A stretch of DNA of 64,000 nt from Myxococcales bacterium (GTDB lineage: Bacteria > Myxococcota_A > Polyangia > Polyangiales > Ga0077539). The notes under the pieces were generated by a model. That model had not been told where the DNA came from. It ran no database searches and saw only the letters and a program-made list of their open reading frames with translations. Location of the stretch: NCBI GenBank assembly GCA_016792845.1, contig JAEUKH010000040.1, forward strand, positions 1 through 64,000. Direction: 5' to 3'. How positions within the stretch are numbered: position 1 is the first letter of the stretch; each line of letters begins with the position of its first letter. Positions 1-64,000 of the stretch are shown here, piece by piece. Both the position numbers and the translations under genes were made by a program.

Positions 1-422
1 GAGGGCGGTGCGAGCCACAGGGGGTGAGGTCACGCCTGCCGCGAGGGCGGTGCGACCCCAAGGGGGTGAGGTCACGCCGGGCGCCGATCGGCACTCAAGC
101 TCGCAAACACAGAGAAAATCCGCGGGTAAACCTCAGCCTGAGAGGGAGAGGGGGCGCGAGGGCTGGGCATCCCCCAGGGGGTGAGGTCACGCCAGGCGCA
201 GGGCCGTGCATCCCCCAGGGGGTGAGGTCACGCCACGCGCAGGGCCGTACGCCCCAAGGGCTGGGGTAAAGTCGGGCGCCGATCGGCTCTCAAGCGCGTA
301 AACACAAGGAAGTTCCGCGGGTAAACCTCAGCCCTGTCAGGAGAGGGCGCGCGAGGCTCGTGGCCCCAGGCGGGTGAGTTCACGCGGTCGCTGACGCGCG
401 GTGCAGCCTCGACCGATCGGGC
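1..422. repeat. composite ~195-bp tandem repeat
   Basis: A gene-free stretch built from two elements. A 22-23 bp core, CCCCAGGGGGTGAGGTCACG with minor changes, recurs near 15-36, 56-78, 171-193 and 212-234, with decayed copies near 252 and 364; neighbours in a pair are about 41 bp apart. A longer block starting with the palindrome GCCGATCGGC occurs at 83-92 and again at 278-287 and is followed both times by similar AAACACA and GGGTAAACCTCAGCC segments. Equivalent points are 193-197 bp apart, so the higher-order unit is about 195 bp and probably continues left of the window. A remnant of the palindrome block lies near 411-422. No convincing coding frame crosses it. Confidence 0.85.
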
Positions 423-465
423 ACCTCGCCCCCTCGGCCGACACCACCGCAGTTGCAGACACGGC

Positions 466-867
466 CTAGCAGGCCAAGATCCGCGCGACGCCCTCGATGC
501 TGGCCCGCAGCGCCGTCGCCATGGCGTCGCGGGGGCCGGAGCCCTGCAAGACCAAGAGCAAGGTCTCGGTGCCCACTCGCACGGGGTGCACGTCGACGTC
601 GACGACGCGCCGCGGGTCGACCGCGTAGCCGCGCCCGTCGGCCAGGAAGGGCGCGTAGGCGGCGAGCTCCTCGCAGGTGCCGCGGTCGCCGTCCCAAGCG
701 ATGACGACGCCTTCGTCGGTGGCGAGGCAGAGCTGGGCGAGGCCCGCCCGGGTGCGCTGCGACGCGAGGAGGTAACGCAGCGCCATGTCGAGCTGGTTCG
801 AGCGGTGAACGCGGCGCTCGCCGTGCGAGAGGAGTTCGGGCCCTTGGGTGCGCGAGGCGTTGTGCAT
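466..867 (-). CDS. roadblock/LC7-like small protein
   Basis: Encodes about 133 residues. The fold looks like a roadblock/LC7-type domain: a hydrophobic helix (MALRYLLASQR) leads into alternating beta strands (LAQLCLATDEGVVIAWD, VHPVRVGTETLLLVLQG) and ends with an amphipathic helix (MATALRASIEGVARIL). Proteins of this class in myxobacteria usually sit near small GTPases or polarity systems, but no GTPase is next to this one. The start was set at the ATG at 867 because upstream codons are the antisense shadow of the neighbour; a shorter start at the internal Met of MALRYLL is possible. It is the last gene of a minus-strand run, 70 bp after the preceding gene. Family assignment is by pattern only. 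Confidence 0.6.
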   Translation of the reverse strand: MHNASRTQGPELLSHGERRVHRSNQLDMALRYLLASQRTRAGLAQLCLATDEGVVIAWDGDRGTCEELAAYAPFLADGRGYAVDPRRVVDVDVHPVRVGTETLLLVLQGSGPRDAMATALRASIEGVARILAC

Positions 868-937
868 GCGCTCACGATGGCCTGCCTCGCGGCGCGCGCT
901 CCACTTCGTGACGAGTACGGCAGAGCTCTGCCGCTTC

Positions 938-2047
938 TCAAGCCTCGCGCTGCGAGAGCATGGTCTCGATCTCTTGGAGCGCCGCGCTGATGCTCGCCTT
1001 GCCTGCCTTGCCACCGTACGTGAGGGGCGTCGCGGTGGCGCGGGCCGCTTCGACCACGGGCTCGAAGTGCCGATGCCCGATGAGCTCGTCGAGCACGATC
1101 ACGGCCCCCACGCGGCCGTCGCGGAGCCGACGTTCGAGGCTCTGAATCACGCGGGTGGCGTTGCCCTCGGTGGCCTCCCACTCGATGCCGTCGCCGAGCT
1201 GGCGCTGGAGCCGGTCGACCTTGTCGTGCTTCACGAGGCCGCCGAGGAGCACCACCGGCAAGCGCCGCAAGAGGGCCTCGATGAGCGGCAACGGCGGCAG
1301 GTCGTGGGGCTCTTCGGCGGCCACCGGGAGCGGCCCCACGGGGGTGTTGTGCAGCGCCCGCGCGAGCACCCCGGACGGCTTTTTCGGCGGCGCCGCGAGG
1401 ACGCGCTCTCGCTCGCGCCGCGCCTGCTCGGCCTTGCTCTGCCAGTTGGCGACGTGGTTGCGCGAGAGCCCGAAGACGTCGCGCACGTTGCGGTCGCCGG
1501 CGATGCGGGTCAGCGCGCGGATGGTCTTGCCGCAGAGGTCGTCAGGGTCGCTCGTGCCGTGCGATTGGAGGTGCCGGGCCCGGGCCGCGAACTCTTCGGC
1601 GTAGGGCTTGAAGAGCTCGGCCGGGCAGTTCTCGAGGTCGCCGTCGCGAAACTCGCGGTAGAGCTCGATCACCTCGGGCGACGGGGGCTCGTACCGCTCG
1701 CGCTCGGCGTACCCCCCGTGACCGTCGTGACCGCCCGGGTCGGTCGGCGCGGCCGCGACGGGCCGCTGCGGCACCACCGCGGGTTGGGGGGCCTCGACCC
1801 GCACGTGCACCTCGGGCAGCTCGTTGACGAGGTTGCGCAGGGCCAGGGCCGCGCGCACGGCTTGCCCCGCGCTGCGCGGCAGCTCGATGCCGTTACGACC
1901 CGCGAGCTCGGCCGCGAGGTCTTGCTCGACGGCGCGGAGGTATTCATCGAGCGCGACGCGGATGCGGTCGGCCCGCTGGTGACTCAACGCCATGCGTTCA
2001 GCAAGGCTACTTCTCAGCCGATCGAGGAAATCTTCAAGTGGGCTCAT
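938..2047 (-). CDS. uncharacterised protein, DUF2325-like C-terminus
   Basis: A 369-residue soluble protein of unknown role. The N-terminal 90 residues are helical and charged. A Pro/Gly-rich linker (around 92-122) leads to a helical middle containing FGLSRNHVANWQSKAEQARR, which could be a helix-turn-helix-like segment, and then a Pro-rich linker. The last 60 residues (GAVIVLDELIGHRHFEPVV and after) resemble the Rossmann-like DUF2325 domain, where a histidine follows the strand. It starts 10 bp after tgt ends on the same strand, so cotranscription is likely, but I see nothing tying it to tRNA modification. Function is not assigned. Confidence 0.75.
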   Translation of the reverse strand: MSPLEDFLDRLRSSLAERMALSHQRADRIRVALDEYLRAVEQDLAAELAGRNGIELPRSAGQAVRAALALRNLVNELPEVHVRVEAPQPAVVPQRPVAAAPTDPGGHDGHGGYAERERYEPPSPEVIELYREFRDGDLENCPAELFKPYAEEFAARARHLQSHGTSDPDDLCGKTIRALTRIAGDRNVRDVFGLSRNHVANWQSKAEQARRERERVLAAPPKKPSGVLARALHNTPVGPLPVAAEEPHDLPPLPLIEALLRRLPVVLLGGLVKHDKVDRLQRQLGDGIEWEATEGNATRVIQSLERRLRDGRVGAVIVLDELIGHRHFEPVVEAARATATPLTYGGKAGKASISAALQEIETMLSQREA

Positions 2048-2057
2048 CTCACGGGGT

Positions 2058-3257
2058 CTACCCCGCTTTGAACCCCGAGACCACCACAGAACGTGCCTTC
2101 GGGCCGCTCACGCCGACCTCGTCACCCTGCGAAAAAATGCGCAGCGTCTCGTGCACAAATGCCTCAGCGCGGCGTGCCTTGATGGCCTCTCGCATCGCGC
2201 GCATGAGGGCGCCGAAGAACCAGAGGTTGTGCTGAGAGATCACCCGCGCGGCGAGGATCTCGTCGCAGACGTAGAGGTGCCGGAGGTAGCCGCGGGTGTA
2301 GCGCCCGCCCTCGCCGTTGCAGCAGGGCCCGTCGCAGCGCGGGTCGATGGGGCCGTCGTCGAGCTTGTGGCGGGCTTGCTTGATGTTGACCCGGCCCGTC
2401 CAGGTGAGGGCCTGGCCGTTGCGGGCGTTGCGGGTGGGAAGCACGCAGTCGAACATGTCGATGCCGAGGAGCGAGCCCACCAGGAGGTCGCGCGGCGTGC
2501 CCACGCCCATGAGATACCGCGGCTTCGCGCTGGGCATCTGGTGCGCGACGGCCGCCAGGACGCGGTGCATGTCTTCGACCGATTCGCCCACCGAGAGGCC
2601 CCCGAGCGCGAGGCCGTCGAAGCCGAGGTCGCCGAGGTCGCCGAGGTGGGCGAGCCTGAGGTCTTCGTGGATGCCGCCCTGGACGATGCCGAAGAGGGCC
2701 TGACGCGCAGCGCGGGGCGCGCGCAAACAACGGTGGGCCCAGGCCGTCGAGCGCTTCATCGCGCGCTCAATGGTGGGGCGGTCGGCGTCGCCCGGGGGGC
2801 ACTCGTCGAGCACCATCGCGATGTCGCTCGCGAGGAGCGATTGCACCCGGATGCTCTCCTCCGGGGTCAACCTCCGTGGGCTGCCGTCGAGGTGCGAACG
2901 GAACGAGACGCCCTCGTCGTCGACCTTGCGGAGCCCCGAGAGCGAGAAGACCTGAAAGCCCCCCGAGTCGGTGAGCATGGCCCGCGGCCAGCGCGAGAAG
3001 CGATGCAAGCCCCCGAGCCCCGCGACCACCTCGGCGCCGGGCCGTAACCACAGATGGTAGGTGTTGCCGAGCACGATGCCCGCGCCGGTGGCGGCGACCT
3101 CTTCCATCGAGAGCGACTTCACCGTGCCGAGGGTGCCGACGGGCATGAAGGTCGGCGTCTCGACCACCGCGTGCGGGGTGGTGAGGGTGCCCACCCTCGC
3201 GTGGCCATCGGTGTGGAGGGTCTCAAACGAAAAGCCTTCGGTCACCAGCGCGCTCAT
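2058..3257 (-). CDS. tgt: tRNA-guanine transglycosylase
   Basis: Exchanges guanine-34 of tRNAs with GU(N) anticodons for the queuine precursor preQ1. Family motifs are in order: MPVGTLGTVKSL near the N-terminus, GNTYHLWLRPG, TDSGGFQVFSL with the general catalytic Asp (about residue 95), FGIVQGG, and DMFDCVLPTRNAR with the nucleophilic Asp (about 269). Length (399) is slightly above the usual 370-380. The zinc site is unusual: where the family has CxCxxC, this protein reads CDGPCCNG (about residue 305), so the second Cys position is Gly and an extra Cys sits next to the third. The later His ligand is present in ISQHNLWFF. It lies 40 bp downstream of queA on the same strand, forming a queuosine unit. 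Confidence 0.97.
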   Translation of the reverse strand: MSALVTEGFSFETLHTDGHARVGTLTTPHAVVETPTFMPVGTLGTVKSLSMEEVAATGAGIVLGNTYHLWLRPGAEVVAGLGGLHRFSRWPRAMLTDSGGFQVFSLSGLRKVDDEGVSFRSHLDGSPRRLTPEESIRVQSLLASDIAMVLDECPPGDADRPTIERAMKRSTAWAHRCLRAPRAARQALFGIVQGGIHEDLRLAHLGDLGDLGFDGLALGGLSVGESVEDMHRVLAAVAHQMPSAKPRYLMGVGTPRDLLVGSLLGIDMFDCVLPTRNARNGQALTWTGRVNIKQARHKLDDGPIDPRCDGPCCNGEGGRYTRGYLRHLYVCDEILAARVISQHNLWFFGALMRAMREAIKARRAEAFVHETLRIFSQGDEVGVSGPKARSVVVSGFKAG

Positions 3258-3297
3258 CGACCGCGCTCATAGCACCGACCGGCCCGCGGCGGTGCCC

Positions 3298-4314
3298 TCA
3301 CCCGATGAACATCGCGTCGCCGTAGCTGAAGAAGCGGTACCGCGCCGCCACCGCCTCGGCGTACGCCCGCCGGGTCAGGTCGGCGCCCGCGAAGGCCATC
3401 ACCAGCGCCAGAAGCGTCGAGCGCGGGAGGTGAAAATTGGTCACCATCGCGTCGACCACCCGGAAGCTGTACCCGGGCTGAATCAAGAGCCGCGTGTCGC
3501 CGCGGGGCGGGCCGTCGAGGGCCCACGATTCGAGCGCCCGCACCGCCGTCGTGCCCACCGCCACCACGGGGCGCCCCGTCGCCCGGGCCGCGCGCACCGC
3601 CGCCGCCGTCGCCTCGGGCACCTCGTACCACTCGGCGTGCATCGGGTGCTGGTCGAGGTCGTCGACGGTCACCGGCGCGAAGGTGCCCGCGCCGACGTGG
3701 AGGGTCACCGCCACCCGCGAGACGCCCCGGGCGCGCATCGCGTCGAAGAGGGCCGGGGTGAGATGCAGCCCCGCCGTCGGCGCCGCCACCGCGCCAGGTC
3801 GCGCCGCGTAGACGGTCTGATAGCGCGCGCGGTCGGCCTCGGTGGGCGCCCGTCGCATGTAGGGCGGAAGGGGCACCTCGCCGTGCCGTTCGAGGGCCGC
3901 GAAGGGGTCGTCGGCGAGCAGGGTCACCCCGAGCGAGCCGTCTTCGTCGCGGCTGTCGACGCGCACCGAGAAGCCCGCCGCGACCTCGATCACCGTCCCC
4001 GCGCGGATGGGCTTTGACGCCCGCCCGAGCGCGCGCCAGCGGGCGCCCGTGTCGTCGAGAGGGCGCAGGAGAAAGATCTCGGTCTTGCCGCCCGACGCCT
4101 TGGTGCCATGCAAGCGCGCGGGGATCACCCGGGTGTCGTTGACCACCAGGAGCGCGCCCTCGGGCACGAGCGCCGGGAGGTCGCGCACCGTACGATGCGA
4201 GAGCTGCCCGAGGCCCCGCGCGATGTGCAGGAGCCGCGCGCCGTCGCGGTCGGGCGGCGGCTCGGTGGCGATCAGCGCTTCAGGGAGGCCGTAGTCGAGT
4301 TCGTCGAGGCGCAT
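3298..4314 (-). CDS. queA: S-adenosylmethionine:tRNA ribosyltransferase-isomerase
   Basis: Transfers and isomerises the ribose of SAM onto preQ1-tRNA, giving epoxyqueuosine, the step right after Tgt. The protein is 338 residues, normal for QueA. It begins MRLDELDYGLPEALIA, carries the family strand LLVVNDTRVIPARLHG, the HHVGAGTF-type segment (LHVGAGTFAPV) and the C-terminal FHLPRSTLLALVMAFAG. It precedes tgt by 40 bp on the same strand, so the two are probably one transcript. No queuosine riboswitch could be recognised upstream. Confidence 0.97.
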   Translation of the reverse strand: MRLDELDYGLPEALIATEPPPDRDGARLLHIARGLGQLSHRTVRDLPALVPEGALLVVNDTRVIPARLHGTKASGGKTEIFLLRPLDDTGARWRALGRASKPIRAGTVIEVAAGFSVRVDSRDEDGSLGVTLLADDPFAALERHGEVPLPPYMRRAPTEADRARYQTVYAARPGAVAAPTAGLHLTPALFDAMRARGVSRVAVTLHVGAGTFAPVTVDDLDQHPMHAEWYEVPEATAAAVRAARATGRPVVAVGTTAVRALESWALDGPPRGDTRLLIQPGYSFRVVDAMVTNFHLPRSTLLALVMAFAGADLTRRAYAEAVAARYRFFSYGDAMFIG

Positions 4315-4369
4315 GGCGGCGGCGAATCTGTCATCGCTTCGCGCGGTCGACCAGCAGAGACTCGCGCCC

Positions 4370-5428
4370 TCAGGGGGCGCCCTCGTCGAGCACCATGACG
4401 CCGTTGCGCGCGGTGCTCACGAGCCACCCGCCCTCGGGCCGGGGCACGAGCGGCCCGATCACGTCTTCGCCGAGGTTCATGCGCCAGCGCTCGGCCCCGT
4501 CTGGGCCAAAAGCCGTGAGAATCCCACGGTTTGTGGCGATGATCATCGCCCCCGTGCGGTCGTACCGCGGGCCGAGCGAGCCCGCAGGCACCGTCGACTG
4601 GCTGCGCAGCGTGCCGTCGAGGTCGTAACGCACGAGGGTCGGCGAGGCACCGCCGAGGAGCACCGCGATGCCGTCAGGGGCCGGGGTGACCCAAGCCGGG
4701 GGCGACGCGAGGCGGAGGGTGACCGTGGGCACGCCGTCAGGGCCCGCGAAGGCCAGGCTCTCGTCGCTGAGAAAGGCTACGCCGTCGCGGCCTCCGAGGC
4801 TGCTCAGCACGCGCACCCGGGCGAGGCTCGCGACCACCTGGAAGCGCCCCGCGGTGTCGAGGCAGAGATAGCCCCAGCGGGTCATGAGCCCGGCGCGGCG
4901 GGCGTCGACCGCGGTCACCGTCGCGGTCGAGTAGGGGATGGCCACCCGACGCTGCGCGTACGGCGCCGGGCCGATCACCTGGAGGTAGAACCTGCCCTCT
5001 TGGATCGCGCTTCGATAGAGCGACCCGTCGTCGCTTGAGAACCACGCCGAGGGGTTGCGGGTGCCGCGCCAGGTGAGGGCGTCGCGCACGGTGCCGTCGG
5101 GCGCCACGGTGAAGGTCGCCCCAGGCTCGGAGCTCACCAGCACCGCCCCGTCGGCGCGGGCCGTGAGGCTGTCGGGGCGCGCTTCGAGCGGGGCGATGGC
5201 CTCGACGCTGAGATCGTCGCGGAGAAAGACCAGCTGCGGCGGGGCCGCGAGGCCGACGGCGTAACCTCCGCCGAGGCGGGCGATCACGGGGGTGACGGTG
5301 CTCCCCGGGAGGGTGATGACGCGCACGGTGCGGTACGGCGCGGCGGCGATGCGGGGCACGGGTTGGGCCGAGAGCGCGCCCGCACACGAGAGCGCCGCGA
5401 GGGCGCAGGCGAGGCCCCCGCGGCTCAC
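4370..5428 (-). CDS. secreted PQQ-like beta-propeller protein
   Basis: A 352-residue exported protein. The start is the GTG at 5428, whose bases overlap the stop of the upstream gene (GTGA), giving MSRGGLACALAALSCAGALSAQ as a signal peptide with cleavage probably after the AQ pair. The rest is short repeated beta blades with patterns such as VAPDGTVRDAL, YDLDGTLRSQS and FGPDGAERWRMNLG, typical of quinoprotein/PQQ-like or WD-type propellers. No catalytic residues are evident. The four-base overlap shows translational coupling to the zinc-ribbon membrane protein just upstream, so the pair may act together at the envelope. Function is unknown. Confidence 0.8.
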   Translation of the reverse strand: MSRGGLACALAALSCAGALSAQPVPRIAAAPYRTVRVITLPGSTVTPVIARLGGGYAVGLAAPPQLVFLRDDLSVEAIAPLEARPDSLTARADGAVLVSSEPGATFTVAPDGTVRDALTWRGTRNPSAWFSSDDGSLYRSAIQEGRFYLQVIGPAPYAQRRVAIPYSTATVTAVDARRAGLMTRWGYLCLDTAGRFQVVASLARVRVLSSLGGRDGVAFLSDESLAFAGPDGVPTVTLRLASPPAWVTPAPDGIAVLLGGASPTLVRYDLDGTLRSQSTVPAGSLGPRYDRTGAMIIATNRGILTAFGPDGAERWRMNLGEDVIGPLVPRPEGGWLVSTARNGVMVLDEGAP

Positions 5429-7827
5429 GCGCCGTTGACCGAGAAGGCTCGCAGAACAGGGTCGTTGCGGCGGTCGCCGGACTGCGTTCGGTAGGCCCGC
5501 GCGCCGATCACTTCGCCCACTACGCGCACGGTGTCGCCGCGCCGCACGGTGGCGCTCGCGGGCAGGTCGACCCAGGTCACGCACTGGCCGCCCGGGCACT
5601 GCCGATCGAGCACGCGAAGCTGCACCGCGCGCACGCCCTGGGCGTCGGTGGGGTCGCTCAGCACCGTGCCCTGCGCCTGGAGCCTACGCCCCACGACGCC
5701 GGTGCCGACCAGCGCCGCGGCGCCCGCGTTGCCGCCCCCGAGCGAGAGGTACTGCTCGGCGGTGACGTTGTTGTAGAGCGACAGGCGCACCTTCACCGGG
5801 GCGCCCGCGCCGTAGGCGATCACGTCGACGCTGTTGGCGCCGTTCTGCAAGGGCACCTCGGCGCGAAACTGACCCTCGGCGGGGCGCACCTCGATGCCGC
5901 CCACCCGCACCCGCGTCGCGCCCTGGGCCGAGCCCGTCACCACCGCGGTGGGCGCGTTGAGCGAGGCGAGGCGACCGGGCGCCGTCACGGTGAGCGGCAG
6001 GCGTGGCACGCGAAGCTCATATTCACTTGTGATTTCAGTGCCTTCGGCGACCACTACGCGCAACGGGAAGCGCTGCCGCGTGCCCTCGCCGGGGGTGTCA
6101 AGGTCGCTCGGCGCGGGGCCCGGGAGCTCGGCCACTCCGACGCCGCGCTCGACCCTGATGGGCTGCCCCGAGACAAAGAGCTGAGCCCCTTCGGGAACGT
6201 GAAAGCGAAGGTGCACCCGGGGCGGCTCCTCGCCCAAGAGCTGCAAATCAGTCTCGACCCGGTACCCCACGACGAAGCGGGCCTCGTGGCGACGCAGCAC
6301 ACCGCCGGGCGCGATCTCTTCGAGGCTCTGGGTGATCGTGCCGACCTGCTCAGGGCCGAGGGCGAGGGGCAAGGTGGCGGTGCCTTCGGCGCTCACGCTC
6401 ACTGGGTCGCGACCGGGGATGCGGAGGCTCGTGCCCGGCGCAGCGCCGCGCAAGGTGACCACCAAGGCGAGGCTCCCGTCGGGGCTGCTTTGCACGATCG
6501 CGGGCAGCGTCTGCGCGGCCGTCTGCCGGGTCGCGAGGTAGCGCTGCAGCCCCACCGCGCCCCCGGCCAGGGCCCCGAACACGACGAGCCCGAGGAGCAC
6601 CGCGCGCCCGACACCCCCCGAGCGTCGCCGCGAGCCGAGGCCCGGCACCTCAAGCTCGCCCTGCTGCGACGCGGTGGCCGTCGGCGCGACGTACGACTGA
6701 ACCGCGGGCTGGGTCGGGGCAGGGATGCCCGGCGCGGCGCCTCCCATCATCGGCGGGGCCTCGCGACGACGGGCGCCCGAATCTCGATCGCTCGCGAGCG
6801 GAGAGCCCGCGCCGACCATGGTGCGACCCGACGCCGCCTGCGGGGCCGACGGCGGAGCCGCGGGTGCGGGTGCGGGCGCTGGCTGTGCCGCGGCCTGAAG
6901 GCCCTCGCGCTGAACGCCCATCATCGTGGCCGAGCGCGGGGCCACCACCACCGGGCTCGCCGCCGCCTTCGGCGCCGCAGGTGCGACCGCGGGTGCGACC
7001 ACGGGTGCGACCGCGGGTGCGACCCCAGGCGAGCTCGCAGCGGCCGCGCCCACCGGGTCGAGCGCCACGCCGCGGGCGCGGAGCTCGTCTTGCGAGAGGC
7101 CCATCATCGTGCGCTGCGCGTTGGCGACGCGCATGGGCATCGCCGCGGGCTTCTCTGCGTTGGTCGCCGGCGGGTGGTTCGGGGGAGGGCCCTTCGCGGC
7201 TTGGCTCTGTGCGACCGGCGGCGCGTCGACGAGGGTGGCCAGCGCGGGGTTCGGCGGCGCGTCGACGAGGGTGGCCAAAGCAGGGTTCGGCGGCGCGGGG
7301 TTCGGCGGCGCGGGGTTCGGCGGCGCGGGGTTCGGCGGCGCGGCGGCGATCGCGGGGGCGTCGACGAGGGTGGCCACGGGGCTCGGAGCAGGCGCCTCGG
7401 CCACGGCCTGCGCGCCCGCGAGGAGCGGTGAGAGGGTGCCGTGCGGCGCCGTGTGACGATGCGGGTCGAGGGACGCGCTCGGCGCGGGCTGGGCGCCCGG
7501 CAGCGCGGGCGAAACCGGCGGGGCGGTGACCGGCGAGCCGAACACCGGGGTGAGCTGCGCGGCCTCGCCCGGGCGTTGCGGGAGCGGGGTCGGCGCGACC
7601 TGCGCGGCCGGTCGCGTCAGCGCGTCGGTGGCGATGCCGTGAAAGGTCGACGCCGTCGGTGACGCGGGCCGCTCGACCGCCACCACCGCGGCGGCGCGCG
7701 GCTTCTGCGGCAGGCGCGAGCCGCACTGAAGGCAGAAGGTCGCATCACCGGGGAGCACCGTGCCGCACGTCGGGCACGCCACTGCCTCTGAACCGCTCAC
7801 ATCACCAGGGCCAGCCATCACGCCCAT
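5425..7827 (-). CDS. zinc-ribbon, single-TM protein with Ig-like exterior
   Basis: An 800-residue envelope protein. Residues about 14-40 form a cytoplasmic zinc ribbon (CPTCGTVLPG and CLQCGSRLP, four cysteines). A 350-residue Ala/Pro-rich disordered stretch follows, with short tandem repeats and recurrent TMMG-type motifs (RTMMGLSQDELRARG, ATMMGVQREGL). One membrane helix (AVLLGLVVFGALAGGAVGL) lies around residues 402-425. The exported C-terminal half is all-beta, with Ig/CARDB-like strands and a final OB-like segment. Recurring MMG patches in such proteins might be docking motifs; that is inference. It starts the minus-strand run and is translationally coupled to the propeller gene. Start at 7827 or three codons later. 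Confidence 0.8.
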   Translation of the reverse strand: MGVMAGPGDVSGSEAVACPTCGTVLPGDATFCLQCGSRLPQKPRAAAVVAVERPASPTASTFHGIATDALTRPAAQVAPTPLPQRPGEAAQLTPVFGSPVTAPPVSPALPGAQPAPSASLDPHRHTAPHGTLSPLLAGAQAVAEAPAPSPVATLVDAPAIAAAPPNPAPPNPAPPNPAPPNPALATLVDAPPNPALATLVDAPPVAQSQAAKGPPPNHPPATNAEKPAAMPMRVANAQRTMMGLSQDELRARGVALDPVGAAAASSPGVAPAVAPVVAPAVAPAAPKAAASPVVVAPRSATMMGVQREGLQAAAQPAPAPAPAAPPSAPQAASGRTMVGAGSPLASDRDSGARRREAPPMMGGAAPGIPAPTQPAVQSYVAPTATASQQGELEVPGLGSRRRSGGVGRAVLLGLVVFGALAGGAVGLQRYLATRQTAAQTLPAIVQSSPDGSLALVVTLRGAAPGTSLRIPGRDPVSVSAEGTATLPLALGPEQVGTITQSLEEIAPGGVLRRHEARFVVGYRVETDLQLLGEEPPRVHLRFHVPEGAQLFVSGQPIRVERGVGVAELPGPAPSDLDTPGEGTRQRFPLRVVVAEGTEITSEYELRVPRLPLTVTAPGRLASLNAPTAVVTGSAQGATRVRVGGIEVRPAEGQFRAEVPLQNGANSVDVIAYGAGAPVKVRLSLYNNVTAEQYLSLGGGNAGAAALVGTGVVGRRLQAQGTVLSDPTDAQGVRAVQLRVLDRQCPGGQCVTWVDLPASATVRRGDTVRVVGEVIGARAYRTQSGDRRNDPVLRAFSVNGA
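7223..7343. repeat. in-gene minisatellite (PPNPA / LATLVDAPPNPA)
   Basis: Inside the zinc-ribbon gene. Two near-identical copies of a 36-bp unit containing GCGTCGACGAGGGTGGCC are followed by four copies of the 12-mer GCGGGGTTCGGC, then part of the 36-bp unit again. On the coding strand these give PPNPA and LATLVDAPPNPA repeats in the disordered linker. A second 12-mer array (GCGACCGCGGGT, about four copies) lies at 6980-7023. Such arrays change length easily by slippage while keeping frame. Confidence 0.85.
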
Positions 7828-7911
7828 AGTATCGCACGCAACCTTCGCCCCGATCGACCCGAGAACGCGCCCCGCCGCAAGGCTCAGCCCAAACCCTCGG
7901 AGCGCTCTACG

Positions 7912-9027
7912 ATGATTTCACCACCCAAGATGCTGCGCGCGATCAGCCTCGTCGCCCTCGCGTCGCGCTGCACAGAAGCAGACACCCCGCCAGAGAGTGT
8001 GGCACTCGAAAACGCCATGCAACACCCTGAATCATGGCGGACCCTCGCGACCCCTGGTCTCGCCGTCGGGCCCGGCGCGACGCTCAGCCCGCTCGACGAC
8101 GGCGCCCTGCTCGTCGGGGGCCTCGGCGCCGACAGCGGGGGCCCGTCGGTGTGGAGGCTCCGCGCTGACGGGGCCGAGGCGCTCACGGGGCCTGAGACGC
8201 CGTCTCCGCGGGTCGGTCACGTCGCCGTCAACGCGGGCCCGAAGGTCTGCGTCTGGGGCGGCCGCGCCGGGGGGCGCCTCGTCGCCGACGGCGCGTGCTT
8301 CGACAGCCAGACCGCGCGGTGGGAGCGGCTCCCCGAGGGGCCGCTGAGCCCCCGCGAGGCCGCAGCGTCGGTCGGCGACGCCGAAGGCTTCGTGATCTGG
8401 GGCGGCCGCGACGCCGAGGGAGAGAGCCTCTCAGACGGCGCGCGGTACACCCTGGCGACGCGGCAATGGAGCCTCCTGCCCGAGGGGCCGCGCCCCCGCC
8501 ATCGCGGCGTCCTGGCGGCGATCGGGGCGCGACGATGGGTGCTCACCGGCGGCGCCGGAGAGGCCCTCGCGCTCGGCGGCGACGAGAGCATGCGTCTCGA
8601 CCCAGAGGCCGCAGGTTGGTCTCGGGTCGCGCAAGACCTTGAGGGATTTCCGCTGGTCTCCGAGGCGCCGGTGTGGGTGCCCTTTGACGGCGGGCTTTGG
8701 GTGATCGGCCGGGCGGGGGTGTTTCACCTCGACCCTGAGGGCGCGCGCTTCGTGGCGCACGGACCTGGCTTCGCGGGTGCGCTCTCCGAGGCCGCGGTGG
8801 CGGTGTCGGGCCGCGAGGCGGTGCTGGCAGGGGGCCGCGACGGCGCCGCGGTGCGCGACGCGGTCTGGCGCCTCGACCTCACGACGGGCGCCGCGCGACC
8901 GGGCCCTTCGCTGCCCTTCGGCCTGGCCGGCGCGGCGGCGGCGCGGGCGGGCGCGACGCTCTTCGTCGCAGGCGGCGAGGGGGCCTCGGGGCCGAACGGC
9001 GCGGTCTTGGTGCTCGACCGACGGTGA
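7912..9027 (+). CDS. kelch-type beta-propeller exported protein
   Basis: A 371-residue protein with kelch-like blades: repeated VxGGR signatures (VCVWGGRAGGR, FVIWGGRDAEGE, AVLAGGRDGAA, LFVAGGEGA) each followed by a Trp-containing strand (ARWERLPEG, RQWSLLPEG). The N-terminus (MLRAISLVALASRC) is hydrophobic and ends in a Cys, suggesting export and perhaps a weak lipobox, although the -1 Arg is atypical. The ATG at 7912 has GGAG about 9 bases upstream; the Met at 7930 is the alternative. It diverges from the zinc-ribbon gene across 84 bp. Kelch propellers bind partners; the ligand here is unknown. Confidence 0.8.
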   Translation: MISPPKMLRAISLVALASRCTEADTPPESVALENAMQHPESWRTLATPGLAVGPGATLSPLDDGALLVGGLGADSGGPSVWRLRADGAEALTGPETPSPRVGHVAVNAGPKVCVWGGRAGGRLVADGACFDSQTARWERLPEGPLSPREAAASVGDAEGFVIWGGRDAEGESLSDGARYTLATRQWSLLPEGPRPRHRGVLAAIGARRWVLTGGAGEALALGGDESMRLDPEAAGWSRVAQDLEGFPLVSEAPVWVPFDGGLWVIGRAGVFHLDPEGARFVAHGPGFAGALSEAAVAVSGREAVLAGGRDGAAVRDAVWRLDLTTGAARPGPSLPFGLAGAAAARAGATLFVAGGEGASGPNGAVLVLDRR

Positions 9028-9072
9028 CGCCTTTCGGGCGGTGGATGATTGCGTTAGGTTTCGCCGCCTGCG

Positions 9073-10203
9073 ATGCAACGCTCTCTCGAAGACCTCATCA
9101 GTACGCGTCGTGTGATCGTGACCGTGGGCTGCGGCGGCGTGGGCAAGACCACCGTCGCCGCGGCGGTGGCGCTCGCGGCGGCCCGAAAGGGTCGTCGGGT
9201 GCTCTGCCTCACCATCGACCCGGCCAAGCGCCTCGCGACCTCACTCGGCCTGAAAGAGATGCGCGCTGAGGCCCAGACGGTGCCGCCCGAGCTGTGGGGG
9301 CAGCCCGAGTCTACGGGCGGGGCGCTCACCGCGATGATGCTCGACGTGCGCGGCACGTTCGATGAGCTCGTGACCCGCCACGCGTCGTCGCCCGAGGTGC
9401 GCGACCGCATCCTCTCGAACCGCATCTACCGCGAGGTCGCCGGCAACCTCGCCGGCACGCCCGAGTACATGGCGATGGAGAAGCTCCACGCCGTGCGCGA
9501 CGACCCGCGCTACGACCTCATCGTGCTCGATACGCCGCCCACGTCGAACGCGCTCGATTTTCTCGACGCCCCCGACAAGATGATCGACGCGATGGATTCA
9601 CCGGCCGTGAAGGCCTTTGTGACGGCGTTTCAGCGCGGGGGCTCGCTCTCGCTGAGCTTCCTCTCGCGGGCGATGGCGAAGGTGCTGCAGGGCCTCTCGA
9701 CCTTCACGGGCGGCGGGTTTCTAGAGCAGATTGCGGAGTTTCTCTCTGACCTCCAGGGCCTCTTCGGCGGCTTCCGCGAGCGCGCCTCGAAGGTGCGAGA
9801 GTCGCTCGCGGCCCGCGATGTTGCCTTTGTGCTTGTCACCAGCACCGACCCGATGGCCGTGGGCGAGGCGATGTTCTTCGCCGAGCGGCTCCAGCAGAAC
9901 GGCATGGTCGCCGAGGCGGTGGTGATGAACCGCGTGCGGTCGCTCCCCGAGCAGGCGCCGCCCTCGGCCGATCGCCTGGCGGGCATCCTCGGTGAGGCGG
10001 GTGTCGAGCCCGCGCAAGAGCTCGGCAACGCGTTCTCGAAGTCCTGGCGCGACGCCCAGGTGTGGGCCCGCCGCGACGCCCAGGAGGTCGCCCGGGTCGC
10101 GCGCGATTTCGCGGCCGTTCCGCGCCATGTGGTGGTGCCCGCGCTCGACGAAGATGTGTATGACATCGCAGCGCTTACGCACGTCGCCGCTTGTTTGGTG
10201 TAG
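9073..10203 (+). CDS. ArsA/GET3-family ATPase
   Basis: A 376-residue deviant-Walker ATPase. The P-loop CGGVGKTTVAAAVALAA (about residues 16-32) carries the signature GKT, switch I reads LTIDPAKRLATSLGL, and the ADP-contact region reads DTPPTSNALDFLDAP. There is a single nucleotide domain, so it should act as a homodimer like Get3 rather than the fused ArsA pump. No arsenite-binding Cys triad or ars genes are nearby, so arsenic resistance is not supported. In myxobacteria such proteins are common and mostly uncharacterised. It follows the kelch gene by 45 bp on the same strand. Confidence 0.88.
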   Translation: MQRSLEDLISTRRVIVTVGCGGVGKTTVAAAVALAAARKGRRVLCLTIDPAKRLATSLGLKEMRAEAQTVPPELWGQPESTGGALTAMMLDVRGTFDELVTRHASSPEVRDRILSNRIYREVAGNLAGTPEYMAMEKLHAVRDDPRYDLIVLDTPPTSNALDFLDAPDKMIDAMDSPAVKAFVTAFQRGGSLSLSFLSRAMAKVLQGLSTFTGGGFLEQIAEFLSDLQGLFGGFRERASKVRESLAARDVAFVLVTSTDPMAVGEAMFFAERLQQNGMVAEAVVMNRVRSLPEQAPPSADRLAGILGEAGVEPAQELGNAFSKSWRDAQVWARRDAQEVARVARDFAAVPRHVVVPALDEDVYDIAALTHVAACLV

Positions 10204-10225
10204 GCGGCGCTTGGGCGGGTGACCG

Positions 10226-11973
10226 TCAGGGCAGCTGAGACGCGGCCGAGGGCGTGATCCGTTCGCGCACCCCGAAGGCGCTGCCGCCGACCACGAGGGT
10301 CGCCGTGTCTGCCCCGGTGCGGAGTACGAGGTCTTCGAGCCCATCACCGTTGAAGTCTTGGGCGCTCATCGCGAGCGCCGCGGGGGCGCCGGTCAGCGCG
10401 GTCGTCGCGGGCGAACCGAACGAGGCGACTTGGGCGGTGCCGGGCCGAAGCGTCACGGCCGCAGGCGCTTGCGAGACGATGACCGCGTCGGTGAGCCCGT
10501 CGCCGTTGAAGTCGCCGAAGCGTGAGGGGGCGCCGTCGAGGCTGAACGCCGTCGTGTCCGTGAGCAGGGTCGCGTTGCCAAGAACGTAGTACCGCTGCCC
10601 GGGCACGATCAGCTCGCCGCGGCCGTCGCCGGTGATGTCTGCAAAGAACGCGTCGGCCAGGCTGGCGCGCAAGGTGGTCTCGACAGGCATGAGCGTGGCC
10701 CCGCGGGTGTGGCCGCGCACCAATGCGAGGTGTCCGTCGCGCCGCTGAACCCAGAAGTCGCTCAGCCCGTCGCCGTCGAAGTCGCCGCCCCCGAGCGCGC
10801 CGACGACCCCGCCCGAGCCGAGCTCAAGCGGCGACAAGACAAGGTCGGCAGCGCGGTGTCCGTAGCCCAGCGTGATGGCATCGTCGGCGCCGATGGCGAC
10901 GTCTGGGAGGCCGTCGCCGTCAGTGTCTCCGAGGGCCTCGACCCAACGACCGAATCCGGGCTGCGACGCCGTGAAGGTGTTCAACGGAGGGAGCCGTGTC
11001 AGCAACGCAGCGCCCCGCAGGACGTCGATGCGACCGAGGCTGGGTTCACCCAGCACCAGGTCAGAGAAGCCGTCGTCGTTGAGGTCTCCGACGCTTCGCA
11101 TCACCCGCCCGAAGCCCGACGCCGCGGGGCCCACCACGGTGGTCTCTTGGGCGTCGAGACCGGCCGCCGAGCCGAGGCGAATGATCACCCGGTCGCGCTC
11201 AGGCTGGCCGACGATCAGCTCGCCGTACGCGTCGCCGTTCAGGCTCGTGGCGCAGAGCGGCGCGAAGGGCGCGTTGCCGTCTCCGGTCGCGACGACGTGC
11301 ATGCGCGGCGCACCCGCCACCGCCGAGGGTTGCCCCTGTTCGATCGAACGGAGCCGCCAGAACACAACGCCCGACGGCAGCGGCAGCGTCGGGGTGTACT
11401 CGCGCGCCTGCGCGAGGTCGACGGCTTGCGAGATGCGCGTGCAGGTCGGGTCTTCACAGAGCTCCACCGCGTCGCGCCGGTGCTACCGGGTTGCCAACGA
11501 AACCGAGGCCGACGCGTGCCCGCGCGCGCGAAGGCCAAGGGGCTCACGGCCGCGGGCGCGAAGGTGCGGCTGCATCGCGAGCCCTGCCAGCCGTAGCCTG
11601 CCTCACACGACGTCACGCAGGGCCCGGCCACACAACCGACCAGGTCGCCCTCGCCGGCCTGGCACGCGCGCCCGCAGGCGCCGCAGTGCGCGACGCTGCG
11701 GTCGAGGTCAACGCACGCGCCCTCGCAGCGAACGTTCGGCACCGCACAGGTGTCGGTCGTAGGCCCGGCATCGCGTGGGGGCGGTGCGGCGTCAGCCTCT
11801 GCGGTGTCGGCCTCAGATGCATCGACTCGGAGAGAGGCGTCGACCTCGCTGTCGCGTGTCGTGTCGTTGTACGAAGCGTCAACCCCAGCGGCCGTGCGGA
11901 TCTCGGGGAGACAACCCGCACAGCGCCCGAACGCAACAAACCACCGGCGCACGCGCGGACCCATTGTTCGCAT
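10226..11973 (-). pseudogene. FG-GAP repeat surface protein, frameshifted
   Basis: Two overlapping frames on the same strand make one protein of the myxobacterial FG-GAP family. The first (from 11973) gives an export-type N-terminus, an Asp/Ala-rich stretch with repeated DAS, and a Cys-rich module (CAVPNVRCEGACVD to GYGWQGSRC) and ends PRFRWQPGSTGA. The second frame resumes with AVELCEDPTCTRI, then PSGVVFWRLRS, and seven or so FG-GAP blades marked by DxNxDGxxD calcium motifs (DLNDDGFSD, DFDGDGLSD, DFNGDGLTD, DFNGDGLED). The join near 11468-11480 needs one missing base (GCGAC where GCGGAC or similar would restore frame). This is either a real inactivating mutation or a sequencing error; the rest of the protein looks intact. 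Confidence 0.85.
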
Positions 11974-12055
11974 CCGAACGAATGTATCTCAACACGGCCA
12001 CCTGCAACGCCCCCTCGCAGACGATGACGGTCGAATTCCAGTGAGCCGTGCGGTG

Positions 12056-13306
12056 TCAGCGCACCGCCGGGTTGCGAAACTCGAACGGTGCGCGCACCCG
12101 CAGGCTGCTCCACCCGAGTGACGGCGGAATCGGCGGCAACCGAGCCCCCGAAATCGCGCGTAGCACATTCGCGTCGAAGGCATCGACGCCGCTCCGGCGC
12201 TGAACCTCGACCCCGCGCACGGCCCCGTCGCGCTCGATCACGAAGCCTAGAATCACCGTGCCTTGCCGCAGCCGCAGGGCCTCCTCGCGCGGGAAGGCGT
12301 CTGCCCAGAGCGGCCGAAGGCGCCGACGGATCTCTGCGAAATACCGCGCGAACCGAGGGTCTGCGTCGTCGAGCGAGTACCATCCGGCGCCCTCTCCGTA
12401 CGCCCGGGCGCGCCCTCCGCGGCCGACCTCGGCGCCGCTGCCGGGGTCGCCGCCGCCGCCCGCCCCGCCCTCACCCGCCCCACGACGCGGGCCGTCTTGG
12501 ACGCTCGCCACCGTCGCGTTGCGCAAGAGCGAGGCGGCCAGAAGGTCAGCCTCCAGGTTGTCGCGGGGCGTCGGCGTCGCCACATCGGCGCTCGTCGACG
12601 CGTGGCCCGCGAGGAGCACCGGCCTGCCCGTACGAGAAGGGCCCGTGCGCGCCCGAGTCGTGCTGCCTTGGGGTGTCACCCCGTCGGGTGGGCGTGGCGT
12701 CGCTCCTGGGGCGGGCAGGGGGCTCTGGCGGGGTGTGTCGCCCTGGGCGAGGGGGGTCTCGGCGGCGCCGGGCTCGCGCGGAGGGCGCTGGGTGCTCGCG
12801 CCCTCTCGCGGCGCCTCGGGCGCTGGGCGCAGGCGAAAGAGGAAGACGCCGTCGCCGGTGCCGAGCCAAGGGTCTTCGTTCGGGTTCGGGGTTCGCCGCT
12901 CGTCTTGGGGCGAGGCGCGGTCGCGGGCCGTCCGGATGCGCTGCTCTTGGGTCGCGCCGACGGCGTTGGCCTCTCGGTTTTCGAGGTTGACGCGCTCGGC
13001 CCTGGGCGCGAGGAGGCGACCCGCGGTGAGGCTCTGCCCGTCGCCTCCGCCGCCTGCGCGGTCGGCGTTGAGGTTCTGGGCGCTGCGTGAGCCGCCGCGG
13101 ACGAGGGGCGCGCTGCGGCCTGCGATGGGTGCGTCGCCCGAGACCGCGGTCGCGGGGGCGTCGAAGCTGACCAGGGCCTCGGAGCGGAGCGGGGACGCGG
13201 GGCGCGGGGCCTTGGCGGTCACCCGAGCGCCGACGGCGAGGATGGTGCCGTGGACGAGCAACGAGAGGAGCCACCACGGGCTCAGGGGTGCGCGGCGTCG
13301 GGGCAT
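12056..13306 (-). CDS. TonB C-terminal-domain protein
   Basis: A 416-residue protein with one N-terminal membrane helix (WWLLSLLVHGTILAVGARV), a long Pro/Arg/Gly-rich periplasmic spacer, and a C-terminal TonB-like domain: YFAEIRRRLRPLWADAF, then GTVILGFVIERDGAVRGVEV and FDANVLRAISGARLPPIPPS. TonB-type domains pass inner-membrane energy to outer-membrane receptors or gliding machinery; no ExbB/ExbD is adjacent. The start was set at the second Met (13306), just before the positively charged lead of the helix; 13324 is possible. It diverges from the first glycosidase gene. Confidence 0.85.
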   Translation of the reverse strand: MPRRRAPLSPWWLLSLLVHGTILAVGARVTAKAPRPASPLRSEALVSFDAPATAVSGDAPIAGRSAPLVRGGSRSAQNLNADRAGGGGDGQSLTAGRLLAPRAERVNLENREANAVGATQEQRIRTARDRASPQDERRTPNPNEDPWLGTGDGVFLFRLRPAPEAPREGASTQRPPREPGAAETPLAQGDTPRQSPLPAPGATPRPPDGVTPQGSTTRARTGPSRTGRPVLLAGHASTSADVATPTPRDNLEADLLAASLLRNATVASVQDGPRRGAGEGGAGGGGDPGSGAEVGRGGRARAYGEGAGWYSLDDADPRFARYFAEIRRRLRPLWADAFPREEALRLRQGTVILGFVIERDGAVRGVEVQRRSGVDAFDANVLRAISGARLPPIPPSLGWSSLRVRAPFEFRNPAVR

Positions 13307-13511
13307 GGATGCGTTGCGACGCATGGGGCGGGGTGAAAGTTCCCACGCGGGGTGGCGCGTGTCGACGCGGCGGTGCGGGGCCGCGGCGCCGCGCAGAATG
13401 TGCCAGAGCTCTCGGCGTCTTTGCGGGCCCCCTCACGCGACCTCGGCAACTATTCTGCCAATCTTGCAAACAGTTGGACGTCGCGCGCGCCGCGGTGTCT
13501 TCGATGGGCCC

Positions 13512-14807
13512 ATGCGAACGATGCACCGAGCCCTCGGCGTGGCACTGTCTTGCTTGACCCTCGCGTCGACGGCCCAGGCCCTCGACCTCTGGTCGGCGCC
13601 GCACGCCGGGCTCCGGCACCTGCACCGCTTCGGCAACGGGCAAGACCTGCATGTGATGCTCGTCGACCTCGACAACCCCGAGGTGGCCGTGGTGGCGACC
13701 CGGCCCGAAGACCGCTTCATCACCACCACCGAGTTCGCCCGGCGCTACGACACCGAGGTGGCCATCAACGCCAACTTCTACGGTCGCGGCTCGTGCGGCC
13801 TCGCCATGGGCGACGGCGTGGTGTTCGAGCGCGCCTACGAAGACGGCTGCGGCGCTTCGCTCGGCTTCGGCCGCGCCAACGAGTCGTCACCCTTTGACAG
13901 CCTCAACATCCCCCGAGGCCCGGCGCCCGCGACGTGGATCCGCGAGGTCTTGAGCGGCAAGCCCTGGCTCCTGCGCGACGGCCGCGCGCCGACCGCGTGG
14001 GTGCGGCCCCAGCACATCTACCGCCCGAACCCCCGAACCGCGGTGGGGCTCACCGGCGACCGCCGCACGCTGGTGCTCCTCGCCGCCGACGGGCGACGGC
14101 CCGGGGTGCCGGGTCTCACGGGCTTTCAGCTCGTCGCGGCGCTGCGCGAATTCGGCGTCACCGACGCGGTCAACCTCGATGGCGGCGGCTCGACCACCAT
14201 GGTCGTCGACGGGCGCATCGCGAACCACCCGAGCGACCGGGTCGAGCGCTCGGTGATGACCCACCTCGGCGTGCGGGTGCGGCCCGGCGCCGTTTGGTGG
14301 GCGGGCGAGGTCACCGCCCGCGGGAGCACCCAGGACAACGGCATCGGCGAGACCCGCGAGCTCTGGGTCGAGGCGCGCAACACCGGGCGTCGCCCCTGGC
14401 GACCGGTGACCGAGGGCGGCGGCTCGCCGGTGCTAGAGCTCCACGACGGCGCGACCTCGTACACCGCCAGCGTCGACCGGCTGACCAACCCCGGCGAGGT
14501 CGGACGCTTCACCCTCCGGTGGCTCCCGCGACGCGGCGGGCAGCACCCGCTCAGGGCGCGGCTCGCGCTGCCCGACGGGGGGCTCCTGGTGGCCGACGCG
14601 CTCTCGTTCGACGTCGCGGTGCGCGACACGGTGAAGCCGCCGCCGAGCCGCCTCGCCGCGCCGCCCGCGGTGGCCACCGCAGGGCTCGGCCTCGGGGGGT
14701 GTCACACCACGCCCTCGGGCCCCACTCGCAGCGCGTGGGCCGTCCTCGGCGTGCTCGGCGCCGCGGTGGCGGCGTGCCGTCGGCGGGTGCGCGCGGTGCG
14801 GGGTTGA
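13512..14807 (+). CDS. phosphodiester glycosidase-family protein, MYXO-CTERM-like tail
   Basis: A 431-residue secreted protein. A signal peptide (MHRALGVALSCLTLASTAQA) is followed by an NAGPA/phosphodiester-glycosidase domain with family motifs VAINANFYGRGSCGLAMGDG and DAVNLDGGGSTTMVVDG. After it come an Ig-like beta module (about 260-370) and a C-terminus built like a MYXO-CTERM sorting signal: LGGC, a Thr/Pro/Ser linker, a hydrophobic helix (AWAVLGVLGAAVAACR) and an Arg-rich end. MYXO-CTERM proteins are cut at the Cys and anchored on the surface. A paralogue without the tail follows 34 bp downstream. Substrate unknown; the domain removes sugars from phosphodiester-linked or capped polymers. 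Confidence 0.87.
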   Translation: MRTMHRALGVALSCLTLASTAQALDLWSAPHAGLRHLHRFGNGQDLHVMLVDLDNPEVAVVATRPEDRFITTTEFARRYDTEVAINANFYGRGSCGLAMGDGVVFERAYEDGCGASLGFGRANESSPFDSLNIPRGPAPATWIREVLSGKPWLLRDGRAPTAWVRPQHIYRPNPRTAVGLTGDRRTLVLLAADGRRPGVPGLTGFQLVAALREFGVTDAVNLDGGGSTTMVVDGRIANHPSDRVERSVMTHLGVRVRPGAVWWAGEVTARGSTQDNGIGETRELWVEARNTGRRPWRPVTEGGGSPVLELHDGATSYTASVDRLTNPGEVGRFTLRWLPRRGGQHPLRARLALPDGGLLVADALSFDVAVRDTVKPPPSRLAAPPAVATAGLGLGGCHTTPSGPTRSAWAVLGVLGAAVAACRRRVRAVRG

Positions 14808-14841
14808 CCGCGGCGCCTCGGGCGCGCAAAACACCCGCGTT

Positions 14842-15660
14842 GTGAAGCGCTTGGTGTGGTGTCTCGCGGCCTCTCTCTTCGGGCTCCCCTCGGCCTCGGG
14901 GCTCGACCTCGTGAGCCGCCCGTACCCGTGCGTCGAGCATGTGCACCGGGTCTCGCCTGGCGTCGACGCCCACGTCGTCGTGCTCGATCTGACCTGCGCG
15001 CAGGTCGACGTGGTGGCCACCCGGCCGCGCGAGCGCCGCGCGACGGTGAGCACCTTCGTGCGCGAGTACGGCGTCGACATCGCCATCAACGCGAACTTTT
15101 ACGAAGCGAGCCCCTGCGGCGTGGCCATGGGCGACGGGCAGCTCTGGCGCGACACCTACCGCGACCGGTGCGGCGCGGCGGTGGCCTTCGGGCCCCGCGG
15201 GGGCCGAACCGCCGTGAGCTTCTTCGACACCATCGAAGACCCGCGCTCGTGCCCGTTTGATTGGGCGAGGCAGGTGGTGACGGGGTGGCCGCGGCTCCTC
15301 AACGCGGGGCGGGTGGTCTTCGAGCCCGAGGAGCCCATCGGCATGTACCGCTTTCACCCGCGCACGGCGATCGGCGCCACCCCCGGCGGGCAGCACCTCG
15401 TGCTCGCGGTGATCGACGGGCGTCGCAACGGTCTGCCCGGCATGACGAGCCTCGAAATGATCCCCCTCATGGAGGAGTTCGGCGTCTCAGACGCGATCAA
15501 CCTCGACGGCGGCGGCAGCTCAGAGCTCTACATTGGCCGCGAGGGCGGCATCGTCAACCGCCCGAGCGACGGCTACGAGCGCGCGGTGATGAACCACCTC
15601 GGCATCCGCATCACCTCGGCCCTCGGCGAGACGGGCCCCGCCGCCGGGCCCTCGCGATAG
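14842..15660 (+). CDS. phosphodiester glycosidase-family protein, short paralogue
   Basis: A 272-residue secreted paralogue of the preceding gene. It starts at a GTG (14842) with a signal peptide (MKRLVWCLAASLFGLPSASG). The same motifs follow: DIAINANFYEASPCGVAMGDG, then MTSLEMIPLMEEFGVSDAIN and NLDGGGSSELYIGR. It ends soon after the catalytic domain and lacks both the Ig-like module and the sorting tail, so it should be free in the periplasm or medium. The pair probably arose by tandem duplication followed by loss or gain of the C-terminal half. Confidence 0.87.
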   Translation: MKRLVWCLAASLFGLPSASGLDLVSRPYPCVEHVHRVSPGVDAHVVVLDLTCAQVDVVATRPRERRATVSTFVREYGVDIAINANFYEASPCGVAMGDGQLWRDTYRDRCGAAVAFGPRGGRTAVSFFDTIEDPRSCPFDWARQVVTGWPRLLNAGRVVFEPEEPIGMYRFHPRTAIGATPGGQHLVLAVIDGRRNGLPGMTSLEMIPLMEEFGVSDAINLDGGGSSELYIGREGGIVNRPSDGYERAVMNHLGIRITSALGETGPAAGPSR

Positions 15661-15741
15661 GACGCGCGCGGCCGTCGCGGTGTGACCCTCGGCACTGGGC
15701 GCTTGCGCGGGGCTGCGACGCGACGCATACCCTCGGCCGCG

Positions 15742-16638
15742 ATGCGCGAAGCGAACGAAATTGCATGGCGGGCCCTCAACGCGGGGGCTGTGATGTTCGA
15801 GGTCTCGGGCCGCGCGCTCGTGCGCGTCACGGGGCGCGACCGCGCGAGCTGGCTCAACGGGGTGGTGACCCAAGACGTGCGCCACCTCGCGACGGCGACG
15901 GGCGTGTACGCGGCGAGCGTGGCGGTGAAGGGCCGCTTGCTCGGCGACCTCATCGTGCTAGCCGAGACCGACGCCCTGGTGCTGGCGCTGCCGGCCGAGC
16001 AGGTCGACACCTTCATGGCCCATTTCGACCGCTACATCGTGATGGAAGATGTGACCCTCACGCCCGACCCCCGCGGGGTGCTCACGGTCCAGGGGCCGCG
16101 CGCGGCGGGGCTCACCGAGGGCTTCGCGGGGCGCTTCGCGGTCGATCGCCTCGGCACCGGGGGGGTCGACCTTTTGGGCGACGCCGAGACCCTGGCGGCG
16201 CACCGGGCGGCCCTCATCGCGGCGGGCGCGGTCGCGGTCGACGGGGCCACGGCGGGGGCGCTCCATGTGTTCGCGGGGCGACCGCGGTGGGGCGTCGATT
16301 TCGGGGGCGACAATTTCGTCCAAGAGGCGTCGGTGACGGCTCAGGCGGTGTCGTTTCACAAGGGTTGCTACCTCGGCCAAGAGGTGGTCTGCCGCCTCGA
16401 AATGCGGGGCCACGTTCAGAAGCAGCTCGTGACCCTGCGCCTCGCGGCGCCTGCGACGGCGGGCGCGGGGGTGTTTCACGAGGCCGCCCAGGTCGGCGCG
16501 GTGACCAGCGTCGCTTCGCGAGAGGGCCTCGACGCGGCGCTCGCGATGGTGAAATACGCCGTCGTCGACAAGGGCCTCGCGGTCACCGTCGAGGCTCAGC
16601 CCGCGCAGGTTGGCCCGGTCGGCAAGGCCGTGGCGTGA
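15742..16638 (+). CDS. ygfZ: YgfZ/GcvT-like folate-binding protein
   Basis: A 298-residue tetrahydrofolate-binding protein of the YgfZ branch of the GcvT fold, involved in maturation or repair of certain Fe-S enzymes. The diagnostic motif KGCYLGQEVVCR is present (about residue 211) with its conserved Cys, and the N-terminal half carries RVTGRDRASWLNGVVTQDV, as expected for folate binding. The start was placed at ATG 15742; the longer frame from a GTG at 15682 begins in weak sequence. The next gene overlaps its stop by four bases (GTGA), so they are translationally coupled. Confidence 0.88.
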   Translation: MREANEIAWRALNAGAVMFEVSGRALVRVTGRDRASWLNGVVTQDVRHLATATGVYAASVAVKGRLLGDLIVLAETDALVLALPAEQVDTFMAHFDRYIVMEDVTLTPDPRGVLTVQGPRAAGLTEGFAGRFAVDRLGTGGVDLLGDAETLAAHRAALIAAGAVAVDGATAGALHVFAGRPRWGVDFGGDNFVQEASVTAQAVSFHKGCYLGQEVVCRLEMRGHVQKQLVTLRLAAPATAGAGVFHEAAQVGAVTSVASREGLDAALAMVKYAVVDKGLAVTVEAQPAQVGPVGKAVA

Positions 16639-17180
16639 GAGGGGCCCTCGCCCTCGTCGGCCTCGTGGCCTGCGCCTCTGCGACCCGGTCGCCCCGCGGG
16701 GTCGTGCGCGATTTCGACGGCCCCGACGGCGCCGCCCCTGACAGCGCTTCGGTCGACGCGGCGTCTGCGCCCTCGGTCGATGCGGGCCCCGAGGTCGACG
16801 CGGGGCTCGCGCGGCGGTCAAACCCCGAGGTCGCGTGGCTGGTGGCGCACCTCGCCGACGACCCGATTCCGACGCGGCCCACCGAGAGCGTCGCGGGGCG
16901 TCGGCTCATCAGCTTCGGCGCCGAGGCCGTGGTGCCCGTGGTCGAGGTCTTTCGCGTCGCTGACCTCCGCCGCGTGCCCTTCGCGCGACGCGTGATCGCC
17001 TCGGTCGTGCTGCGCCAATGCGGCGGCGACTCGGCGCGCGCACACCAGCGCATCGCGTCTTGGTCGGCGCCCTATGACGGCGGCACGGGCCTCGAATCGC
17101 TCGGCACACGGTGGCCCGCCGAGACCGTCGAGCGGCTGCGGGCATGGGCCCTCCGGGGCGCGCCCTGCGACGTTGAGTAA
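16635..17180 (+). CDS. lipoprotein of unknown function
   Basis: A 181-residue lipoprotein. The GTG at 16635 overlaps the ygfZ stop (GTGA) and yields MRGALALVGLVACASATR, a good lipobox (LVAC) with lipidated Cys about residue 13. An Asp/Ala/Ser-rich spacer with VDA repeats comes next, then a mostly helical domain (SNPEVAWLVAHLADDPIP onward) with two Cys that may pair (LRQCGGD and APCDVE). HEAT-like helix pairs are possible. The start choice rests on the coupled overlap and the lipobox. Function is unknown. Convergent with hisZ, 15 bp apart. Confidence 0.78.
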   Translation: MRGALALVGLVACASATRSPRGVVRDFDGPDGAAPDSASVDAASAPSVDAGPEVDAGLARRSNPEVAWLVAHLADDPIPTRPTESVAGRRLISFGAEAVVPVVEVFRVADLRRVPFARRVIASVVLRQCGGDSARAHQRIASWSAPYDGGTGLESLGTRWPAETVERLRAWALRGAPCDVE

Positions 17181-17195
17181 CTTATTGAAATAGCT

Positions 17196-18335
17196 TCACT
17201 TTTCGCTGACTCGGTGCACCGCGTCGAAGGGGCCCGAGGCGGCGAGGGCGTCGGCCCGGGCGGGGTCGTCGTCGACCTCGGTGACCGCAGCGCCTTCGGC
17301 GCGCAGCGCGGCGGCCATGGGCCTTCGCGCGGAGCGGGGGCCGATCACCAAGACGCTTCGGCGCGGGGGTTCGAGGGGCCCGAGACCTTGGGCGGCGCGC
17401 GCGGCCTCGACGGCTTCGAGGTCGATCGCCGCGCCGGTGGCAGCGCGGGGCGCGCCGTAGCGCCCGAGGAGCCCGTCGTAGCGCCCGCCCGCCGCCAGCG
17501 GGGTCGCCACGTCGGCCGAGAGCACTTGAAAGAACACGCCGGTGTAGTACCCGCGGCCCCTGAGCTCGCCGAGGTCGACGAGCACCTCGGCGGCCCCGTC
17601 GAGCCCCGCGGCCACGGCGGTGAGGGCGGCCTCGACGCTGCCCTCGGGGCCCGCGAGCGACCGCCACGGGCCGCGCTGCGAGAGCCTGCGGTCGAGGGCG
17701 TGGGCGAGGGGACTCTGAGCGCCGAGGAGCGCGCGGTAGGCGGCCCCGTCACGCGCCGCCACGGCCTCGATGACGTCGGCTCGCAAGCCATGGGCGACCC
17801 GGTCGATCACGTCGTCGAGCGCGGCGGCGTGCGAGAGCTCGACCACGAGGTCGCGGAGCCCGAGGGCCCTGAGGGTCGCGAGGGTGGCGTCGATGACCTC
17901 GACGTCGGCGTCGGGGTGATCCCAGCCGATGCACTCGATGCCGGCCTGGGCGAGCTGACGTTGGCGCCGGGCGCGGCCTGAAGGGCGACGCACGACGCTG
18001 CCCTCGTACGCGAGGCGCAGCGGGCCCGGGTGCGCGGCGAACCGTGTCGCGGCGACCCGCGCGATCTGCGGCGTCATGTCGGGTCGGAGCACCATCACCT
18101 CGCCCGAGTCAGGGTCGAGGAAGCGCACAAGCTCGCGCCGCGCCATGCCCCCGAGGCCCCGCACGATGGTGTCTTCGTGCTCGTAGGCCGGGAGCCCCAC
18201 GAGCGCGTAGCCGTAGCGCCCCCAGGTGTCGAGGGCCACCCGCGCCAGGGCCCGGCGGTGCGAGGCCCTGGGCGGCAAGAGGTCGCGCATCCCCGCGGGC
18301 AGGCCGATCGAGAGTGGCTGCTTCGGGTTCGACAT
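17196..18335 (-). CDS. hisZ: ATP phosphoribosyltransferase regulatory subunit
   Basis: A 379-residue HisRS-like paralogue that activates short-form HisG in histidine synthesis and senses histidine. It begins GLPAGMRDLLPP, has the class II synthetase core (LRPDMTPQIARVAATRF, motif 2-like RLAYEGSVVRRP, QAGIECIGWD) and the C-terminal GGRYDGLLGRYG. There is no anticodon-binding domain and the length suits HisZ rather than HisRS (over 400). No other his gene is near, so hisG must be elsewhere. Divergent from serC with a 69-bp shared upstream region. Confidence 0.9.
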   Translation of the reverse strand: MSNPKQPLSIGLPAGMRDLLPPRASHRRALARVALDTWGRYGYALVGLPAYEHEDTIVRGLGGMARRELVRFLDPDSGEVMVLRPDMTPQIARVAATRFAAHPGPLRLAYEGSVVRRPSGRARRQRQLAQAGIECIGWDHPDADVEVIDATLATLRALGLRDLVVELSHAAALDDVIDRVAHGLRADVIEAVAARDGAAYRALLGAQSPLAHALDRRLSQRGPWRSLAGPEGSVEAALTAVAAGLDGAAEVLVDLGELRGRGYYTGVFFQVLSADVATPLAAGGRYDGLLGRYGAPRAATGAAIDLEAVEAARAAQGLGPLEPPRRSVLVIGPRSARRPMAAALRAEGAAVTEVDDDPARADALAASGPFDAVHRVSEK

Positions 18336-18404
18336 CGGAGCGAGTGTCTACCTGTGCGAAGGGCCTCCCGTCGATGGCTGAGTCGTGGCAGCGTCGGCGG
18401 CGCC

Positions 18405-19490
18405 ATGACCCACCGCGCGATGAACTTCAACGCCGGCCCCGCGGGCCTGCCCCTCGAAGCCCTCGAAGAGACCCGCGAGGCGCTCCTCGACCTCGATCAC
18501 ACGGGCATCGGGGTGCTCGAACACTCCCACCGCGGCGCCGCGTATGAGCGCGTCCATCAAGAGGCGCAGGGCCATCTGAGGGCGCTCTTGGGGCTCGACG
18601 AGGCTTGGTCGGTGCTCTTGCTCCAAGGCGGCGCGAGCCAGGTCTTCGCGACGCTCCCGATGAACTTCCTCAAGCCCGGTCAGCGCGCCCTCTACGCCGT
18701 CACCGGGGGCTGGGGCGAGAAGGCCCTCGAAGAGGCTCAGCGCCTCGGCGACGCCGTCGACGTGACGCCCATGGCGAAGCAGTATCGTCGCATCCCAGCG
18801 GCGGCCGAGCACCGGGTCGAGGCGGGCGCGGCGTACCTGCACTTCACCAGCAACAACACCCTCGAAGGCACGCAGTACGACGCCTTCCCGACCGGGGGCG
18901 GGGCGCCGGTGGTCTGCGACATGTCGAGCGACATCTTGTGGCGACCGACCGACCTCTCGGGCCTCTCGATGGTCTACGCCGGCGCCCAGAAGAACATCGG
19001 CCCGAGCGGCCTCGTGGTGGTGCTCGTTCGCCGCGACTGGCTCGCCGAGGCGCGCCGCGACATCGCCACCATCTTTCGCTTCGCCACCCACGACGCCAAC
19101 GGCTCGCTCTACAACACCCCCAACACCTTCGCGGTCTATCTCACCCGCTGCATCCTTCGAAACCTCCTGCGCGACGGCGGGCTCGCCGAGGCCGAGCGTC
19201 GCAACCGCGCCAAGGCCGCGCGGCTCTACAGCGCCCTCGACGCCGAGGCGGGCTTTTACACCCTCCCGGTCGAGCGCCCCCACCGCTCGGCGATGAACGT
19301 GGTGTGGCGCCTCGGCAGCCCCGAGCTCGACGCGCGCTTCGTCAAAGAGGCCGAGCGAGAGGGCATGTTCGGCCTCAAGGGGCACCGCTCGACCGGAGGC
19401 ATCCGCGCGAGCCTCTACAACGCCGTCACCCTCGGCGACGTCGAGGCCCTCGCGCAGTTCGTGACGGCCTTCGCGCGGCGAAACGGCTGA
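18405..19490 (+). CDS. serC: phosphoserine aminotransferase
   Basis: A 361-residue PLP enzyme converting 3-phosphohydroxypyruvate and glutamate to phosphoserine (also used in pyridoxal phosphate synthesis). Family features: MNFNAGPAGLP at the N-terminus, GIGVLEHSHRG, LLQGGASQVFATLPMNF, HFTSNNTLEGTQY, CDMSSDILWR, and YAGAQKNIGPSG with the Schiff-base Lys, then GHRSTGGIRASLYNAV at the end. The ATG at 18405 gives the normal family start; the longer frame upstream is the antisense of hisZ. It ends three bases from the convergent membrane-protein gene. Confidence 0.97.
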   Translation: MTHRAMNFNAGPAGLPLEALEETREALLDLDHTGIGVLEHSHRGAAYERVHQEAQGHLRALLGLDEAWSVLLLQGGASQVFATLPMNFLKPGQRALYAVTGGWGEKALEEAQRLGDAVDVTPMAKQYRRIPAAAEHRVEAGAAYLHFTSNNTLEGTQYDAFPTGGGAPVVCDMSSDILWRPTDLSGLSMVYAGAQKNIGPSGLVVVLVRRDWLAEARRDIATIFRFATHDANGSLYNTPNTFAVYLTRCILRNLLRDGGLAEAERRNRAKAARLYSALDAEAGFYTLPVERPHRSAMNVVWRLGSPELDARFVKEAEREGMFGLKGHRSTGGIRASLYNAVTLGDVEALAQFVTAFARRNG

Positions 19491-19493
19491 GCG

Positions 19494-20147
19494 TCACCAC
19501 TCGATGGGCACCACCGCGATGTAGCGATCGTGGGCGTGGGCCATCGTCGCGAGCGGGATGGGCTGCGTCACCCGTCGAACACACGCCACCACGTCGCCGG
19601 CGTTGGGCACGGTGCTCGTGGGCCCGCCCCAACTGCGAACGATGGCCGTCGAGAAGCGCAGGTCGACGATGAGCGAGAGCCGCCCGCGGCCCCGGGTGCA
19701 CGCCCCGAGCTCGGCGGCCCGCGATTGAAAGTGCTGGTCGAGCCCCGCGAGGCGGTCGCAGTTGGCGGCCGCGAGGGCCGCTGGGCTGCCCGCATTCCAA
19801 CAGCGCGAGATGCCTGAGGCGCCGACGGCGGCGACGCGCCCTGAGCCCTGCGCCGGAGCCGATGCGTCAGCGCCGCCCTCGGGCGTCGGGGGAGCCCCGG
19901 GTGTCGGGCCGGGTGTCGGCGTCTCGGGGGCCGCCGCGTCGCCCGCGCTCACCGACGGGCTCACCGGTCGCGGCTGCGGCAGGGGCTCGGTCTCGACCTC
20001 GCTCGGTGCGCCGCGCTGGCTGCCCCGGAGCGCCAAGGTGCCCGAGCCGAACACCAGCACGAAGCCCGCGATCAGAGAGACCAGGGCCACCGTGACGACG
20101 GTGCGGGGTGAGTACGAGTCATTCACGTCGGAGCCGCCCGGTCGCAT
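19494..20147 (-). CDS. single-TM protein with conserved Cys-rich tail
   Basis: A 217-residue protein with a short cytoplasmic lead, one membrane helix (VVTVALVSLIAGFVLVFGSG, about residues 17-36), a Pro-rich spacer, and a C-terminal domain with paired Cys (ISRCWNAG, NCDRL, GACTRGRG, VVACVRRV) and strands LSLIVDLRFSTAIVRSWGG. The end resembles the AgmX/PglI or TonB-type C-terminal module of myxobacterial proteins, but I cannot confirm it. It starts 35 bp after the kinase gene on the same strand and is probably cotranscribed with it. Confidence 0.7.
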   Translation of the reverse strand: MRPGGSDVNDSYSPRTVVTVALVSLIAGFVLVFGSGTLALRGSQRGAPSEVETEPLPQPRPVSPSVSAGDAAAPETPTPGPTPGAPPTPEGGADASAPAQGSGRVAAVGASGISRCWNAGSPAALAAANCDRLAGLDQHFQSRAAELGACTRGRGRLSLIVDLRFSTAIVRSWGGPTSTVPNAGDVVACVRRVTQPIPLATMAHAHDRYIAVVPIEW

Positions 20148-20182
20148 AGCGCACGGGTCGGTGTCGACGCAACGGTAGCCCT

Positions 20183-22198
20183 TCAGACCCTGAGCTCAAG
20201 CGCCCCGACTTCGAGGAGAAAATACAGCTCTCGGAGCACCTCGGTCTGAGGCACCCGCCGCTCGTGGGTGACCCGCGCCGCGAGCCGCGTCACCGTGTGC
20301 ATGCCGTCGGCGTGCGCCAAGAGGTCGTGACCCACCGGTCCGAGACCCAAGCGATGGAGCCCGCGCACCGTCGTCGCGATGCCCACCCGACGATCGAGGA
20401 GGCTCTCAAAATGACGCTGCGGATCTTCGAGCAAGAGCGCCCCCGAGCGCAAGATCTCGAAGGCGTCGAGGTTGACCGGCATCGCCGTGCTCGGCGCCTC
20501 GACCCCGCGGAAGAAGCGCAGCGTGCCGCGGTGCCAGCGAAACAGATCGAGCATCCGTTCGCGCGCGAAGCGCTCGGCCACGCGGTCGATGGCGCTCTGC
20601 TCCATCAGGCCGAGGTCGACGATCGCGCGGGCGAGGTCGCCCCCTGAGCGCGGCGCCATCGCGAGGGCCATGTCGAGCTCGCCCGAGTTCAGATGCCCCT
20701 GCTCGACGAGGAAGCGCCCGAGCCCGTCGCCCGCGAGGTTCGACCCGAGGTGCGTCGGCCGCCCGCGCGCGAGGTAGACCTCTTTGCGGGCCGGCGCTGC
20801 CTCGGCCACGAGCATCCCGCTCTCGTCGGCGAAGACCAGCCGCGCCAGGGCGTGCAAGAAGCTGCTCGTCGACAGCGAGTCGGCCCAGTCGGCGACGCCC
20901 CCGGCGACCTCGCTCGTGGGCGCCGTGCGCTGCGGCAACACGGGCACGAGCTCGGGCAGGTCGGCCGCGGTGATCACGCGCCCGTCGGGCGCCCGCAGGG
21001 GGTCGTTGTGCCCGAGCTGATCGGCCAGGGCGAGCTCGACCAGGCGGGCCCAGGTGTAGCGACCCCGCACCGCCCCGGCGCTGTCGAGCACCTCGAAGAA
21101 GGCGTCGGGCACGGGGCGCGTCTTGTCGCCCGCGGGTTCGAGGGTCACCTTCGGCGGCGCCGACGCGCGGGGGTCGACCGCTTCGAGCCCAGACGACGAC
21201 GGACGCACCGCGCCGCGCGCCCAATTCACCAACGCAGACAGCAGCGGACGCGCCTCGGTCGGGCTGCTCGCGTGCGGCGCGAGGGCCGCGCGAAACTCAT
21301 CGGCAGACTGAAACCGCTCGGCCGCCGAGCGGGCCAGGGCGCGCAGCACCACGCTCACGAGCGAGCCCGGGTGATCGCCCAAGACCTCGGTGAGGCCCTC
21401 GACGGTGCGCTCGCGGAGCTGCAACAACGCCCCGAGCTCGGTCGCCTGGAGCGTCGCAAAGAGCGGCCGCCCCATCAGCACCTCGGCGAGCACCACGCCC
21501 GCTGAGAAGAGGTCGGTGCGATGGTCGCTGCTCATGCCGAGCAGGTGCTCGGGGGCCATGTAGCCCACCTTGCCGCGGTTGACCCGCACCGACACCGAGC
21601 CCGTCGCAGGGGTCGGGTGACCGCTGCGCCCCGAGAGACCCGGCGCCGCAGGGGCGCCCGACGCACCAGGCGGAGGCATCGACTGACGCGGCGAGACCGC
21701 GATGCCGAAGTCGCCGAGCTTTACCTCGCCCTCGCGCGACAAGAACACATTCGACGGCGACACGTCGCGGTGAACGAGCCCCGACCCGTGCTCAGATGGC
21801 AGCGTGTGTACGAACTGGATCCCCGCGAGGAGCTCGCGCACCACATGACACGCGAGCGGCGCCTCCATCCGACGCTGGGTCTGGTGAAGCGCGCGCTGGA
21901 GCCGCCAGAGGTCGACCCCGTCGACGTGCTCGAGCACCACGAAGGGGTCGGCATCGTCACCGTGAAAATCAAGCACTCTCACGATGTTCGGGTGCATCGG
22001 CGCGCGCCCGAGCTCGGCCTCCGCGCGCAGGTGCTCGCGCATCGCAGGGTCGCGGGCCTGGCGCTCGCCGAGGAGCTTTACCACCACCGACGCGCCTGCG
22101 TCAGAGGTCGCGAGGTAGACTTCACTCATCCCGCCGACGGCGAGACGATCCCCAAGGGTGTATCGCCCGATCCGGCTCCCTACAGCGCGCACCGTCAC
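20183..22198 (-). CDS. Ser/Thr protein kinase with GYF_2-like and DUF4388 domains
   Basis: A 671-residue soluble kinase. The kinase domain has a glycine loop LAVGGMSEVYLA, Lys41 in VVVK, HRDVSPSNVF (143 onward), DFGIA (163 onward) and a MAPEHL motif. The catalytic loop has SPSN instead of KPSN, common in myxobacterial kinases. After a linker, residues about 335-400 (FFEVLDSAGAVRGRYTWARL) look like a GYF_2 domain and about 425-550 (SSFLHALARLVF, GRFLVEQGHL) match DUF4388, found in PatA-like signalling proteins. No membrane helix. The GTG at 22198 was chosen because upstream codons lack a family match. Divergent from the TPR ATPase gene, 177 bp apart. Confidence 0.88.
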   Translation of the reverse strand: MTVRAVGSRIGRYTLGDRLAVGGMSEVYLATSDAGASVVVKLLGERQARDPAMREHLRAEAELGRAPMHPNIVRVLDFHGDDADPFVVLEHVDGVDLWRLQRALHQTQRRMEAPLACHVVRELLAGIQFVHTLPSEHGSGLVHRDVSPSNVFLSREGEVKLGDFGIAVSPRQSMPPPGASGAPAAPGLSGRSGHPTPATGSVSVRVNRGKVGYMAPEHLLGMSSDHRTDLFSAGVVLAEVLMGRPLFATLQATELGALLQLRERTVEGLTEVLGDHPGSLVSVVLRALARSAAERFQSADEFRAALAPHASSPTEARPLLSALVNWARGAVRPSSSGLEAVDPRASAPPKVTLEPAGDKTRPVPDAFFEVLDSAGAVRGRYTWARLVELALADQLGHNDPLRAPDGRVITAADLPELVPVLPQRTAPTSEVAGGVADWADSLSTSSFLHALARLVFADESGMLVAEAAPARKEVYLARGRPTHLGSNLAGDGLGRFLVEQGHLNSGELDMALAMAPRSGGDLARAIVDLGLMEQSAIDRVAERFARERMLDLFRWHRGTLRFFRGVEAPSTAMPVNLDAFEILRSGALLLEDPQRHFESLLDRRVGIATTVRGLHRLGLGPVGHDLLAHADGMHTVTRLAARVTHERRVPQTEVLRELYFLLEVGALELRV

Positions 22199-22375
22199 AC
22201 GGGCAGCGTACAGCCTTTCGCGGTGCGGCGTGAAACCTTCTGCACGCGCCCCGCGCCTCGGCCACGATTTCGACCCCAGACCTGTGCGGTGCTGCGCGCA
22301 ACCCGTCGCAACCGCAATGGCATTTCGAGGTTTCGCCACGGCGCGTCGATGGCATAGATTCGAGGCAACGCTGCC

Positions 22376-25168
22376 ATGAGTGTCGACTCTCCGATTGTGC
22401 GCCGTGATTCCTTCGAGGGGCTCTCGCTGGGCCGCGCGCCGTTTATCGGCCGCGTGGCAGAGCGCGATGTGATTCTGGCCGCGGTGCATCGCAGCTTGAG
22501 TGAGAACCGCTGCGAGGTGGTGACCCTGGTGGGCAACCCCGGCGTCGGGCGCTCGCGGCTCGTCAACGAGGTCATCGCCGACCTGCGAGAGCGCAGCCCG
22601 GAGCTTCGAGTCTACCGCGGCGCGGCCCGCGCCGATCAGGGCATCCAGGCCGCCATCGCGAAGGTCTTGCGGTCGCGCTTCGGCCTCGTCGAGGGCACCG
22701 ACGCGCACACCCAGGCGAACGAGGTGGCCTCGCAGGTGATGGATCTCTTCGGCGACCGCCGGGTCGACGAAATCTTGCACTTTTTGGGCGGGTTCTTGGG
22801 CCTCCGCTTCGGCGACACGGTGCTCGCCGAGGCCGTCGACAGCGACCCGCGCACCACGCAGCAGGTGTCGCGGGCGGTGCTGCGTCGGCTCTTCGAGGTC
22901 GACGCGCAGCGGGCGCCGTTGATGTTGATCCTTGAAGATTTGCACCTCGCGAGCCGCGACGGCCTGGCCATGCTGCGCGAGCTGATGGAGTCGTTCCGCA
23001 ACGCGCCCATCGTGGTGTTGAATACGACGCGGCCCGAGCTCTTCGCGACGCTGCGCGATTTCGCCGAGACGCCGCGCCATCGGCACCAGCGCATCGAGCT
23101 CGCGCCGCTCTCAGACAGCGAGGCGATGGTGCTCGCGCGGATGCTCCTGTCGAACATCGAAGACGTGCCCGAAGAGCTCGTCTCGACGGCGGTGCGTCTG
23201 GGCGGCGGCAACCCGCTCCTCACCGAAGAGATCGTGCGGGCGTACCTCCACCAGGGCGTGATCGTGGTCGACGGCGAGGGCAACGTCGAGATCGACCTCG
23301 ACCGCCTCGCCCATGTGCGCCTCCCGATGAGCGTCGAAGACGCGGTGAACGCGCGCATCGCGGCGCTCTCACCGGCCGAGCGCGAGGTGCTCGAACGGGC
23401 CGCGCTCCAGGGCCCGGTCTTCTGGCTCGGGGGCCTGGTGGTGCTCGGCCGGGCGCGCCGCGAGGCCCCGGCGCTTTGGGGCGGCGGCGAAGACCTCGCG
23501 CCGCACTACCGCGACCTCCTCTCGGCGCTGCAAGAGCGCGACTACGTGCTGAAGATCGACGACAGCTCGATGCCCGGCGACGAAGAGTACATCTTCAAGC
23601 ACAACCTCGAGCGCGAGAAGCTCGCCGCGCTGGTGGCCGTCGAAGACCGCGTCGACTTTCATCTCCTCCTCGCAGAGTGGCTCGAATGCAAGCTCTCTGG
23701 CGAGCGCGACGAGGCCCAGCTCGACCTCTTGGCCCACCACTACGAGCGCGCGAACCGGCCGCTGAGGGCCGCCCGCGCCTACCTCTCCGGGGCCGACATC
23801 GCGCGGGCCCGTTACGCCAACGAGAAGGCCGTCGAGCACTACCTCCGGGGCCTCGAGCTCTTGGGCGAGCACGACGTCGCGCTGCGCCTCGACGCCACGC
23901 ACCACCTCGGCGACGTGCTCGCGCTCCTCGGGCGCAGCGACGAGGCCCTCGAGCACTTTCGGGCGATGCTCTCGTTCGCGTGGCGGCTCGACCAGAAGGG
24001 TCGCGGCGGGGCGGCCCACAACCGCCTCGGGCGGCTCTACCGCGAGTCGGGTCACCTCGACGAGGCGATGCGCCACCTCGGCACGGCCCTCGCGCTCTTT
24101 CAGGCCGTGGGCGACGAGCGCGGCATCGCGTCGAGCTACGACGACATCGGCAAGGTGCACTGGATCCGCGGCAACTACGAGCCCGCCCTCCGCTTCTTGC
24201 AAGACGCGCTCGAGCGTCGCGAGCAGCAGGGCGACGAGCGCTCGATCGCGCTGTCGCTGAACAACATCGGCCTCGTCTACCAAGACTCGGGCAGGTACCG
24301 CGAGGCCTACGATTGCCTCGTCCGCGCGCGCGATTTGCGCCGCAAGGTGGGCGACCGACCGGGCCTGGTGATCACCCTCAACAACCTCGGCACTTTGCAC
24401 TCCGACCGCGGCGACGACAAAGAGGCCCTCGCGCTCTGGCGTCAGGCCCTCGAGCTCGCCCGCGAGATCGGCGACCGTCGGCGCCAGGCCGTGCTCCAGC
24501 TCAACATGGGCGAGGCGCACTACCGACTCCGCGACGCCGACGAGTCGTTGCGCATCCTCCTCGAGGTCGAGCCGCTCTGTCAGGAGCTCGGCGATCGCCT
24601 CCTCTTGGCCGAGTCGCGTCGCGCCTTGGGCAAGGCGCACTACCTCCGGGGTGACATCGCCGCGGCGCTGAAGATGCTTGAGCTCGCGCTAGAGGGCTTC
24701 GAGCAGATCCGCTCGCGGGTGCACCTCGGCATCGCCCAACGCAGCCTCGCCGAGGTGCTCGCGGTGTTCGGCCCCGACAGCGACGAGGGCCGCCGCGCTG
24801 AGAAGCTCTTTCGCGGGGCCTTGGCGCTCTTCGAGGTGCTCGGCGCCGAGATCGAGCTCGCCCGCACGGCGCGCACCTTCGCCGACTTTCTCTCGTCGAG
24901 CCCTGACGGCGCCGTGAGCGACACCATCTTCGCCGAGGCCGAGGCGCTGCGGGCGCGGGCCGACGCGGTGTACGCGAAGCTCCGTACGGCCTCTCCGGGC
25001 CTCGACTCGCGCGAGATCGCGATCAACGTGAAGATCACCAACCCGGGGCTCAAGCGCGCCTCCATCGCCGACGACCTCGGGGCGCGCTCGAGCACCGTCG
25101 AGGTCGAGCCCTACCGCGCCGAGCACGACACGCCCTCTGGGGGCACACCCGCGGGCCAGCCTGGGTGA
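22376..25168 (+). CDS. STAND-type ATPase with TPR repeats
   Basis: A 930-residue signalling ATPase of the kind often fused to kinases or cyclases. FIGRVAERDVILAAVHRSL is followed by a P-loop VGNPGVGRSRLV (residues 52-63), in which the usual Lys of GxGKS is Arg59. Walker B is LMLILEDLHLAS (about 181-192). A winged-helix-like region (LSPAEREVLERAALQGPVFW) and then about 10 TPRs (from about residue 470) contain the expected pattern, for example NIGLVYQDSGRYREAYDCLV and NLGTLHSDRGDDKEALALW. The C-terminus is disordered. It diverges from the Ser/Thr kinase at 20183, which suggests joint signalling. Arg at the P-loop may lower ATP hydrolysis. Confidence 0.88.
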   Translation: MSVDSPIVRRDSFEGLSLGRAPFIGRVAERDVILAAVHRSLSENRCEVVTLVGNPGVGRSRLVNEVIADLRERSPELRVYRGAARADQGIQAAIAKVLRSRFGLVEGTDAHTQANEVASQVMDLFGDRRVDEILHFLGGFLGLRFGDTVLAEAVDSDPRTTQQVSRAVLRRLFEVDAQRAPLMLILEDLHLASRDGLAMLRELMESFRNAPIVVLNTTRPELFATLRDFAETPRHRHQRIELAPLSDSEAMVLARMLLSNIEDVPEELVSTAVRLGGGNPLLTEEIVRAYLHQGVIVVDGEGNVEIDLDRLAHVRLPMSVEDAVNARIAALSPAEREVLERAALQGPVFWLGGLVVLGRARREAPALWGGGEDLAPHYRDLLSALQERDYVLKIDDSSMPGDEEYIFKHNLEREKLAALVAVEDRVDFHLLLAEWLECKLSGERDEAQLDLLAHHYERANRPLRAARAYLSGADIARARYANEKAVEHYLRGLELLGEHDVALRLDATHHLGDVLALLGRSDEALEHFRAMLSFAWRLDQKGRGGAAHNRLGRLYRESGHLDEAMRHLGTALALFQAVGDERGIASSYDDIGKVHWIRGNYEPALRFLQDALERREQQGDERSIALSLNNIGLVYQDSGRYREAYDCLVRARDLRRKVGDRPGLVITLNNLGTLHSDRGDDKEALALWRQALELAREIGDRRRQAVLQLNMGEAHYRLRDADESLRILLEVEPLCQELGDRLLLAESRRALGKAHYLRGDIAAALKMLELALEGFEQIRSRVHLGIAQRSLAEVLAVFGPDSDEGRRAEKLFRGALALFEVLGAEIELARTARTFADFLSSSPDGAVSDTIFAEAEALRARADAVYAKLRTASPGLDSREIAINVKITNPGLKRASIADDLGARSSTVEVEPYRAEHDTPSGGTPAGQPG

Positions 25169-25307
25169 GCCTCGCGGCGCGGCGCTCTTTGATTCTTCGG
25201 TTGCTGAAGCGCTGTTGCGTTGTAAAGCGTGCGGTGGCGGGTCGCTGAGTCGCAGGCGATCGATCGGTTCGGCGAGACGCCGGTCGACCGCCTCGGGGGA
25301 GCGGGGG

Positions 25308-25940
25308 CTAGCGCCGTCGCGGGCGTCGGGCCTCAGCCCGGGCCAGCATCGCCGCTTGCGAGTCGTCGTCGGGCTCGGCCTCGTCGCTCACCGCCGGGGT
25401 GACCCCGGCCGCCACGATCGCCGCGTTGCGCTCGGCGGCCGTCGGCGGACGCGCCCAACTCCGCTGATTCGCATCACGAAAGCCCGGCCCGCGGTAGGCG
25501 TTGACGTCGTCGCCGACGCGATCGCTGCCGCGACGGCCCATGCCTCGGGGAGCCTGGTTCGCGGCGCCGTTGGGGTTCGCGGGCTGCTTCGGGGCGGCGC
25601 CCTCGGCGGTCTCGGCCTCGGCGGCGTCGTCGTCGCGCGGGAGCCCGGCGTAGTCGATCGCCGCGGGCCCTTGCGGGGCGTCTTGGAAGCCCGGGCTGCG
25701 ATACCCGTTCGGGTCTTCCCACCCGGCGCGTGGGGCCTGCGCGTGCGACCCTGAGGGGCTCGGCGGGCCGCTCCGCCGGACGCCGCCGCGCGGGGGTCGG
25801 CCCTGGGTCGAGGCCCCGTTGCCGGTGCGCGGCTGATCGCCTCGCGGGTTGGGGCGGCCGCCGTCGTTCTGGCGCCCCCTCGGGCGGTCGTTGCGCGGGT
25901 CAGACTTCGACGGAGGCTGGTTTCGCTTGGGGTCGGCCAT
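25308..25940 (-). CDS. disordered low-complexity protein
   Basis: A 210-residue protein with no fold I recognise. The N-terminal 70 residues are Arg/Pro/Gly/Asn-rich and basic (RNDRPRGRQNDGGRPNP), like RNA- or DNA-binding disordered tails. The middle carries two copies of a short motif, DPNGYRSPGFQDAPQ and DVNAYRGPGFRDANQ, 60-70 residues apart, and the C-terminus is acidic then Arg-rich (EARRPRRR). Codon use and third-position GC are as in neighbours, so it appears genuinely coded. Function unknown. Confidence 0.6.
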   Translation of the reverse strand: MADPKRNQPPSKSDPRNDRPRGRQNDGGRPNPRGDQPRTGNGASTQGRPPRGGVRRSGPPSPSGSHAQAPRAGWEDPNGYRSPGFQDAPQGPAAIDYAGLPRDDDAAEAETAEGAAPKQPANPNGAANQAPRGMGRRGSDRVGDDVNAYRGPGFRDANQRSWARPPTAAERNAAIVAAGVTPAVSDEAEPDDDSQAAMLARAEARRPRRR

Positions 25941-26186
25941 AGGGTCGGTACGGGTACGGGCGGGGCGACGATGGTGTCAAGCTTTGCCACGCCGAGGCCT
26001 TCGAACGCGTCGGAGATCGCGCGCGCCGAGCGGCTTCGGCGCCGCGGCGTCGACCGCAGCCACGACGCCCGACGGGAGCCCGCAGCGGACGACGCGCCGA
26101 CCCACGAGCGCCTTTGCCGCGACGGGGCGATGGGTCGCCAAAAACTAGACAAAGGGCGGCGGGGCTTCGCACTCTCTCGGGCGATC

Positions 26187-26471
26187 ATGCTTCGTCCTGT
26201 GCGGTGGGCTCTTTCGACGCTCTCGACCCTGGTGGGGCTCTGGGTGTTCTTCTTCGTGCCGGTCGGCGGGCCCCGCACCCTGTGGGATCACACCCGTCGC
26301 ATCCTCGGCACCCCCGAGGCCCGCGAGCTCGGGCACGACCTCGGGAACGCGTCGAACCAGGTCGCCGACCGCATGCGCCGCGAGGTCATCCCCACGCTGA
26401 TGAACCTCGACGACGGCGGTCTCCGCGACGCCGCGGTCGACGGCGCCGTGGGCGCGCCGCCGGCACGCTGA
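26187..26471 (+). CDS. small membrane protein
   Basis: A 94-residue protein: a short basic lead, one hydrophobic helix (WALSTLSTLVGLWVFFFVPVG, about residues 6-26), then a charged helical tail (LWDHTRRILGTPEARELG, NQVADRMRREVIPTLMNL). The start at ATG 26187 puts the helix at the N-terminus; a longer frame from 25971 is unlikely because it overlaps weak sequence. It probably sits in the inner membrane with the tail in the cytoplasm. I recall similar short proteins in myxobacteria, but none with a known role. Confidence 0.65.
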   Translation: MLRPVRWALSTLSTLVGLWVFFFVPVGGPRTLWDHTRRILGTPEARELGHDLGNASNQVADRMRREVIPTLMNLDDGGLRDAAVDGAVGAPPAR

Positions 26472-26526
26472 AGGGGCGCGCAGGGCGTTCCCGGGTGGGG
26501 GGCGGTTGTGGTAGGTGCGGCGCGAG

Positions 26527-27645
26527 ATGATCAACCTCGCCGACCCTGCCCGAGAGCACAGCCTCTACCAAGAATTCATCGAGCCCGAAGTGCTCCGTGT
26601 GCTTCGCAGCGGCGGGTACATCCTCGGCCCCGAGGTCGACGCCTTCGAGCGGGCCTTCGCCGCCTACTGCGACGCCACCGCCGCCGTGGGCGTTTCGAAC
26701 GGCTCTGACGCCATCGTGGTCGCCCTGCAGGCGCTCGGGGTCGGCCCCGGCGACGAGGTGATCACCACGGCTTTCAGCTACTTTGCCACCGCGAGCACCA
26801 TCGCCCGCACCGGCGCGACGCCCGTTTTCGTCGACATCGACCTCGCGACCTTCAACCTCGACCCGCGCCGCGTCGAGGCGGCCATCACGCCGCGCACCCG
26901 GGCCGTCCTCGCGGTGCATCTCTTCGGTCGCGTGGCCGACACCGAGGCCCTCGGCGCGCTCTGCGAGCGGCACCGCATCGCCCTCGTCGAAGACGTCGCC
27001 CAGGCTTCGGGGGCCGAGCGTCTCAGCAAGAAGACGGGCACCCTCGGCGCCGTGGGGTGCTTCTCGTTCTTCCCCGCGAAGCCGCTCGGGTGCGCCGGTG
27101 ACGGCGGCGCCTGCGTCACCAACGACCCGGCCCTCGCCGTGAAGATGAAGCAAGTGCGGGTCACCGGCGCGACGGCCAAGAACATCCACGACCTGCCCGG
27201 CGGCAACTACCGCCTCGACCCGGTGCAGGCCGCGGTGTTGCGCGCGAAGCTGCCGCACTACGAGCAGCGCATCGCGGCCCGTCGTCGCCACGCCGAGACC
27301 CTGCGGGTCGAGCTCACCGGGGTCTCGTCGGCCTTGGTGGTGCCCAGCGACGACCCCGAAGGGCGGCACGTCTACGCGCAGTTCACCGTGCGCCACCCGC
27401 GCCGCGACGCGCTCCAGGCGGCCCTCAAGAAGCGCAACGTCGGGAGCGAGGTCTACTACCCCGTGCCCATGCCCTACCAGCGCGTCTTCGCCGGGTTGGG
27501 CTACGTCGCGGGGCAGTTTCCGGCCGCCGAACAGGCGTGCCGAGAGGTCTTGTCGATCCCGGTCCACTCTGAGCTCCGCGAGGGTGACATCGCCCAGGTG
27601 GTCGACGCGATGCGCGGGGCCTTGCGCGAAATCGAGGCGGCGTGA
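26527..27645 (+). CDS. DegT/DnrJ/EryC1 sugar aminotransferase (WbpE-like)
   Basis: A 372-residue PLP aminotransferase for nucleotide-sugar ketones. It has SGGYILGPEVDAFERAFA, GVSNGSDAIVVALQALG, VFVDIDLATFNLDP and FFPAKPLGCAGDGG with the PLP Lys185. It is followed by a Gfo/Idh oxidoreductase and a hexapeptide acetyltransferase, the same set as WbpE, WbpB and WbpD, which make UDP-2,3-diacetamido-2,3-dideoxyglucuronate from UDP-GlcNAcA. By that analogy this enzyme aminates the 3-keto intermediate with glutamate. Start at ATG 26527 (MINLADPAREHS); the upstream GTG at 26515 is possible. Next gene overlaps by one base. Confidence 0.9.
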   Translation: MINLADPAREHSLYQEFIEPEVLRVLRSGGYILGPEVDAFERAFAAYCDATAAVGVSNGSDAIVVALQALGVGPGDEVITTAFSYFATASTIARTGATPVFVDIDLATFNLDPRRVEAAITPRTRAVLAVHLFGRVADTEALGALCERHRIALVEDVAQASGAERLSKKTGTLGAVGCFSFFPAKPLGCAGDGGACVTNDPALAVKMKQVRVTGATAKNIHDLPGGNYRLDPVQAAVLRAKLPHYEQRIAARRRHAETLRVELTGVSSALVVPSDDPEGRHVYAQFTVRHPRRDALQAALKKRNVGSEVYYPVPMPYQRVFAGLGYVAGQFPAAEQACREVLSIPVHSELREGDIAQVVDAMRGALREIEAA

Positions 27646-28658
27646 TGGGCGCCGTGCGCGTGGCCTGCGTGGGCGCGGGGTACTGGGGTAAGAACCTCGT
27701 GCGCAATTTCGCTGCGGCCGAAGGCGCCTCGCTCGTGGCGGTGTGCGATTTCGACGCCGCGGTGCAAGAGAAGATGCGCCGCGAGCACCCGAGCGCGCGG
27801 GTCACGGGTGACTGGGCCTCGATCGTGGGCGACCCGAACATCGACGCCGTGGTGCTCGCGACCCCGGGCTCGTCGCACGCGCGGCTCGCCGCCGAGGCGC
27901 TCGAAGCTGGCAAAGACGTCTTCGTCGAGAAGCCCCTGGCCCAGAGCGTCGCCGACGCGGTGCGGGTCACCGAGCTCGCCGCGCGCAAGGGCAGGGTGCT
28001 CATGGTGGGGCACCTCATGCTTTTTCACCCGGCCTTCGAGAAGGTGGTCGAGTACGTGCGGGGCGGCGAGCTCGGCGAGGTGCTCTACATCTACGCCGAG
28101 CGCGTCAACCTCGGCAAGCTGCGCACCGACGAGAACGCGCTGTGGTCGCTCGGGCCGCACGACCTCTCGATGATCTTCGCGCTCGTCGACGAGCCCATGA
28201 CCAGCATCGCCGCGCGCGGCCACGCGTACCTCCGGCCGGGCACCGAAGACGTGGTCTTCGTCAACGCGGGCTTCCGCGGCGGGGTGATGGCCAACGTGCA
28301 CCTCTCGTGGCTCGACCCGCACAAGCACCGCAAGCTCACCGTGGTGGGCTCGAAGAAGATGCTCGTCTTCGACGACACGCACCCGAGCGAGAAGATCTAC
28401 ATCCACGACAAGGGCTTCGACCGCCCGCAAGAGTACCACTCGTACGACGCCTTCTTGACCCTGCGCGACGGCGACACCTTCGTGCCGCGGGTGGCCCTCG
28501 AAGAGCCCCTCCGGCGCGAGGTCAAGCACTTCATCGACTGCTGTCAGAGCCGCGCGACGCCGCGCTCGGGCGGCGCCGAAGGGGTGCGCGTGGTTGAGGC
28601 CCTCGCGGCGGCCGAGGCCTCGCTGAAGCGCGGCGGCGCCCCCATCGTGCTCGGCTGA
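27645..28658 (+). CDS. Gfo/Idh/MocA sugar oxidoreductase (WbpB-like)
   Basis: A 337-residue NAD(P)-dependent dehydrogenase. The Rossmann fold begins [19 protein letters not shown], with [19 protein letters not shown] and [17 protein letters not shown], the EKP motif of this family with its catalytic Lys. In the WbpE-B-D scheme it would oxidise the C3 hydroxyl of UDP-GlcNAcA to the ketone used by the aminotransferase. The ATG at 27645 overlaps the aminotransferase stop (TGATG), so the two are coupled. Exact sugar is inferred from context. Confidence 0.88.
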
Positions 28659-28707
28659 GCCGCCGCCCGCCGGTCGAACGTTTTACGCCCCAAGAGAGAG
28701 AGTCACG

Positions 28708-29268
28708 ATGAGCCATTATGTTCACCCCAGCGCGGTGGTCGACGCGGGCGCCGTCATCGGCGCGGGCACCAAGGTCTGGCACTTTTCGCATGTGATGCCT
28801 GGCGCGCGCGTCGGCGAGCGATGCTCGTTCGGGCAGAATTGCTACGTCGGCAACGTCGTCATCGGCGACAACTGCCGCGTGCAGAACAACGTCTCGCTCT
28901 ACGACGGCGTCACCCTCGACGACGACGTCTTCGTCGGGCCGAGCGCGGTGTTTACCAACGTGGTGAATCCGCGGGCGGCCTTCCCGCGCAAAGACGAGTA
29001 CCGCGCGACCCGGGTGGGCCGAGGGGCGAGCATCGGCGCGAACGCGACCATCGTCTGCGGGCACGACATCGGCGAGGCGGCTTTTATCGCAGCGGGGGCG
29101 GTGGTGACCAAGAGCGTTCCGGCCTTCGCCCTGATGGCGGGGGTGCCGGCGCGTCGCATCGGCTGGATGTGCCGCTGCGGCGTGCGCCTCGGGGCCGAGC
29201 TCGTGTGCGGCGCCTGCGCCCGGCGCTACCAGCTCGACGGCGCGGCGCTGCGCGAAGAGACGCGTTGA
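28708..29268 (+). CDS. left-handed beta-helix acetyltransferase with zinc ribbon (WbpD-like)
   Basis: A 186-residue hexapeptide-repeat acyltransferase. Repeats such as [37 protein letters not shown] and [18 protein letters not shown] form the left-handed beta-helix; the His in WHFSH is likely part of the active site. It ends with a four-Cys ribbon ([10 protein letters not shown] then VCGACARRY), a tail found in some WbpD-type enzymes. It would acetylate the 3-amino group made by the first gene. AG-rich leader (AGAGAGAGTC) precedes the ATG at 28708. It follows the oxidoreductase by 49 bp. Confidence 0.88.
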
Positions 29269-29302
29269 CGCGGGGCCCGCGCCGCGGTCAGAGTGCGGGG
29301 CG

Positions 29303-30874
29303 ATGAGAGCGCTGCTGTCGCGGTTCGGGTGGGCGCTCGTCGCGCTGGGGTGTCAGGGCGCGGCGCAGCGCGGCGGGGCCTCGGCGGGCCCGTCGGTGGC
29401 GTACCATCAGTCGTCGGGTTACGAGCCGACGGCCGCGTCGGCGCCGCGGTACAGCGCCATCGTCGAGGCGGTGCGCGGTGCGGGGCTCGGGGTGAGCCCC
29501 GACGAGGCCCTGGGCGCGGTCGCAGAGGCCGTCGCGGCCCGCATGGTGCGCGACGGCAACGGGCGAACGCCATCGGCGCGGGTGGTTCAGGCCTTGGCGT
29601 GGCAGCGCGGGGTGAGCGACCCCATCCCGACGGTGCTCGCGTTCTTCGGGCAGGCGGGCGCCGTCACCCCCGATCTCGGCCGAGAGGTGTCGGCCCTCGT
29701 GCGGAGCGACGGCTTGACCCACCTCGGCGTCGCGTCGTCGCGCGATGGCGCCCACGAGGCCGTGGTGGTGGTGCTCTCGCAGCGCAGGGTGCGCCTTGAG
29801 TCGATGCCCTCTCGGGCCGCGGTGGGCGCGCGGCTCGCGCTGAGGGGCTCGCTCCTCGCGGGCCTCCGGACGCCGGCCCTCGCGGTCACCCGGCCCGACG
29901 GCCACGCCGAAGAGACGCCGCTCGGCGAGGGGCCAGACTTCTTCGGTCAGCTCCCGTTGAACGCCCGGGGCGTCTGGCAGGTCGAGCTCACCGCCGAGGG
30001 GCCCTCGGGGAGCACCGTGGTGGCCAACTTCCCGGTGTACGTCGAGGTCGAGCCGCCCGCGACGCCTGACGAACAATCGGGAGGCGCGGCCGAGGCGCCC
30101 GAGGTCGTCGAGGCGGCCTTGCTCGAGAGCCTCAACGCCGCCCGTCGCGCGGCGCACCTCCGCCCCTTGGAGCCCCTCGCGGCGCTCGTGGCGGTCTCAC
30201 GGGCGCACGCTGCCGAGATGGCCAGCGGGCACTTCGTCGCGCACAACAGCGCCGACGGCACCACCCCCGGCGAGCGCCTCCGTCGGGCGGGCCTTCAGAG
30301 CGGGCTCTCGCTCGAAAACGTGGGCCGCGGCTACAGCGCGCGCGAACTCCACGACGGCTTGATGGCGAGCCCAGGGCATCGCGCCAACATCCTCAACCCC
30401 ACGGTGACCCACGTCGGCATCGGCGTCGTGCGCGAGTCGGGGCCTTCGGGCGGCTTGATCGTGTCGCAAGATTTCATCGAGGTCGCCGCGGCCATCGACG
30501 CCGCCGCGGCGGCCCGCACCCTCGTCGAGGGCATCAACCGCAATCGCGTCGCCCGTGGGCAGCCCGCCTTCGCCGCCAACGCGACGCTCAGCGCCGCAGC
30601 CCAAGAGGCCGCGACGGCCTTCTTCGCCAACCCCGGCCGTTCGCAAGAAGACGTGCTCGGCGCGGTGTCGCAGCGGCTCTCGCGCGAGTCGTTGCTCTTT
30701 CGACGCATCGGCGTGACCGCGGCCTTCGGGCCGAGGCTCGACGGGGCCGACCGTCTTGAGCCGCTCTTCGACCGAGACATGCGCATGTTGGGGGTCGGCG
30801 TAGCCCAAGGCGACCGCCGCAACGCGCCGCCGAACTCGGTCTTCGTGGTCTATGTGATGGCGATGCCGCGCTGA
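29303..30874 (+). CDS. exported CAP-domain protein with duplicated domain
   Basis: A 523-residue protein with a lipoprotein-like start (MRALLSRFGWALVALGCQG). Residues about 30-250 are an uncharacterised alpha/beta region. A CAP (SCP/PR-1) domain spans about 270-395: LLESLNAARRAAHLRPL, AEMASGHFVAHNSADG and LMASPGHRANILNP contain the His residues of the CAP cleft. A second CAP-like unit (about 400-523: VEGINRNRVARGQPAF, MRMLGVGVAQGD) lacks those His residues and looks like a degenerate duplicate. CAP proteins bind lipid or glycan in the envelope. It follows the sugar operon by 34 bp on the same strand and might share its transcript. Convergent with the NPF-repeat gene. Confidence 0.85.
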   Translation: MRALLSRFGWALVALGCQGAAQRGGASAGPSVAYHQSSGYEPTAASAPRYSAIVEAVRGAGLGVSPDEALGAVAEAVAARMVRDGNGRTPSARVVQALAWQRGVSDPIPTVLAFFGQAGAVTPDLGREVSALVRSDGLTHLGVASSRDGAHEAVVVVLSQRRVRLESMPSRAAVGARLALRGSLLAGLRTPALAVTRPDGHAEETPLGEGPDFFGQLPLNARGVWQVELTAEGPSGSTVVANFPVYVEVEPPATPDEQSGGAAEAPEVVEAALLESLNAARRAAHLRPLEPLAALVAVSRAHAAEMASGHFVAHNSADGTTPGERLRRAGLQSGLSLENVGRGYSARELHDGLMASPGHRANILNPTVTHVGIGVVRESGPSGGLIVSQDFIEVAAAIDAAAAARTLVEGINRNRVARGQPAFAANATLSAAAQEAATAFFANPGRSQEDVLGAVSQRLSRESLLFRRIGVTAAFGPRLDGADRLEPLFDRDMRMLGVGVAQGDRRNAPPNSVFVVYVMAMPR

Positions 30875-30887
30875 GACGCGGCGTGGC

Positions 30888-30909
30888 GCCCTCGGCGGTC
30901 GCCGAGGGC
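30888..30909. terminator. bidirectional hairpin between convergent genes
   Basis: Perfect 9-bp arms GCCCTCGGC (30888-30896) and GCCGAGGGC (30901-30909) enclose a 4-base loop GGTC. It sits 14 bp past the CAP-domain gene stop and 10 bp past the convergent NPF-repeat gene stop, where it can serve both. No clear T-run follows on either side, as is usual at this GC content, so termination strength is not proven. Confidence 0.7.
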
Positions 30910-30919
30910 CGAGGGGCGC

Positions 30920-32245
30920 TTACTGACCCTGCCCTTGGCCGCCTTGCGGTGGCGCGAAGGGGTTGAACTCAACGGTCGGCGCGACGCCGCCTGGGGCGGG
31001 CGCAGGCGCGGGGCCCGTACCGGGCGCGGTGCCACCCTGCGGGGCGAAGGGGTTGAAGCCAGGTGCTGGGGCAGGGGCCGCCGCGGGGCTCTGCGGCGCG
31101 AAGGGGTTGAAGCCCGGGGCGGGCTGCGCGGGTTGCGCCTGACCCTGCGGCTCGAAGGGGTTGAAGCCGGGGGCAGGTTGGGGGGGCTGCGCGGGCTGTG
31201 CTTGACCTTGCGGTTCGAAGGGGTTGAAGCCCTGCGCCGGCGCCGCCGGGGCCGAGCCCGCGTTGAAGGGCTGAAAGCCGCCCTGAGGCGCTCCAAAGTT
31301 TGCGATGGCCGGAGGCTGCGCGGGCGCTGCGGGCGCGCTCATGGGCTGGAATCCGCCCTGAGGCGCCGCCTGACCCTGGGGTTCGAAGGGGTTGAAGCCC
31401 GGGGCCGGTTGGGCAGGCTGCGCAGGCTGGGCCTGACCCTGCGGTTCGAAGGGGTTGAAGCCCGGGGCGGGCTGTGCAGGCGCGGCCGGAGCGCCCCCAC
31501 CGAAGGCCTGAAAGCCCCCTTGGGGAGCGGGCGCTTGGGGAGGCGCCGCGGCGGGGTTGAAGGGCTGAAACCCGCCGCCCTGGGGAGCCGGCGCCTGGGG
31601 AGGCGCCGCCGCGGGGTTGAAGGGCTGAAAGCCGCCGCCTTGTTGCGGTGCAGCAGGGGCCGCGGGTGCGGGCGCCGCCGCGGGATTGAAGGGCTGAAAG
31701 CTGCCGCCTTGTTGCGGTGCAGCAGGGGTCTGCGCGGCGCCGCCGCCGAAGGGGTTGAACTTCGCGATCGCCGCGCCCATCGAGGCCATCACGCCGCCCG
31801 CCGCCGCCGCCGCGGCCACGGGCATCGCGGAGCCGCCTTGTTGCGGTGCAGCATTGCCGCCGCCGCCGAAGGGGTTCAGGCCCTGGAAGGGGCTCCCGCC
31901 GACCATGCCGCCCGCTTGCGGGGCGAAGGCGTTTGAGGGCGCGGCGCCCATGGGGCCGAAGCCCGACGGCGCCGTGTTGGCCGAAGGCATCGCGCCGAAA
32001 CCCCCCGGCGCCCCCGCCGGACGGACCGCATTGAAGCCCCCCGGCGCGGCCCCCGCTGCCGGAGCACCCTGCGGCGCGGCCGGTGCGAGGCGCACGTTCG
32101 AGGGGCTGACCCAGGCCTCGCGCCCGTCGTCAAAGCGCACCTTCGCGAGACCCGAGACGGGGTTCACCTCGACCGCCGTGCCCGGCGCAAAGCTGCCACC
32201 GAGCCACGAAGCCATCACCCGAGAACCAGGAGCGATACCACTCAT
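30920..32245 (-). CDS. NPF-repeat protein with SH3/Tudor-like head
   Basis: A 441-residue protein. The start is fixed at ATG 32245 by a strong ribosome site (AAGGAGAG at 32255-32262). Residues about 1-57 form a small SH3/Tudor-like barrel (SGIAPGSRVMASWLGG, VNPVSGLAKVRFDDGREAWV). The rest is a Gly/Pro/Ala/Gln-rich array of short units ending in Phe: FNPFEPQGQAQPAQP, GGFQPFNPAAAPPQAP and FNPFAPQ. NPF occurs nine times, at even spacing, towards the C-terminus. No signal peptide or membrane helix, so it is probably cytoplasmic. The repetitive, Phe-spaced composition is typical of multivalent or phase-separating proteins; NPF motifs bind EH domains in eukaryotes, but no such partner is known here. 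Confidence 0.78.
   Translation of the reverse strand: MSGIAPGSRVMASWLGGSFAPGTAVEVNPVSGLAKVRFDDGREAWVSPSNVRLAPAAPQGAPAAGAAPGGFNAVRPAGAPGGFGAMPSANTAPSGFGPMGAAPSNAFAPQAGGMVGGSPFQGLNPFGGGGNAAPQQGGSAMPVAAAAAAGGVMASMGAAIAKFNPFGGGAAQTPAAPQQGGSFQPFNPAAAPAPAAPAAPQQGGGFQPFNPAAAPPQAPAPQGGGFQPFNPAAAPPQAPAPQGGFQAFGGGAPAAPAQPAPGFNPFEPQGQAQPAQPAQPAPGFNPFEPQGQAAPQGGFQPMSAPAAPAQPPAIANFGAPQGGFQPFNAGSAPAAPAQGFNPFEPQGQAQPAQPPQPAPGFNPFEPQGQAQPAQPAPGFNPFAPQSPAAAPAPAPGFNPFAPQGGTAPGTGPAPAPAPGGVAPTVEFNPFAPPQGGQGQGQ
30950..31760. repeat. coding repeat array (NPF / FQPFNPAAA units)
   Basis: Within the NPF-repeat gene the DNA has imperfect units of 45-60 bp, each including GAAGGGGTTGAAG or GAAGGGCTGAAA on the plus strand, which encode FNPF or FQPFN. 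Nearly identical copies at about 31545-31645 (three FQPFNPAAAP units) and 31195-31470 (GFNPFEPQGQ units) point to recent unit duplication. Such arrays are prone to recombination and to assembly collapse, so the copy number given here may not be exact. Confidence 0.8.
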
Positions 32246-32547
32246 CGACGCACACTCTCCTTCGCGTGACCACCGCGACGACACCCCGTCACCCGACCGG
32301 GCGCCCATCTCGTCGGCCGCGACGGTACACGAAGCCAAGGCCCCTGTGGGCCACGAAGCACCCGCCTCGGGCCGCGGCCCCACGTCGTCACCCCCGCAGC
32401 CCCGCGCGACCGCACGCCCGGTGTCTCTCTCACCCGCCGACGACGGGCCGCGCGCACCCACCCGCGAGTCTGTCGGGCGCATCGCGCCGCAATGGTACCG
32501 AAGCGACTGGCGACCCGCGGCCGGGGGCTCTACGCTACGGCGCTGTT
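32246..32547. other. 302-bp divergent intergenic region
   Basis: Gene-free, between the start of the NPF-repeat gene (minus) and the start of the zinc-ribbon gene (plus). It must hold both promoters. Apart from the ribosome site at 32255-32262 for the minus-strand gene, I see no strong inverted repeat and no recognisable sigma-70 or sigma-54 boxes. The GC content is as high as in the flanks. Confidence 0.6.
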
Positions 32548-32976
32548 ATGGGCTTCTACACAAGTCGCGATGGCCTCGTGCGCTGCGATCACTGCGGCGC
32601 GCCTCCGGCGCCCGGGTTGGCGGCCTGTCTCTACTGCAAAGCGGCGTATCCGAACGTCGCCGCGGGGGTGTGCTGCCCGCGCTGCAACGCGGTGAACAAG
32701 AAGGCTCAGACTCTCTGCGGTCAGTGCAACCTTGAGATCACCCGGGCGTGCGTGTTCTGTCAGCAGGTCTCGCCCATCGATCTGCCGGTCTGCACGCGGT
32801 GCCGCGAGCCTTTCGACGGCGCCGAGGCGCGTCTCGCCGCGAAGGTCGACGCCGAGAAGCGGCGGCAATACATGCAGCTCGCCGGCAAGGGCCTCGGGGC
32901 CGCGGTCACCATCGCCACCAACCCCACCGGGGCCGCCCTTCTCGGCAAGCTCTTCGACGCGATCACAGACGATTGA
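32548..32976 (+). CDS. three-pair CxxC zinc-ribbon protein
   Basis: A 142-residue protein with six CxxC knuckles in a row: VRCDHCG, ACLYCKA, VCCPRCN, LCGQCN, RACVFCQQ and VCTRCRE, spaced to form three zinc ribbons (DZANK-like) over residues about 12-90. A short basic helix and a glycine-rich tail (GKGLGAAVTIATNPTGAALLGKLFDAI) end the protein; the tail is moderately hydrophobic. Start at ATG 32548. It precedes a McrB-like ATPase by 36 bp on the same strand, so they are probably cotranscribed and may form one complex. DNA, RNA or protein binding is possible. Confidence 0.8.
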   Translation: MGFYTSRDGLVRCDHCGAPPAPGLAACLYCKAAYPNVAAGVCCPRCNAVNKKAQTLCGQCNLEITRACVFCQQVSPIDLPVCTRCREPFDGAEARLAAKVDAEKRRQYMQLAGKGLGAAVTIATNPTGAALLGKLFDAITDD

Positions 32977-33012
32977 CGCGCCGTTCGGCCGCCGTGGTAG
33001 ACCGACCCGGCG

Positions 33013-35538
33013 ATGTTCGACCCCGAGACGGTGCGGCAATGGCTCGGCGCGCGACAGGCGCTCGACCCGCGCGCGCCTGAGGCCGTCTCGCTCGGGCGCC
33101 AGCTCCTCGACGCCCTTCGGGGGCTGCGCGACGCCCTTGAGGCGCTCCTGCCCGAGCTCGCGGCCTGCCCCGGGGTCGCCTCGCGTCCGAACGTTCGGGT
33201 GCTCTCGGTCGGCTGGAGCGTGGGCCCGCGGCACGACCCTGAGGCCCCGCGGCTCGGCCTGAGCCTCGACGCCGCGCGGCTCACGGTGCGATGGGGCAGG
33301 GGCCCGTCGACCAGCGCGTCTCCCGCCCGCAGCTTCGCCTGGGAGGCGAGCCGTCGCCGCGCCCTCGGAGACGCCCTCCTTGACCGCCTCGCGGGCCTCC
33401 GCGCCGACGGGGCCTCGCTGTTTCGGAGCGCGCGGGAGCTCACGCCGCTGAGCGAATCGGAGTGGGTCGAGGCCCCCGCGGGGGTGGTCTGTTACGCCCT
33501 CTCGCTCGACCCCGAGGGCGACCCTTGGCGCGTGCGCCGCGCGGCCGAGAAGCTCGCCCGGCTCTACGGCTTCGGGCTGGCGCTGGGCCTCGCCGAAGCG
33601 CTCGACGCGCCGACGATGGTTCGCCCGCCGAACGATCTCGGCGTCGAGGCCGTGCGCGACCTGCGATTTGACGAGCGGGCCCTCGGCGAAGGCACCGCAC
33701 CGCGAGGCCATTTTGTCACCGGTCGTTCGTATGCGTACGACCCGGTGACGGGGTGGTTCCTGCCCGACCGGTGGCGGGCGCTGGCGGTGTCGAACGTGGC
33801 CCGTCAACGGCTGCTCCTCGACGCGGGGTGGGCGCTCCCGGAGCTTCCACCGCCGCCGCCGCGGGTGCCTGCGCTGTGCGGTCGCCTCGGGCGCTGGCTG
33901 GCCCAACGCGGCGTCTCCGAGGCCTTTGATGCGGCCGACGAGGCGTCGATCCGTGTGCTCGGCGGCCTGTCGGTCGACCTCAGCGCGCCGCCGCCCCTCG
34001 AAGCGCTCCTAGAGGCCCTCGCGCTCGACCCCGCGGGCGAGATCGGGTGGGCCCTCGCGGGGCTCCTCATGGGCGCGCCCTGGGCCCCTGGCGCGGTCTC
34101 TCAGCCCGCCGCGGTGGCCGCCCGGGTGCCCGTCGCGATGGCCGCGTCGGCGGCCTCGGGGCACGCCCGGCTCCGCACCCTGGGCCTTATCGACATGACG
34201 CCCGATGGGCGCCCGGGCGCGCTCGAGACCTGCCTCGGCGAGCCCAGCATCGTGCCGCTCCTGGCCCTCGCGGTCGAGCGGGCCCTGCGCGACGCGACGG
34301 TCTTCGCCGCGCACCCGACCTTGCGTCTCGCGTCGCGGTCGGCGCGCCCGTGGGAGCTCTCGCTCTCGGCCCACCGCGCGGCCTCGCTTGAGCAAGTGGC
34401 GCGTCGCCTCGGCGCCTACGCGCGGAGCGCCCACATGGCCTTCTCGCTCGACACGCTGCGCGCGCTCCTGGTGGGCTTGAAGGTGCGCCCCTTCGCGGTG
34501 CTCATGGGCACCTCGGGCACGGGCAAGACCCGGCTCGCGCAGCTCGTCGCGCGCTTCATGACCGCGGGGCTCGACCCCGACCCGGCCCGGGTGGCCCTCG
34601 TGCCGGTGCGCCCCGACTGGATCGACCCGCGCGGCGTGCTCGGATACCTCAACGTCTTGCACGGGGCCGGGGCCTACGAAGACACGCCCGCGCTGCGGGT
34701 GATGCTGCGGGCCGCCGCGACGCCCGACGAGCCGCATTTTCTCATCTTCGACGAGATGAACCTCGCCCGGGTCGAGCACTACCTCGCCGAGGTGCTCTCG
34801 GCCATCGAGAGCCGCAGCCCGGTGCCGCTCCACGGGCGCCCCGGCGGGGTGCGCAGCGTCGACGGTGAGCGGCTCATCCCGCCCGAGGTCAGCGTCGGGT
34901 CGAACCTCTATCTCTTCGGCACGCTGAACCTCGACGAGACCACCTTCGCGCTCTCGACGAAGGTGCTCGACCGGGCCTTCTGCTGGGAGCTTCCGCCTGC
35001 GTTGCCGAGTCAGCTCCTCGGGGCCTGGCTCACCGAGGGGGCGCTCACCGCACCCGCCGACGAAACCGAGCGCGCGGCGTTGCGCTCTGAGGGGCGCACC
35101 GGCGCGAGCGCCCGCGACCTCGCGCTCACCCTCGGCCGCCACGGCGTCGGCGCCCGCATCGACCGCTTCTTTGAGGCTTTTCAGCGCCACGGTCGGCCCT
35201 TCGGATACCGCGTCGCCACCGAGCTCGTCGACTTCGTGCGCACCGCCGAAGACGAGGGCCTCGAGGTCGCGCCCAACTGGGCCCTCGACCACGCCGTCCT
35301 GGGCAAGCTCTTGCCCCGGCTCTCTGGCCCCGAGCGCGCCCTTGACGCCTTGATCGAGAGCCTCATCGATGTCTGCTACCCCGAACGATCGCGCCCCGCC
35401 GGACGCCGCGACGGCGAGCACCTCGCCGAGCCCGACGCGCCCCGCTTGGTCGACCTCGCGGTGAGCGCCCAGCGGCTCCGTCAGCTCGCCGAGCGCCTCG
35501 ACGGGGCGGCCTACGTCACCTTCGGCCAATCGAGCTGA
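33013..35538 (+). CDS. McrB-like AAA+ ATPase with unknown N-terminus
   Basis: An 841-residue protein. The C-terminal AAA+ domain has Walker A MGTSGTGKTRLA (about residues 497-508), Walker B FLIFDEMNLARVEHYLAEVL (576 onward), the family feature of a GTLNLDET loop (about 636) in place of McrB's Asn/Asp GTP motif, and a sensor region STKVLDRAFCWELP. This is the motor fold of McrBC-type restriction and related defence or MoxR-like systems. The first 480 residues match nothing I recognise; they may bind DNA, modified bases or a partner. No McrC-like nuclease gene lies in this window. The upstream zinc-ribbon gene (36 bp) is its likeliest partner. Convergent overlap of 28 bp with the next gene. Confidence 0.85.
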   Translation: MFDPETVRQWLGARQALDPRAPEAVSLGRQLLDALRGLRDALEALLPELAACPGVASRPNVRVLSVGWSVGPRHDPEAPRLGLSLDAARLTVRWGRGPSTSASPARSFAWEASRRRALGDALLDRLAGLRADGASLFRSARELTPLSESEWVEAPAGVVCYALSLDPEGDPWRVRRAAEKLARLYGFGLALGLAEALDAPTMVRPPNDLGVEAVRDLRFDERALGEGTAPRGHFVTGRSYAYDPVTGWFLPDRWRALAVSNVARQRLLLDAGWALPELPPPPPRVPALCGRLGRWLAQRGVSEAFDAADEASIRVLGGLSVDLSAPPPLEALLEALALDPAGEIGWALAGLLMGAPWAPGAVSQPAAVAARVPVAMAASAASGHARLRTLGLIDMTPDGRPGALETCLGEPSIVPLLALAVERALRDATVFAAHPTLRLASRSARPWELSLSAHRAASLEQVARRLGAYARSAHMAFSLDTLRALLVGLKVRPFAVLMGTSGTGKTRLAQLVARFMTAGLDPDPARVALVPVRPDWIDPRGVLGYLNVLHGAGAYEDTPALRVMLRAAATPDEPHFLIFDEMNLARVEHYLAEVLSAIESRSPVPLHGRPGGVRSVDGERLIPPEVSVGSNLYLFGTLNLDETTFALSTKVLDRAFCWELPPALPSQLLGAWLTEGALTAPADETERAALRSEGRTGASARDLALTLGRHGVGARIDRFFEAFQRHGRPFGYRVATELVDFVRTAEDEGLEVAPNWALDHAVLGKLLPRLSGPERALDALIESLIDVCYPERSRPAGRRDGEHLAEPDAPRLVDLAVSAQRLRQLAERLDGAAYVTFGQSS

Positions 35539-36503
35539 ACGGCGAGAAGCTCTGAGGGCACGCTCGGGTCATCGCGGTCGACCACCACCCACACCCGAGA
35601 GGGGTCGTCGCGGTCGACCACGAGGCCCTCACACTTGAGCGCCACGGGCCGCCCCTCGGCGTCTTCGAGAGGCGCAAAGAAAGCGCGCTCGGCGTCGAGG
35701 AAGCCCACCGCCGCGCCCACGCACGCGCCGTCGTTGTAGGTGTCGGGCGAGGCCTCCGCGGCCCCTAACCACACGAGCGAGACCCCGTCAGGGTGGGCCG
35801 TCGCGTCGGTGAAGGTGAGGGGCACCCCGGCCACGTCGCCGAGCTCCCAGGTGGTCACGTCGCAGAGCGCGATCGGCGCCGCGTCGCGCCCGGCCTCGTC
35901 GGCATCGAGGGCCGCTTCGAGGGCCGCCGCGCTCACCCACGCCGTTGCGTTGACGGCCGTCAGATCGCCCCGCGGTGCGCCGTTGCCGCGCTGAAAGAGG
36001 TACACCCGATCGCCCACCCGGGCGGCCCCTTCGAGGTTCAGCTCGCTGCCTGAGAACGAAGGGTCTTCGAGCATCGCGCGGTAGAGCGTCGGCGCCTCGA
36101 AGACGCGCAGCGAGCCCCCCGGGCGTGCACGGAGCACCCGAAAGCGCGCCGCCGTCGAGCCTGACCCGAAGGCCACGAGCTCGCCCGAGGAGAGGGTGAG
36201 GGCAGACTCAAAATCGAGCTTCTTCTGTTTGTTGCCGCGCGCGGTGCCGAACTGCCGAACGCCCCCCTCGCTCGGCAAAAGGAGCGCCTCGGCGAGGCCC
36301 GAGGCCGGGTCGACGAGCCCCACGATGTTGGTGTCGTCTTGCACCACCGCGAGCCCGGGGCCGAAGTACACGACCCCCGAGCCGGCCCGGACGTGCGCCG
36401 GCTGGTCGTACGCTTCTCGCGCGCCGCCGCGGTACAGCATCGGCCGACGCGACACGATCACGGCACGAAACTCAGGGTGACGCTCTGCCCGGCGCGTTCG
36501 CAT
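35511..36503 (-). CDS. DUF6929-like beta-propeller protein
   Basis: A 330-residue protein of repeated beta strands, with GSGVVYFGPGLAVVQDDTN, KKLDFESALTLSSGELVAFGSGST and AHPDGVSLVWLGAAE. The KKxDFE and GSGST features resemble DUF6929. No signal peptide at the chosen ATG 36503 (MRTRRAERHPEFRAV). Starts 11 bp after the stop of rtcR on the same strand, so it may be cotranscribed with it, and its 3' end overlaps the convergent McrB-like gene by 28 bp. Function is unknown. Confidence 0.65.
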   Translation of the reverse strand: MRTRRAERHPEFRAVIVSRRPMLYRGGAREAYDQPAHVRAGSGVVYFGPGLAVVQDDTNIVGLVDPASGLAEALLLPSEGGVRQFGTARGNKQKKLDFESALTLSSGELVAFGSGSTAARFRVLRARPGGSLRVFEAPTLYRAMLEDPSFSGSELNLEGAARVGDRVYLFQRGNGAPRGDLTAVNATAWVSAAALEAALDADEAGRDAAPIALCDVTTWELGDVAGVPLTFTDATAHPDGVSLVWLGAAEASPDTYNDGACVGAAVGFLDAERAFFAPLEDAEGRPVALKCEGLVVDRDDPSRVWVVVDRDDPSVPSELLAVQLDWPKVT

Positions 36504-36514
36504 GGGGGGCGACG

Positions 36515-38155
36515 CTAGCACGCGTCGAGGGCCATCAGCGCGCCGTAGCTCAGCCCGAAGCGCGCGAGATACTTTCGCAGCCGGGCCGCGTCGTTGGGGG
36601 TCGCCTTGGCTGCGCGAGACGCCGCGAAGAGCTGTCGCCCGGCCTCTGAGAGCGAGCCCGCCTGGCGACACACCGCGACGACGTCTTCGAGCTGCACGCG
36701 GTCGAAGCGGTCGAGCGATGCGGCGCCCGCAGGCCCGAGGAGCCGCTCGACCCACCCACACGAGGGGCTCGCGCCAGGGGCCGCAGCGTGCCACCGCGCC
36801 GAGAGACCGGCCACCTCCGAGGCGACCCGCGCGGCGTCGATGCGGCGCCCCTCGGCGAGCGTGGCCATGCGGAGCACCGCGGCAGAGAGCTCGCGAAAAT
36901 TGCCAGGCCAGGGCGCCGCGCGACCGAAGGCGACGAAGGCCTCGCGGGCCTCTCGGTTCATGCTCACGGCGCGCCCGAGCTCGTCGCTCACCCGCGCGAG
37001 CTCGTAGTCGAGGTTGGGCTCAAAATCCTCAGGACGCTCGGCCAACGAAGGCAACCTGAAGGCCCACACGTCGAGCCGCGCGAGGAGGTCTTCGCGAAAG
37101 AGCCCCGCCCGCACCCGCTGCCGAAGGTCGCGGTTGGTGCCCGCGATGAGCGAGAAGCTCGAACGCACCGTCGCGTCGGAGCCCACAGGGTAGAAGGCCT
37201 TCTCTTCGAGCGCGCGGAGGAGCATCGCCTGCTCGTCGAGCCCGAGCTCGCCCACCTCGTCGAGGAAGAGCGTGCCCCCGTCGGCGCCGCGCAAGAGCCC
37301 CTCGCGCGCCGCGTTCGCCCCCGTAAAGGCCCCCTTGACGTGCCCGAAGAGCGCGCTCATCGCCTGGTCGCCGCGCAGCGTCGCGCAGTTGACGTCGACG
37401 AAGCGCCCGCTCACCCGGTGACGTTGAAGACGGAGCGCGTGGAGCCGCGCCGCGAGCTGGCTCTTGCCCGCTCCCGTAGGCCCCGTCAGAAGGATCGGCG
37501 CCGCGCTGTTCGCGGCCACCACCGTGAGCGCGTCGATCATCGCGTTGAAGGCCTCGTTGCGCGTCGCGATGCCGTCACAGAGCAGCGCCCGCCCCTCGCG
37601 CCGCTCGCTCAGAAAGCGCGCCGCGAGCCCGTCGTACTTCGACAGGTCGAGGTCGATGATCTGCACGCTCCCGACGCCCGGTGCGGGGGCGTCGAGGCCC
37701 GCATCGACCCGAGGCGCCGTCTGCAAGAGACGCCCGGGGATGTGCCGCGACTCGGTCAACAGATACAAACAGATCTGGCAGACGTGGGTGCCCGTGGTGA
37801 TGTGAACGAGATAGTCTTCTCGCTCAGGGGCGAAGCGCACCGTGCGGCACCAGCTGTGAAGCGCACCGTACACCGTCGCAAAATCCCACGGGTCGCTGAG
37901 CGTGAGGGGGGTGACGAGCACCTCCATCTCGGGCCTGAGCGCGCGCAGCTCGTTCGCGATTTCTTCTGCAAAAACAATGTGTTGCACTGTTGTGAACAGC
38001 ACATACTTCGACACCCTGAGGCGCGGGTGCGTGACCAGGGCGAGGGTGGGCCGCCAGCGGGCCGGGCGATGGTAGCGCGCGGCGCGGTCGAGGCTCGTGC
38101 CCACGAAGCCGAGCACCACGGTGGCGCGTTCGCTCGGAGCGGCGGGTGCTCTCAT
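36515..38155 (-). CDS. rtcR: RNA-repair transcriptional activator RtcR
   Basis: A 546-residue sigma-54 activator. The N-terminal CARF-like sensor starts VVLGFVGTSLDRAARYH and contains HITTGTHVCQICLYLLTESR, matching RtcR, which responds to RNA termini or cyclic ligands. The AAA+ domain has Walker A LLTGPTGAGKSQLA (about 222), GAFTGA (about 274) for sigma-54 contact, and Walker B GGTLFLDEVGEL. The C-terminus carries a helix-turn-helix (SLSEAGRQLFAASRAAK). RtcR normally switches on the RNA ligase/cyclase genes rtcBA; neither is in this window. The ATG at 38155 gives a natural family start. Only 80 bp separate it from the divergent prenyltransferase gene. Confidence 0.93.
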   Translation of the reverse strand: MRAPAAPSERATVVLGFVGTSLDRAARYHRPARWRPTLALVTHPRLRVSKYVLFTTVQHIVFAEEIANELRALRPEMEVLVTPLTLSDPWDFATVYGALHSWCRTVRFAPEREDYLVHITTGTHVCQICLYLLTESRHIPGRLLQTAPRVDAGLDAPAPGVGSVQIIDLDLSKYDGLAARFLSERREGRALLCDGIATRNEAFNAMIDALTVVAANSAAPILLTGPTGAGKSQLAARLHALRLQRHRVSGRFVDVNCATLRGDQAMSALFGHVKGAFTGANAAREGLLRGADGGTLFLDEVGELGLDEQAMLLRALEEKAFYPVGSDATVRSSFSLIAGTNRDLRQRVRAGLFREDLLARLDVWAFRLPSLAERPEDFEPNLDYELARVSDELGRAVSMNREAREAFVAFGRAAPWPGNFRELSAAVLRMATLAEGRRIDAARVASEVAGLSARWHAAAPGASPSCGWVERLLGPAGAASLDRFDRVQLEDVVAVCRQAGSLSEAGRQLFAASRAAKATPNDAARLRKYLARFGLSYGALMALDAC

Positions 38156-38235
38156 CGCCCGAGCACAGCACGGCGCCGGGGCGTCGTTCAAGCGCCGCAC
38201 GCGCCGCCGCGCGGGGTACATTCGCGGTCACGCCA

Positions 38236-39135
38236 ATGACGCAACCGAGCGCGCTGCGAGACGGCCTCGCGATCATTCGCTATCACATCGTGCTCATCGC
38301 CATGGCCGCCACGGTGGTCTTCGGGTGGCTGATGACGGGGCGCTACGCGTGGGCCCTGGCGCTGGTGACGGGTCTCGATTGGTTCCTCATCAACCTCTTG
38401 AACCGGGTGACCGACATCGCCGAAGACCGCCGAAACCAGATCGCGGGCACCGAGCGCGTGGCGGCCCGGGCGCGGCTCCTCACCGCGGCGAGCTTCGGCC
38501 TCATGGCGACGAGCTTCGCGGTGACCCACTGGCTCGCGCCCGCGCTCACCCCGTACCGCCTCGCGGTGCAGCTCATCGGCCTCGGATACAACTACAAGAT
38601 CGTGCCCACGCCGCGGGGCCTGTCCCGCTTCAAAGAGCTGTATTTCTTCAAGAATTTCGGCTCCGCGGTGATCTTCTTCCTCACGGGCTTTATGTACCCG
38701 CTGGCCCTCGCGCGGCCCTCGCTCTCGTGGGCCGCCATCGCGTCGCTGGTGCTCTTCTTTCTGCCCTTCGAGATCACCTACGAGATCCTCTACGACCTCC
38801 GAGACCTCGAGGGCGATCGCGCCGAGGGCGTGCCCACCTACCCCGTCGTGCACGGGCCGCTGCGCGCGCGGCAGATCATCGACGCGCTCCTCGTGCTCGC
38901 GTCGCTCAGCCTCGCAGCGGGCCTCGCGACGGGCGCGTTGGGGCTCCGCGAGGGGCTCATGCTCGCGGCGCCGGTGATCCAGTTCGTCTTCTACCGCAGG
39001 CACCTCGCGCGCGGTCTCACGCCCCGCGACTGCATCGCGCTCACGCACCTCGGCACGGCCCTCTTGCTCTTCTACCTCGCGGGCACCGCGGCCTGGTCAC
39101 GCGCGGGTCTGCCCGAGAACATCTTCCTGCGCTGA
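38236..39135 (+). CDS. UbiA-family prenyltransferase
   Basis: A 299-residue integral membrane protein with about eight helices and both Asp-rich motifs of UbiA enzymes: NLLNRVTDIAEDRRN (about residues 55-69) and YDLRDLEGDRAEG (about 190-200). These enzymes move a prenyl group onto aromatic, carotenoid or other acceptors using two magnesium ions. Acceptor cannot be told from sequence. Convergent to it, and overlapping its 3' end by 39 bp, is a CruF-like gene; that neighbour pair is known from archaeal C50-carotenoid loci. Start at ATG 38236, after a long run of antisense frame. Confidence 0.85.
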   Translation: MTQPSALRDGLAIIRYHIVLIAMAATVVFGWLMTGRYAWALALVTGLDWFLINLLNRVTDIAEDRRNQIAGTERVAARARLLTAASFGLMATSFAVTHWLAPALTPYRLAVQLIGLGYNYKIVPTPRGLSRFKELYFFKNFGSAVIFFLTGFMYPLALARPSLSWAAIASLVLFFLPFEITYEILYDLRDLEGDRAEGVPTYPVVHGPLRARQIIDALLVLASLSLAAGLATGALGLREGLMLAAPVIQFVFYRRHLARGLTPRDCIALTHLGTALLLFYLAGTAAWSRAGLPENIFLR

Positions 39136-39933
39136 CCGCGCCCACCGCGTCGCCACAAGATACGGAACGGCCACCAGCCCCGTGTGAAGCCAATACCGCG
39201 GCTCGCCCGGCGCCGTGACCGCGAGGAGCACGAAGAACACGCTCGCCGCGATCACCCTCGGCACCGCCACCTCGGGCCCGAGCGTGTGACCGCGCGCCCG
39301 CGCCCGCGCCGCCGCGACCGTCGCCCCGAGGCTCGCGGCCGCCAGGAGGCCCCACGAGAGGGGCTCCAGCGGGCCCCGCAACACCCAGCGAAAGAGCGCC
39401 CACCACGACGCGAAAATGCCCGCGTGGGCCACCGCCGACGCGACCGCCACGAGGTACCCCGGGCGCGCGCCGCGGTCGAGCACGAGCCCCGCGCCGTAGG
39501 CGAAGAAGCCCCAGCCCGCGATGCCCACCAGCGGCACCCCGAGGTGACCGGGCTCGGCCCAAGACCACAAGCCCGCGCGCACCGCGATGACCTCCATGAG
39601 CGACGCGTCGAGGGTCACTGCGAGGGCCGAGAAGAGCGCCGTGCGAGGCCCCGCGTCGGGCCAGAGGGCGCGCACCACGGCCCGAGACGAGAGCACCACC
39701 AGCGGCCAGATGAGCGGCACGAGCAGCGGCACGCGGTGCGCCCGCCCGTGCCAGATCGGCGCGTAGCGGTAGAAGTCATAAAAGACGATGCAGGTCTCCT
39801 CGCCCACAAAGCCCGCGAGGGCGAGGGCGAGGTACTCTCGCGCGAGGGCGGGCCACCCGCGGTGACGCGCCATCGCGGCCAAGGTGATCAGCACCACCGC
39901 GACGCAGAGGGCCTCAAAGAGCCAGTGCGGCAT
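39097..39933 (-). CDS. CruF/DUF422-like carotenoid-type membrane protein
   Basis: A 278-residue integral membrane protein, about seven helices. Features matching the CruF/DUF422 carotenoid hydratase family are an early Glu followed by a tyrosine-rich step (EETCIVFYDFYRYAP), a Pro/Trp pair (VPLLVPLIWPLVVL) and the segment MEVIAVRAGLWSWAEPGHL then GVPLVGIAGWGFFAYG. The identity of key acidic residues is less clear, so the exact reaction is uncertain. It overlaps the upstream HExxH membrane-protein gene by 20 bp on the same strand and the convergent UbiA gene by 39 bp. Confidence 0.6.
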   Translation of the reverse strand: MPHWLFEALCVAVVLITLAAMARHRGWPALAREYLALALAGFVGEETCIVFYDFYRYAPIWHGRAHRVPLLVPLIWPLVVLSSRAVVRALWPDAGPRTALFSALAVTLDASLMEVIAVRAGLWSWAEPGHLGVPLVGIAGWGFFAYGAGLVLDRGARPGYLVAVASAVAHAGIFASWWALFRWVLRGPLEPLSWGLLAAASLGATVAAARARARGHTLGPEVAVPRVIAASVFFVLLAVTAPGEPRYWLHTGLVAVPYLVATRWARSAQEDVLGQTRA

Positions 39934-40927
39934 CGGTCACCTTCGCGTAGAGCGTCACCGTCGCGGGCCGGGCGAGCGCCGCGCGACGGCCGCGGCGAGG
40001 GGCCGCGCGACCCGGCACGAGCGCGAGCAAGAGCACCAGCGCCGCGCACGAGACCCCGAGGGCCTTCAGCGCGTCGGCCACATCAGGGAGCGAGGGGTCA
40101 GGCACCCGACGCGCTCGAACCGCCGCGGTGACGAGCGAGCCGAGGGCCGTCAGCGCGACGAGCACCAGCGACAGCACCACCGCGAAGGCGAGCACCCCGA
40201 CCAGGGGCGCGTAGGCCGTCACCATCGCGCGGAGATGGGCGCCCGGAGAGAGGCCGAAGAGCGCAGCCGCGAGGTTCGCCGCGAAGACCAGGGCCAGGCA
40301 CGCGAGGGCGCCGTCGCGGCCGCCGCGGAGGTCGGAGCGCGAAGGGCCCATGTGCGCCACCACCGCGGTCGAGAGGTACAGAAACACCCAGAAGCGTAGG
40401 CTCCGAAGGTGCTCGGGGTCGGTGAGGGCGCCCACCGTGAGCCGCGCGATGCGACCGAGCGCCAGTGTTGCTTCGAAGGGGTCGTCGGCCCGCGCCATCG
40501 CCCGCGCAGAGGCCCCCGTCGGAAACCACCGCCCGCTGTCTTCGACCAGCACCGCCGCGAGGAGCCACACCGCCCCGACGCCCGCGAAGAGCGGCGCGAC
40601 GCCCGCGAAGAAGCGACCGATGCGCTGCCGCGGCGCGCGCGGGTCGAAGCGGTACGCGACATACCCGAGGCACCCGGTCTCGGGGTCAGGGTCGAAGAGC
40701 TTCAGCGTCTCGATGGTGTGCCCCGAGAGGCGATGAAGCGCCGCGTGGGCGAGCTCGTGCAGCGGCGCGCCGACCCAAGCGGTGACGAGCACCGAGCGCC
40801 ACCCCCAGCGCACCGTCGCGAGCCGTGAGCGCCAACGCTCGAGCCCGTGCAAGAGCACCGCGAGCCCGAGGGTGGGCGCGATCAGCAGCACGAGCTGTTG
40901 CAGAATCAGTGAGAAAAAGCCGACCAC
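39914..40927 (-). CDS. HExxH multi-pass membrane protein (M50-like)
   Basis: A 337-residue membrane protein. HELAHAALHRLSGH (about residues 57-70) is a zinc-metalloprotease HExxH motif within a membrane context, as in site-2 (M50) proteases. I do not see a convincing second motif (an Asn/Asp-Pro-Asp-Gly type); the nearby acidic stretch DPDPETGCLG may play that part. About five to six hydrophobic segments. Its stop overlaps the following CruF-like gene start by 20 bp, so the two are translationally linked. Protease function is a moderate inference. Confidence 0.65.
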   Translation of the reverse strand: MVGFFSLILQQLVLLIAPTLGLAVLLHGLERWRSRLATVRWGWRSVLVTAWVGAPLHELAHAALHRLSGHTIETLKLFDPDPETGCLGYVAYRFDPRAPRQRIGRFFAGVAPLFAGVGAVWLLAAVLVEDSGRWFPTGASARAMARADDPFEATLALGRIARLTVGALTDPEHLRSLRFWVFLYLSTAVVAHMGPSRSDLRGGRDGALACLALVFAANLAAALFGLSPGAHLRAMVTAYAPLVGVLAFAVVLSLVLVALTALGSLVTAAVRARRVPDPSLPDVADALKALGVSCAALVLLLALVPGRAAPRRGRRAALARPATVTLYAKVTDAALAL

Positions 40928-40983
40928 GGCGCGAGACTAAACCACGCGCACCGCGGGCCCACGAAGAAGCGCCCGCACGAGGC

Positions 40984-41451
40984 TCACGCGGCGTCTTCGC
41001 GGGCGTCACCCCGCGCGCTCAACACCGCCTCGCAGAAGGCGACATGGTGCTTCACCACCTTCTTCGGGAGCGACGCGAGCACCTCGCGGGTCACCTGCTC
41101 CATCACCGCCTCGACCTCGCGCCGACGACGGCGGCCCGCGCGGGTGAGGTAGAGCCGCTGGAGCCGCCCGTCTTTGGGGTCTCGCGCTCGGGCCAGGAGG
41201 TCGTGCGCTTCGAGCTTGTCGAGCAAGGGCGAGAGCGTCGACTTCTCAAGCTCCAGGGTCCGCGCGAGGGCGCTCACGGTGACGCCGTCTTGGTCTTCGA
41301 GCGCCGCGAGCACCGAGAGCTGGGCCGGGCTCACGTCGACGATGCCCCGCGCCCGAAGCGCCTTGCGCGCCCGCACCGAGAGCATCAGCGCCGCGCGGGT
41401 GGTGAGAAACAACGGACTCTCCCGAAGTGCAGCGAGGAGCTTCTCGGCCAT
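40984..41451 (-). CDS. MarR-family transcriptional regulator
   Basis: A 155-residue winged-helix regulator. SPAQLSVLAALEDQDGVTV, LARTLELEKSTLSPLLDKL (recognition helix) and DPKDGRLQRLYLTRAGRRR (wing) follow the MarR pattern. Start at ATG 41451 (MAEKLLAALRESP), since the same frame continues far upstream only as antisense of radA. It diverges from radA, and a 15-bp perfect palindrome in the shared region is a plausible operator, 84 bp before this gene. The ligand is unknown. Confidence 0.88.
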   Translation of the reverse strand: MAEKLLAALRESPLFLTTRAALMLSVRARKALRARGIVDVSPAQLSVLAALEDQDGVTVSALARTLELEKSTLSPLLDKLEAHDLLARARDPKDGRLQRLYLTRAGRRRRREVEAVMEQVTREVLASLPKKVVKHHVAFCEAVLSARGDAREDAA

Positions 41452-41534
41452 GTCAAAGAAATAGCAAGATTCGCCCCGCCCCGTGACCCGACATGCGTTC
41501 AGCAATTGCCAGAGCTCCGGGCGATTTCTGAGAG

Positions 41535-41549
41535 TGACATAGAATGTCA
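41535..41549. promoter_or_regulatory. palindrome, candidate MarR operator
   Basis: TGACATAGAATGTCA is a perfect inverted repeat of 6-bp arms around AGA. It lies between divergent marR-type and radA genes, 84 bp before the former and 44 bp before the latter. MarR dimers bind such palindromes, so it may control the regulator, radA or both; this is inference. Confidence 0.45.
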
Positions 41550-41592
41550 ATGGGGTGATTGCGAGGGGGGCCGAGACTGCATAGGGTGCGGC

Positions 41593-43002
41593 GTGGCCAA
41601 AGAGAGCGAGTTCGTGTGTCAGGCGTGCGGCGCCACGTCGGCCAAGTGGGTGGGCCGCTGCCCCGGTTGCGGCGGGTGGAATACCCTGGTCGAAGAGCGC
41701 GTGCCCAAGGGCAGCCGCGCCCGGGCGCGGGGGGCGATGTCGGTGTCGGCGACGGGCTCGAAGGTCGTGCGGCTCGAAGAGGCCGTCGCGCAAGAGGCGC
41801 CGCGGGTTCCGTGCGGGATGCGCGAGGTCGACAGGGTGTTGGGGGGCGGTCTGGTCGAGGGCTCGGTGGTGCTCCTTGGGGGCGAACCCGGGGTCGGTAA
41901 GAGCACCCTCCTCTTGCAGATGGTGGCGCAGCTGGTGACCCAGCCCGAAGCGAGCCCGCGGATGCGCGGCGGGGTGCTGTACGTCTCGGGCGAAGAGAGC
42001 GCGGCCCAGGTCGCGGGGCGCGCCCGGCGCCTCGGGGTGCGCGAGGGCGACCAGCTTCGGCTCCTGGCCTCGGGTGATCTCGACGACGTCGAGCGGGCCA
42101 TCGCCGAGATTAACCCTTCGGTAGTGGCCATCGACTCGGTTCAGACGCTCCGGGCCAGCGAGCTCGAGAGCGCGGCGGGTTCGGTCTCGCAGCTCCGCGA
42201 GGTCACATCGCGGCTCGTCACCCTGGCCAAACAAGAGGCCCGCACGATGGTGCTGGTGGGCCACGTCACCAAAGACGGCTCCCTCGCGGGCCCCAAGGTG
42301 CTCGAACACCTCGTCGACGTGGTGGTCGCCTTCGACGGCACCCGGAGCGGCGGCCCGAGACTCTTGCGGAGCATCAAGAACCGCTTCGGCGCCGCGGGCG
42401 AGCTGGCCGTGATGGAGATGACCCGAGACGGGCTCCAAGAGGTCGAAGACCCGTCGAAGCTCTTCCTGGCCGAGCGGCCCAAAGACGTGCCGGGCTCGGT
42501 GGTGCTCGCGAGCGCCGACGGGCCTCGGCCGCTCCTGCTCGAAGTTCAGGCGCTGGTCACGCCGAGCGCGATGCCCTCGCCGCGGCGGGTCGCCACCGGG
42601 GTCGACGCGACGCGCCTGTCGATCCTCACGGCGGTGCTCTCGCAGCGGGCGAATCTCTCGATCCGCGACCGCGACGTGTTCGTGAGCCTCGCCGGGGGGG
42701 CCAGCGTCGATGAGCCCGCGGCCGATCTCGGCGTCGCGTGCGCCATCGCGTCGAGCGTGGTCGAGCTCTCGCTCCCGATGGATCTCGTGGTCTTCGGCGA
42801 AATCGGCCTCGCGGGCGAGGTGCGCGCGGTGCCGCGGTGCACCCCGAGACTCGAAGAGGCGGTGAAGCAGGGGTTCAAGCGCGCCATCGTGCCGAGGGCC
42901 AACGTCGAGCGCGGCGAGGTGCCGCCCGGCATGGTCGCCCACGGCGTCGCCCACGCCCGCGAGGTCGCCGCATGGATCGAGCGCAAGCGCGACGCGCGTT
43001 GA
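41593..43002 (+). CDS. radA: DNA repair protein RadA
   Basis: A 469-residue RecA-like helicase that drives branch migration in recombinational repair. It has the N-terminal Cys4 zinc finger (FVCQACGATSAKWVGRCPGCG), Walker A GGEPGVGKSTLLLQM (about 96-110), the RadA signature KNRFG (about 263-267) and a C-terminal Lon-like domain (DVFVSLAGGASVDEPAADL). GTG start at 41593. Length is normal for RadA. Followed by the kinase gene at 41 bp. Confidence 0.97.
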   Translation: MAKESEFVCQACGATSAKWVGRCPGCGGWNTLVEERVPKGSRARARGAMSVSATGSKVVRLEEAVAQEAPRVPCGMREVDRVLGGGLVEGSVVLLGGEPGVGKSTLLLQMVAQLVTQPEASPRMRGGVLYVSGEESAAQVAGRARRLGVREGDQLRLLASGDLDDVERAIAEINPSVVAIDSVQTLRASELESAAGSVSQLREVTSRLVTLAKQEARTMVLVGHVTKDGSLAGPKVLEHLVDVVVAFDGTRSGGPRLLRSIKNRFGAAGELAVMEMTRDGLQEVEDPSKLFLAERPKDVPGSVVLASADGPRPLLLEVQALVTPSAMPSPRRVATGVDATRLSILTAVLSQRANLSIRDRDVFVSLAGGASVDEPAADLGVACAIASSVVELSLPMDLVVFGEIGLAGEVRAVPRCTPRLEEAVKQGFKRAIVPRANVERGEVPPGMVAHGVAHAREVAAWIERKRDAR

Positions 43003-43042
43003 GCCTCGACGACGACGCAGAGAAGAAGGCAGACTCGGCGCG

Positions 43043-44440
43043 GTGGAGAGACGTTGCCCGCGCTGTGATCGGCGCCTGAGCCCGGCCGAACTTCGGTGCC
43101 CCGTCGACGGCACCTATGTGCAACCTACGGGGCCCGCGGCCGACCAGGCCATCGGCGGGCGCTACCGGCTCACGACGCTCCTCGGCATCGGCGGCATGGG
43201 GGTGGTGTACGGCGCCGACGACCTGCGCAGCGGGCGCGGCGTGGCGCTCAAGATGCTCGACACGCGGTGGGCCGACGACCGCACCGTGCGCGAGCGATTC
43301 TTGCGAGAGATCCGCACGGGCATGGGCTTGCAGCACCCTCACATCGCGCGGGTCTTCGACGCCGGGCACGGCCCCGAGGGCACCTGGCTCGTGATGGAGC
43401 GCCTCGAAGGCCAGAGCCTCGCTGCCCGCCTCGAACGCGGCCCGCTGAGCCTCACCGACGCCCTCGAGGTCGCCCGTCAGGTCTGCGAGGCCTTGGCCGT
43501 GGTGCACCCCCACGGTGTGGTGCACCGCGACATCAAACCCGGCAACGTGTTCTTGGTGCGCGGGCCCCGGGCGATCGACGTGCGGGTGCTCGATTTCGGC
43601 CTCGCGCTCCTGGTCGACGAGACCCCGCTCACCCAAGCCGGGGCGGTGCTCGGCACGCCGCGGTACATGGCGCCCGAACAGGTGCGAAAGGCGCCCACCA
43701 CCGGCCAGGCCGACCTCTACGCCCTCGGGGTGCTCCTCTTCGAGGCCCTCGGCGGCGGCCCGCTCTACGAAGGAGACGACCAGCGGGTGATGATCCAGCA
43801 GGCCCTCGCGCCCACCCCGACGCTCCGTTCGAGAGGCGTCAAAGTGCCTGAATTGATTGAACAATTTGTGTTGGCGCTCTTGGCCAAAGACCCCGCCCAG
43901 CGCCCCCAGGGTGCGATGGCGACGGCGACCCGGATCTTCACGCTCCAGGCTCAGTTTCGTGCGCCCGCCCTCGCGGCCACGGTGCCGCCGGTGACGCCGG
44001 TTCGGGTGCCCGCGGTCACCGAGGCCCTCGACCTCGACGCGACCGTGGTGGCCCCCTCGCAGCACACGCCGATGGCGCCCGAGGCCCTCGTCGAGGCGTG
44101 GCTCTCGGCCGACGCGGCGCTCGTCGAGGCCCGCGGCGAGCTCCGCGAGGCCCTCGAACGCTGGCAATCAGAGCAGAAGAACCGGGCCGAGAAGATCGAG
44201 CGGCTTGAGACCTGGCGCGCCCAGGCCGAGGCGTGGCTTGAGCACCAACCCGACGCGTCGCAAGCGGGCGCCTACCGCGCCCAGATCGAGGGCGTGGTGC
44301 TCGAACTCGCGCGTCTCGGAGGTGAGGCCCCCGAGGCGCGTTGGGGCGAGCTCGGCCGCGCGGTGCGCGAGGCCCTCGGAGCCTTCGAGAGGGCCACCGA
44401 GGCGGTCATTCGTCAGACATCACGCGCTGATAAAGGGTGA
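43043..44440 (+). CDS. Ser/Thr protein kinase with N-terminal zinc ribbon
   Basis: A 465-residue cytoplasmic kinase. A four-Cys ribbon opens it (RRCPRCDRR, RCPVDGTYV). The kinase domain has LGIGGMGVVYGADD, Lys70 in VALKML, HRDIKPGNVF (about 161 onward), DFGLALLV and YMAPEQ. A coiled-coil-like segment (AWLSADAALVEARGELREAL, EKIERLETWRAQAEAWLE) ends the protein. No membrane helix. GTG start at 43043. Its last 35 bp overlap the convergent small T6SS-type gene, so it may influence that cassette, as PpkA-type kinases do in other T6SS loci; no link is shown. Confidence 0.9.
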   Translation: MERRCPRCDRRLSPAELRCPVDGTYVQPTGPAADQAIGGRYRLTTLLGIGGMGVVYGADDLRSGRGVALKMLDTRWADDRTVRERFLREIRTGMGLQHPHIARVFDAGHGPEGTWLVMERLEGQSLAARLERGPLSLTDALEVARQVCEALAVVHPHGVVHRDIKPGNVFLVRGPRAIDVRVLDFGLALLVDETPLTQAGAVLGTPRYMAPEQVRKAPTTGQADLYALGVLLFEALGGGPLYEGDDQRVMIQQALAPTPTLRSRGVKVPELIEQFVLALLAKDPAQRPQGAMATATRIFTLQAQFRAPALAATVPPVTPVRVPAVTEALDLDATVVAPSQHTPMAPEALVEAWLSADAALVEARGELREALERWQSEQKNRAEKIERLETWRAQAEAWLEHQPDASQAGAYRAQIEGVVLELARLGGEAPEARWGELGRAVREALGAFERATEAVIRQTSRADKG

Positions 44441-44738
44441 TGTTCGGAGGCCCTTGGGGTAGCCCCTCGGCCGACTGACAGAGGCCCATGGAGGCGTGCG
44501 TCACGACGGGCTTGTCGTCGACGGTCGAGCGCAGGCTGGCGGTCGTCCACACGAGGCGAACGCAGGGCGAGGGTTTGGGGCCGGGGAGCTGAAACGCGCA
44601 GCCGACGATCGACTGCGGGTCGGGCTGGAGCAGCACCGGCGCCCCGTCGGCTTCGAGCCGGGCCGAGCTCTGAAGCTGAACCTGCCCGCCGTGCGGGCAC
44701 AAGATCACGCTCCGGGTGGTGAGAAAGAAGCCGTTCAC
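44406..44738 (-). CDS. PAAR/DUF4280-like small protein of T6SS cassette
   Basis: A 110-residue protein. The start MNGFFLTTRSVILCPHGGQV and the later features VLLQPD, GCAFQL, SPCVRLVWTT and GLCQSAEG fit small PAAR/DUF4280-type proteins that cap or accompany VgrG spikes. Its ATG overlaps the stop of the Imm52-like gene (ATGA), so it is the last gene of that cassette. Its 3' end overlaps the kinase gene by 35 bp. Family assignment is by pattern, and a role as an adaptor is likewise possible. Confidence 0.65.
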   Translation of the reverse strand: MNGFFLTTRSVILCPHGGQVQLQSSARLEADGAPVLLQPDPQSIVGCAFQLPGPKPSPCVRLVWTTASLRSTVDDKPVVTHASMGLCQSAEGLPQGPPNITLYQRVMSDE

Positions 44739-45478
44739 GTCGCGGCCTCACGGCGGAACGAGCCCGCGGGCTTGAGCAACCCCTGGGCATCGAGCGCGTC
44801 GCCGACGGCCTCGATGGCGGCCTCGTGTTCGGCGTCGCCGGGCGCATAGAGCGCGGGGTGCGCCACGATGAGCGTGCCATGCTCGCCCACCGCGAAGGCC
44901 TGTGCCGGCGCGGCCAACGGTGCCACCGCGGGAAACTGCCTCGACAGGTACGTCCACCAGCCGACGATGGGCGAGCCGTCGTCGAAGATGGGCATGGCGG
45001 CGTGGGGGCTGTCGTCTGAGCCCGCGTGGGCCCACACCGGCTCGAACGCACGAATGCCGACCCGCAGCGCCAGATCGAGGGTGGCGCGGATCGTCTCGTC
45101 GTCGCCCCAGGGCCGAAGCACCCGCACGACGACGCGGTTGGGCACCCAGACGAGGCCCTCGAAGTCTGGCAACCGAATGCCGAGGGTCGCCTCGATCTCG
45201 ACGAGGTTCGCGCCGCGGCCCAAGACCACCGCCCGCGGCTGCCAGGCGTCGACGCTGCGCGCGCCAGACTGAAACGGTGCGTGACATTGCGCGAGGGCCG
45301 CCCGCCACGCTGCGACGCCCTCGACGGGGTGCGCGTTGTCGTCAGGGTCGACGAAGGCCCAGGCCGCGAGGCGCGGGTCGAGCGAGCCCAGGCGACGGGT
45401 GAAGTATTCGATCTTCTCGGCGACCGCGTCGACGCCCTCGGGCCCGCCCGAGAAGTACAGGGTGAGTTGCCAGATCAT
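44735..45478 (-). CDS. Imm52-like immunity protein
   Basis: A 247-residue cytoplasmic-looking protein with the Imm52 pattern: early strand MIWQLTLYFSGG, then AFEPVWAHAGSDDSPHA, and the diagnostic SPIVGWWTYLSRQFPAV followed by HGTLIVAHPALYAPGDAEHE and a C-terminal helix ending in GLL. Imm52 proteins neutralise a cognate toxin in effector-immunity pairs. Here the partner should be the lipase-like protein just upstream; the ATG at 45478 overlaps its stop (ATGA), which also fixes the start. No signal peptide, so a cytoplasmic target is implied, which is unusual for lipase effectors. Confidence 0.75.
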   Translation of the reverse strand: MIWQLTLYFSGGPEGVDAVAEKIEYFTRRLGSLDPRLAAWAFVDPDDNAHPVEGVAAWRAALAQCHAPFQSGARSVDAWQPRAVVLGRGANLVEIEATLGIRLPDFEGLVWVPNRVVVRVLRPWGDDETIRATLDLALRVGIRAFEPVWAHAGSDDSPHAAMPIFDDGSPIVGWWTYLSRQFPAVAPLAAPAQAFAVGEHGTLIVAHPALYAPGDAEHEAAIEAVGDALDAQGLLKPAGSFRREAAT

Positions 45479-47730
45479 GGGTTGTTCGCCCACTCGGCTT
45501 GAAGCTCACGGGCGCGCTGCTGGCTGACCCGCTCGCCTACGAAATCAGAGGGCTGACTCTGAGTGTACTCGGTCTCGGTGCCCGGGCGGCCTTCGTACCA
45601 GGCCGCGAGGTTCTCACCGATCAACCGCACGAAGCGGTCGCGCAAGGGCCGCGCGTTTGCCTGGCTGCCATGCGCGTAGCGCACGAAGCGGTAGACCCCG
45701 CGAAAGTTGTGGCTCAAGGCCTCAGCAGGCGGGTTCGCAGAGAAGTTGGGCACGGTGCCGTCGCCGCGGCCGATCTGATGGATCCACCCCGCGGGTCTGG
45801 GGCGAGGCGCGAGCAACGAAATGAGCCCGGTCGGCAGAATCTGAAACTTTACAAGGTTCGAATCGTCGCGCGAAATCGCATCAATGGGGATGACCACAGC
45901 GCCAAACTCCTGGCGAAAGTTTGAGACGTAGAGATTCACCGTGTTGGGGTGCATGTAGGCCGTGGGGCGGTTGCGCTCGGCCTCGGCGAGCCGCGCCGCG
46001 TGAATGGCGCGCATCGCCGCGCGCTCCTGCGGTGTGTCGAGGTTCTCGTGAAGCTCCTCGGCGTCGGTCGGCCGACCCGCTTGAAGTCTGCGGATACCCC
46101 GCTGCATCGCCGCGGCCGCACCTCTCGGGAGGGACGCGAGGGCTGAGCCCGCCGACTCGAAGAACTGACCCACCGGCCCGGCCACATCGCCGACCCCCAA
46201 GAATCGTCCGGCCGCCGAGACCCCGGAGCCAAACTGTCGACCGATCCAGCTGAGCATCGCCCCACCGACGTTGAGGAGGGTCTTCGGCGGTTCGACCGCA
46301 TAGTTTTCAATCAACAATCGCTGAAAGACCATCGCGCGTTCAAGGTTGGCGGCGGTCATCGGTCGAAGTTGGGGCCCGTCGAGGATGCCGACATAGATGT
46401 CTCGATAGAGCGCCTCATGATTTCGACAATCGACGAAGGCCTGGCTGAGCCGGGCGTAGACGGCCTTCGCATCGAGCACGAGCGCCCCGAGGTCTGGAGA
46501 GTCACCGGCGGCGTGGGCGACCACCGTGGCCAGCGACACCTTGCGCTTGAGGCTGCGCTTCGACTCGTGCTCGGCAGCGACCGCTTCTGCATTCGGGGCG
46601 GGCCTCGGGTCGAGCGCGCTCGCGAGGCTGCTCGTGACCGATTCGAGCGTCGACGCGATGCCGGGTGCCACCATCGCGACCGAAGGCCCGTCGATGGTGA
46701 CCAGATCGCCGACGGGGTCGATGCCCGTGCTCAAGGGGCTGAAGGTGAGCCAATTGGGGTAATAGTCACAGAAGATCGAGTTCGGTAAGAGCTGGTACAC
46801 CGAAGGCACCGTGCGGATGAACTCAAGCGACTCGCGCCGCGAGAGCATCTTGCCCGCGCCGATCGAGAGCGCGAGGTAGACGTCGCCGAAGATCGACTTG
46901 AGCGCGCCCATGCCGCCGAACTCAGAGTCTTCGAGCCCGGCCCCGATCAACCGCGTCATCGCCGCGATGAACTCTCCGCCGTCTGAGATCCAGTCGACGG
47001 AGTCGTTCTCACCGAGGTTCTCAGTACGACGCTGGGTGATGCCGAGAATATGTTGCACGATGTTCGCAACATAGAACGACTTCACGCCCAGCTTCAGCTG
47101 GTGGTACGCGAAGGGCGAACCCATGGTCGGGCTGCCGATCAACACGATCTGATGCACCCGCGACTCGCCGCCGAGCACCTTGCAGAAATAGCGCGCCACC
47201 ATGCCGCCCATGCTGTGGCACACGAGCACCACCTGGTCGGCGCCCGTCTCTGCGAGGGCCTCGTCGACGATGCGCCCTAACCTCAGCGCGCTCTGCGCGT
47301 TGTCTTGTCGCCAGTCGTAGCCGCAGACGTACACCACGGGCTGAACGCCGCGCTCGACGAAGGGCGCGGTCTTGATGTTTGCCAGCGATCTGACCGTGTT
47401 GCCGTAAAAGTCTTCAATGATGTTGTAATAGTGTCGAATGTGGGCGATCTGCTGGTGCTTCGCCCGCGAGCGAAACCAGTGCGACTCGTCGGGTTCGAGC
47501 ACCTGGCTGATTTGACCGAGCCGGGTGACGTCGACGGCGAAGCTGCCCGGGCTGTTGCCGAGTGGGCTCCCCGTCGGATTCCATACCAGGTCGCCGGTCT
47601 CGGGGTCGGTGAGCCTTGTGCCGAGGATCCCCGGGACGAAGACGATCGGCATCAGCTTTCGCGGCGTGCGAATCTTGACGGTTGTGCCCTTGACGGCAAC
47701 GGCTTTGAGCGGGCCACGCATATTCGGCAT
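45475..47730 (-). CDS. T6SS-type LCAT-like lipase effector
   Basis: A 751-residue alpha/beta hydrolase. After a short lead, VFVPGILGTRL opens an LCAT/phospholipase-type fold; the nucleophile elbow is VLVCHSMGGMVARYF with Ser173, where the first Gly of GxSxG is Cys. A conserved late segment GRGDGTVPNFS has Asp657, followed by His in LSHNFRG and YAHGSQ as triad candidates. Between lies a long helical insert (about 370-620). A T6SS cargo role is inferred from the VgrG gene just upstream and the immunity gene that overlaps its stop. A clear ribosome site (GAGGGAA at 47737-47743) sets the start. It has no signal peptide, consistent with VgrG delivery. Confidence 0.8.
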   Translation of the reverse strand: MPNMRGPLKAVAVKGTTVKIRTPRKLMPIVFVPGILGTRLTDPETGDLVWNPTGSPLGNSPGSFAVDVTRLGQISQVLEPDESHWFRSRAKHQQIAHIRHYYNIIEDFYGNTVRSLANIKTAPFVERGVQPVVYVCGYDWRQDNAQSALRLGRIVDEALAETGADQVVLVCHSMGGMVARYFCKVLGGESRVHQIVLIGSPTMGSPFAYHQLKLGVKSFYVANIVQHILGITQRRTENLGENDSVDWISDGGEFIAAMTRLIGAGLEDSEFGGMGALKSIFGDVYLALSIGAGKMLSRRESLEFIRTVPSVYQLLPNSIFCDYYPNWLTFSPLSTGIDPVGDLVTIDGPSVAMVAPGIASTLESVTSSLASALDPRPAPNAEAVAAEHESKRSLKRKVSLATVVAHAAGDSPDLGALVLDAKAVYARLSQAFVDCRNHEALYRDIYVGILDGPQLRPMTAANLERAMVFQRLLIENYAVEPPKTLLNVGGAMLSWIGRQFGSGVSAAGRFLGVGDVAGPVGQFFESAGSALASLPRGAAAAMQRGIRRLQAGRPTDAEELHENLDTPQERAAMRAIHAARLAEAERNRPTAYMHPNTVNLYVSNFRQEFGAVVIPIDAISRDDSNLVKFQILPTGLISLLAPRPRPAGWIHQIGRGDGTVPNFSANPPAEALSHNFRGVYRFVRYAHGSQANARPLRDRFVRLIGENLAAWYEGRPGTETEYTQSQPSDFVGERVSQQRARELQAEWANNP

Positions 47731-47768
47731 GTGTCATTCCCTCGATGGTAGTCGCTGATGGGCGCCTG

Positions 47769-50700
47769 TCAGCCTGCGGTTCGAGGCCTCGCGATGAAGA
47801 CCTCGTCGAGGGGGTAGCTCTTCGGCTGCCCCAGGGCGTCGAGCTCGGGATGTTGCTGCGCGATCTGACGCCCCGGCTGCGCGGGGAGCAGCACCTGATG
47901 ATGCACTTTGAAGAGCTGAAGCGACGCGCTCGAGAGCTGATCGAGCTGGGTGGGGCTGAGGAGCTTCGTGCCGACCCTGTACCCGAGATTCATCAACCGA
48001 AGGCGCTGGCCAGCGGCCTCTTCTTCGTTCGGCATCTGCGCGATCAGCTCGATCTGCCAGACCAAGGGCCCACCGAGCAGAGGGAAGTACTTCTGGAACG
48101 CTTCGACCTCATTGGCCCAAACCGTCAACGCGATGCGCTTCGCCGACGCCAGATGATCGAAGACGGCCTCACCCGCCGCCGTGGTCGTGCCCTCGACGAT
48201 CTCGTCGGGCGGGGCCAGCGCGGTCGCTCCTGCTTCTGCGCTCGGCGCAGCATGGGAGATCACGCCGCGGTACCGGCAACCGACCAACGCGACCCCTTCG
48301 AGCGGCTTCATCGTCGGGGCCTCAAGGCGCACCTGCGTCCGTGTGCGATCGGGCGGCGTGGGTTGCGCTGTCTGGGTGCCATCCTGGCCCGGCGCTTCGA
48401 CGGGCTCGGTCGACACGCGCTGCCCTCGGAAGCGAACCTGGCGGCCTCGAACGAGCGCCGTGGCCGTTGCTTTGAGGGTCACATTGTCACCCTCGACTTT
48501 CACCTCGGGCCCTTGCAATTTCGCCCCCGAACCCTTGAGCACCAAGGTGCCCAATTGCGCGCCGGCTGGGGCGGTGAGCGTCGCCGCGTCGTCGACAGGC
48601 CGAACCTGACTCCCCACCGCGCGCGGCGGCGGCCTGGTCAGCCCAGCCTGGGCCGTGATGTCTTCTGTCGAAACGATTGTGATGTGGTTGGCTGAGAGCA
48701 CCAACCGATCGCGGGTGAGCTCGATGAACGTGTCGCCCACTTCGAGTCTGAGCGAGCCATTCGCGTCACCTTGAACGGGCTCTGCTTTGATGACAACCCG
48801 CTCTGTCGCAGAGAGCGTCAAGGCGCCGTTCACAAAGGTCGTAGAGGTCGAGCGGTCTTGACCCATACCGCCGATCAGCTTCACGTCAGGGCCCTTCACA
48901 AGCACGGTGCGGGCCCCGTGCACGTTGGTCACCTGGTCTGCGCCGATCGCTGAAATCTCATTCCCCGATGTGGTGTGCAGCGACTCGCCGTGAACGACCC
49001 CTTGGTCGACCAGATGCACGACACGGGTCTGACCGCCCCCGAGATGACTGACCGACGGGCCCCCAACCTGTAAGAGATGTTGACGCCCGATCTGCTCAGA
49101 TTGACGCCCGGTGACACCGATCGAGACATCGCGCGCGACGGTCTCGATGCGATCTTGCCGAACGCTCGTTCGGTGGTCACGCTGCACGTCGACGTCAAAG
49201 TCTCGCTGGGCGTGAAAGTAGATGCGCTCGCTCTCTTTCTGATCTTCAAACGCGAGCTCATTGAAGCCGCCGCCGCCCGGCGTGCTCTGGGTGCGAATCA
49301 CGCTGCGTGTCTTCTTGATGGGCAGCGTCTCGGGTACAGGGTGCGTGCCGTTGTACATCGCGCCCAACACCACCGGCCGGTCAGGGTCGCCCGCGAGGAA
49401 GGTCACCAGCACCTCCATGCCCACCCGCGGAATGAACTGAAAGCCCCACCCCGTGCCCGCCCAGGGCTGCGCCGTACGCACCCAACACGACGACCCGTCG
49501 TCGAAGTTGTGCTCACGATCCCAGTGAAACTGAATCTTGATGCGACCGAACCGGTCGGTGTGAATCTCTTCGGCGCGAGGCCCCACCACCACGGCGCTCT
49601 CGGTCACCGTGCGCGGCGTGCGGCGCGGCCGCTCAGGTCGGTAGAGCACCCCCAAGGCCACCGACTTCACAAAGACACAATAGACAAGACGCTGGTCAAA
49701 CGAGGGCAGCTCGAACCAGGCGTCGCCGACCTCGGCCGCGCTCGCTGCTTCGCGTGAATGAAGCGCCTTCTTTTGAAGGCGTTCGACCTTGCGCCGCAGC
49801 GCCGTTGCGCCCTCACCGGCGATGTACCCGTGGTCGAGATAACAGTGAATGAGCTCGAAGGGCACAAGCCGCTTCTGCTGATCGCCCGTCGGCGTCGAGA
49901 CCGAAGGCCCTGCGGCGCAGAGCTCGTGCCCGATCATCAGCCTGTCGTGGTAGGCCGTGAGGTGATACGCCGCGCTCTCACGCCGCGCTTGCTCAAGCAG
50001 CGCCGTCGCGCGGGTCTCGTCGACCTCGGGGATCTCATGCTGCCCGTGATGGTCATACTGCTCAAGCAGCACCGGGTGCGCTTGGGTCTCGACCGAGCGC
50101 CGCGCGTAGAGGTGCGTCATCGGTCGACGAAAGTCGTAGTCGGTCACCTCCGATGCGTTCGAGCGCACTCGGGTCACCTCAGAGAAGGCCGTAAACACCG
50201 GCTCGGTCGGCAAGAGCGCCGCGCCCTGCTCGTACTCGCGCAGCGTCGCGGTCATGGGCCCAGGGGCGACGTCGTCGGTGAAGAAGAGCACGCTGTGCCC
50301 CATGCGCACCGACGAGCGACCCGACCGCGGCACGAAGGGCCTCGGCAAGTCTGGGTCGTCAGGCTCGGTGCTTGTGAGATGCTCGGCGATGCCCATCGCC
50401 ACGCCGCTGACGATGTCGCCCACGCTCGGGCCCGGCACCGTCGCCGCGACGTGGTCTTCGCCGGCCTGCTCGAAACGAAACGCGATGCCCTCTTCGGCGA
50501 GGATCCGCGTCACGAACTCCCAGTCGGTCTCGTCGTACTGCAAAACGTAGGTTCGGCGGTTGTACGAACGCGCAAGATTGAAGCGGTACGCGATCTGGTG
50601 CTCGCGCAACATCGCGATCACCACATCGTGGGGGTACACATTCTGAAAAATGCGAGAATTTCGCCGCTGCGTCAGCAGCCACGCCCGCGGCACCACCCGC

Positions 50701-51005
50701 AGAAGGAATGACTGAAGCACCTCGCCGTCATGGTTGATCGACCCCTCGTAGCGCGCCGCCGCGACAAAGCCCGTGCGGCCGTGCGGCGTCACCCCCTCTT
50801 CGAAGGCGCCCGCCCCGAGGTGAAACCCGCAGTCGGTGCCGACGAGCCTCTGCGCCAGCCGGTGACCCGATGACAGCGCCGCCGCGTCACCCGTCGCCAC
50901 CAAGAAGTCGAAGCTCGAAAGCTCGTTCATGGCCTCGACGCCGGTCGCTGCGATCAACCGCCATTCGAGCCCCGCCAGTTGCCCCGCGATCAGAAAAACC
51001 GCCAT
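47769..51005 (-). CDS. vgrG: type VI secretion spike VgrG with C-terminal extension
   Basis: A 1078-residue T6SS tip protein. The gp27-like base (residues about 1-400) carries RRNSRIFQNVYPHDVV, YDETDWEFVTRILAEEGI and later VTDYDFRRPMTHLYARR. The gp5 OB-fold begins HTDRFGRIKIQFHWD (about 481) with GTGWGFQFIPRVGMEVLVTF and PVVLGAMYNGTHPVPE. The beta-helix needle follows (DVDVQRDHRTSVRQDRIETV). Residues about 900-1078 are an extra region: a beta domain and then AAGQRLRLMNLGYRVGTKLL (about 994), like a peptidoglycan-binding repeat. ATG 51005 is used; a GTG at 51029 is possible. First gene of the cassette. The 189 bp upstream of it is relatively AT-rich. Confidence 0.92.
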   Translation of the reverse strand: MAVFLIAGQLAGLEWRLIAATGVEAMNELSSFDFLVATGDAAALSSGHRLAQRLVGTDCGFHLGAGAFEEGVTPHGRTGFVAAARYEGSINHDGEVLQSFLLRVVPRAWLLTQRRNSRIFQNVYPHDVVIAMLREHQIAYRFNLARSYNRRTYVLQYDETDWEFVTRILAEEGIAFRFEQAGEDHVAATVPGPSVGDIVSGVAMGIAEHLTSTEPDDPDLPRPFVPRSGRSSVRMGHSVLFFTDDVAPGPMTATLREYEQGAALLPTEPVFTAFSEVTRVRSNASEVTDYDFRRPMTHLYARRSVETQAHPVLLEQYDHHGQHEIPEVDETRATALLEQARRESAAYHLTAYHDRLMIGHELCAAGPSVSTPTGDQQKRLVPFELIHCYLDHGYIAGEGATALRRKVERLQKKALHSREAASAAEVGDAWFELPSFDQRLVYCVFVKSVALGVLYRPERPRRTPRTVTESAVVVGPRAEEIHTDRFGRIKIQFHWDREHNFDDGSSCWVRTAQPWAGTGWGFQFIPRVGMEVLVTFLAGDPDRPVVLGAMYNGTHPVPETLPIKKTRSVIRTQSTPGGGGFNELAFEDQKESERIYFHAQRDFDVDVQRDHRTSVRQDRIETVARDVSIGVTGRQSEQIGRQHLLQVGGPSVSHLGGGQTRVVHLVDQGVVHGESLHTTSGNEISAIGADQVTNVHGARTVLVKGPDVKLIGGMGQDRSTSTTFVNGALTLSATERVVIKAEPVQGDANGSLRLEVGDTFIELTRDRLVLSANHITIVSTEDITAQAGLTRPPPRAVGSQVRPVDDAATLTAPAGAQLGTLVLKGSGAKLQGPEVKVEGDNVTLKATATALVRGRQVRFRGQRVSTEPVEAPGQDGTQTAQPTPPDRTRTQVRLEAPTMKPLEGVALVGCRYRGVISHAAPSAEAGATALAPPDEIVEGTTTAAGEAVFDHLASAKRIALTVWANEVEAFQKYFPLLGGPLVWQIELIAQMPNEEEAAGQRLRLMNLGYRVGTKLLSPTQLDQLSSASLQLFKVHHQVLLPAQPGRQIAQQHPELDALGQPKSYPLDEVFIARPRTAG

Positions 51006-51194
51006 GCGAGGCACGCTAGCCCGCTTCACCCCGCCGCCAAATCACAAAATCGATCAAAGCTTCACAATTTCTACCACCATGACCTACAGAAACAAACTCT
51101 AGCCGTCATGATGGGCTTGACAGCGGGCGTGCGACATGGTTGCCGCCGACCCGTACACCGGCCGCGGCGCGTCGCCCGCGAGGCGAGGGGCCGC

Positions 51195-51941
51195 TCAGCG
51201 GCGGGTGAAAAACGAGAGGATCGCGGCGTGGGTCTCGGGCGACTGGAGCCGCTCGACGAAGCACGCACCCTCGCGGGCGAGGGCGTCGAGGGTGGCCTCA
51301 CGCAACGGCGCGCGGAGCAGGCCCTTGGCGAGGGTGAAGGCCTCGGGGGGCATGGCGGCGGCCTTCTCGGCGTAGGCGTAGGCCGAGGCGAGCAAGAGCT
51401 CGGGCGCCACCACCACGTTGACGAGCCCGGCGCGGTGCGCGGCGTCGCCGTCGAAGCCCTCGGCGAGCAGGAGCCACTCGCTCGCGCGCTGGAGCCCCAC
51501 ACGCTGCGGCAAGAGCAGGCTCGACGCGCCCTCGGGCACGAGGCCCAGGGTCACAAAGGGCATCTTGAACTTCGCCCGCGCCGTCGCCACCACGAAGTCG
51601 CAGTGGAGCAGCAGCGTCGTGCCGATGCCGACCGCGGGCCCGTCGACCGCCGCGATGAGCGCCTTCGGGAAGTTCACCAGCGCGAGGAGGAGCTGGAAGA
51701 CCGCGCTCGACTCGCCGGTGGGCGGGTTCGCCATGAAGTCTTTGAGGTCGTTTCCGGCGGTGAAGACGCCCTCGGCGCCTGTGATCACCACCGCGCGCAC
51801 CGCCGGATCGTCATGGGCCGCCCGCAGCGCCGCGGTGACGCCCTCGTACATCGCGACGGTGATGGCGTTCTTCTTCTCAGGGCGCGCGAAGCGAACCGTC
51901 GTGATCGCGCCTTCGGTCGAAACGTGAATGTGCTCACTCAT
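51195..51941 (-). CDS. enoyl-CoA isomerase/hydratase, ECI2-like
   Basis: A 248-residue crotonase-fold enzyme. The oxyanion hole residues lie in FTAGNDLKDFM and in VDGPAVGIGTTLLL. The two Glu residues of true hydratases are absent at the first site (GIGTTLL), but the later LGLVPEGASSLLLP contains the Glu of the ECI2 (delta3-delta2-enoyl-CoA isomerase) type. This suggests isomerisation of unsaturated acyl-CoA in fatty-acid breakdown rather than hydration. It ends FTRR with no peroxisome-like meaning here. Located between the T6SS cassette and an outer-membrane gene, without other beta-oxidation genes. Confidence 0.85.
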   Translation of the reverse strand: MSEHIHVSTEGAITTVRFARPEKKNAITVAMYEGVTAALRAAHDDPAVRAVVITGAEGVFTAGNDLKDFMANPPTGESSAVFQLLLALVNFPKALIAAVDGPAVGIGTTLLLHCDFVVATARAKFKMPFVTLGLVPEGASSLLLPQRVGLQRASEWLLLAEGFDGDAAHRAGLVNVVVAPELLLASAYAYAEKAAAMPPEAFTLAKGLLRAPLREATLDALAREGACFVERLQSPETHAAILSFFTRR

Positions 51942-51960
51942 GCGGGCCTCGCTGCGAGGG

Positions 51961-53973
51961 TCAGAACTGAACGCCGAGCACCGCGCGGAGCGTCTGGGCG
52001 GTCTTGAAATCGAAGGCCGCGAGCTCGGCCCCGGCGGCCCGCTCGTCGGTGCGCGGCCCGAGGCCCGCCATCGGGAAGAGCACGCCGTACTGCAACGACG
52101 CGAAGAAGCCCGGGGCAGGGGGCTCGCCCAGGGTCGTGCTGCGGTGGTTCGACACGTAGGTGACCTCGGCGTTCAGCTCGATGCCGAGGTCGGGGTCGTT
52201 GCCGCGGGTCTGGACGAACGAACTGGCGCGCGAGTAGATCGCCGAGGCGCGGCCGTAGAAGCGGTCGCCGCGCGGCGAGTTCACGAAGGCGTACATCACC
52301 CCGGGGCGGAAGTAGTACGCGCCCGAGACCTGCCGCATCACTTGGCGCCAGAGGATCATGTCGACGCGGTAATCAGGGTGGAAGCGGAAGAGCGTGTTCG
52401 AGGTCGCGGCGCCGCGCTGCGGGGCGAGGGCCGTCGAGTGAAAGTTGAGACCCTCGAGGTCGCTGTCGCCCGACGCGAAGCCCGTACGAAACTCCAGCTG
52501 AAGGCGGTTGTTCAACAGCCGATACTCGAACTCGGCCGCGCCGCCGAACTGGCGGATGTCGAGGTAGCGCGGCGCGCCGCTGGCCCCGGGCTGAGTGTTC
52601 ATCGAACCAAAAATACCCGCCACCTCAAGCTCAAGCCTGAAGTTACGGTTCAACACCTGGAACCACCCGTCGGCCACCACCGCCCACGCGTCGCGTCGCA
52701 CAAACGCGTTCGCGTAATCGCGCGTCGCGTTGCCGCAGGTGCGCTGGTCGCGCCCGTCGTTGGCCGCGGGGTCACCCGAGTCGCCCGTGGTGGTGGTGCT
52801 GCCGCCCGTGCAGCCGAACTCACCCGAGAGCTCTTGGGTGCGGTAGAGGCCGTAAAACCCGGCGTTGACGATGGTCTCGCCCCGCGCGATGCGCTGCCTC
52901 GCCTCGCCCGCGTCGTACCGACGGCCCACGGCGATGCCGTACTGGTTCACGTCGTCGCGGTCGGTGACGTCGATGGGCTGGCCCTGGCCCGCCTCGTAGC
53001 GGAGGTTCTGCGTGGTCGCGCCCGACGAGGCGAAGTCGTAGAAGCCCGCGATGAAGAGCCGCAGCGAGCGAATCCGCGCGGCGTACATGAGCCGATCGAC
53101 GTGGCTCTGAAAGTCTGAGTCGATGCCGTTGCCGGCGTTCGCGAGGATGCCCAAACCCCACTGCGAGGGCATGCGGCCGAAGCGAATCTGGCCGAGCGTC
53201 GGGTTGGTGACCTCGGCCCAGGCCCGCGAGACGCTGATCGAAGGCACGAGCGAGTTGCTCGGCGTCGGCGTCACCTGGGTCTGCGAAAACGCCGTCAGCG
53301 GCGCCCACGGCGAGCCCACCGCGTTGCCAGAGAAATAACCCTGGGGCGTCGAGCCCATTACGAGGTTGTCGAGGATGTCGATCTGCGTGTGGAGCGAGAT
53401 GCCGTCGGTGATGTGAATCTCAGGGTTGAGACGCAACCTGAGGTTGGCCATGCTCTGCGTCGCGCTGCTACAGTCGATCGCAGGGCGGTCGCCGCCGCCG
53501 AGCGACTGCGCGTTGCAGAGACCCAAGAGGTCTTCAGTGCGGATGGGCCGCGTCCACGGGAGGTTGCCGTAGCGGAGGCCGACCCCGAGGGCGGGGTTGT
53601 CCCATCCGAGCGAGAAGTCATTCATCAACTCGGGGCGCACCCGAAAGTTGCCGTGCAGCACCACCGATTGACCGATGCGATCCAAGAGGTCGCTCGGCGG
53701 CGGCGTGGGCCGAGCGAGGCTCGTGCCCGTCAACGAAGGGTCTGCGCTCTGCCCGTCGGTGCGGGCCGCAGGGGCCGCGGCGGCCTCGGTGCTGCTCGGG
53801 CGCGGGGCCTCGGGGGCGGGCGCGTTCGCCCGGGGCGCCTCGGCAGGGGCCTCTGTGCTGGGCCGCGGCGTCGGTGTGGATTCAGAAGGGGGCGTCGGCT
53901 GATTCTGGGCCCACACACCCGTCGGAAATGCCAGCAACGAGACCGCCAAAGTCGACCGAAACAAGCGAGACAT
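51961..53973 (-). CDS. TIGR04551-type outer-membrane protein
   Basis: A 670-residue outer-membrane beta-barrel. Signal peptide MSRLFRSTLAVSLLAFPTGVWAQ, then a Pro/Ala/Glu-rich linker, then alternating beta strands with aromatic ends (VVLHGNFRVRPELMNDF, RLFIAGFYDFASSG, LQLEFRTGFASGDSDLEG), ending in the Phe of AVLGVQF, as barrel proteins do. The features fit TIGR04551, a family restricted to myxobacteria. The ATG at 53973 follows a strong GGAGGT (about 53976-53981). It lies 19 bp upstream of the crotonase gene on the same strand. Transported substrate unknown. Confidence 0.85.
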   Translation of the reverse strand: MSRLFRSTLAVSLLAFPTGVWAQNQPTPPSESTPTPRPSTEAPAEAPRANAPAPEAPRPSSTEAAAAPAARTDGQSADPSLTGTSLARPTPPPSDLLDRIGQSVVLHGNFRVRPELMNDFSLGWDNPALGVGLRYGNLPWTRPIRTEDLLGLCNAQSLGGGDRPAIDCSSATQSMANLRLRLNPEIHITDGISLHTQIDILDNLVMGSTPQGYFSGNAVGSPWAPLTAFSQTQVTPTPSNSLVPSISVSRAWAEVTNPTLGQIRFGRMPSQWGLGILANAGNGIDSDFQSHVDRLMYAARIRSLRLFIAGFYDFASSGATTQNLRYEAGQGQPIDVTDRDDVNQYGIAVGRRYDAGEARQRIARGETIVNAGFYGLYRTQELSGEFGCTGGSTTTTGDSGDPAANDGRDQRTCGNATRDYANAFVRRDAWAVVADGWFQVLNRNFRLELEVAGIFGSMNTQPGASGAPRYLDIRQFGGAAEFEYRLLNNRLQLEFRTGFASGDSDLEGLNFHSTALAPQRGAATSNTLFRFHPDYRVDMILWRQVMRQVSGAYYFRPGVMYAFVNSPRGDRFYGRASAIYSRASSFVQTRGNDPDLGIELNAEVTYVSNHRSTTLGEPPAPGFFASLQYGVLFPMAGLGPRTDERAAGAELAAFDFKTAQTLRAVLGVQF

Positions 53974-54115
53974 GGACCTCCGAGATGCCCCCTCGCGCAC
54001 CGGTCGCGCTCAAAGGCCGGGGTCGGGTATCACGGGGCCATTCAGGGCGTCAACGCGTGTCCTTGACCGGGTCGCGGGCTGAGAAGTAGCTTGCGCCGCC
54101 TTCCGAGATGGTGCC

Positions 54116-54136
54116 GGGGCTCTGTGTTGGAGCCCT
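54116..54136 (+). promoter_or_regulatory. leader hairpin upstream of RNase J gene
   Basis: GGGCTC (54117-54122) pairs with GAGCCC (54130-54135) across a 7-base loop, with a further G-T wobble pair outside. It lies 45 bp before the RNase J start, so in its probable 5' leader. RNase J family genes are often autoregulated at the mRNA level, but I only see the stem, and its role is a guess. Confidence 0.35.
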
Positions 54137-54180
54137 GACGGCGAGGTCTCGAAGCAGCGCACAACGGCAGAGGTCTTCGC

Positions 54181-55818
54181 GTGTCTTACGTTCGCATCGT
54201 CCCCCTCGGTGGTCTCGGCGAGGTCGGGATGAACTGCATGGCCATCGAATCGCCCGACGGGGTCATCGTGGTCGATTGTGGCATCACCTTCCCCCGCGAA
54301 GACCGCGGCGTCGACATCATTCACCCGGTCTTTGACTACCTCGAAGACCGCGCCGACGCCCTCCTCGGCATCGTGATCACACACGGCCACGAAGACCACA
54401 TCGGCGCGCTCCCGTACCTCCTCGAACGCGTGCCCGCGCCGGTCTACGCGCCGCCTTACGCGCTCGCTCTGATCAAAGAGCGCATGCGCGAGTTCTCGTC
54501 GCTGCCGCCCATCGACCTCGTCGCGACGACGCCGCGGAAGAAGTTCGACCTCGGGCACTACACCGTCGAGCCCTTGCGGGTGACGCACTCGATCCCCGAT
54601 GCGACGGCGCTGGCCATCGCGACCCCCGGCGGCATGGTGATCCACACGGGCGATTTCAAGCTCGAAGACGACCCGCTCGACGGCGAGGGGTACGACATCG
54701 AGCGCTTCCAAGAGCTCGGCGACGCGGGGGTCTCGCTGCTCTTGAGCGACAGCACCAACATCGACGTGCCGGGCCGCGCGGGGGGCGAGCGCGAGGTGGC
54801 CGACAACCTTCGGAAGCTCATCGCGAAGAAGAAGCAGCGCGTGGTGGTGGGCATCTTCCCCTCGAACGCGTTTCGGCTCAGCACCCTCGTCGAGATCGCC
54901 GCCGCGACGGGGCGTCGGGTGTGCTACCTCGGGCGCAGCGTCCAGACTCACGCGCGCATCGCTGAGCATTTGAACCGCCTCGGCGCGCGCCCCGACCTGC
55001 TCGTGCCGCCGGAGCGCGCGAGAGAGGTGCCGCGGGGGCAACTCCTCGTGATCGCGTCGGGCACCCAGGCCGAGCCCATGAGCGCCCTCGGGCGGCTCTC
55101 GCGCGGCGAGCACCCGAAGCTGAACCTCGAAGCCGGCGACGCCGTGGTGTTCTCGTCGCGCACCATCCCCGGCAACGAGCTCTCGGTGTGGGATCTCTAT
55201 TGCGCCTTCGAGCGCCGCGGCATGGACGTTCACTACAGCGGCTCCGACCCTGGCATTCACGTCTCGGGGCACGCCGGTCGCGAAGAGCAGAGCCGCATGA
55301 TCGCGTGGACCAAGCCGCGCAGCTTCATCCCCGTGCACGGCACCTTTCATCACTTGAACCAGCACGCGCGGCTCGCCAAGCAGCTCGGCGTCAGCGACGT
55401 CTTGGTGATCGAGAACGGCCAGACCGCGGTGGTCGACACCGAGGGCGTCATGCCCGGCTCGAACGTCACCGTCGGGCGCGTGCACATCGACGACGGCGAA
55501 GAGGTGCCCGCTGAGATCTTGCGCGAGCGCGCGGTGATGAGCGAGGTCGGCGTGATCTTGGTGAGCGTCGGGCTCGACCGCGAGGGGCGCTTGAAGGGCG
55601 CCGTGGGCCTCGCGACCCGCGGCGTCACCGTCGACCCCGAGACCGACATCGCCGAGGCCGTTCGGGCCGTCGAAGGCGCCGTGCGCGAGGTGCAGGGCCG
55701 CGGCGTCGGCGCGAGCGCGCTCGATGGGGTGCGAGATGCCGCCCGTCGCGCCGCCCGTCGCTTCTTCGCGCACGGTCAGCGCCGCCCCTTGGTGGTGGTC
55801 AGCACCACCGTCGGCTGA
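54181..55818 (+). CDS. rnj: ribonuclease J
   Basis: A 545-residue beta-CASP metallo-lactamase ribonuclease for RNA decay and rRNA maturation. Motifs: PLGGLGEVGMNC, the zinc motif HGHEDH (residues 68-73), LLSDSTNIDVPGRAGGE, and the beta-CASP and C-terminal segments HYSGSDPGIHVSGHAGREE and FIPVHGTFHHLNQHARLA. The GTG at 54181 has AGAGG upstream. First of a plus-strand group with dCMP deaminase and topo VI. RNase J is typical in bacteria lacking RNase E. Confidence 0.96.
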   Translation: MSYVRIVPLGGLGEVGMNCMAIESPDGVIVVDCGITFPREDRGVDIIHPVFDYLEDRADALLGIVITHGHEDHIGALPYLLERVPAPVYAPPYALALIKERMREFSSLPPIDLVATTPRKKFDLGHYTVEPLRVTHSIPDATALAIATPGGMVIHTGDFKLEDDPLDGEGYDIERFQELGDAGVSLLLSDSTNIDVPGRAGGEREVADNLRKLIAKKKQRVVVGIFPSNAFRLSTLVEIAAATGRRVCYLGRSVQTHARIAEHLNRLGARPDLLVPPERAREVPRGQLLVIASGTQAEPMSALGRLSRGEHPKLNLEAGDAVVFSSRTIPGNELSVWDLYCAFERRGMDVHYSGSDPGIHVSGHAGREEQSRMIAWTKPRSFIPVHGTFHHLNQHARLAKQLGVSDVLVIENGQTAVVDTEGVMPGSNVTVGRVHIDDGEEVPAEILRERAVMSEVGVILVSVGLDREGRLKGAVGLATRGVTVDPETDIAEAVRAVEGAVREVQGRGVGASALDGVRDAARRAARRFFAHGQRRPLVVVSTTVG

Positions 55819-55908
55819 GCCGCGGCGGGCCGCCAGGGAGGCCGAGTCGGTCTCGAAATCGTCTCAAATTTGCGATGATTGCGTCGGTCGTGGCACCTCG
55901 CCAACACC

Positions 55909-56364
55909 ATGACCGAAGCGCGTGATCGTGTCTCTTGGGACGAGTACTTCATGAAGATCGCCGAGACCGTCGCGACCCGCGCGACCTGCGATCGCAAGCA
56001 CGTCGGCGCCGTCATCGAGCGCGGTCGAACCATCCTCGCGACGGGCTACAACGGCTCGATCTCGGGCCTCGACCACTGCGGCGAGGTCGGCCACATGATG
56101 GAGAACAACCACTGCGTGCGCACCATCCACGCCGAGGCCAACGCGGTGATCCAGGCCGCCCGCAACGGCGTGCGCATCGAGGGCGCGAACATCTACGTCA
56201 CGGCCTCGCCCTGCTGGAGCTGCTTCAAGATGATCGCCAACGCGGGCATCACGAAGATCGTGTTTCGCGAGTTCTATCGCGACCCGCGCATCTTCGAGTT
56301 CAGCGAGCGCCTCGGCATCACCCTGGTGCATCTCGCCCCCGAGGCCGCGCCAGCGACGCCATAG
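55909..56364 (+). CDS. dCMP/deoxycytidylate deaminase
   Basis: A 151-residue zinc deaminase of the cytidine/deoxycytidylate family, most like dCMP deaminase (making dUMP for thymidylate synthesis). The zinc motif is HAEANAV (His74, Glu76) and PCWSC (Cys102, Cys105). The N-terminal part carries ATCDRKHVGAVI and GYNGSISGLDHC, as in dCMP deaminases. Start at ATG 55909. Neighbours are RNase J and topo VI, all on the same strand. Confidence 0.92.
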   Translation: MTEARDRVSWDEYFMKIAETVATRATCDRKHVGAVIERGRTILATGYNGSISGLDHCGEVGHMMENNHCVRTIHAEANAVIQAARNGVRIEGANIYVTASPCWSCFKMIANAGITKIVFREFYRDPRIFEFSERLGITLVHLAPEAAPATP

Positions 56365-56450
56365 ATTGACAGGTTATGTCACACGTTGAGCGCCTCGGTG
56401 CTTGACGGGTGTTCAGTGAAGGCGCACGGTCGCCCCACGAGGATCGAACG

Positions 56451-58682
56451 ATGACGACAGACGGCAACAACGACGAGGCTGGGGTCTCAGAGAAAGAGAA
56501 GACGGGTCGTCGGGCCACGGCCGAAGCGATGGCGCAGAAGCAGCGCGAGATCTCGGTGAGCGAGTTCTTCACGAAGAATCGCCATCTTCTCGGCTTCGAC
56601 AACCCCGCCAAGGCGCTCTTGACGACCATCAAAGAGGCCGTCGACAACGCCCTCGACGCCTGCGAAGAGGCCGGCATCTTGCCGAGCATCGAGGTCGCGA
56701 TCGAAGAGGTCTCCGACGGTCGGTATCGCGTGCGGGTCGAAGACAACGGCCCGGGCATTGTGAAAGAGCAAATTCCGAAGATCTTCGCGAAGTTGCTTTA
56801 TGGCTCGAAGTTTCACCGGCTCCGGCAGTCGCGCGGCCAGCAGGGCATCGGCATCTCGGCGGCGGGCATGTACGGCCAGCTGACGACGGGCAAGCCTGTG
56901 GTGATCGTGTCAAAGATCGGCAAGGGCCGCCCGGCCTGGCGACTCGAAGTGCGCATCGACTCGCGCACCAACAACCCCGAGGTGCTCAACAAAGACCGCG
57001 ACGTGACCGTCCCGTGGGAGAAAGACCACGGCACCGCCGTCGAGATCGAGCTCACGGGCCTTTACCGCGCGGGTCGCACGAGCGTCGACGCGTACCTCGA
57101 ACAGACCGTCGTCGCGAACCCGCACCTTGAACTGAGCTACAAGCCCCCGCGGGGCAACCCTGTTCATTACCCGCGGGTCGCCGAGGTCTTGCCGCCCGAG
57201 GCCCAAGAGATCAAGCCCCACCCCCACGGGGTCGAGCTTGGGATGCTGCTGAAGATCCTCCAAGAGGCCGGGCCTCGTAGCGTGCGAGACACGCTGATGG
57301 AGGAGTTTTCGAGGGTCACGGGCCCCGTCGCCGACGAGATCTGTCGACGCGCCGACGTCGACCCGACGGCGCTCGCCGCGCGGCTCACGGGCGACCGCGT
57401 CGAGGCCATCCACGGGGTGATGCTGAGCTCGCACGCGACGCTGCCGCCGATCAAGCGCTTCACGGCGCGGCTCGGCAAGGCCGACGGCAACCTGAAAGAC
57501 GAGCTCCTCGACGAGGGCACGGGGTTTACGCCGGGGCTCGTTGAGACTGTGATCCGCAAGGCCGGGCTCGAGCCCTCGCACAAGGCGCGGCTCGCGACAC
57601 CGTTGCAGGTTGAGTCGGTGTACGAGGCGCTCAGGGCGAGCCAGGTGAAGATCCTGCCGCCGCCGGCGACCTGCGTCGTGCCGGTGGGCGAAGAGCTCAT
57701 TCGCAAGGGGCTCGAGCGGCGCTTCAAGGCCGACCTGATCATTTCGCACACTCGGCCTCCGGCGGTGTACCGGGGTAACCCCTTCGTGGTCGAGGCGGGC
57801 ATCGCGTTTGGGGGCTCGCTGCCCCGCGACGAGGCCGCCGAGCTCTTGCGCTTCGCCAACCGGGTGCCGCTGCTCTACCAGCCCCGCGCCTGCGCCATCA
57901 CCGAAGCGGTCACGAAGGTCGATTGGAAGGCGTACGGACTCCAGCAGCGCCGCGGCGAGCTGCCTGTTGGGCCCCTCGCGATCTTCGTGCACCTCGCCAG
58001 CGTGTGGGTGCCCTTCACGAGCGAGGCCAAAGAGGCCGTCGCGCACTACGACGACATCGTGCGCGAAATTCGCATGGCTCTCATGGAGTGCGGCCGCAAG
58101 CTCGGGGTCTGGGTCAAGGCCCAAGAGGCCGAGAAGTGGGAGCTCGAGCGGAAGACCCTCTTTGAAAAGTACATTCAAGAGTTGTCGGCGTCGATTCACG
58201 CCATCACCGGCGTCTCTGAAGAGAAGGTGAAAGATGACTTCTACGCCGCGCTCCCGAAGCATGTGAAGCTGCCCTCGCCGAAGCCGAGCGGCGACGGGGG
58301 CCCTGGCGCCGCGGCGGGCGCGTCGCTGCCTGAGAGCGTGACCGCCGACGAGGGCGGAGGCGCACCCGAGGGGGCGGCCCAAGACGCGGCGACCGAGGGC
58401 GTTGAGGGGGCCGACGCGCCCGCGGGGGAGGCCGAGGCCGAGGGTGAGGCCGAGGGCGAGGCCGAGGTGGTGTCGATGGCCGCGCACAGGGCGCAGCGAC
58501 GCCCGGTGAGCTTTGAAGAGGGCGAAGACGCGCAGCAGTCGTTCGGCGGCCCCGCGTTCGAAGATGTGACGGGCGGGCGAGGGCGCACCGCGGCGGCGAT
58601 CGAGGCCCGCGGCGCGGCGCGCACCATGAAGGCCGCGGCGGGGGGGCGTAAAGCGAAGCTCCAACCCGAAGAGGGAGTTTGA
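56451..58682 (+). CDS. top6B: DNA topoisomerase VI subunit B
   Basis: A 743-residue ATPase subunit of topo VI, a type IIB enzyme mainly archaeal. GHKL motifs: [15 protein letters not shown] with catalytic Glu62 and Asn66, [11 protein letters not shown] (97 onward), and [18 protein letters not shown] (127 onward). The transducer region includes [10 protein letters not shown] and the later conserved strands (PPLYRG-type [16 protein letters not shown]). After about residue 620 the protein has an acidic Gly/Glu/Ala-rich tail and a basic end, which archaeal Top6B lacks. Start at ATG 56451. The A subunit starts 3 bp after its stop with a GAGGGAG ribosome site. Confidence 0.95.
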
Positions 58683-58685
58683 TCG

Positions 58686-59780
58686 ATGGACGAGCGTGAC
58701 ACCAAGACACTTGAGAAGATCAGGGCGCTTGCCTTCCAAGCGCTCGCTGAGGTTCGCGCGGGGAAGAACCCGCACCTCTCGATCCCCGTGCGGGCCTTGT
58801 CGAATGTGAGCTTCGACGAGCGCGAGCGGGTCATCAGGCTCGGCGACAACAAGCAGCAGCGGGCCTTCTTTCACTTCAAGCAGGCCAAGCTCTTCATGCA
58901 GACCTTCTTGATCGCTGAGAAGTGCAAGAAGCTCATCGAGGCCGGGGCGACCACCAGCATTCGTGACATCTATTACGATGCCAAGCACACCATCGCCGGG
59001 AGCCGCGAGAACACCTTCGACGACCAGGCCGAGAGCGACCCCGTCATCGAAGACCTCGAGGTCACCATCGACGCGCTCCGCGAAGAGCTGCACCTCCGCG
59101 CTGAGAACCGCGGCGCCATGGTCGGGCCGATGACCATCGTCGACACCGGCGACACCATCGACCTGCGCCGCATGGGCTCGGGCGGGTGGAGCGTGCCCTC
59201 GATCGTCGAAGAGAATCGCATCTCTTTCACCAAGCACGAGGCGAAGTTCGTGCTCTTCGTCGAGAAGGGCGCGGTGTGGTCGCGCCTCAATGAAGACAAA
59301 TTCTGGGCGGCCCACCAGTGCATCCTCATTCACGGCGGGGGCATGGCTGCGCGGGGCACGCGTCGGCTCCTGCGGCGCATGCACGAAGAGCTCAACCTGC
59401 CGGTGTATGTGATCACCGACAATGACCCCTGGGGCTTCTACATCTACTCGGTGATCAAGCAAGGGAGCATCAACCTCGCCTACGAGTCGATGCGGATGGC
59501 CGTGCCGCAGGCGAGGTTTCTCGGCGTCTCAAGCTTCGACCCAGAGCGCTTCGACTTCCCCGGGAGCGTGGCCATCAAGGTCGAAGACGAAGACGAGCGC
59601 CGGGCCGAGCAGCTCTTGAAATACGATTGGTTTCAAGACAAGCGCTGGCAAGCCGAGATCAAGCAGATGCTCAAGACGAAGAACAAGTACGAGATCGAAG
59701 CCCTCTCGTCGAAGGGCATTCGGTACATCACGCAGCAGTACATCCCCCAGAAGCTTGAGCAGAAGATCTGGCTCGATTGA
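58686..59780 (+). CDS. top6A: DNA topoisomerase VI subunit A (Spo11-like)
   Basis: A 364-residue DNA-cleaving subunit, relative of meiotic Spo11. The winged-helix motif SIRDIYYDAKH holds the catalytic Tyr (Tyr96/Tyr97). The Toprim domain has a metal-binding Glu in FVLFVEKGAVW and Asp pair in VYVITDNDPWGFYIYS. The C-terminus runs to KLEQKIWLD. Together with Top6B it should relax supercoils and unlink DNA in an ATP-dependent manner. Full length and all key residues present, so the pair appears active. Confidence 0.95.
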   Translation: MDERDTKTLEKIRALAFQALAEVRAGKNPHLSIPVRALSNVSFDERERVIRLGDNKQQRAFFHFKQAKLFMQTFLIAEKCKKLIEAGATTSIRDIYYDAKHTIAGSRENTFDDQAESDPVIEDLEVTIDALREELHLRAENRGAMVGPMTIVDTGDTIDLRRMGSGGWSVPSIVEENRISFTKHEAKFVLFVEKGAVWSRLNEDKFWAAHQCILIHGGGMAARGTRRLLRRMHEELNLPVYVITDNDPWGFYIYSVIKQGSINLAYESMRMAVPQARFLGVSSFDPERFDFPGSVAIKVEDEDERRAEQLLKYDWFQDKRWQAEIKQMLKTKNKYEIEALSSKGIRYITQQYIPQKLEQKIWLD

Positions 59781-59792
59781 GCGCCTCGGCGT

Positions 59793-59807
59793 CGCTCCGG
59801 GGGAGCG
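59793..59807. terminator. possible hairpin after top6A
   Basis: CGCTCC (59793-59798) pairs with GGAGCG (59802-59807) around GGG, 12 bp past the top6A stop. No T-run. A second, weaker stem (CTCGG with CCGAG) lies just after. Could end the topo VI transcript; not strong. Confidence 0.35.
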
Positions 59808-59860
59808 GGCTCGGTGTCGGGCATTGCCGAGGGGGCAGGGGTGTTGGTAGAGGCTCGTGC

Positions 59861-60667
59861 ATGAGCGACCCCTTCGCGTACGAGACCCTCTCTGCCCTCT
59901 CGGTTCAGTTTGATGCGGGCTACGCCCTGGTCACCCTCAACCGCCCCGAGCGCATGAACGCCCTCTCGCGGGTGCTCTTGCGAGAGCTCGGCGCGCTCTT
60001 CCGCGCCCTCGCCGTAGAGCCCCGGGCCCGGGTCATCATTGTTACTGGCTCAGGCGAGAAGGCGTTCTGCGCGGGCGCCGACCTCAAGGAGCGCCAGTCG
60101 ATGACCGAAGACGACGTGCGGGCCCTCTTGGGCGTGTACCGCGACGCGTTCGGCGCCATCGACCACTGCCCCAAGCCCGTCGTGGCGGCCATTCAGGGCG
60201 TGGCCCTCGGGGGCGGCTTCGAGCTTGCCCTCGCGTGCGACCTCAGGGTGGCCGCGCCGAACGCGGTGATCGGCCTCCCCGAGACCTCGCTGGCCATCAT
60301 CCCCGGGGCCGGGGGCACGCAGCGGCTCTCGCGGCTCATCGGCCCGGGGCGCGCGAAGGAGCTGATCCTCCTCGCGAAGAAGATGCCCGCCCGAGAGGGC
60401 CTCGGGCTCGGCCTCGTGACGGCCCTCGCGGCAGAGGGCGAGTCGCCGGTCGAGGCCGCCAAGCAGCTCACCGCCTCGCTCGTGAACGGCGCGCCCATCG
60501 CCCTCGCCGCCGCCATGGAGGCCATCGACCTCGGGGCCGACCTCGACCTCGAAGCGGGCTTTCTCCTCGAAGCGCGATGTTATGAGAAGACCCTCGGCTC
60601 GAACGACCGCCGTGAGGCCCTCGCGGCCTTCTCTGAAGGGCGAAAGCCTGTCTACACCGGCACCTGA
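59861..60667 (+). CDS. methylglutaconyl-CoA hydratase-like (AUH/LiuC)
   Basis: A 268-residue crotonase with both catalytic Glu: GGGFELALACDLRVAA and GLPETSLAIIPGAGGTQRL. The segment CAGADLKERQSMTEDDV and the end ARCYEKTLGSNDRREALAAF, GRKPVYTG closely follow AUH-type methylglutaconyl-CoA hydratases of leucine degradation. In myxobacteria such enzymes also serve iso-branched lipid supply. Ordinary enoyl-CoA hydratase is the alternative. Start at ATG 59861 (MSDPFAYETL). No other leucine genes nearby. Confidence 0.88.
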   Translation: MSDPFAYETLSALSVQFDAGYALVTLNRPERMNALSRVLLRELGALFRALAVEPRARVIIVTGSGEKAFCAGADLKERQSMTEDDVRALLGVYRDAFGAIDHCPKPVVAAIQGVALGGGFELALACDLRVAAPNAVIGLPETSLAIIPGAGGTQRLSRLIGPGRAKELILLAKKMPAREGLGLGLVTALAAEGESPVEAAKQLTASLVNGAPIALAAAMEAIDLGADLDLEAGFLLEARCYEKTLGSNDRREALAAFSEGRKPVYTGT

Positions 60668-60792
60668 AGCGCGGCGCCATCACCCCGTCGCGTCTCTGAA
60701 TTTCAGCTTCGAAGCCCCCCGGATGCCGCGCGGCCCCGCGGCGCTCAAACAGCATGACGCGCATGCGGTGTGCAATCGTTGTGCAGTAGAGA

Positions 60793-60805
60793 ACTGTTTC
60801 ACAGT
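60793..60805. promoter_or_regulatory. short palindrome upstream of the nucleotidase-barrel gene
   Basis: ACTGT-TTC-ACAGT is a perfect 5-bp inverted repeat 98 bp before the barrel gene start. The region around it (about 60770-60830) is AT-richer than its flanks and so a possible promoter; nothing else is recognised in this 235-bp gap. Role unproven. Confidence 0.3.
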
Positions 60806-60902
60806 CGCAATGAATGCGTGTTATGCGGGGCTCGTTTGGGGGCGCCCGCCGACGCCACGCGGGCGGTGGGCTGTCTCTCGTGTGTTCTCGGAGGTTTCTT
60901 TC

Positions 60903-63356
60903 ATGCAACGATCAGCACGTTGGGCGCTCTGCGGTGTGGTCGCAGGGTTGATGTCGGCGACACAAGCGGCAGCGCAACCGCGCCCACCGGTACGTCCGAC
61001 GCCGGCTCGTCCAGGGGCCACGCAGCCGGCGCGTCCGGGCACGGGGCCTGCGGCGCAGGTGACTCCGGCCGCGCAGGTGGTCGAGACGCCGCCGCCGCCC
61101 CCGCCGCCGCCCCCGCCGCCGCCTCCTCCGCCGCCTCCGCCGCTGCGTGTGGCGGTCACCGCTGGGGTCAATGGTCAGTTCACGCCGCTCACCTGCGGCG
61201 GTGGCGACGCGACCGCGCCGGTGCTCACGACGGTGGCCTCGCAGCTCGCCGCGGAGCCCAACACCCTCGGCATCGACGCGGGCGACCTCTTGGGCGCCGC
61301 TGCGGTGAGCCGCTTTGTGGTCGAGCACGACGCCGCGGGCCTCGCCGCCGCGGTGCACGCCGCGGGGCTCCGCGCCTTGGCGGTGGGTCATCGCGACCTC
61401 TCGTCAGACCGCGCGGCCTTTGTGGCCGGTTCGCGCGCCCTCAACGATCGCGGCGTGCCGCACGTCTTGTCGAACCTCCACTGCGAAGGCGCGGGGGCGT
61501 CGCTCTGCAGCGTCGTGCGTGACGCGGGCGATGCGCCGGTGATCCTCGATCACCCGAGCGGCCGCGTCGCGGTGGTGGCCCTGGTGTCGCCTGAGACGCT
61601 CTCGGGCATCGCGCCCGACCGTCGCGCGGGCTTGACCCTCGACCCGCTCGCCGATGCGCTCCCGCGTGAAGTGCGGCGTGCGCGGGCGGCGGGCGCGACC
61701 CGGGTGGTGGTGACCCTCGACCCGACCTATCACCATGAGCTCGACGAGGCGCTCTCGCTCGGCGGGGCCTTCGAGCCCGGTGAGGGGCCTGATGTGCTGG
61801 TGGTCCAAGACCTGCCGTCGGGCATCACCTCGATGGAGGCTTCACGCTCGGGCGTTCAGGTCGTCTCGACGCGTTGGGGCGGGGCGGTGGTGCTCGAGCC
61901 CGGGGCCGCGCGGGTTGCGCGCCCTGCACGGAGCGGCGATGCGCCCGAGGCGGTCACGCAGTTTGTCACGGGGGCCCGTCAGTGGCTCTGCGACACCTAC
62001 GGGCGCCCGCTCGCGGGGGGCAGGCTTGAGAGCGGCATCGACCGCGACCAGTTCGCGGGCTTGTACCTCGATGTGCTGCGCGATCGGGCCGAGGCCGAGG
62101 TGGCGATCATCAACCGTTCGGCGGTGCGCAACCCGAGCGGGCTCTTTCCGATCAGCGGCGGCATCACCCCGCTGACGGTGGCCGCGGCGCTGCCCTTCGC
62201 CGACGAAGTGCGCCGTATCACGGTCACCGGCGCGGTGCTCAAGGCCTTCGCGACGGCGAGCCGGGCCTCGGGCTTCTACCTCCGCGGCGTCACCACCGAG
62301 GGGGGCGTCAAGGTCAACGGCCGTCCCATCGACGACGCGCAGCAGTACACCGTGGTGACCACGGGCTTTATCGCCGAGGGCGGCGACGGCGGCATCGGCG
62401 CGCAGGTGTCGGGCGCGCGCTTCGGCACCAGCACGCCCCAAGAGGTCTTCACCGCGTGGCTCGACCAGCCGCGGAGCGGCAACATCCTCACGGCGCCGAA
62501 CAACCCCGCCGAGCACACGCGCTGGGTGTTTCGTGCCAACGCCGACCTCGCGTTTTCGAGCACCACCATCAACGGCAACCCGCTGAGCGCCGGGGCCCTC
62601 CGCTTCGACGACCCGCAGCTCTCGCGCGCCCAGAGCATCAACCTGCGCTTCGACGGCGCGGTGCGCTTCGACGCCGACCACCCGGTCTACACCTGGGACA
62701 ACGAAGTGAGGCTCCGTTACGGCCGCGCTTCGCAGATCGCGTCGCCTTCCGTCGACGTGCCCAACCCGCCGTCGACGGGCTTCATCGAGAACCTCGACCT
62801 CGTGACCTACAACACCGCGGCGACGCTGCGATGGTTCCGCAACCATCGCGAGTGGTACATGCCGCTGCCGACGTTCTTGGGGTACGTCGAAACCGAGCTG
62901 AACGGCCCGCCGACGCCGCGTCAGCCTGATTTTCACCACGTCCTCGTGCGTCCGACGGTGGGCTTCCGCTTCGAGCTCCTTGAGCGCATGACGTTGAACA
63001 TCACGGGCGGTCTCAACTGGGCCGAGGTGCTCGGCCCGCAAGACGTCGCCGCGAACAAGCCGCAGTTCGCCATCGTCACGACCCTGCAAGCGCGCACGGG
63101 CACGCTCTTCACCATCGGCACCCGCGCCCTCGAAGGCGGGTTCTCGATTGACTACACCCTCGCAGATCCGGGCAACCTGAACGGCCAGACCTTCCGTGGC
63201 TCGGGGCGCTTGTCGTTGCCCTTGTTCCGCCCGCTGGCGCTGACGCTCGGGTATGACATTTTCGCGCGCCGCGACGAGAACCGCGATTGGGGTGTGGGCC
63301 ACGACACCACCATCGGCCTGCGGTACTCGTTTACCAGCGCCTTCCAGACCTTCTGA
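60903..63356 (+). CDS. 5'-nucleotidase-like domain fused to outer-membrane barrel
   Basis: An 817-residue exported protein. Start ATG 60903 follows GGAGG (60890-60894). Signal peptide MQRSARWALCGVVAGLMSATQAAAQ; a Pro/Ala-rich linker ends in 18 consecutive Pro (63-80). Residues about 83-350 have the metallophosphoesterase layout of UshA-type nucleotidases, but metal ligands are lost: IDAGDLLG (124-131) is kept while GNHE is GHRD (162-165) and the late GHSH is missing. About 379-530 is the nucleotidase C-terminal domain (VAIINRSAVRNPSGLFP, GFIAEGGDGGIG). Residues about 545-817 are a barrel, ending in RYSFTSAFQTF. Probably a binding, not a catalytic, surface protein. Confidence 0.85.
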   Translation: MQRSARWALCGVVAGLMSATQAAAQPRPPVRPTPARPGATQPARPGTGPAAQVTPAAQVVETPPPPPPPPPPPPPPPPPPLRVAVTAGVNGQFTPLTCGGGDATAPVLTTVASQLAAEPNTLGIDAGDLLGAAAVSRFVVEHDAAGLAAAVHAAGLRALAVGHRDLSSDRAAFVAGSRALNDRGVPHVLSNLHCEGAGASLCSVVRDAGDAPVILDHPSGRVAVVALVSPETLSGIAPDRRAGLTLDPLADALPREVRRARAAGATRVVVTLDPTYHHELDEALSLGGAFEPGEGPDVLVVQDLPSGITSMEASRSGVQVVSTRWGGAVVLEPGAARVARPARSGDAPEAVTQFVTGARQWLCDTYGRPLAGGRLESGIDRDQFAGLYLDVLRDRAEAEVAIINRSAVRNPSGLFPISGGITPLTVAAALPFADEVRRITVTGAVLKAFATASRASGFYLRGVTTEGGVKVNGRPIDDAQQYTVVTTGFIAEGGDGGIGAQVSGARFGTSTPQEVFTAWLDQPRSGNILTAPNNPAEHTRWVFRANADLAFSSTTINGNPLSAGALRFDDPQLSRAQSINLRFDGAVRFDADHPVYTWDNEVRLRYGRASQIASPSVDVPNPPSTGFIENLDLVTYNTAATLRWFRNHREWYMPLPTFLGYVETELNGPPTPRQPDFHHVLVRPTVGFRFELLERMTLNITGGLNWAEVLGPQDVAANKPQFAIVTTLQARTGTLFTIGTRALEGGFSIDYTLADPGNLNGQTFRGSGRLSLPLFRPLALTLGYDIFARRDENRDWGVGHDTTIGLRYSFTSAFQTF

Positions 63357-63368
63357 GGTGCGTGCGCG

Positions 63369-63408
63369 GTCGGCCCCTTCGCCCTTCGCGGGTATCGAGG
63401 GGGCCGAC
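63369..63408. terminator. hairpin between convergent genes
   Basis: GTCGGCCCC (63369-63377) pairs with GGGGCCGAC (63400-63408), and the stem can extend inward four more pairs (one G-T) to leave a 14-base loop. It sits 12 bp after the barrel gene stop and 18 bp after the convergent ATP-grasp gene stop, so it could serve both. No clear T-run is present. Confidence 0.7.
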
Positions 63409-63426
63409 GCTGGCGCCGCGGGCCTC

Positions 63427-64000
63427 TCAGCCCAACAATTTCAGCTCTGCTTCGAGGCTGTCGACGAAGACCCGGGTCGGGTCGAAGCCGACGATCTCTT
63501 CGGCGTCGCGCACGAAGTTCGAGAGCGCGTTGATGTCATAATAGTACCTTTGCCCGTCGCGGGTCGACACGAGGTACTCGATGCCGCACACGTCGAGCTT
63601 GCCGGCCTGGGCGATCTTCTGCGCGATGGCGATCACCTCGGGCGACTCTTCGTGGCGCTCGATGCGAAGCTTCTTCGCAGGCGCGCTCACCACGCAGAGC
63701 TCGAACGACCCATCACCCGAAGCCTCTGCCGCAGCCTCACCCTTGGCCGGAACCTGGCAAATGTCAGCCGGGCAGAGGTTGAAATCGGTCGTGTCGGGCC
63801 AGATCTTGACCGAATAAAGGTGCCGCTGCCCGAGCATCTCGACCCGCACGATGTGCCCGTCGCGGGCCGGGTGAAACTCTTGAACGAGCACCGTACCGTC
63901 GATGCCGAAGCTCGGCGTCGCGCCCAACCAGGCTTCGAGCGCGTCGCGGTCGTCGAAGCGCACGATGCCCGCGCCCGAGCCGCCGATGTTGGGCTTCACC
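63427..64000 (-). CDS. ATP-grasp/RimK-like protein, cut by window end
   Basis: The C-terminal 191 residues of a larger protein whose start lies beyond 64000. KPNIGGSGAGIVRF at the window edge is a lid/glycine loop of ATP-grasp ligases; VLVQEFHPARDGHIVRVEML follows, then EYLVSTRDGQRYYYDINALSNF, in which the late Asp/Asn residues bind metal. It resembles the RimK/glutathione-synthetase type that joins a carboxyl group to an amine. The GTG at the edge is most likely internal. Only the 3' part can be judged. Confidence 0.75.
   Translation of the reverse strand, partial: VKPNIGGSGAGIVRFDDRDALEAWLGATPSFGIDGTVLVQEFHPARDGHIVRVEMLGQRHLYSVKIWPDTTDFNLCPADICQVPAKGEAAAEASGDGSFELCVVSAPAKKLRIERHEESPEVIAIAQKIAQAGKLDVCGIEYLVSTRDGQRYYYDINALSNFVRDAEEIVGFDPTRVFVDSLEAELKLLG

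Follow-up and report, generated by a model that had tools for sequence, protein, structure and literature searches.

A conserved Myxococcota protein joining a probably inactive nucleotidase fold to a predicted outer-membrane beta-barrel

Gene layout and neighborhood

Toward the end of the window (the whole 64,000-nucleotide stretch of Myxococcales DNA that was analyzed) lies a complete gene for a protein with a putative signal peptide, a Pro/Ala-rich spacer, a two-domain nucleotidase-like ectodomain and a predicted C-terminal beta-barrel (Table 1). The open reading frame claimed by an earlier note on this DNA is real: it encodes 817 aa and follows a GGAGG ribosome-binding site. An alternative, longer frame starting at 60582 overlaps the enoyl-CoA hydratase gene upstream. 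The cleavage point of the signal peptide is an estimate by eye, and relatives have similar A-x-A-Q ends.

We found that the Pro/Ala-rich spacer is largely disordered (AlphaFold2 pLDDT of 25-37 as far as residue 60) and is not conserved in the paralogues. The run of 18 Pro had been described in the earlier note as the linker between the nucleotidase and the barrel; instead, it lies downstream of the signal peptide and ahead of the nucleotidase-like domain, and this N-terminal position rules out a linking role. The run is also missing from both paralogues and from most relatives. The true connection between the nucleotidase-like part and the barrel is about 19 residues long, is conserved by near relatives and is well ordered in the model.

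Table 1. Features of the gene and of its predicted product, with positions in the window
Feature	Residues	Positions	Strand	Remark
Ribosome-binding site GGAGG		60890..60894	+	From sequence; eight bases ahead of the ATG at 60903
Complete gene, stop included		60903..63356	+	817 aa
Putative signal peptide, MQRSARWALCGVVAGLMSATQAAA	1-24	60903..60974	+	From sequence
Pro/Ala-rich spacer	25-80	60975..61142	+	Ahead of the ectodomain
Run of exactly 18 Pro	63-80	61089..61142	+	From sequence
Calcineurin-like (metallophosphatase-fold) domain without metal site	81-340	61143..61922	+	
Degenerate motif 1, D-x-H to G88-V-N90	88-90	61164..61172	+	UshA D41/H43
Cys98, near-invariant	98	61194..61196	+	Proposed partner Cys363
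Degenerate motif 3, GNHE to GHRD	162-165	61386..61397	+	
Cys194 and Cys202, near-invariant	194, 202	61482..61508	+	
Position of UshA H217, here D273	273	61719..61721	+	
Degenerate motif 5, GHxH to QDLP	302-305	61806..61817	+	
Cys363	363	61989..61991	+	End of the interdomain helix
5'-Nucleotidase C-terminal domain PF02872	about 367-530	62001..62492	+	F432, F489, GGDG 493-496
Ordered connection of ectodomain and barrel	521-539	62463..62519	+	PRxGDI..DPAxxT in near relatives
Predicted 12-stranded amphipathic outer-membrane beta-barrel	540-817	62520..63353	+	

Genes for DNA topoisomerase VI subunits B and A and for enoyl-CoA hydratase are kept upstream of the gene in the clade of the window, and also in the sister genus. 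In the window, the two topoisomerase VI subunits lie in tandem at 56409-59780 (666 and 557 bits); DNA topoisomerase VI is mainly archaeal. In another clade (g17/g18), the gene comes after genes for TIG-domain and IgGFc-binding-domain proteins (PF17517, E 2.3e-42 for the latter), an arrangement conserved in three genomes (L069:4451-8703). No neighbor is common to the clades, the idea of an operon partner was rejected, and in the clades compared we found no conserved neighbor that points to nucleotide uptake or signaling.

The nucleotidase-like ectodomain

E. coli UshA has a dimetal center and an Asp-His dyad in its N-terminal domain and binds the base with its C-terminal domain; catalysis needs a 96 degree rotation of the domains (PMC8475336). 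As the earlier note had proposed, the GNHE and GHSH motifs are replaced in the window protein (by GHRD and QDLP), and the same losses occur in 46 barrel-fused relatives. Of the UshA metal ligands (D41, H43, D84, H217 etc.), D84 alone has an equivalent in the window protein (D128), and a Pfam search recognized PF02872 only and not the PF00149 metallophosphatase domain. The full metal-site set is retained in 0 of the 46 barrel-fused proteins; the Asp of the catalytic dyad is kept in 0/46 and the His in 3/46. Being common to all 46 barrel-fused relatives examined, these losses go beyond chance.

Nine barrel-less relatives in these alignments (L088, L089, L090, L091, L092, L094, L098, L102 and L105) served as controls and retain D-x-H, G-D, G-N-H-E, the Asp and G-H-x-H; hence, the alignment is able to detect the motifs where they are present. 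The earlier claim of a degenerate, catalytically dead nucleotidase is thus well supported by the sequence, by structure prediction and by a metal site that is lost throughout the family, and annotating such a protein as an active 5'-nucleotidase from PF02872 alone would be wrong.

PF02872 is matched with E 7.9e-14 (52.5 bits versus a cut-off of 23.6), and the GGDG motif is in place, both as previously claimed. AlphaFold2 modeled the full protein from 36 sequences with pLDDT 84.4 and pTM 0.78, a prediction that is confident for both halves. Searching the PDB with the family profile gave the nucleotidase 3ivd (2.5e-19) as well as UshA and CD73. With the ectodomain model, Foldseek found 3ivd at E 2e-21 (TM 0.69 over the target) and UshA/CD73-type structures at E 2e-21 to 1e-16; TM was 0.62-0.66 for closed CD73/UshA structures versus 0.44-0.52 for open ones. 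AlphaFold2 and Foldseek agree on the two-domain fold with its interdomain helix (residues 349-366). We therefore predict, with good confidence, that the ectodomain has a nucleotidase-like fold in a closed-like arrangement.

Several residues of the pocket are also retained. F432 and F489 correspond to F429 and F498 of UshA, the aromatics that sandwich the base. Of 18 near relatives, 16 share F432, which several distant members have lost; at position 489, 37 of 42 barrel-fused proteins carry F or Y. R409, the equivalent of UshA R410, is kept in 10/18 near relatives. The nucleotide-binding receptor suggested in the earlier note is thus possible as judged from these residues: the aromatics are kept, but UshA R375 and R379 are not. 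However, the local active controls likewise show no Arg aligned at these two positions, and the loss is therefore of little weight.

Exactly four cysteines (98, 194, 202 and 363) occur in the mature protein. Of 42 barrel-fused proteins, 39 have all four, and the barrel-less relatives lack them as a set. In L049, 194 and 202 are lost together while 98 and 363 are kept; this joint loss, in one sequence, suggests that there are probably two disulfides, 194-202 and 98-363.

The cysteines also bear on whether the protein could still be an enzyme with another active site, through a different metal arrangement or cysteine chemistry comparable to that of the PCGU/PCGC UshA-like (seleno)proteins (NF041198). 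The N-domain is related to these proteins: 9 of 23 members of the window protein's family match NF041198 weakly (for the window protein, E 0.18 and 10.3 bits versus a 275-bit cut-off), and the profile of the window protein's family aligns by hhalign (98.1% probability) with a PCGC protein of the same genome (L059) at D-L-x-G-x-x-x-P-x-C. Cys98 falls on the last cysteine of that protein. However, the window protein's family conserves no other set of ligands, the P-C-G-C pair is absent, and Cys98 has a conserved candidate partner in Cys363. We consider a relocated active site very improbable.

The pocket also bears on a purely structural role, in which the dead nucleotidase would bind no small molecule and be a rigid spacer or a platform for peptidoglycan or other proteins of the envelope. 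This would fit the loss of the substrate-contacting arginines and the variation of pocket residues in distant members, and the Pro/Ala-rich arm in the clade of the window could reach through the periplasm. However, the window's own family conserves N404, the aromatics of the pocket and, for the most part, the GGDG motif, which is beyond what a spacer needs, and we regard a structural role as unlikely.

The barrel and its topology

In the full-length model, the 12 strands are built from residues 540-815. Modeled alone, the barrel reached pLDDT 85.0 and pTM 0.81 (AlphaFold2). In the family average, each of its 12 strands has one more hydrophobic and one more polar face, and the connections between strands alternate between long (20, 16, 19, 11, 6 and 5 residues) and short (3, 12, 2, 2 and 2 residues). 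Both ends of the barrel lie on the short-turn side. Its best Foldseek matches are outer-membrane barrels (OmpG, a COG4313 channel and NalP; TM 0.43 at most), and the barrel profile matched no sequence in the PDB. Hence, prediction bears out the C-terminal barrel of the earlier note: by prediction only, the protein shows the even number of amphipathic strands, the long and short loops and the signal peptide of an outer-membrane beta-barrel. The terminal Phe cited with it is present in the window protein and is not conserved in the family, where the C-terminal tails vary (..QVYSY, ..QTFSR, ..GRAVGP).

Within the barrel, some polar residues are conserved in the stretch encoded at 62796-62951 (residues 632-683): D632 and E665 in 34/34 family barrels, E663 in 27/34 and H679 in 24/30. 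These residues could line a pore or bind an ion.

Even-stranded outer-membrane barrels have both ends in the periplasm, and the short-turn side is the periplasmic one. In residues 521-539, ahead of strand 1, neither model has a helix of more than about three residues. The ends on the short-turn side, together with the 19 ordered residues that separate the last helix of the ectodomain from strand 1 and contain no pore helix, lead us to place the ectodomain in the periplasm. Hence, the ectodomain most likely lies on the periplasmic face of the barrel and not on the cell surface, and the surface display of the earlier note is unsupported.

Surface display would need the barrel to act like an autotransporter (type V secretion, as for EstA) that moves the nucleotidase-like passenger to the cell surface. 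The order of parts is the same (signal peptide, passenger and, at the C-terminus, a 12-stranded barrel whose last residue here is Phe), the barrels of EstA, NalP, Hbp and BrkA are among the Foldseek matches, and the 19 residues ahead of strand 1 could span the pore if extended. However, this connection is ordered, is conserved among near relatives and lacks the helix, and no autotransporter family was matched in Pfam or NCBIfam. Known autotransporter passengers are cysteine-poor, whereas the passenger here would be globular with four near-invariant cysteines. We doubt export of this kind and favor a periplasmic ectodomain.

Distribution, proposed role and comparison with known systems

The genome of the window has three copies that are about 40% identical (contigs C7, C30 and C25). 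Searching the contigs with the single protein gave no match, whereas the alignment of the three paralogues found four loci. Relatives are present in 13/13 searched genomes of the same family (at least one each), in 7/18 genomes of the order and in 15/59 genomes of the class, some matches being short in the last two, and other classes of the phylum also have full-length members (L080-L086). The same fusion is thus found elsewhere, within an in-depth search that covered the phylum Myxococcota; the named loci are from Myxococcales, Myxococcaceae or deltaproteobacterium MAGs. A chance frame or a decaying pseudogene is ruled out, since the frame is open in 13/13 genomes of the family and the pocket, cysteines and barrel are conserved. 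One match to the barrel region (L031; G028:C60:18455-19163) is split over two frames and holds one in-frame TGA, and it is possibly a broken copy.

Across 58 genomes of the phylum, nearly every match to the barrel profile belongs to a long fused reading frame; a barrel by itself is thus rare in the sampled genomes. In a quick tree of the ectodomain, from a sample drawn by similarity to the family, 42 barrel-fused proteins fall on one side of a branch with support 91, and the barrel-fusion label changes once versus 13.4 times with shuffled labels. Hence, in the sampled tree, barrel fusion is one event that goes with the loss of catalysis and with the conserved four-cysteine set. Since the sample was similarity-drawn, a barrel-fused active enzyme elsewhere is possible. 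Two long frames, L087 and L093 (938 and 1052 residues), group with the barrel-fused family on a deep branch. Cys194, Cys202 and Cys363 are missing from them, and their alignment at motif 1 is poor; we left them out of the core family, and they are possibly a separate fusion family.

We propose, giving it an even chance, that the pseudo-nucleotidase is a periplasmic ligand-binding or gating domain of the 12-stranded outer-membrane barrel. A two-domain fold of the UshA/CD73 type that has lost its dimetal center would hang at the periplasmic side of the barrel, joined to it by the short ordered connection. The inferred disulfides would brace this ectodomain, with Cys98-Cys363 fastening the interdomain helix, where active enzymes turn, to the loop that follows strand 1 at the former metal site. 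The protein would then function by binding and not by hydrolysis; its ligand would most likely be a nucleoside, a nucleotide or something similar, held in the pocket between F432 and F489, and at the barrel's inner mouth the ectodomain would act as receptor or gate. Counting against this proposal are the missing UshA R375 and R379, the partial retention of R409, the loss of F432 in several distant members, the lack of a conserved neighbor for nucleotide uptake or signaling in the clades compared and, for the barrel, the low TM-scores. The adhesin role offered in the earlier note found no specific support.

A bolder form of this proposal, which we hold to be quite improbable, is a phylum-wide channel in which the disulfide-braced pseudo-nucleotidase is the ligand-sensing plug or periplasmic gate of a 12-stranded pore, perhaps for nucleosides from prey or detritus. 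If a gate is the true role, an enzyme fold that once turned between open and closed would have lost its metals, been tied by a disulfide and become the plug of a pore.

The conserved, multi-copy family thus joins what is very probably a dead secreted nucleotidase to its own predicted outer-membrane barrel, and it is a candidate, open to testing, for a protein that recognizes nucleotides or nucleosides at the Myxococcota outer membrane. We found no earlier description of such a fusion in the literature searched, which was largely outside subscription journals; within the same scope, there was no paper on the PCGU selenoprotein or on a nucleotidase combined with a beta-barrel and a pseudoenzyme.

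Among known systems, the autotransporter EstA likewise has a signal peptide, an N-terminal hydrolase-fold domain and a C-terminal 12-stranded barrel; unlike EstA, the protein here has no predicted pore helix, a cysteine-containing ectodomain, no sequence match and an apparently inactive passenger. DUF3078 (PF11276) is matched by 15/34 family barrels (best E 4.1e-9) but not by the barrel of the window at E 0.1. The PCGU UshA-like (seleno)proteins share the related N-domain and, in distant members, a D-L-x-G....P-x-C stretch, whereas only the last Cys of the P-C-G-[CU] motif is kept here. Their relative L059 (L059:1378-3150; 239 bits versus the NF041198 cut-off of 275) carries several CxxCH haem motifs and no barrel, unlike the family of the window. 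In the phylum-wide search, several N-domain matches in other genomes carry one in-frame TGA, as is expected of PCGU selenoproteins. UshA/CD73 5'-nucleotidases (PF00149 + PF02872) have the same domain order, interdomain helix, fold, GGDG motif and base-sandwich aromatics; in contrast to them, the protein described here has lost the metal ligands and the dyad, has no detectable PF00149, and has gained four conserved cysteines and a predicted C-terminal membrane barrel.
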